This document shows, piece after piece, positions 1 through 21,080 of a stretch of 21,080 nucleotides of DNA. Origin of the DNA: a virus; IMG/VR virus record IMGVR_UViG_3300027847_000730, positions 1 through 21,080 of that record; one strand, 5' to 3'. A model generated the notes under the pieces. That model was not told the DNA's origin. It was given only the letters and a program-made list of their open reading frames with translations, and did no database searches. Numbering within the stretch: position 1 is the stretch's first letter; each line of letters starts with the position of its first letter. The position numbers and the translations under genes are program-made.

Positions 1-96
1 CATGCAGGGACACATACTTGAGCAAGCAGGGACATGCAGGGACACATACTTGAGCAAGCAGGGACATGCAGGGACACATACTTGAGCAAGCAGGGA
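1..96. repeat. 32-bp tandem repeat, three copies
   Basis: Three identical 32-bp units begin at 1, 33 and 65. Each opens with CATGCAGGGA and contains ACTTGAGCAAGCAGGGA. The array starts exactly at the first base of the window, so further copies may lie to the left or the assembly may have broken inside it. The period is not a multiple of three, so the array does not hold one reading frame, which argues against coding. In T7-like phages, arrays of short repeats flank the terminal redundancy; a similar role here is inferred. Confidence 0.95.
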
Positions 97-168
97 CATG
101 ATGAACATGATGAACATGATGAACATGCAGGACATGATGAACATGATGAACATGCAGGACATGATGAA
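97..168. repeat. 9-bp tandem repeat, eight units
   Basis: Eight consecutive 9-mers of the form CATGATGAA (six) or CATGCAGGA (two) follow the 32-bp array without a gap. The variant CATGCAGGA is nearly the first nine bases of the 32-bp unit, so the two arrays seem related. A similar CATGATGAACATG stretch recurs alone at 452-464. Read as protein the array would give His-Asp-Glu repeats, but there is no good ribosome-binding site and the frame has no recognisable domain. Confidence 0.95.
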
Positions 169-494
169 CGCTCCACGATAACGTCCGGACGATCAAAGTT
201 TTTTGCTCCCAGGGACGCAACCCGAATCCGATTGACCCCCAAGAAATCAAAAACCCTCAAAAGTGTTCCCTACGGGAACAAAAAGAAAGTCTTGACAGCT
301 TGGGCCGGATATGGTCTGCTATTGGAACATTGATTGACGTTGCTTCCGGGCATTTCCAGTCAGTGCAAGGAATACGAGAACACGTTTAGTAGCTCACAAG
401 CGGAAAACCTCCGGCTTGCATCATGGAAACGAACGTAGCACGGGCAACGATCATGATGAACATGTCCAGCGGAACCGGACATGTAAGTACGTTA
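169..494. other. gene-free stretch with short inverted repeats
   Basis: I see no convincing gene here. It holds a 10-bp palindrome CGTCCGGACG at 182-191, a hairpin TGTTCCC-TAC-GGGAACA at 264-280, and an 8-bp inverted repeat ACATGTCC/GGACATGT at 460-467 and 477-484 around a 9-nt loop. A TTGACA at 292 lacks a matching -10 box at 16-18 bp. The reading frames crossing it have repeat-derived or low-complexity sequence. Confidence 0.6.
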
Positions 495-572
495 CGGTCA
501 CGATCACGCTTACGGTCACGCTTACGGTCACGATCACGATCACGCTTACGGTCACGATCACGATCACGCGGA
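495..572. repeat. hexamer tandem repeat, thirteen units
   Basis: Thirteen consecutive hexamers are built from CGGTCA, CGATCA and CGCTTA, with a diverged last unit CGCGGA. The order is partly higher-order (CGGTCA-CGATCA-CGATCA-CGCTTA recurs), suggesting 12-24 bp duplications. Five units contain GATC. Translation gives Arg/Ser or Thr/Ile low-complexity protein, which looks like a by-product of the repeat. Confidence 0.95.
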
Positions 573-631
573 ACCTTGAGGGATACGTATGCCCTTTTTC
601 AATCATAAACCTGTCTTCAAAAGGGATAGTT

Positions 632-757
632 ATGTCCAGTCAAAAAAAGTATAAAGTTGTTACCATTGGATCGGAAGCCAGAGCATGTTCTTCCGCTTGG
701 CAAGTACGTGAGTATTTGCCACGCAAGAAATGGTCTTGGAATCCACCGAAATCATAG
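632..757 (+). CDS. small basic protein, 41 aa, unknown
   Basis: This short frame starts with ATG six bases after AAGGGA, a good ribosome-binding site. It encodes a Lys/Arg/Trp-rich peptide beginning MSSQKKYKVV and ending with a basic, aromatic KKWSWNPPKS tail. The composition looks protein-like rather than repeat-derived, which sets it apart from the frames just upstream. It ends a few bases before the 19-bp repeat array. I do not recognise the family. The main doubt is its length. Confidence 0.42.
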   Translation: MSSQKKYKVVTIGSEARACSSAWQVREYLPRKKWSWNPPKS

Positions 758-760
758 CTT

Positions 761-836
761 CTCAAGCGTGATCACGTAGCTCAAGCGTGATCACGTAGCT
801 CAAGCGTGATCACGTAGGTTCAAGCGTGATCACGTG
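761..836. repeat. 19-bp tandem repeat with 10-bp palindrome, four copies
   Basis: Four direct repeats of about CTCAAGCGTGATCACGTAG each hold the perfect palindrome CGTGATCACG, at 767-776, 786-795, 805-814 and 825-834. Spacings are 19, 19 and 20 bp, nearly two helical turns, so the palindromes face roughly the same side of the DNA. That geometry fits an array of sites for a dimeric DNA-binding protein, like iterons or operators (inference). Each centre is a GATC. Confidence 0.93.
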
Positions 837-874
837 TACACTTACGTACACTTGTGTACACTTATGTACACCCA
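835..874. repeat. 10-bp tandem repeat, four copies
   Basis: Four 10-bp units (TGTACACTTA, CGTACACTTG, TGTACACTTA, TGTACACCCA) abut the last 19-bp repeat. Each holds GTACAC, and TGTACA is itself palindromic. The period is about one helical turn. The array ends 19 bp before the first ATG of the next gene, so it could act as a regulatory site for it. Confidence 0.9.
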
Positions 875-893
875 CACACTCACGAGAGCAGTC

Positions 894-1172
894 ATGTATG
901 CGAACCAAGACGGGGTAGCTTCAAAGCTACAAAAAACAACATTTACATGCGGTAAATGTAGTACCACAATCACGGTTAATGATGATCAATCCCTTGCACT
1001 TGCAAGCGGTGCGCCAGTCACTCACTCATGCGAGGGGGAAACCGAGTTTTTTCCGGCATACGAAACCGCTGTTTCAGTAGATGAAACCGCCATTTTTTAC
1101 GATCAACTTGCATTACGTGAGTTCGCAAGCGGACTTGCAAGCGGTAAGCCGCTTAGCGGATTTTTGGCTTGA
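894..1172 (+). CDS. small cysteine-containing early protein, 92 aa
   Basis: The likely start is the ATG at 894, preceded by GAGAG; a GTG at 834 would extend the frame into the 10-bp repeats and is less likely. The protein has a Cys-X2-Cys pair (TCGKC, about residues 18-22) and a later His-Ser-Cys (about 44-46), which could form a small metal site. The C-terminal half carries a repeated Ala-Ser-Gly motif encoded by copies of GCAAGCGG. The stop codon overlaps the -35 box of the next promoter. No family recognised; first gene after the repeat region, probably early. Confidence 0.62.
   Translation: MYANQDGVASKLQKTTFTCGKCSTTITVNDDQSLALASGAPVTHSCEGETEFFPAYETAVSVDETAIFYDQLALREFASGLASGKPLSGFLA
1139..1165 (+). 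terminator. possible weak terminator or attenuator hairpin
   Basis: AAGCGG-TAAG-CCGCTT (1139-1154) forms a 6-bp stem, and the overlapping CCGC-TTA-GCGG (1149-1159) forms an alternative 4-bp stem followed by ATTTTT. The two are mutually exclusive, as in an attenuator. It lies in the last codons of the preceding gene and just before a promoter. The stems are short, so the call is tentative. Confidence 0.3.
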
Positions 1173-1197
1173 CACCTTTTTTGGGTTCTGCCATACT
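1169..1197 (+). promoter_or_regulatory. sigma70-type early promoter 1
   Basis: A perfect -35 TTGACA (1169-1174) is separated by 17 bp from -10 CATACT (1192-1197). Its flanks match promoter 3 at 1877 closely: CTTGACACCTTTTTTGG before and CTAGTGGCTC after. It should be read by host RNA polymerase and drive the small genes from 1343 on. Confidence 0.8.
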
Positions 1198-1342
1198 AGT
1201 GGCTCATTAATCAGCGGCTTGAGATTGCTCAGAAAGGGCATGACGTTGAGCCTTGCACAATCGGATGCACAACCACCTAAACAGTGGCGTTAGCGTCCGA
1301 AAAAAAAGGGTTGCAAGCCGCTTTCCTTCATAAGGGATTATT

Positions 1343-1516
1343 ATGATTTTTGCAAGTATTCTAATGACGTTTGGAGCATCATTCTTTTTGTTCCTTGCGT
1401 TCATCCACATTGGCCCGGTAGCTGGTGCGGTTACGCTTCACATAGTGGCAATTATGCTGTTTTTTGGCTCCGGCATGGTTGCAGGTGAAGCAATTCGAGA
1501 AGAGCTAAAACTCTAA
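1343..1516 (+). CDS. small membrane protein, 57 aa
   Basis: This short frame begins with ATG in the leader GGGATTATTATG, which closely matches the leaders of the genes at 1570, 3895 and 5216. The peptide is almost wholly hydrophobic, with two likely membrane spans (about residues 2-22 and 26-48) and a short charged end REELKL. It lies between two early promoters. No family recognised; small inner-membrane proteins of phages often alter host physiology or block superinfection, but that is only a possibility here. Confidence 0.66.
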   Translation: MIFASILMTFGASFFLFLAFIHIGPVAGAVTLHIVAIMLFFGSGMVAGEAIREELKL

Positions 1517-1517
1517 C

Positions 1518-1546
1518 TTGACACTTCTATTTTGTTGTGTCATCCT
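1518..1546 (+). promoter_or_regulatory. sigma70-type early promoter 2
   Basis: TTGACA (1518-1523), a 17-bp spacer and CATCCT (1541-1546). It lies directly after the stop of the 57-aa gene and 24 bp before the next start. The -10 box is weaker than in promoters 1 and 3, but spacing and -35 are the same. Confidence 0.7.
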
Positions 1547-1569
1547 GAATCAGTCAATCGGAGATTATT

Positions 1570-1875
1570 ATGCTTACTGATAATTGTGGCATGTATGGTA
1601 AATATGGTTTGAAAACTAGTCCTTACATGCTTTCAGGTGAAGAAATCAAGATTTCGAGACTCAAGCATTCGCAAGATGAATGCGAAGTTCATGGCCCTTG
1701 CATGAATGGAGTTTTCCATTCTGTAGTTGTCAATAAAGTAAATCTACATAAATGGCTTGACAAGGACTTGCTTGTGCAAGAAGCATTTCCGCACCTCACG
1801 CCTAACGAGCGGGAGTACCTGATGACAGGTACATGTTGTGCCCCGTTTTGGGATGATGATGAAGATGATTTTTAG
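1570..1875 (+). CDS. early protein, 101 aa, with acidic C-terminus
   Basis: The start ATG follows GGAG by six bases. The segment around residues 68-88 (QEAFPHLTPNEREYLMTG) resembles a motif I recall from small phage proteins, in which an 'AFP.L...EREFL.TG' core is followed by an acidic tail; here the tail is DDDEDDF. Two Cys (TCC) sit between motif and tail, and there are Cys/His residues near the N-terminus (C6, C38, C44), so metal binding is possible. The exact role is unknown. Its own promoter lies just upstream and another starts right after its stop. Confidence 0.85.
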   Translation: MLTDNCGMYGKYGLKTSPYMLSGEEIKISRLKHSQDECEVHGPCMNGVFHSVVVNKVNLHKWLDKDLLVQEAFPHLTPNEREYLMTGTCCAPFWDDDEDDF

Positions 1876-1876
1876 C

Positions 1877-1905
1877 TTGACACCTTTTTTGGAGTGTGTC
1901 ATTCT
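1877..1905 (+). promoter_or_regulatory. sigma70-type early promoter 3
   Basis: TTGACA (1877-1882), a 17-bp spacer and CATTCT (1900-1905), in a context almost identical to promoter 1 (shared CTTGACACCTTTTTTGG and CTAGTGGCTC). It overlaps the end of the preceding gene and should drive the genes from 1989 on. Confidence 0.8.
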
Positions 1906-1988
1906 AGTGGCTCGATTGTTTGAGTTTCATGCAGTCTCAAGCAGTCTTGTGTTTCAAAAACTGTATTACTCCAATAATGGAGCTTCTC

Positions 1989-2285
1989 ATGAGTATGTTT
2001 GTTTCTACAATTAGTGGTCATAATGGCCAGTCAGTTCCGGATTCCGCAGTGCTGAAGCCCGGTCAATGGATTTCCGAAGGAACCCAAGGGTTCAGTAGGC
2101 GCAAAGGGGTCTACATGGGAACCGTCATTTCCGATGGCAACCATGTTGTGATTTGGGACGTTGGACAACCGCGTCCTGAGCTACGCCATCAAATGATGGT
2201 AGCTCGAGCATTTGTTGTGTCATCCAACCAGCCCGGACGTACTCGTTCTGGACTTATGCAAAGTCTGTTCAAGCTGTTTTCATAA
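1989..2285 (+). CDS. early protein of unknown function, 98 aa
   Basis: I chose the ATG at 1989 because GGAG lies six bases upstream; in-frame starts at 1920 (TTG), 1929 and 1977 have no ribosome-binding site and would begin close to promoter 3. The centre (GQWISEG..., VYMGTVISDGNHVVIWDVG) has alternating hydrophobic residues suggesting a small beta-barrel; the C-terminus is basic and Ser-rich. No family recognised. Confidence 0.7.
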   Translation: MSMFVSTISGHNGQSVPDSAVLKPGQWISEGTQGFSRRKGVYMGTVISDGNHVVIWDVGQPRPELRHQMMVARAFVVSSNQPGRTRSGLMQSLFKLFS

Positions 2286-2297
2286 GGAAACAGAAAC

Positions 2298-2322
2298 TCC
2301 CTGCATGGAAATCATGCAGGGA
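2298..2322 (+). promoter_or_regulatory. 10-bp perfect hairpin, possible RNA-processing site
   Basis: TCCCTGCATG (2298-2307) pairs fully with CATGCAGGGA (2313-2322) around a GAAAT loop. No T-run follows, so it is not a standard terminator. The right arm equals the first ten bases of the 32-bp repeat at 1, 33 and 65. In T7, early transcripts are cut by RNase III at intergenic hairpins; a similar job here is inferred. Confidence 0.65.
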
Positions 2323-2336
2323 TTCCATAACTAATT

Positions 2337-2951
2337 ATGTTTAAGATTGACAATAAAAAGTGCCGTGAGTACGGGGCTACAAGCCCAAAAAACATGGAAA
2401 GCGTGATTGCTTTTGTGTTTTCGTCAATTCGAGTACAAACCGCACTCCTACCACGCTTTATGCGAGAATACAAGCGGCGTGGTCTTGCTTCCAGTTGGCT
2501 CTGGGGTAACAAAAAAACCGGTCTGTCCTATGTTAGGAAACATAGAAATCAGCTTTTCAAGGATTATCAGCAAATCTTGAAGTCTAAAAAAGGATCATGC
2601 GAACATGATCTAATTATGCTATTTTTGGATGTTCCGGGTCTTGGGATTCCCAAAAGTGCATTTGTTGTTCAAATGCTAACCGGAAAATCTGGGTGTATGG
2701 ATGTTCATAACATCCGAAAGTACATGCCAGAACTGGATGCAGGAAAAGGTACTCCGGCAATCTTTCAAACCAGCGGGAACTCGACTTCTTTGAAGTCAAA
2801 AAAGGTCAATCAGTACATAGTTGCCTGTAAAAAAGCAGGTGGATCACAAAAAATGTGGGATGCTTGGTGTAATCATATTGCAGTTCTGCAACCAAAGCAT
2901 TTTCTTGACGGTGAAGCCGTCTCAAACATGCACCATGAGGTACTTACATGA
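2337..2951 (+). CDS. helix-hairpin-helix-like early protein, 204 aa
   Basis: This is the largest gene before the RNA polymerase. Residues about 92-130 read LIMLFLDVPGLGIPKSAFV, then CMDVHNIRKYM. The 'PGLGIPKSAF' turn looks like a helix-hairpin-helix DNA-binding motif as in DNA glycosylases, followed by an Asp in an M-D-x-H-N context (D122) where glycosylases carry a catalytic Asp (established for the HhH superfamily; its application here is inference). The N-terminal 80 residues are basic. The gene overlaps the next by ATGA, so translation is probably coupled. It might be a base-excision-like DNA enzyme or just a DNA binder; I would not name it further. Confidence 0.88.
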   Translation: MFKIDNKKCREYGATSPKNMESVIAFVFSSIRVQTALLPRFMREYKRRGLASSWLWGNKKTGLSYVRKHRNQLFKDYQQILKSKKGSCEHDLIMLFLDVPGLGIPKSAFVVQMLTGKSGCMDVHNIRKYMPELDAGKGTPAIFQTSGNSTSLKSKKVNQYIVACKKAGGSQKMWDAWCNHIAVLQPKHFLDGEAVSNMHHEVLT

Positions 2952-3154
2952 AAAGCACTGCAACTCTTTCAGAACGTTTTGATGAGGCAAAATTTTTGCT
3001 TGAACTCGAACTTCTTGAAAATAAAATTAACTGGAATCTTGATTTAATGGACTATGATCCAGACTATATGGATGAAGTTTTAAATCATTATCGTTACAAT
3101 GAATTTGATCTTTTGGATCATGACAACTATGAATGGTATGGTGAAAATGATTAG
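2948..3154 (+). CDS. small acidic protein, 68 aa
   Basis: It starts in an ATGA overlap with the preceding gene, with GAGG seven bases upstream. The protein is strongly acidic and Tyr-rich in its second half (DYDPDYMDEVLNHYRYNEFDLLDHDNYEWYGEND is cut by few basic residues), with a helical Glu/Leu stretch before it. Small acidic early proteins of T7-like phages often mimic DNA or bind host enzymes; there is no direct evidence here. Family unknown. Confidence 0.78.
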   Translation: MKSTATLSERFDEAKFLLELELLENKINWNLDLMDYDPDYMDEVLNHYRYNEFDLLDHDNYEWYGEND

Positions 3155-3371
3155 TCTTGAAAAACCTGAAATCCAGTATTTCAGCAAGTCAAAAGATGAA
3201 TGGATTCCCATCCACGAAATGGAAAGTCATCATCTTGTAAATGTTGTTAAGTTGATTGTACTTTCACAAAAAAACGAAAATACGGTAATGTTTAGAACCA
3301 AGTACCCAACCATTGACGGGTACACCGTAACCGCTTTTGGTGATGGAAAGCAGTTTACAATGGAACATTGA
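3147..3371 (+). CDS. unknown early protein, 74 aa
   Basis: The start at 3147 overlaps the end of the previous gene by eight bases and follows GGTGAAA; an in-frame ATG at 3099 would give a long overlap and an unlikely Met-rich start. The peptide begins MISLEKPEIQYF and looks like a small mixed alpha/beta protein ending GDGKQFTMEH. No family recognised. Confidence 0.75.
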   Translation: MISLEKPEIQYFSKSKDEWIPIHEMESHHLVNVVKLIVLSQKNENTVMFRTKYPTIDGYTVTAFGDGKQFTMEH

Positions 3372-3385
3372 GTTGAAAAAAAACT

Positions 3386-3595
3386 ATGGAAAACGGAGAA
3401 TCAAAGTTGACCACAAAGTGTGTGGTTTGTGGTCGTCAATCCCTGAGTTTGCAAGTAAAACAAGTTCTAACATGTATTGACGGCTCACAGCGAGCATTTG
3501 TGAGGTGTAGAAATGATGAATGTAGAGGAAACTACACGCTTCCTTTTGGAAGCATAAACTATGAATCCACAACAGAAAGGCACTATGTCTCTTAA
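3386..3595 (+). CDS. zinc-ribbon-like protein, 69 aa
   Basis: Two pairs of Cys are placed as in a zinc ribbon: CVVC near residues 12-15, and CRNDEC near residues 41-46. Hydrophobic and aromatic residues follow (NYTLPF). Small zinc-ribbon proteins in phages often bind nucleic acid or RNA polymerase (general knowledge). The ribosome-binding site is poor. The 3' end overlaps the next gene by 11 bp. Confidence 0.75.
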   Translation: MENGESKLTTKCVVCGRQSLSLQVKQVLTCIDGSQRAFVRCRNDECRGNYTLPFGSINYESTTERHYVS

Positions 3596-3779
3596 ACATG
3601 GTTATGATGCAGAAATCATTATGGCAGCAGTACGCCATAAGGTTGAAGATATGGATATTCAAAGTCTGGTTGATCTTGCAATAGATGGAGAAGCAAATTT
3701 TTATCTTGGAAAAGCAGATCAAGAGGATATTAAAATGCTTCTTGAAGACTTTGGTACTAAAGATGACTGTACAAGCTAG
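3585..3779 (+). CDS. unknown acidic helical protein, 64 aa
   Basis: I chose the ATG at 3585 because AAAGG lies five bases upstream; the ATG at 3561 has none. The protein is predicted helical and acidic (KVEDMDIQSLVDLAIDG, then QEDIKMLLEDFG). It is the last gene before a 115-bp structured gap. Family unknown. Confidence 0.75.
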   Translation: MSLKHGYDAEIIMAAVRHKVEDMDIQSLVDLAIDGEANFYLGKADQEDIKMLLEDFGTKDDCTS

Positions 3780-3787
3780 ATGATAGA

Positions 3788-3866
3788 AGGAGATAGCAAC
3801 TCCTGAACCTAGCCTGTACCTAAGTCCACTTAGCAGTGGCGGTTGGTGGGTTATCCTTAAACCCAC
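3788..3866 (+). promoter_or_regulatory. intergenic cluster of three hairpins
   Basis: Three short stem-loops follow each other: AGGAG/CTCCT (3788-3804, 7-nt loop), CCACT/AGTGG (3826-3839, TAGC loop) and GTGGGTT/AACCCAC (3846-3866, 7-nt loop). The middle one competes with CTAAGT-CC-ACTTAG (3820-3833). There is no T-run, so a simple terminator is unlikely. The stretch could be an operator, a processing site or a small structured RNA. A tRNA was considered and rejected. Confidence 0.5.
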
Positions 3867-3894
3867 ACTTCAATAACCTAAAATGGAGATTATT

Positions 3895-4146
3895 ATGAGA
3901 GGAAAGCAAGGAAGAATCAGGCGACAAAAAAGTGCTGTAGTGGTTATGAAGTCGCTACTTAATAAGTATGATGAGCAAATGGAAAACCCAAGAGCAGCAA
4001 TTTATGAAGAACTGCTGAAAACCAAGTCCTTTGGTGACATCAGCAATGATGACCTCAAGAAAACCGATGGTTTCAAAAAGAATCTTTTGAAAAAGAAGGA
4101 AAAAGCCAAGAAGTGTCTTCAAAATACTTTGAATAACCTCAAATGA
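3895..4146 (+). CDS. small basic protein, 83 aa
   Basis: The ATG at 3895 has GGAG six bases upstream and the same GGAGATTATTATG leader as the gene at 1570; an ATG at 3883 would put the ribosome-binding site inside the gene. The protein is very basic at both ends (MRGKQGRIRRQK at the start, a Lys-rich helix LLKKKEKAKKCLQNTLNNLK at the end), which suggests nucleic-acid or ribosome binding. Family unknown. Confidence 0.8.
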   Translation: MRGKQGRIRRQKSAVVVMKSLLNKYDEQMENPRAAIYEELLKTKSFGDISNDDLKKTDGFKKNLLKKKEKAKKCLQNTLNNLK

Positions 4147-4157
4147 AAGAGGAACCA

Positions 4158-4319
4158 ATGGAACAAATACGCCTAGAGTTTGTGTTGCGAAGTCTAGACA
4201 AGCAAATCGACTCTCTTCAAGAGTTAAGGGGGCAGATAGTTTCTTTTGCACAGTCTTACAATAAGAAGACTGAACTAAAGAAGAAAACACTCAGCACTAA
4301 CGACCTTTACCATCAATAA
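4158..4319 (+). CDS. short coiled-coil-like protein, 53 aa
   Basis: A short frame starting at ATG 4158, six bases after AGAGG; an in-frame ATG at 4143 would add five residues. The sequence MEQIRLEFVLRSLDKQIDSL has a heptad-like spacing of Leu/Ile/Val, followed by a Lys-rich tail. It fills the gap between two accepted genes, which supports it. Family unknown. Confidence 0.66.
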   Translation: MEQIRLEFVLRSLDKQIDSLQELRGQIVSFAQSYNKKTELKKKTLSTNDLYHQ

Positions 4320-4321
4320 TT

Positions 4322-4606
4322 ATGATCGACAATGAATGGACAAAAACCAAGAAGGACAATCGAGAACAAATCACGCTAGGATTTCATGCCTCTAGTTATC
4401 AGACTCTGACTTTACCAGAGGGAATCCAACCAACCATGATTGAAAATCTTTGGGTGGATGAAGAAACACAGATGGTAAACATACAAGTTAATGGTCACAC
4501 CATCGAACTAGATTCCGATGATTGGTCTGACATTATTCACCTTGATGAAATTAAAGCAATAGATGAAGCAAGTAATGGTCAACGTTATAGTGAATCTTTT
4601 TATTGA
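4322..4606 (+). CDS. unknown acidic protein, 94 aa
   Basis: It begins two bases after the preceding stop, with a weak ribosome-binding site, so it may depend on coupling. The middle alternates hydrophobic and polar residues (MVNIQVNGHTIELDSDDW), suggesting a small beta domain, and the C-terminal third is acidic. It ends four bases before the tRNA gene. No family recognised. Confidence 0.8.
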   Translation: MIDNEWTKTKKDNREQITLGFHASSYQTLTLPEGIQPTMIENLWVDEETQMVNIQVNGHTIELDSDDWSDIIHLDEIKAIDEASNGQRYSESFY

Positions 4607-4610
4607 TTTT

Positions 4611-4685
4611 GGGGTCGTAGTTCAGTAGTAGAACGTTGGCTTGTCACGCCAAAGGTCGCGGGTTCAAGTCCCGCCGATCCCGCCA
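4611..4685 (+). tRNA. tRNA-Asp (anticodon GTC), CCA encoded
   Basis: A full cloverleaf can be drawn: acceptor GGGGTCG/CGATCCC with one G-T pair, D-stem GTTC/GAAC, anticodon stem TTGGC/GCCAA with loop TTGTCAC, T-stem GCGGG/CCCGC with loop TTCAAGT, discriminator G and encoded CCA. The anticodon GTC and discriminator G fit Asp. The D-loop reads AGTAGTA and lacks the usual GG, which is odd. It could serve translation or be a relic of an attachment site; no integrase is visible. Confidence 0.95.
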
Positions 4686-4696
4686 CCAAAGGAAAC

Positions 4697-4870
4697 ATGA
4701 AAAATCGTGATGTACAGGTATTGTTGACAATAAGAGAAGCCGAGACCCTTCTGGATGGTGCAGACCCAAACATTGATGGGCAATGTGCTACTTGGAATAT
4801 AGAGGATTTTTGGGATGGCAAAGTTCAAATAAGGCAAGCCATTCAAAACTACTACAAGAAGAAAAAATGA
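4697..4870 (+). CDS. unknown small protein, 57 aa
   Basis: The ATG at 4697 follows AAAGGAAAC, a good ribosome-binding site, 12 bases after the tRNA. The peptide begins MKNRDVQVLLTIREAETLLDG and ends in a basic YYKKKK tail; the middle holds DGQCATWNIEDFWDG. It overlaps the next gene by ATGA, which supports translation. Family unknown. Confidence 0.68.
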   Translation: MKNRDVQVLLTIREAETLLDGADPNIDGQCATWNIEDFWDGKVQIRQAIQNYYKKKK

Positions 4871-5205
4871 AACTAAATGTAGAGAGTCCATTTCATTTTG
4901 GGCACAGAGATTTTGCACAAGAAAAAGACACCACTGAAAAAGTTTGGCATTCAATTGATCTTGATGATCTCAAGACTGATCGAACTATCTACGATCAATT
5001 TAATGCAGCACGTTTTGTGATAAAACCATGTAAGGATGATGGAAAATCACTAGAAGAAGGGTGTACTTCTCATCGAATAGATGCAGAAGCACTTCGAAAA
5101 TCTATACAGTCAATCAAAGTTATGGATTCTAAAAGTGCAGATGTTCAATCACAAAATGAATATCTAAACAGTTCCTATAACTGGAAGAATCTTCAAACTG
5201 ATTAA
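4867..5205 (+). CDS. unknown early protein, 112 aa
   Basis: It starts at an ATGA overlap with the previous gene, behind AAGAAG. The protein is hydrophilic, starts MKLNVESPFHFGHRD, and has alternating acidic and basic stretches with no membrane segment. The region FNAARFVIKPCKDDGKSLEEG may form the core. No family recognised. Confidence 0.76.
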   Translation: MKLNVESPFHFGHRDFAQEKDTTEKVWHSIDLDDLKTDRTIYDQFNAARFVIKPCKDDGKSLEEGCTSHRIDAEALRKSIQSIKVMDSKSADVQSQNEYLNSSYNWKNLQTD

Positions 5206-5215
5206 GGACATTATT

Positions 5216-5428
5216 ATGCAAGAAAGTACATTCAACATAATTGTGTTGACACTTACTAGCACATGTGCTATACTACTATTAGTTTTAAGTGGTGCAGTGT
5301 TGATTGAAATCAATGCTCTTAAATATCAAGGAAAAGCAACTCAAGCTATACTTGCTACAAATACACTTCAACATGAATTATTTTTTAATTTATGCGAACT
5401 TATAAACAATGACCATGAAAAAAAATAA
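5216..5428 (+). CDS. small membrane-anchored protein, 70 aa
   Basis: ATG at 5216 follows AAGG and the ATTATTATG leader seen in other small early genes. Residues about 7-30 form one hydrophobic span (IIVLTLTSTCAILLLVLSG), followed by a helical, mostly polar domain likely on one side of the inner membrane. Its coding sequence contains a near-consensus promoter at 5246. Family unknown. Confidence 0.76.
   Translation: MQESTFNIIVLTLTSTCAILLLVLSGAVLIEINALKYQGKATQAILATNTLQHELFFNLCELINNDHEKK
5246..5274 (+). promoter_or_regulatory. sigma70-type promoter 4, inside a gene
   Basis: TTGACA (5246-5251), a 17-bp spacer and TATACT (5269-5274), the closest to consensus of the four. It lies within the membrane-span codons of the 70-aa gene, about 500 bp before the RNA polymerase start, and could give extra early transcription of that gene. 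Confidence 0.7.
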
Positions 5429-5522
5429 GAAAGGAACTGGAACCAAAAACAGAGGTTGTCAAATTCATAGAAATAAAATTAAATATAGAAGAAAGGCAAA
5501 ACACAGTATATGCCTGACATAA
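5415..5522 (+). CDS. possible very basic peptide, 35 aa
   Basis: An ATG at 5415 overlaps the end of the previous gene, and the stop at 5520 overlaps the start of the next. The peptide is dense in Lys and Arg (begins MKKNKKGTGTKNRG). It would fill an otherwise empty 80-bp gap by overlap coupling, but it has no clear ribosome-binding site and may be chance. Confidence 0.3.
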   Translation: MKKNKKGTGTKNRGCQIHRNKIKYRRKAKHSICLT

Positions 5523-5767
5523 CCCGTGAAGAATTGGCTGAAGTTCATGGTTTTTCAAGTGAAGAGATACTGAAACTAGACCATGAGGCACAGCATATCC
5601 TTGGCAAATCAATTATGTTGATTGATTTTGCTCTCAGAGATGAAGGTGAGTCATGTCAAGATAGAATCGAGACTGCTCTTACTTTCATCGAAACTGCTAT
5701 GCGACTCATTGAGCAAAATTTTGAATCTATGGTAGAATCTAAAATTCCAGACACACAAATGAATTGA
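5510..5767 (+). CDS. unknown helical protein, 85 aa
   Basis: It lies immediately before the RNA polymerase and overlaps its start codon. The sequence is acidic and helix-prone (EELAEVHGFSSEEILKLDHE, then FIETAMRLIEQNFESM). The ribosome-binding site AAGG lies further upstream than usual, about 12 bases. Family unknown. Confidence 0.78.
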   Translation: MPDITREELAEVHGFSSEEILKLDHEAQHILGKSIMLIDFALRDEGESCQDRIETALTFIETAMRLIEQNFESMVESKIPDTQMN

Positions 5768-8205
5768 ATTTAAGACTTGAGCAGGAAAAAATAGAAAAGG
5801 AAATGAATGGACTTGGAATCGAAAGATACCACAAGAACATTCGAGAAGCAAAAGAAAAGGGTCGAGAAAGTGTAACGCTTTATGGTGTAACACTAATGAA
5901 AGAAGCACTAGATGCAGTGGTTCATGGAATTAGAGGTTTTCTTGAAGATGCCTTGAGTGGTAAAGTAGGGAGAATGTCTAATTCTGCACAAACTCTGATG
6001 CTTCTTGATCCTGAGATTGCTGCATATCTAACTCTAAAATACTGTATTGATGGAGTTACAACTCGTTCACCACTGACAAGAGTTGCCATGAAACTAGCAA
6101 ATGGACTTGAAGATCAATTTAAGTTTGATTTGTGGGAAAACTCAAAAGAAGCTGGTCACCTTTTTCGGTTAATCAAAAACAAAGTAAATCGAAAGACTAC
6201 AAATCGAGTCTATCGTAGATACAATTTGATCCGAAGAATGACCAAAGTAGAGGTGCTAGAACACTCAGCATGGTCTAGTGCAGAAAAGTTGCATCTTGGT
6301 TGTAAACTTATAGACATACTTGTGAATTCTACTGGATTGTTGGAAGTTAAAACAATACAGTATAAACGCAACAAACGAATCCTATTTTTACAAGCAAACG
6401 CCGCAACTCTTGCATGGATTGAGCAGTTAAACACTGAAGGAGAGACAATTCATCCATACTTTTATCCATGTGTGATTCCTCCAAGAGACTGGTCATCACC
6501 TCTTAATGGTGGATACCACACAAACAAGATTAACACGATTCCTCTAATTAAAACCAGAAATCGAGAGTATCTTGAAGAAATGGAGTATCACTCGATGCCA
6601 CAAGAGTATGGTGCAATCAATGCACTTCAACGCACTCGTTGGCAAGTAAATACAAGAGTGTTGTCAATTATTAAGAAGTGTTGGGAGACCGGAGAATCAT
6701 GGGGTAACCTGCCTCCAAGAGAAGGATTCAAAGTTCTTCCATCACCAATTAAAGGTTCCTCAAAAAAGGATATGAGTGCAGAGGAACTTGATTTGTTTAT
6801 CAAGTGGAAAAAAAAGGCAACTGTTGTTTATGACCTAAACGCAAAGCTATCTTCAAAAAGAATACAACTCTCAAGAACACTGATGATGGCCGAGAAATTC
6901 AAGGAGTACGTAGCTATTTATTTTGTTTATCAAATGGACTTTCGTGGTCGAAAGTACACAGTTAATTCATTTTTAACTCCACAAGGGCCGGACTACGCAA
7001 AAGCACTTCTACATTTTTCAAAGAAGTTAGCAATCAAGACTTCTGAACAAGAGGAATACTTTGCAGTACATGGAGCAAATTGCTATGGTTACGATAAAGT
7101 ATCTTTTAAAGATCGAGTTACATGGGTTTACAAGCATTCAAATGAAATCTCAGAATCTGCAAAGAATCCACTAGATTTTAGATGGTGGACAAAAGCAGAA
7201 GAACCGTGGTCTTTTCTTGCATGGTGTTTTGAGTGGAGTGAATTTGTGGTTCAAGGTCTTGGATACAAATCTTCAATTCCAATATGTCTTGATGGAAGCA
7301 ACAATGGTCTTCAGCATTTTTCTGCAATGCTGCGTGATCCTGTTGGTGGAAAAGCAACAAATCTAACTCCAGAAGCAGTTCCACAAGACATTTATCAAGC
7401 AGTTGCTGATGTTGTAAAAGCAAAAGTTCTGATAGATGCAGAAAATGGTGAAAAATTTGCTCAGGAATGGCTCGATTTTGGCATTTCAAGAAAGATCACA
7501 AAAAGACCGGTAATGGTGGTTCCGTATGGTGGAACCCGCTTCTCTTGTAGAGTATATGTTGAAGAGGCAATCCATGAAAGGGTCTTGAGCGGAAAAACAG
7601 CTAATTTATTTGGTGATGATACTTATGAAGCCAGTCTTTATCTTTCGGCCCATGTTTGGTCTGCCATTGGTGAAGTAGTAATTGCAGCACGAACTGCAAT
7701 GAACTGGCTACGTAGTATTGGTCAGCAAATGTCGGACAAACATCTTCCAATTTCTTGGCAAACACCATCTGATTTTGTAGTACAACAGATGTACAAATCT
7801 ATGAAAGGAAGAAGAGTAACAACACACATCGACAATGTTTTGATTAAGCCGACTGTGTTGGAAGCTACTGATAAAGTGGACAAAAGAAGGGCAACCAATG
7901 GTCTTTCTCCAAACTTTGTTCACAGTATGGACGCTTCAGCCTTGACATTGACCATCAACAAATGTATAATGGAAGGTATAAATGATTTTGCTGTTGTGCA
8001 TGACTCTTATGGAGTACACGCAGCATGTGTGCCTCGTATGGCAAATGCTATACGAGTCGCTTTTGTAGATATGTATAGTAGTGTAGATGTTCTTAGTGAA
8101 CTCTACAACTCTTTGGAAGAAGTTCTACCCGAACTTGAGAAACCTCCAGAACTAGGTTCTCTCAGCATCGGAGAAGTTCTTAATTCCAAGTATTTCTTTT
8201 CTTAA
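5764..8205 (+). CDS. T7-like single-subunit DNA-directed RNA polymerase
   Basis: This phage RNA polymerase would transcribe the middle and late genes from phage-specific promoters. At 813 aa it is slightly shorter than T7 gp1 (883). Recognisable motifs in order: MDFRGR (near residue 392); catalytic Asp in LDGSNNGLQHFSAMLRD (D510, T7 D537); TKRPVMVVPYGG with Lys near 580 and Tyr near 588 (T7 K631, Y639); NFVHSMDAS; and catalytic Asp in VVHDSYG (near D748, T7 D812). The N-terminal domain is the shortened form I associate with marine T7-like phages. The only start giving a full N-terminus is TTG at 5764, which overlaps the previous stop as TTGA; ATG 5803 would remove 13 residues of the likely domain. 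Confidence 0.98.
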   Translation: MNLRLEQEKIEKEMNGLGIERYHKNIREAKEKGRESVTLYGVTLMKEALDAVVHGIRGFLEDALSGKVGRMSNSAQTLMLLDPEIAAYLTLKYCIDGVTTRSPLTRVAMKLANGLEDQFKFDLWENSKEAGHLFRLIKNKVNRKTTNRVYRRYNLIRRMTKVEVLEHSAWSSAEKLHLGCKLIDILVNSTGLLEVKTIQYKRNKRILFLQANAATLAWIEQLNTEGETIHPYFYPCVIPPRDWSSPLNGGYHTNKINTIPLIKTRNREYLEEMEYHSMPQEYGAINALQRTRWQVNTRVLSIIKKCWETGESWGNLPPREGFKVLPSPIKGSSKKDMSAEELDLFIKWKKKATVVYDLNAKLSSKRIQLSRTLMMAEKFKEYVAIYFVYQMDFRGRKYTVNSFLTPQGPDYAKALLHFSKKLAIKTSEQEEYFAVHGANCYGYDKVSFKDRVTWVYKHSNEISESAKNPLDFRWWTKAEEPWSFLAWCFEWSEFVVQGLGYKSSIPICLDGSNNGLQHFSAMLRDPVGGKATNLTPEAVPQDIYQAVADVVKAKVLIDAENGEKFAQEWLDFGISRKITKRPVMVVPYGGTRFSCRVYVEEAIHERVLSGKTANLFGDDTYEASLYLSAHVWSAIGEVVIAARTAMNWLRSIGQQMSDKHLPISWQTPSDFVVQQMYKSMKGRRVTTHIDNVLIKPTVLEATDKVDKRRATNGLSPNFVHSMDASALTLTINKCIMEGINDFAVVHDSYGVHAACVPRMANAIRVAFVDMYSSVDVLSELYNSLEEVLPELEKPPELGSLSIGEVLNSKYFFS

Positions 8206-8219
8206 AACAGGAAAAACAA

Positions 8220-8873
8220 ATGGCACAAGGAAAATACTCAGTCTCTCCCAAAGGACAACTGAAGTGGGCATACCTCTTCACTCCAGACACAAAGTTTAAG
8301 AGTGAAGGACAATTTCACACCAAACTCGAAGTTCCTCTTGAACAGGGAACTCCTCTAAAAGAGGAAATTGATCGTGTCCACAAAGCGTGGCTCAACGATT
8401 TGTATGCTCAACAAGGAAAGAAGAATTTTCGTGAGTTTCTTCCGTACCAAGTAACTCAAGATGAAGAGGGTCTTGATACTTCAGTTGTCTTTCACTTTAA
8501 GATGAAAGCATCTGGAGTCAACAAGAAAACGGGCAGTACGTTTACTCAGCGTCCTTTTGTGGTTGGGCCGGATAAGGCAGCATTTCCACCCAACACTTCA
8601 CTAGGTAATGGAAGTGGCGCAAAAGTAGCATACGAAATGTTCCCATACGAGTATGGGTCAACAGTAGGTGTCCAGCTACGTCTTAGAGGTGTTCAAGTTC
8701 TTCAGATTGTGGAATACAATGGCTCAGAGAATGGAGAAGATGTCTTCAGTGTAGAAGAAGGATACACTTCTATAACTTCAGAAACCAATGATGAGGATGA
8801 TAAAGAAATCTCAGAGACGCTCGAAGAAGAAACGGGTGCCTTTAAGAAAGGAACCGACAACGGCGACTTCTAA
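8220..8873 (+). CDS. single-stranded DNA-binding protein (T7 gp2.5-like)
   Basis: It lies between RNA polymerase and endonuclease I, as in T7, and is 217 aa (T7 gp2.5 is 232). The N-terminal part begins MAQGKYSVSPKGQLKWAYLF and the body has the expected beta-rich pattern. The C-terminus is acidic and ends in Phe (EISETLEEE near the end, last residues NGDF), the tail that in T7 binds the DNA polymerase and primase-helicase. The ribosome-binding site is AGGAAAAACAAATG, almost the same as before the capsid gene. Its 3' end overlaps the endonuclease gene. Confidence 0.93.
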   Translation: MAQGKYSVSPKGQLKWAYLFTPDTKFKSEGQFHTKLEVPLEQGTPLKEEIDRVHKAWLNDLYAQQGKKNFREFLPYQVTQDEEGLDTSVVFHFKMKASGVNKKTGSTFTQRPFVVGPDKAAFPPNTSLGNGSGAKVAYEMFPYEYGSTVGVQLRLRGVQVLQIVEYNGSENGEDVFSVEEGYTSITSETNDEDDKEISETLEEETGAFKKGTDNGDF

Positions 8874-9315
8874 TTATCGAGAAGCATTTAAGCCTTTTCG
8901 TTCTTACTTTGAACAGTCTATTGCTAATAACTTAATAGAGATGGACTGTTCTTTTGAATATGAACCTATGAGGATTCCATACGAGATCAAATCTAAATAC
9001 ATACCTGACTTTGTACTTCCAAATGGAATCATTATAGAAGCCAAGGGTCGACTTCTTGCAAAGGATGCTAGAAAGCATCGAGCCGTTAAAAAGAGACACC
9101 CAAATCTTGATATTAGATTTGTTTTTATGTCGCTTTCAACAAGAGTTGAAAACTCACGGTTCACACATCAAGAGTGGGCTACTAAGTACGGATTTAGATA
9201 CTTTGAAAAGGTTATTCCAAAAGTATGGATTGACGAAATAATCAAACACGATAAGAGTGACCAAGAATATGTATCTGAATTTAGAAAGAAGAACATTTCT
9301 AATAGAAAGGAATAA
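8836..9315 (+). CDS. endonuclease I, Holliday-junction resolvase (T7 gp3-like)
   Basis: The active-site set of T7 endonuclease I is complete and correctly spaced: Glu26 in FRSYFEQ, Asp58 in YIPDFVLPNG, and Glu68 and Lys70 in IIEAKG (T7 E20, D55, E65, K67). It cuts branched DNA and helps degrade host DNA. The start is uncertain: GTG 8836 (used here, behind GAAGAAG) overlaps the SSB gene by 38 bp; ATG 8788 gives a basic 16-residue extension and an 86-bp overlap. The stop overlaps the lysozyme start as TAATG. Confidence 0.93.
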   Translation: MPLRKEPTTATSNYREAFKPFRSYFEQSIANNLIEMDCSFEYEPMRIPYEIKSKYIPDFVLPNGIIIEAKGRLLAKDARKHRAVKKRHPNLDIRFVFMSLSTRVENSRFTHQEWATKYGFRYFEKVIPKVWIDEIIKHDKSDQEYVSEFRKKNISNRKE

Positions 9316-9779
9316 TGTCAAAAAGAAAGTATACTGATTTCATTGTAATCCATTCTACAGGTACACCTCCAGATATGGACATTGATTTACGAACAATTGA
9401 TGAATGGCATAGAAAGCGGGGTTGGCTCAAGATTGGATACCACTTCTTTGTTCAGAAAAATGGAACAATAGAAATTGGGAGAAATCCTGATGAAGTTGGT
9501 GCCCACACAAAAGGATACAATGGAAAATCAATTAGTATTGTTTTAGTTGGTGGAACCGACAAAAATGGAAACCCTGATCCTTACTTTTCTGCATCTCAAT
9601 GGGAAGCATTGTTTAGTTTAGTAAACAGCTTGACTTTTATGTATAGAGGTGCTAAAGTAGTAGGACATGGTGAGTTAGTACTTGATAGTGTCTGTCCGGG
9701 CTTCTCAGTAAAGAAGTGGTGGGCAAATAATTCTGAGTTAATTTATGGAAAAACAGGATACAATAATGATGAAACTTAA
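9315..9779 (+). CDS. N-acetylmuramoyl-L-alanine amidase (T7 lysozyme, gp3.5-like)
   Basis: At 154 aa it is close to T7 lysozyme (151). Zinc ligands are visible: His13 (VIHSTGT), His118 (VVGHGEL) and Cys127 (SVCPGF), plus Tyr42 (IGYH), all matching T7 H17, H122, C130 and Y46. VGAHTKGYN and IVLVGG are the usual core motifs. In T7 it cleaves peptidoglycan and also inhibits the phage RNA polymerase. Oddly, the residue two before the Cys ligand is Ser instead of the catalytic Lys128 of T7, and the His-Cys gap is one residue longer. The start is in a TAATG overlap. Confidence 0.95.
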   Translation: MSKRKYTDFIVIHSTGTPPDMDIDLRTIDEWHRKRGWLKIGYHFFVQKNGTIEIGRNPDEVGAHTKGYNGKSISIVLVGGTDKNGNPDPYFSASQWEALFSLVNSLTFMYRGAKVVGHGELVLDSVCPGFSVKKWWANNSELIYGKTGYNNDET

Positions 9780-10056
9780 ACAATATAATGAGGAAGATTT
9801 GGAAAATCATTCGCAAAGTAATTATTCTTTTGAGTATCGAGAAGGAATGAGTGGACTTAGTGTAGATTTTAACTTTTCTACTGAAACCCTTGGTGACGTA
9901 CTGGAACAGTTCAAGAATTTTCTGATTGCGTCCGGTTACTCTTATGTTGATGCAGTGTCTGCATTTTCGGATAACATGGAGTTTACGACCCAAGAAGAGG
10001 AAGAGGAAGAAGAAGAAGATGATGCTGATGAGGATGAAGCAGAGGATGAAGAATAA
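9766..10056 (+). CDS. acidic-tailed protein of unknown function, 96 aa
   Basis: The start at ATG 9766 is preferred because AGGA lies seven bases upstream; ATG 9745 lacks one. It overlaps the lysozyme end by 14 bp. The C-terminal quarter is almost only Glu and Asp. The N-terminal part (SVDFNFSTETLGDVLEQFKN, then GYSYVDAVSAFSD) looks like a small folded domain. Acidic tails in T7 replication proteins mediate contacts with each other or with DNA sites; a DNA mimic is possible. A terminator follows it. Confidence 0.82.
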   Translation: MMKLKQYNEEDLENHSQSNYSFEYREGMSGLSVDFNFSTETLGDVLEQFKNFLIASGYSYVDAVSAFSDNMEFTTQEEEEEEEEDDADEDEAEDEE

Positions 10057-10071
10057 GTTCCTTATACACAC

Positions 10072-10095
10072 GGTTTCTAAAGAAACCTCTTTTTT
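10072..10095 (+). terminator. rho-independent-type terminator
   Basis: GGTTTC (10072-10077) pairs with GAAACC (10082-10087) around TAAA, and CTCTTTTTT follows at once. It lies in the gap between the acidic protein and the primase-helicase gene, separating the early/middle block from the main replication block. Confidence 0.75.
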
Positions 10096-10114
10096 CTAAT
10101 AATGGTAGTGGTTC

Positions 10115-11761
10115 ATGAATAATAATAAAGATTTTGTTGGGCATGAACCATGCCCTTCATGTGGTTCAAAAGACAACTTAGGTAGATATAATGACGGTCA
10201 CGGATTTTGTTTTGGTTGTGGTTATCGGGAGTCTGCTGTTATGGCTAATAATAATTCTCCACAACGACAGGTTACCATAATGACAACAATAGATTTAATA
10301 GATGGAGAAGTAACTTCTCTTCCATCAAGAGGTATCGAAGAAGAGACATGCAGGAAATGGGATTATCGGGTTGGTACTTTTAATGGACAGAAAGTACAGA
10401 TTGCAAACTACAAAAATACCTCTGGAAAGAGAATTGCACAAAAGGTAAGATTTAGAAACAAGGATTTCCTTTCAAAAGGAGATATGAAAAGTGTGTCTCT
10501 TTATGGAGAACACTTGTGGTCAGGAAAAGGAAAACGATGTGTGATCACCGAAGGAGAAATAGATGCTCTTTCAGTAAGTCAAGCACAAGGAAACTCTTGG
10601 CCGGTTTATTCTGTACCAACAGGTGCAGGAGGATCAGTAAATGCAATTAAGAAAGCAGTTGAATTGTTGAATGGATATGAACAAGTAATCTTCTGTTTTG
10701 ATAATGATGAAGTAGGTTTCAAAGCAGCAGAAGAATGTGCACAAGTGTTACCTCCGGGTAAAGCAAAGATAGCAAAGCTACCTCTAAAAGATGCAAATGA
10801 AATGCTGGTCAAGGGTAGAGTGAAGGAGTTGGTTAATTGTCTTTGGCAAGCAAAGGTCTTTAGACCCGATGGTATCATTTGTGGAACAGATTTATGGGAT
10901 GTTGTTTCAAGTGAAGATGCAATGTCGGCAGTAATGTATCCCTACACAGGAATCAACAATAAAACTCTTGGAATACGAAGGGGAGAAATAGTTACTGTAA
11001 CCGCAGGATCGGGTACAGGAAAGAGTCTGGTATGTCGTGAAATCGCATCTCATATACTGATGACTCAAGAAGAAAGTGTTGGATACATTGCACTAGAAGA
11101 GTCGGTTAAAAGGACTGCTCTTGGCTTTATGAGCATCTGGCTAAACAAACCACTTCATCTTGGTACTTCAGATGTCAAAGTAGATTCTGATGAGTTTAAT
11201 GACGCATTTAAGAATACACTTGCAACCGGTCGTGTCTATCTTTATGATCATTGGGGTTCACTTGATAGTGATAATCTGCTAAACAAGATACGATACATGG
11301 TTCAAAGTTGTGGATGTAACTACATTGTTTTGGATCATATTTCTATTGTAGTCTCTGGATTAGAGGGAGGAGATGAAAGACGTACAATTGATAATCTGAT
11401 GACCAAGTTGCGTGGTCTTGTAGAAGAAGTAAATTGTGGACTTATACTGGTTTCACACTTGAAAAGACCACAAGGAAACAAAGGACATGAAGATGGCGCA
11501 CGAACAACAATGGCACAACTTCGAGGATCAGCAGCAATAGGACAACTTTCAGATATTGTAATTGGATGTGAACGAGATCAGCAAGGAGAAAATCCAGATC
11601 GTACAACAGTACGAATTCTAAAAAATAGGTGGTCCGGAGAAACCGGAATTGCGTCTTGTCTTGACTATTCAAAAGAAACTGGTAGACTACTGGAAGTAGT
11701 TGACATAGATTTAGAAGAGCTTGATGAGAGTAGACCCAGATATGATGAATCGGACTTTTAA
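10115..11761 (+). CDS. DNA primase-helicase (T7 gp4-like)
   Basis: This bifunctional replication protein unwinds DNA and makes primers. Domains in order: zinc-binding motif with Cys13, 16, 32 and 35 (CPSC, CFGC); TOPRIM with Glu146 (ITEGEIDAL) and Asp196/198 (FDND); RecA-like DnaB helicase with Walker A GSGTGKS (Lys303), the LDHISIVVSG segment, VSHLKRP and LRGSAAIGQLSD. The tail is acidic and ends in Phe (DESDF), as in T7 gp4, where it binds the polymerase. Length 548 aa (T7 566). An in-frame ATG at 10280 after the zinc domain could give a short helicase-only form. Confidence 0.97.
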   Translation: MNNNKDFVGHEPCPSCGSKDNLGRYNDGHGFCFGCGYRESAVMANNNSPQRQVTIMTTIDLIDGEVTSLPSRGIEEETCRKWDYRVGTFNGQKVQIANYKNTSGKRIAQKVRFRNKDFLSKGDMKSVSLYGEHLWSGKGKRCVITEGEIDALSVSQAQGNSWPVYSVPTGAGGSVNAIKKAVELLNGYEQVIFCFDNDEVGFKAAEECAQVLPPGKAKIAKLPLKDANEMLVKGRVKELVNCLWQAKVFRPDGIICGTDLWDVVSSEDAMSAVMYPYTGINNKTLGIRRGEIVTVTAGSGTGKSLVCREIASHILMTQEESVGYIALEESVKRTALGFMSIWLNKPLHLGTSDVKVDSDEFNDAFKNTLATGRVYLYDHWGSLDSDNLLNKIRYMVQSCGCNYIVLDHISIVVSGLEGGDERRTIDNLMTKLRGLVEEVNCGLILVSHLKRPQGNKGHEDGARTTMAQLRGSAAIGQLSDIVIGCERDQQGENPDRTTVRILKNRWSGETGIASCLDYSKETGRLLEVVDIDLEELDESRPRYDESDF

Positions 11762-11772
11762 GGAGAAAACAA

Positions 11773-13581
11773 ATGAAGAATACTTGTGTATTTGATATTG
11801 AAACAAATGGCCTTGATGAGAACCTTACAAAAGTACATTGTATGGTACTCTTTGATATGGAATCTGAACAGTATTTCAAGTATGGTCCAAATATAGGTAA
11901 CCTACAAATCGGACTTAATCGACTAGATTCTTATTCAACAATTGTTGGACACAACATAATCAGATTTGACATTCCAGCAATGACAAAGATTTTAGGATGG
12001 AAACCAAAAGTTTCACAAGAAATACTTGATACTCTTGTACTGAGTCGTCTGGTTTTTCCAGACAGAAAGTCAAAAGACTTTAAGAAAAATAAAGTTTCAT
12101 CCGATCAGATGGGACGACACACCTTGAAATCATGGGGTCAAAGACTTGGTTTTGAAAAGGGTCTCTTTCTAAGATCAAAGGAAGTTGGTCAATCCGACTT
12201 TACCGACTTTGATTCTTATTCAGATAACATGCTAGAATACTGTAGAAGAGATGTACAACTAACAGTAATGCTTTTTAATCACTTAAAGAAAGCAAACTTT
12301 TCTAAGGAATCAATAAATCTTGAACACGAAATCTTCAAGATTTGTAATAAGCAGGAACAAGATGGATTTCCTTTTGATGCAATAAAAGCATCTCAATTTT
12401 ATGCAGTTCTCTGTGAACACAGAAAGCTACTTCAAACCGAACTAAAGAATAAATTTGGTTCATGGATGGAACCCTCTGGAGAAGTGTTTACTCCAAAAGT
12501 AAACAATAAGAAACTCGGCTACAAAAAAGGAATGCCATTTCAAAGGTTGAAACTGGTAGAGTTTAATCCTAATTCAAGACAACATATTGCAAAGAGGCTA
12601 ACTGCTATACATGGCTGGCAACCAAAAGAAGTAACACCAACCGGTGAACCAAAAATTGATGAAGCAGTCTTAGAGAAGTTAAAATATCCAGAAGCAAAGC
12701 TAATGGCAGAAGCTCTAAGAATAAACAAAATGATAGGACAACTTTCGGAAGGAAAATATGGTTGGTTATCTCTCGAAAAAGAGAACAGACTTCATGGAGC
12801 AGTACACACAATGGGTACAATCGCTAGTCGATGCTCTCACACGCACCCTAACCTTGGTCAAGTTCCGAGTGTCAAAACACCCTTTGGGAAAGAGTGTAGA
12901 CAATTGTTTACTGCACCCAAGGGATTCGATCTCATGGGATGTGATGTGTCTGGGCTGGAAGCTAGGGTTCTCGCTCATTATCTTGCTAGGTTTGACAACG
13001 GCTCATTTAGTAATACGCTTCTTAAAGGAGACATACATAGTGCTAATCAAAAAGCCCTTGGTTTGGATAATAGAGACCAAGCAAAAACTTTCTTGTATGC
13101 TCTCTGTTATGGTGCAGGAAATGTCAAACTCGGTCAAATTGTTGGTAAAGGAGCACAAGAAGGACAACGATTAAAAGATAGGTTCTTTAAGTCAATGCCA
13201 GCATTTAAGAAACTTAGAGATGCAGTTGCTTTGAGAGGAGAATCTGGGTATCTAACAGGACTTGATGGACGTATGGTTCCTGTTAGAAGCGAACATGCCA
13301 GCCTCAACACTCTGTGTCAGTCGGCTGGTGCTATTATTTGTAAGCGTTGGGTTGTGGTCTTTCACAATCTTTTAAAGGCAAGAGGATTTGTTGAAGATAA
13401 AGATTATCAGCAGGTTGCTTTTGTTCATGATGAAATTCAAGTTCTTGTAAAAGAAGGAAAAGGAGACGAAATTGGAAAAATTGCTGTACAAGCTATTGAG
13501 CAAGCAGGAACCGAGTACAATCTCAGAATACCACTTACCGGAGAGTACAAACTTGGTCAATCTTGGGCTGAAACCCACTAA
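11773..13581 (+). CDS. DNA polymerase, family A with 3'-5' exonuclease (T7 gp5-like)
   Basis: Exonuclease residues: Asp8 and Glu10 (FDIETNG), Asp66 (HNIIRFD), Asp160 (YCRRD). Polymerase motifs: A with Asp391 (GCDVSGLEARVLAHY), B/O-helix KTFLYALCYGAG with Lys438 and Tyr442, C with His552-Asp553-Glu554 (VHDEIQV). Tyr442 sits at the position of E. coli Pol I 762. At 602 aa it is about 100 shorter than T7 gp5 (704). Part of the loss is in the thumb, where T7 has its thioredoxin-binding loop. The ribosome-binding site AAGGAGAAAACAAATG is strong. Confidence 0.98.
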   Translation: MKNTCVFDIETNGLDENLTKVHCMVLFDMESEQYFKYGPNIGNLQIGLNRLDSYSTIVGHNIIRFDIPAMTKILGWKPKVSQEILDTLVLSRLVFPDRKSKDFKKNKVSSDQMGRHTLKSWGQRLGFEKGLFLRSKEVGQSDFTDFDSYSDNMLEYCRRDVQLTVMLFNHLKKANFSKESINLEHEIFKICNKQEQDGFPFDAIKASQFYAVLCEHRKLLQTELKNKFGSWMEPSGEVFTPKVNNKKLGYKKGMPFQRLKLVEFNPNSRQHIAKRLTAIHGWQPKEVTPTGEPKIDEAVLEKLKYPEAKLMAEALRINKMIGQLSEGKYGWLSLEKENRLHGAVHTMGTIASRCSHTHPNLGQVPSVKTPFGKECRQLFTAPKGFDLMGCDVSGLEARVLAHYLARFDNGSFSNTLLKGDIHSANQKALGLDNRDQAKTFLYALCYGAGNVKLGQIVGKGAQEGQRLKDRFFKSMPAFKKLRDAVALRGESGYLTGLDGRMVPVRSEHASLNTLCQSAGAIICKRWVVVFHNLLKARGFVEDKDYQQVAFVHDEIQVLVKEGKGDEIGKIAVQAIEQAGTEYNLRIPLTGEYKLGQSWAETH

Positions 13582-13588
13582 TAAACGA

Positions 13589-13639
13589 GGCCATGCCCCT
13601 ATAGGGTACTTATAGGGAATGGCCCTTTAACCGTAAAGG
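13589..13639 (+). promoter_or_regulatory. tandem hairpins over the exonuclease ribosome-binding site
   Basis: A large hairpin pairs GGCCAT (13589-13594) with ATGGCC (13619-13624) and CCCTATA (13597-13603) with TATAGGG (13611-13617), with a small internal loop. Right after it, CCTTTA-ACCG-TAAAGG (13624-13639) forms a second stem that includes the AAGGA ribosome-binding site. The stretch also contains CTATAGGG, the core of the T7 late promoter. It could be a phage promoter, an RNA-processing site or a translation control; only the structure is seen directly. Confidence 0.6.
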
Positions 13640-13643
13640 AAAT

Positions 13644-14405
13644 ATGAAGAAAGACGGTTCTTTGGTAGAGCAACTCCTGATTGATGGAGATATTCTGGTC
13701 TACAAAAACTGTTGTGCAGTTGAAACAGAAATTGATTGGGGAGATGATTTCTGGACTCTTCACAGTGATCTAAAATCAGTTAAGCAACTAATTGATCAAG
13801 AAGTCTTGTCACTCTTAAACAAGACAGGAGCAAAAGAAGCCTCTATTCTGTTTTCTAGTAAACACAACTTCAGAAAGAAGGTGATGGATACTTATAAAGC
13901 ACATAGAGCAGGTACTCGAAAACCAATGGTTTTTAATGAAGCAAAAAACTATTGCAGAGAAAAATGGAATGCGTTTGAATCTAAGTGGCTTGAAGCCGAT
14001 GATCTTCTTGGTGTTAAGAACACACTTTGGCCTGAACTATGCTGTATTGTAAGTGCAGATAAAGACTTACTGACAGTTCCGGGTAATCATTGGGATCAGA
14101 AAGCAAACATAATGTATTGGATTGACGAAGACACTGCAAACTACAATTTCTATATGCAGACACTTACAGGTGATCCTACAGATGGATACAAAGGATGTCC
14201 CGGTATTGGACCAACAAAAGCAGAACGTATTCTGAATAAAGCAAAAGAAGAAAAGATTCCTCTATGGAATGCAGTTCTAGAAACATATAATAAATCTGCT
14301 CTTGACAAAGAGTTTGCACTAACCCAAGCAAGAATGGCATACATTCTGAGAAAAGAACAGTGGAAAGGACTAAATGAATACCCAAAAATGTGGAAACCGG
14401 TATGA
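13644..14405 (+). CDS. 5'-3' exonuclease, FEN/PIN type (T7 gp6-like)
   Basis: Acidic metal-binding residues of the FEN family are visible: Asp14/Asp16 (LLIDGDILV), Glu117-Ala-Asp119-Asp120 (LEADDLL), Asp139/Asp141 (SADKDL), Asp177/Asp180 (GDPTDGYKG), followed by the helix-turn-helix [14 protein letters not shown]. In T7 the equivalent enzyme removes RNA primers and degrades host DNA. Length 253 aa (T7 gp6 is 300). It starts behind TAAAGGAAAT, part of a hairpin. Its stop overlaps the next start as ATGA. Confidence 0.95.
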
Positions 14406-14965
14406 CTAAACGCCTTTCCATCAAACAAAAACTGCAACTTGAAAACTACAAAAGGACAAAGAAAATGGGACATTATGCAGAACAATATGAACAAAGTAAT
14501 CTTGATTTTGAAGAACCAGAGGAAATTGGTGACCTAAAAAAGCAATTTGAAGGAACAGCGTTTGGCCAAAACACTAAAGGAGACTCGTTTAAAGTACATA
14601 CAAGTCGTGTAATCACAGAGGAACCAGAGTTGACCTTTAATCATTATCAGTATAGAGCAAGACAAACTGCGTTGTACCCAAAAGAACGAGCACTTGAGTA
14701 TTTGTCTTGTGGATTAGCAGGAGAAGTTGGAGAATTGTGTGGAAAGATTGCAAAGTATTATAGAGAAGATGATCCTGATAAATTGAATGCACTTGTAAAA
14801 GTACAAGCAGGTCTAAAGGCAGAAATTGGAGACATTCTTTGGTTTCTTGCAGAACTATCAACTATGCTAGACTCAAAGTTTGGTGTGATTGCACAAAGTA
14901 ACCTTGATAAACTACAGGATCGTAAAATGCGTGGAACCTTAAAAGGAAATGGAGATTCTAGGTGA
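14402..14965 (+). CDS. MazG-like nucleotide pyrophosphohydrolase with N-terminal extension
   Basis: The C-terminal half carries the MazG metal motif: Glu108 and Glu111 (GEVGELCGK) and Glu141 and Asp144 ([13 protein letters not shown]), ending with a conserved-looking [16 protein letters not shown]. MazG enzymes hydrolyse NTPs or related nucleotides to monophosphates. The first 75 residues are not MazG and are charged and helical. ATG 14402 is chosen (ATGA overlap with the exonuclease stop); GTG 14390 would add four residues. The stop overlaps the reductase start as GTGA, so the pair is probably co-translated. Confidence 0.88.
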
Positions 14966-16851
14966 AATCAAAAGAATTACCAACCCAGTACCAACAGTTT
15001 ATTCATCTCTCACGATATTCTAGATGGAACTATAAAAACAAGAGAAGAGAAACATGGGAAGAAACAGTAAATCGGTACTTTCAGTTTTTCGGAGAAAAAT
15101 TATCTATAGACTTTCAAAAGGATTTACCAGACTTGGTAAAGGCAGTTCTGGAGTTGGATGTAATGCCATCCATGCGTTGCCTTATGACTGCTGGTCCTGC
15201 ACTTGAAAAAGAGAATGTAGCCGGTTACAATTGTTCTTATGTGAAGATTGATTCACCAAAATCCTTTGATGAAATTCTCTACATTCTTATGAATGGAACA
15301 GGAGTTGGATTCAGCGTTGAAGAGAAGTATACTAACTCCCTTCCTATTGTTCCAGAAATGCTTCACAATAGTGATACAAAGATCACTGTAAGAGATTCAA
15401 AGCTAGGTTGGGCAAAAGCATTGAAGGACTTGCTGGCCCTTCTCTATGCAGGAGTAATTCCAGAGTGGGATGTGTCAAATGTTAGACCTGCCGGTTCTAT
15501 TCTAAAAACTTTTGGAGGAAGAGCATCGGGTCCAGAACCTCTTGTAGCATTGTTTGTTTTTGTTATAAAGACATTCAAGAACTCTCTTGGAAGACGACTA
15601 CGACCAATTGAATGTCATGATCTTGTCTGTAAGATTGCAGAAATAGTTGTTGTTGGAGGAGTACGCAGGTCTGCATTGATCTCACTTAGCGATCTTGGTG
15701 ACATCTCAATGAGACAGGCCAAAAGTGGACGTTGGTGGGATGAACATCCTCATCGTGCTCTTGCAAACAACTCTGCAAACTATCATGCAAAGCCGGATAC
15801 AGGAACCTTTCTGAATGAGTGGGCTTCTCTCTACAAAAGTAAGTCTGGAGAACGTGGAATCTTTTCTTCATCTGCTGCAAAGAAACAAGTAGAAAAGTTA
15901 GGTTCACGAAGAGAACCCTTGGATGACTTTGGTACAAATCCATGTTCTGAAATAATTCTTAGAAGTAGAGAGTTCTGTAATCTTTCTGAGGTTGTCATAC
16001 GAAGTGAGGATAGTGAAAAATCTTTAAAGAAAAAGATTGAGTTAGCAACCATTCTTGGAACAATGCAAAGCACACTAACTTCATTTAAGTATCTTGGTTC
16101 AGAATGGAAAAAGAACTGTGAAGAAGAACGATTGCTTGGTGTGTCACTAACCGGAATAATGGATAATGAGATAACTGCATATCCATCTCCTGCATTGTTG
16201 ACTTCTCTAAAAGAAGTTGCAATTCAAACAAACAAGAAGTGGTCCTTGAAACTAGGAATTCCTTCTTCAAGTGCAATTACCTGTATTAAACCATCAGGAA
16301 CGGTAAGTCAACTTGTAGATTCAAGCAGTGGTATTCATGCAAGACATGCACCCTACTATATCCGTAGAGTACGAATGGATATTAAAGACCCTCTCTGTAC
16401 TTTTATGATAGAAAAGAACTTTACTAGTGAACCAGATGTACTGAATCCTAGTAATATTGTATTTTCTTTTCCACAGAAAAGTCCAGAAGAAGCAACTCAT
16501 AGAGGAGAATTATCGGCCCTAGAACAATTGGATTTGTGGAGTCAGTATTCTCGTCACTTTTGTGAACATAAACCATCATGTACTATTTCAGTAAAAGAAG
16601 AGGAATGGGTAGATGTTGGTGCATGGGTCTATGAGAATTTCGATAGTATTTCTGGTATCTCATTTCTTCCTTATACAGATCATGTGTACGCTCAGGCACC
16701 TTATGAAGAGTGCACTATCCAACAGTACCTTGATTTAGAAAGTAGGATACCAGAAATTGACTGGAAAGAGTTGACTCTCTTTGAGAAAGAAGATTACACA
16801 ATTGCATCTCAAGAACTTGCCTGTACCGGCAACTCTTGTGAGATAATATAA
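14962..16851 (+). CDS. nrdJ: adenosylcobalamin-dependent ribonucleotide reductase, monomeric class II
   Basis: It reduces ribonucleotides to deoxyribonucleotides using coenzyme B12 supplied by the host. The key residues of Lactobacillus leichmannii RTPR are present with exact spacing: Cys91 (GYNCSYVKID, RTPR C119), Cys328, Glu330 and Cys339 (NPCSEI...EFCN, RTPR C408/E410/C419), and the C-terminal redox pair Cys621/Cys626 (ACTGNSC, RTPR C731/C736). The TCIKPSGTVSQL loop is also typical. At 629 aa it is about 110 shorter than RTPR. The start is GTG, overlapping the MazG stop, with GGAG seven bases upstream. Confidence 0.96.
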   Translation: MKSKELPTQYQQFIHLSRYSRWNYKNKRRETWEETVNRYFQFFGEKLSIDFQKDLPDLVKAVLELDVMPSMRCLMTAGPALEKENVAGYNCSYVKIDSPKSFDEILYILMNGTGVGFSVEEKYTNSLPIVPEMLHNSDTKITVRDSKLGWAKALKDLLALLYAGVIPEWDVSNVRPAGSILKTFGGRASGPEPLVALFVFVIKTFKNSLGRRLRPIECHDLVCKIAEIVVVGGVRRSALISLSDLGDISMRQAKSGRWWDEHPHRALANNSANYHAKPDTGTFLNEWASLYKSKSGERGIFSSSAAKKQVEKLGSRREPLDDFGTNPCSEIILRSREFCNLSEVVIRSEDSEKSLKKKIELATILGTMQSTLTSFKYLGSEWKKNCEEERLLGVSLTGIMDNEITAYPSPALLTSLKEVAIQTNKKWSLKLGIPSSSAITCIKPSGTVSQLVDSSSGIHARHAPYYIRRVRMDIKDPLCTFMIEKNFTSEPDVLNPSNIVFSFPQKSPEEATHRGELSALEQLDLWSQYSRHFCEHKPSCTISVKEEEWVDVGAWVYENFDSISGISFLPYTDHVYAQAPYEECTIQQYLDLESRIPEIDWKELTLFEKEDYTIASQELACTGNSCEII

Positions 16852-16874
16852 CGCCATTTATGGACTAGAACATT

Positions 16875-17051
16875 ATGATTACACAAGAATTACTTTACTA
16901 TTTGGATGAGTATTATCCAGATCGACTCCCACAAGGAGACCTTAATAGTGCTCAGTTATCCTTTTTACAGGGTCAACAGAGTGTAATACAAAGATTGAAA
17001 CAACTTTTCGAGGAACAACATGGGGTCATCAGCAACGATGCCATCAGTTAA
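16875..17051 (+). CDS. unknown small protein, 58 aa
   Basis: A short frame between the reductase and the structural genes. It begins MITQELLYYLDEYYPDRLPQ and continues with a Gln-rich helical segment. It overlaps the next gene by 32 bp. The ribosome-binding site is weak. The position fits small T7 genes before gene 8, but I do not recognise the sequence. Confidence 0.62.
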   Translation: MITQELLYYLDEYYPDRLPQGDLNSAQLSFLQGQQSVIQRLKQLFEEQHGVISNDAIS

Positions 17052-17250
17052 AATGCCTCCTCCACCTCCTCCTCCTGCACCAATGGATACTCCAGAAATT
17101 GCAGAAGCAGAGTTGGACATAGAAAATGAGGAAAGGGCCGGTATTCGAGAAAAAGCTACCGGCTCAAAAAGAAAGTATCGTAAAAGAACAAGTAAAGGTG
17201 GAACCGGTAGAAGCAGCAAGTACAAGGGTGGCGGTCTAAATGCCCCCTAG
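17020..17250 (+). CDS. proline-rich, basic-tailed protein, possible virion/tail protein (gp7.3-like)
   Basis: Starts at ATG 17020 behind CGAGGA. Layout: a run of prolines (residues about 13-20), an acidic helix (EIAEAELDIENEE), then a Lys/Arg/Gly/Ser-rich tail ending KYKGGGLNAP. The position before the portal and the basic Gly-rich end resemble T7 gp7.3 (SSGGGINI end), a small tail-associated virion protein. The similarity is only in composition and ending. Confidence 0.75.
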   Translation: MGSSATMPSVKMPPPPPPPAPMDTPEIAEAELDIENEERAGIREKATGSKRKYRKRTSKGGTGRSSKYKGGGLNAP

Positions 17251-17650
17251 AACCTCTCCTTTTGATATTGATATACGAGAAATTAAAACCCAACAAGAGT
17301 ATCAGGCAGTTCTAGCCGCAGGAAAAGAGGATTGTGATGGGTATCCTATTTTTCCAACTCATGTTGTTCTTAAAAATGGTAAGATAGCAGGTGCCTTTTG
17401 CACTTGGTCACCAACGGTCTACTGGTGGATGCACTCGAAATTGATCAAGACACTTGATTCATTTGCTATCTTTCAAACTCTGGATACACTAATGAATGTC
17501 CGAGGTACTCCTACTTATGTGATGCCTTGTGAACCTGAATCACCCTACTATAAAATGTTATCAAATAAACTAGATCACCTACCTTCCGTAGGTGGCAACG
17601 ACTTCCGAATTTTCATAAACACGAAAGGAGACAAATGGGAGGAGCAGTAA
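17240..17650 (+). CDS. unknown protein of the structural cluster, 136 aa
   Basis: It overlaps both neighbours by 11 and 16 bp. A folded domain is suggested: FPTHVVLKNGKIAGAFCTW, then Trp-rich PTVYWWMHSK, then a helical stretch and YVMPCEPESPYYKMLSNKL before FRIFINTKG. The layout (strand-helix ending with 'PYYKML..KLG'-like text) weakly recalls acetyltransferase-like phage proteins, but the usual acetyl-CoA motif is not evident. Function unknown. Confidence 0.78.
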   Translation: MPPRTSPFDIDIREIKTQQEYQAVLAAGKEDCDGYPIFPTHVVLKNGKIAGAFCTWSPTVYWWMHSKLIKTLDSFAIFQTLDTLMNVRGTPTYVMPCEPESPYYKMLSNKLDHLPSVGGNDFRIFINTKGDKWEEQ

Positions 17651-18138
17651 AAAAAGCAGTACAGAAGCCTTTTGAATCAGCAGCATCAGCAGTACATACG
17701 AATTTAGCTAATGTTCGAGACACTGTAGAAACTAACCGATCTTCGGTTCAAGCCGGTATTGAAAATGCAAAAGCAGCAGCACACACTAATTGGCAAAATA
17801 CTGTGGCTGCGTCACAAACCAATCTTAATAAAATTGGTGATACCACAATGCAAAATTTGGGTAACGCAAATATGACGGCTTCAGGTAATCTAGGTGCAGG
17901 AATGGATGAATTTACTTCAACACTAGATACTAATATGAAGAACTTGCCGTGGATGCCAGATTCAGGTGGTGGAGGTGGCGATAATCCAGTCGTAGCCGCA
18001 AATTACTCTAATCAGAAAAGTAAGACCGGAAAAGGCGGTTCTGGAGGGAACAAATCTGGTGTACTGGCTGGAGGAGAAAAGGTAAAAAGAAATCAAGGAA
18101 AACGAGCACTTTACGCAACCAAAAACAAAGCTAAATAA
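17635..18138 (+). CDS. low-complexity Ala/Asn/Gly-rich protein, possible small virion protein (gp6.7/7.3-like)
   Basis: Strong ribosome-binding site AAAGGAGACAAATG. The N-terminus MGGAVKKAVQKPFES resembles the start of T7 gp7.3 (MGKKVKKAVKK). The middle has helical repeats with recurring T-N motifs (VHTNLANVRDTVETN, AHTNWQNTVAASQTN), then a Gly-rich linker and a basic tail. Size 167 aa, longer than T7 gp7.3. A virion or tail role is inferred from position and composition. Confidence 0.8.
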   Translation: MGGAVKKAVQKPFESAASAVHTNLANVRDTVETNRSSVQAGIENAKAAAHTNWQNTVAASQTNLNKIGDTTMQNLGNANMTASGNLGAGMDEFTSTLDTNMKNLPWMPDSGGGGGDNPVVAANYSNQKSKTGKGGSGGNKSGVLAGGEKVKRNQGKRALYATKNKAK

Positions 18139-18145
18139 GGATTGC

Positions 18146-19783
18146 ATGGAAGATGAGAATGCCATAGGTTCCTCAAATCAAGTATCGAGTATGTATGATG
18201 CTCTACTAGGAGAACGAGAAACCTATGTACAAAGAGCAAGAGAATGTGCAAAAGTAACAATACCTAGTTTAGTACCTCCAGAGGGTTCTACTTATGCAAG
18301 TGTATTCCAAACTCCATTTCAATCGGTTGGTGCAAGAGGTGTAAACAATCTTGCAAGCAAACTTCTTCTTACTCTTCTTCCTCCAAATTCTCCGTTTTTT
18401 AGACTTACCATAGATGACTTTGATATAGAAGAACTGGTTGGTCCTGATCAAAGGGGTCCAGTAGAAGAGGGATTTGCTAAGATAGAACGTGCTGCAATGG
18501 CACAGATAGAATCTTCTGCATATCGGGTTCCAGTCTTTGAAGCACTAAAGCATCTAATTGTAACCGGTAATTGCCTTCTTTATCTTCCGGATACTGGAGG
18601 GATGCGGGTGTTTCACTTGGATCGTTATGTAATAAAGAGAGACCCAATGGGTAACATGATCTACATGATTACCAAAGAGTCTCTTTCAGCAAAGTCACTT
18701 ACACCTGAAGCACGAGAAGTTCTTGGGCTACCAAGTCCAGAAGAACTTAGTACTGAATCTACCGACAAACCCTATAACCTATTTACGTATGTATGTGACA
18801 AGGGTAAGTACTGGCATGTACACCAAGAAGTTAATAAAACAGTAATTCCAGAATCCTTTGGAAAATACCCAAAGGACAAGAATCCCTTTATTCCACTTAG
18901 GTTTTCTAGAGTTGATGGAGAATCTTATGGAAGAGGTCTGGTAGAAGAATATCTGGGTGACCTAAAATCTCTTGAATCGCTAACTCAAGCAATTGTAGAA
19001 GGATCAGCAGCAGCAGCAAAAGTTCTCTTTCTGGTAAGACCAAATGGAACCACAAAAATCAGCACCTTGGCAAAGTCTCCTTCTGGAGCAATTGTTCAAG
19101 GAGATGCAAATGATGTTTCAACACTTCAACTAGAAAAATATAATGACTTCCGAATTGCACTTGACACAATCACACAAATTCGGGATCGTCTTGCATTTGC
19201 TTTTCTTCTGAATAGTTCAGTACAACGAAATGCTGAACGAGTAACTGCTGAAGAAGTACGCTTTATGGCACAAGAACTTGAGTCTGCACTTGGTGGTGTT
19301 TACTCAGTACTGTCCCAAGAGTTTCAAGTTCCTTTGGTTAATCTTCTTCTTCAGAAGTTGGTTAAAGAAAAGAAGATGCCTAAGTTTCCAAAAGATAAAA
19401 TCAAACCTCAGATTGTTACCGGAATTGAAGCACTTGGTCGTGGACAAGACTTAAATAAACTTGCTCAATTCTTGGAATATCTGGCACCTCTTGGTCCTGA
19501 AGCAATCATGAATAACCTGAATCTTGATGATTACATTGATCGTCTTGGTGCTTCACTTGGCATTGATACAGGAGGACTGATTAAGTCACAAGAACAGAAG
19601 CAACAAGAACAAATGGCTCGACAACAACAACAAGAACAAATGGCCCAACAAGCAATGATGCAAGATGTGGTTAAAGGAGCAACTCCTCAACTAGCAAAAG
19701 GTATCACAGAAGCCGGTGCTCAAAATCCTGAAATGGTTCAGGAATTGACCCAACAAATGATGGGCAGTTTAAACGCAAACTAA
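18146..19783 (+). CDS. head-tail connector / portal protein (T7 gp8-like)
   Basis: At 545 aa it matches T7 gp8 (536) in size and position before scaffold and capsid. Portal-like features: N-terminal YDALLGERETYVQRARECAK, FQSVGARGVNNLASKLLLTLLPPNSPFFRL, then NCLLYLP, SYGRGLVEEYLGDLKSLESL, and a C-terminal AERVTAEEVRFMAQELESALGGVYS. The end is Gln/Met-rich. It forms the dodecameric ring through which DNA enters and leaves. ATG follows AAGGATTGC. Confidence 0.96.
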   Translation: MEDENAIGSSNQVSSMYDALLGERETYVQRARECAKVTIPSLVPPEGSTYASVFQTPFQSVGARGVNNLASKLLLTLLPPNSPFFRLTIDDFDIEELVGPDQRGPVEEGFAKIERAAMAQIESSAYRVPVFEALKHLIVTGNCLLYLPDTGGMRVFHLDRYVIKRDPMGNMIYMITKESLSAKSLTPEAREVLGLPSPEELSTESTDKPYNLFTYVCDKGKYWHVHQEVNKTVIPESFGKYPKDKNPFIPLRFSRVDGESYGRGLVEEYLGDLKSLESLTQAIVEGSAAAAKVLFLVRPNGTTKISTLAKSPSGAIVQGDANDVSTLQLEKYNDFRIALDTITQIRDRLAFAFLLNSSVQRNAERVTAEEVRFMAQELESALGGVYSVLSQEFQVPLVNLLLQKLVKEKKMPKFPKDKIKPQIVTGIEALGRGQDLNKLAQFLEYLAPLGPEAIMNNLNLDDYIDRLGASLGIDTGGLIKSQEQKQQEQMARQQQQEQMAQQAMMQDVVKGATPQLAKGITEAGAQNPEMVQELTQQMMGSLNAN

Positions 19784-19784
19784 A

Positions 19785-20618
19785 ATGGAAGAAATACAAT
19801 CTTTTCAAGGAGAAGGAGTAAATCAAGCAGGTTCACCTGAACACATCAATGAGATGCTTGCAAAAGTTGATGCACCAATTGATACTCATGATGCAGGTCT
19901 TGTAAAACAAGATACTCCAGTAACTTCAGAAGGAAGACCGGTCTGGCTTCCAGATAAGTTTGATTCTCCAGAAGAAATGGCAAGAGCATATTCTCAGCTA
20001 GAACAGAAATTTAGTTCAAGTAATGAACAACTTCAAGAGATCGAAAATACTGCACAACTAGAACAGCAGACAGCAGAGATTCAAGATACATCTGCACCAG
20101 AAGTTGCTCAACTGTTAGATAATAATGGTCTTGACTTCAGTGTCTTTCAACAAGAATATAACCAAACCGGAACTCTTTCTAAGGATGCTTATGAAGCACT
20201 CGAAGAAGCAGGTCTAGGTCCGGAAGTGGTCAACACTTGGATTCAAGGACAAGAGGCAGTTGCAGATCAACAGGTAAACAACATTTATGATATGGTTGGT
20301 GGTCAGGAATCTTATAATGAGATGATGGAGTGGGCTAACGATAATCTTGAACCTTGGGAAGTTGATGCCTACAATAGTCAGATTGGAAATCTTGATCCTA
20401 ACTCTCAGTTTGCAGTCTCTGGACTTCAAGCTCGATACATGAACTCAATTGGTAATCAGGCACCAACACTCTATCAAGGAGAACGTGCTTCTAGCGAAAT
20501 GCCAAAATATGAATCACTCGCAGAACTAACGACTGCAATGGGTGATCCACGATATGCTGCTGATCCTGCATTCAGGAGAACAGTAGAAAATAAGTTGAAT
20601 AATTCAGCTTTATTTTAG
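19785..20618 (+). CDS. capsid assembly / scaffolding protein (T7 gp9-like)
   Basis: It begins one base after the portal stop. The 277-aa product is acidic and Gln/Glu-rich, with predicted helices through the middle (MARAYSQLEQKFSSSNEQL), and ends with a conserved-looking ADPAFRRTVENKLNNSALF segment. This matches T7 gp9 (307 aa) in composition and position; scaffolding proteins guide prohead assembly and then leave. Confidence 0.92.
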   Translation: MEEIQSFQGEGVNQAGSPEHINEMLAKVDAPIDTHDAGLVKQDTPVTSEGRPVWLPDKFDSPEEMARAYSQLEQKFSSSNEQLQEIENTAQLEQQTAEIQDTSAPEVAQLLDNNGLDFSVFQQEYNQTGTLSKDAYEALEEAGLGPEVVNTWIQGQEAVADQQVNNIYDMVGGQESYNEMMEWANDNLEPWEVDAYNSQIGNLDPNSQFAVSGLQARYMNSIGNQAPTLYQGERASSEMPKYESLAELTTAMGDPRYAADPAFRRTVENKLNNSALF

Positions 20619-20729
20619 GAAGAAGAGAACATCAAGTAGAACGTAGCCCTATGCGTGGGATAACTTGTTTGAGACTGGTATTATTCTCTTTTAAGAAAAT
20701 AACATTCACTTTTAAATAAGGAAAAACAA
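20619..20729 (+). promoter_or_regulatory. gap before the capsid gene with weak inverted repeats
   Basis: The leader holds AAGAGAA pairing at a distance with TTCTCTT, enclosing smaller AAGT/ACTT and CCC/GGG pairs. T7-like phages usually place a strong phage promoter here; I could not identify one with confidence. The ribosome-binding site is AAGGAAAAACAAATG. Confidence 0.4.
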
Positions 20730-21080
20730 ATGGCTGTAGATTATACTGGTCATAGAATGGGACAAAATAATGCTTCGGGTGATGCCCGTGCGTTATTCCT
20801 AAAACTGTATGCCGGAGAAGTTCTTACTGCATTCCAGAGTAAGAATATTATGATGCCTTTGCATCGTGTTCGTACTATCTCAAAAGGGAAATCTGCTCAA
20901 TTTCCGATGACAGGTAAGTACCGTGATGCTGGTTATCATACTCCCGGTAAAGAAATCATACCGACCGCTGCAAAGCACGGAGAACGTATTGTTTCTATTG
21001 ACGATCTCTTAATCAATGCTCAATTTATTCCGAACATTGATGAAGCAATGTCACACTTCGACATTCGTTCTGTGTACACT
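20730..21080 (+). CDS. major capsid protein (T7 gp10-like), 5' part only
   Basis: The first 117 codons are in the window and run off the right edge. The sequence ARALFLKLYAGEVLTAF, HRVRTISKGKSAQFP and EAMSHFDIRSVYT align clearly with the N-terminal part of T7 gp10 (FLKVFGGEVLTAF, ISSGKSAQFP, DAMNHYDVRSEYT). The start is fixed by the ribosome-binding site AAGGAAAAACAA. Confidence 0.96.
   Translation, partial: MAVDYTGHRMGQNNASGDARALFLKLYAGEVLTAFQSKNIMMPLHRVRTISKGKSAQFPMTGKYRDAGYHTPGKEIIPTAAKHGERIVSIDDLLINAQFIPNIDEAMSHFDIRSVYT

Follow-up and report, generated by a model that had tools for sequence, protein, structure and literature searches.

Tandem repeats beside the predicted genome end of a marine T7-like phage

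Introduction

Why should five different tandem arrays be packed into the first 874 nt of a viral sequence? We have studied this question in a stretch of 21,080 nt, which we call the window: positions 1 to 21,080 of the IMG/VR record IMGVR_UViG_3300027847_000730. A preliminary description had reported arrays with units of 32, 9, 6, 19 and 10 bp and proposed a genome end, a packaging signal, an origin or a protein-binding platform.

Tandem arrays at the left end of the window

All five arrays are recovered by Tandem Repeats Finder (TRF) at the place described, within positions 1–871, where they cover 41% of the bases. The elements of this region are the following:

1–100: array 1, unit of 32 bp CATGCAGGGACACATACTTGAGCAAGCAGGGA, 3.1 copies, 100% identity, TRF score 200
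96–169: array 2, 9-bp unit ACATGATGA, 8.2 copies, interspersed with ACATGCAGG; higher-order unit of 27 bp, 2.4 copies, 100%; TRF score 130
293–321, + strand: lone TTGACA with a poor -10 (TCTGCT), read from the sequence; a weak candidate for an early promoter in the stretch from array 2 to array 3
492–569: array 3, hexamers TTACGG/TCACGA/TCACGC in an 18-bp unit (periods 6/12/18 bp), TRF score 107
632–757, + strand: small ORF of 41 codons between arrays 3 and 4, with a ribosome-binding-like leader AAGGGATAG
761–835: array 4, 19-bp unit CTCAAGCGTGATCACGTAG, 3.9 copies, 96%, palindromic core CGTGATCACG, TRF score 134
835–871: array 5, GTGTACACTT/ACGTACACTT, period 10/20 bp, TRF score 69 (range 60–69)
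894–1172, + strand: first sizeable ORF past the arrays, 92 aa, CxxC motif, no confident family
1169–1197, + strand: predicted sigma-70-type promoter, TTGACA-17-CATACT

Arrays 1 to 4 are beyond doubt, since their scores are far higher than the maximum of 61 obtained in 500 dinucleotide-preserving shuffles of positions 1–900. A score of 60 or more appeared in one shuffle only; array 5 is the weakest of the five. In the rest of the window TRF found no array with a comparable score.

The arrays are not contiguous. Group I (1–169) contains the 32-bp and the 9/27-bp arrays; group II (492–871) contains the 18-bp hexamer array, the 41-codon ORF, the 19-bp array and the 10/20-bp array. It had been stated that the arrays follow each other with almost no genes between: this is roughly right, but 322 bp of unique sequence (170–491) and the small ORF intervene. 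To call their periods unrelated-looking was an overstatement: arrays 1 and 2 have ACATGCAGG in common, and the inverted repeats GATCACGCTT/AAGCGTGATC link arrays 3 and 4. A single extra copy of the array-2 motif is found at about 452–464. Array 1 is truncated by the contig end, and its copy number of at least 3 is a lower bound.

The 41-codon ORF has no Pfam match, and no relatives of the 894–1172 ORF were found among viral contigs. The frames 416–757 and 423–608 are open through array 3, with Arg-Ser/Leu and Thr-Val/Ile/Leu repeats; its translation in these frames is neither supported nor excluded. A host-type promoter module (CTTGACAC, 17-nt spacing, CATNCT) is present at 1169, about 1518 and about 1875, each time ahead of an early gene, and a search for repeated 14-mers gave no consensus for a phage promoter. 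In positions 1–6000 an Rfam search detected only a tRNA: a tRNA-Asp (GTC) at 4611–4685, among the early genes. The genome collection contains no exact copy of the 57-base core of this tRNA, and no host was identified by it.

The phage and its companion contigs

By its gene content the window is the left half of the genome of a marine T7-like phage (autographivirus). It has genes for RNA polymerase, single-strand binding protein, endonuclease, amidase, primase-helicase, DNA polymerase, exonuclease, ribonucleotide reductase, a head-tail adaptor and a head assembly protein, and PHROG matches are part of the evidence. A single-subunit RNA polymerase, a T7-type DNA polymerase, a primase-helicase and TerL (identified by PF22530) are found in the T7 order. 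The RNA polymerase has matches in 2574 phage records (tblastn). At the DNA level the relatives among named phages are limited to ribonucleotide reductase fragments. A search for closer left ends with the early proteins encoded at 1570–1872 and 894–1169 gave one weak match and none, respectively.

The 32-bp unit is found in two further viral contigs, L013 and L014, from two metagenomes and with clean flanks. L014 (27.7 kb, metagenome 3300027844) is 100% identical in its first 3280 bases to window positions 17800–21080; it encodes TerL and terminates in the 32-bp array of the window. L013 (metagenome 3300009786) independently shows the same arrangement. In both contigs array 1 is extended by variant 32-bp units (ACATACAGGGACATGAGCGGACATGCAKGGAC). 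Given the L014 overlap and the presence of the 32-bp array at the ends of the window and of L014, the two belong to the same phage and form a circular map, open only at array 1. In a more distant relative (L010, 68% in the RNA polymerase) the assembly runs through this join: TerL is followed by a repeat-bearing non-coding stretch and then by the early genes. Array 1 apparently disrupts short-read assembly right beside the genome end, which is why the contigs break there. Repeats are not a general cause of breaks in such contigs: when the three records (two contigs) of the window phage are set aside, a 21-mer test detects a repeat at the contig end in 1 of 35 right-end contigs and in 3 of 32 left-end ones.

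A rival explanation is an assembly artefact: short-read assembly would have collapsed the repeats, or joined them into chimeras, where the contig ends. The window does start within array 1, and arrays 2–5 are known from one assembly; arrays 2 and 4 have no copy in any other viral contig searched. However, the array-1 units recur with clean flanks in the two other contigs, and arrays 2–5 are embedded in unique sequence and run into intact early genes. We consider an artefact very improbable.

Genome-end signals and the predicted terminal repeat

The junction in L014 has the left-end box AAAAATATGTTACCCTA^TCGCTATATGG...TTTCCCCCATAGGGG, a CCCCC run 24 nt inside the left end (AAAAATATGTTACCCTA^TCGC) and, 240 bp on, ATCTGTTTTTTT at position 14364. 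Together they make up a T7-type genome-end cassette:

L014 14106–14375: left-end box with C-run, about 240 bp, ATCTGTTTTTTT

Similar signals stand at the edges of the terminal repeats recorded for five phages (^ marks the edge):

T7 (NC_001604): 160 bp, left AAAAATCTGAGTGACTA^TCTCAC, right CCCT^ATCTGTT
T3 (NC_003298): 231 bp, left AAAAATCTGAATGGGTA^TCTCAT, right CCCT^ATCTGTT
Syn5 (NC_009531): 237 bp, left TTTTGTGAAGGGGTA^GCTACT, right CCCC^ATCTGTT
P-SSP7 (NC_006882): 206 bp, left AAATGTCTGAGGTCATA^TATACG, right GCG^ACCTGTT
HTVC019P (NC_020483): 162 bp, left AAAATTATGAGGGGGTA^TCGTAT, right GGGTCT^GTTTTTTT

In HTVC019P the recorded right edge lies 4 nt inside a GTCTGTTTTTTT version of the signal. 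In all five a C-run lies about 25 nt in from the left end. The layout in L014, with box, C-run and ATCTGTT, is that of these five phages with exact terminal repeats, and we therefore predict a terminal repeat of 240 bp at L014 14124–14363, ahead of the arrays. The order is thus TerL, two IscA-like genes and one IscU-like gene, left-end box, terminal repeat, ATCTGTTTTTTT, about 50 bp, array 1, the other arrays and the early genes. Array 1 starts about 50–70 bp to the right of ATCTGTTTTTTT/ATCTGTT and of the predicted terminal repeat; counted from the predicted end, window position p corresponds to mature coordinate p+412 or more. The proposal of a genome end thus finds support: the arrays lie directly to the right of the predicted T7-type terminal repeat and concatemer-junction signal.

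The Fe-S assembly genes occupy L014 12972–14099, between TerL and the predicted terminal repeat: two are IscA-like (PF01521) and one IscU/NifU-like (PF01592). Near the equivalent right end there is talC in P-SSP7 and thymidylate synthase in Syn5, which suggests a slot for host-type metabolic genes.

In relatives with both TerL and a conserved early gene (45), the strict pattern ATCTRTTTT is found once per junction on the + strand in 30, as it is in L014; outside the junctions it is absent from the + strand in 323 kb of the relatives' contigs. With a looser pattern, which misplaces the cut in a few calls, both signals are present in 72 of the 94 TerL-bearing sequences listed, with a median spacing of 214 bp; the related contigs are not independent. 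The paired signals, left-end box with C-run and ATCTRT with T-run, are conserved from T7 to the marine autographiviruses (L010–L162), where they mark the edges of the terminal repeat. ATCTGTT is the class II terminator at the T7 concatemer junction (PMC11617373), and maturation has been described as starting with polymerase pausing at this sequence (PMC3276506). The left-end box and ATCTGTT, both outside the window, would be better packaging signals than the arrays.

Two observations in related contigs concern the same region. In L060 and L061, just to the right of ATCTATTTTTTTT, there is a 68-bp tandem repeat with 2.7 copies; its unit contains a sigma-70-type promoter, and the result is a series of tandem early promoters. 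In Roseobacter phage CRP-227 (L167, 2003–2052) five copies of ACTATAGGTA, similar to the T7 promoter core, lie between TerL and the left-end box. The deposited linear record of this phage is cut within the left-end box, so that the ends it gives probably reflect a circularised assembly.

Repeats at the same place in related phages

In 72 distinct relatives (arrays with a TRF score of at least 45) the coverage by arrays is 9.3% over the 200 bp that precede the signal, 3.5% over the 500 bp that follow it and 0.1–0.3% elsewhere. When only non-coding bases are counted, it is 8.7% before the signal, 4–6% in the 500 bp after it and about 0.5% further right; left of the TerL end it is 2–3%, over few bases. 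The location of the repeat zone beside the genome end is therefore well supported by these comparisons. The preliminary description had taken a lack of repeats at this place in relatives as evidence against its proposal, and on this point the outcome is mixed. Repeats are enriched there, but their unit sequences differ between clades and an array 0–900 bp after the signal is detectable in only 21 of the 72, so that no particular array would be needed for packaging. TRF detects nothing in the first 1.5 kb of P-SSP7, and the sole array of Syn5 is inside its terminal repeat. Five periods in one region had been considered unusual, a view which is weakened by the relative L030, where TRF also calls five or more arrays of differing period near the junction.

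Such variability is what would be expected if the repeats were a neutral by-product: in a non-coding leader where concatemers are cut, recombined and copied, slippage would give rise to functionless repeats with a fast turnover. The leader is also unusually long, as if inflated by arrays: the first ORF with an SD lies some 800 bp or more beyond the signal, compared with a median of 347 bp in the relatives. On the other hand, repeat density at this place is about tenfold that of the non-coding DNA to the right in the same phages, although the excess is only 2–4-fold with respect to the non-coding DNA left of the TerL end. Furthermore, T7 and T3 retain such repeats at the equivalent place, and array 4 has a foldability far above chance. 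We regard the neutral explanation as a serious candidate, though short of an even chance; slippage without any selection comes close in likelihood to a function in packaging.

Comparison with T7 and T3

Beside its left terminal repeat, at positions of about 172–360, T7 has the CCTAAAG repeats known as SRL, whose role is uncertain. A literature search found no paper on SRL function or on the arrays of the window. The preliminary description had compared the arrays with the short repeats of T7, and the comparison is apt: in T7 and T3 the SRL lies at the same place, to the right of the terminal repeat and ATCTGTT and ahead of the early promoters and the first gene, and its motif is found within the terminal repeat too, as in the window phage. 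The SRL, however, is a single degenerate repeat of 7–13 bp, whereas the window phage has several arrays with long exact units (32, 18 and 19 bp), an unrelated sequence and a longer leader. CCTAAAG is absent from window positions 1–900 and from the L014 end examined. Unlike T7, the window phage has no SRR (matching repeats to the left of the right terminal repeat), because Fe-S genes occupy the DNA as far as the cut, with 21 nt between the end of the IscU-like gene and the predicted left cut. As in L014, ATCTGTT marks the right edge at the T7 concatemer junction, and there is a left-end box AAAAATNTG...TA^TC with a C-run 24–25 nt inside; T7 differs by lacking the T-run after ATCTGTT which the window phage has in L014 (ATCTGTTTTTTT). 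The repeats of the window would thus be a richer version of the T7 end patch and not a new kind of system.

The sharing of motifs across the right edge of the terminal repeat can be measured. Altogether the repeat and the zone after the signal have 158 9-mers in common; shuffles gave 67 ± 11, and a cross-phage control gave 60. The sharing is individually clear in T7 (10 vs 0.5), T3, the window phage (10 vs 0.5) and a few relatives, some of them close kin. It is also compatible with copying errors, as the neutral explanation would have it. The predicted terminal repeat of the window phage holds two copies of CACGCAGGGACACGTAG, 32 bp apart and related to the array-1 unit; the match is modest, 22 of 32 positions, with a maximum of 21 in 200 shuffles.

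Arrays of the early leader

Arrays 3–5 flank the first small ORF, and arrays 4 and 5 would form strong hairpins in the early transcript. Predicted hairpins are strong in array 4 (fold z -7.0 vs shuffles) and more so in arrays 4 and 5 together (-8.6). These two arrays contain nine 6-bp palindromes, with 2.4 expected; over the whole of 1–873 there is no excess (14 vs 12.9 expected). Arrays 4 and 5 stand immediately ahead of the first sizeable early gene, and the RNase III site R0.3 of T3 is likewise a strong hairpin in such a position. By analogy, the two arrays may have a part in the processing or the stability of early mRNA, although they differ from R0.3 in being tandem palindromic units, with hairpins predicted from sequence.

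Array 4 could instead be a protein-binding platform or an iteron-type origin, bound by a regulator or an initiator. Four 19-bp direct repeats, each with a 10-bp palindrome and about two helical turns apart, do resemble iterons or operators, and they are located among early genes. But the phage has a primase-helicase, a DNA polymerase and an RNA polymerase of T7 type, no initiator gene family was recognised in the window, the 19-bp unit did not turn up in any other viral contig and no other array has that period. Such a role appears improbable.

Origin and possible function of the repeats

Taking this evidence together, we favour with moderate confidence the interpretation of the arrays as the repeat zone at the left end of a T7-like marine phage genome, at the position of the T7 SRL, with a putative packaging role for arrays 1 and 2. 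At the junction the phage RNA polymerase would pause, the terminase would cut and the terminal repeat would be duplicated, a process which in T7-like phages is still incompletely understood (PMC3350473). Arrays 1 and 2 may have been born there by slippage or copying during the duplication, and been kept in flux since. Like the CCTAAAG repeats of T7, they could serve as a spacer or a docking stretch beside the cut site.

A more speculative idea, which we consider doubtful, is that T7-like phages keep a fast-evolving, lineage-private vocabulary of repeats which spans the cut site, is common to the terminal repeat and the adjoining DNA, is copied across the cut during duplication of the terminal repeat and is used by each terminase to recognise its own concatemers. 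The 32-bp family would be the version of the window phage.

That repeats cluster to the left and to the right of the cut site, with a sequence specific for each lineage, makes the role of the neglected short repeats of T7 testable by comparison. With the signal pair, sequence alone would be enough to locate the physical genome ends in many marine T7-like phages that are uncultured.
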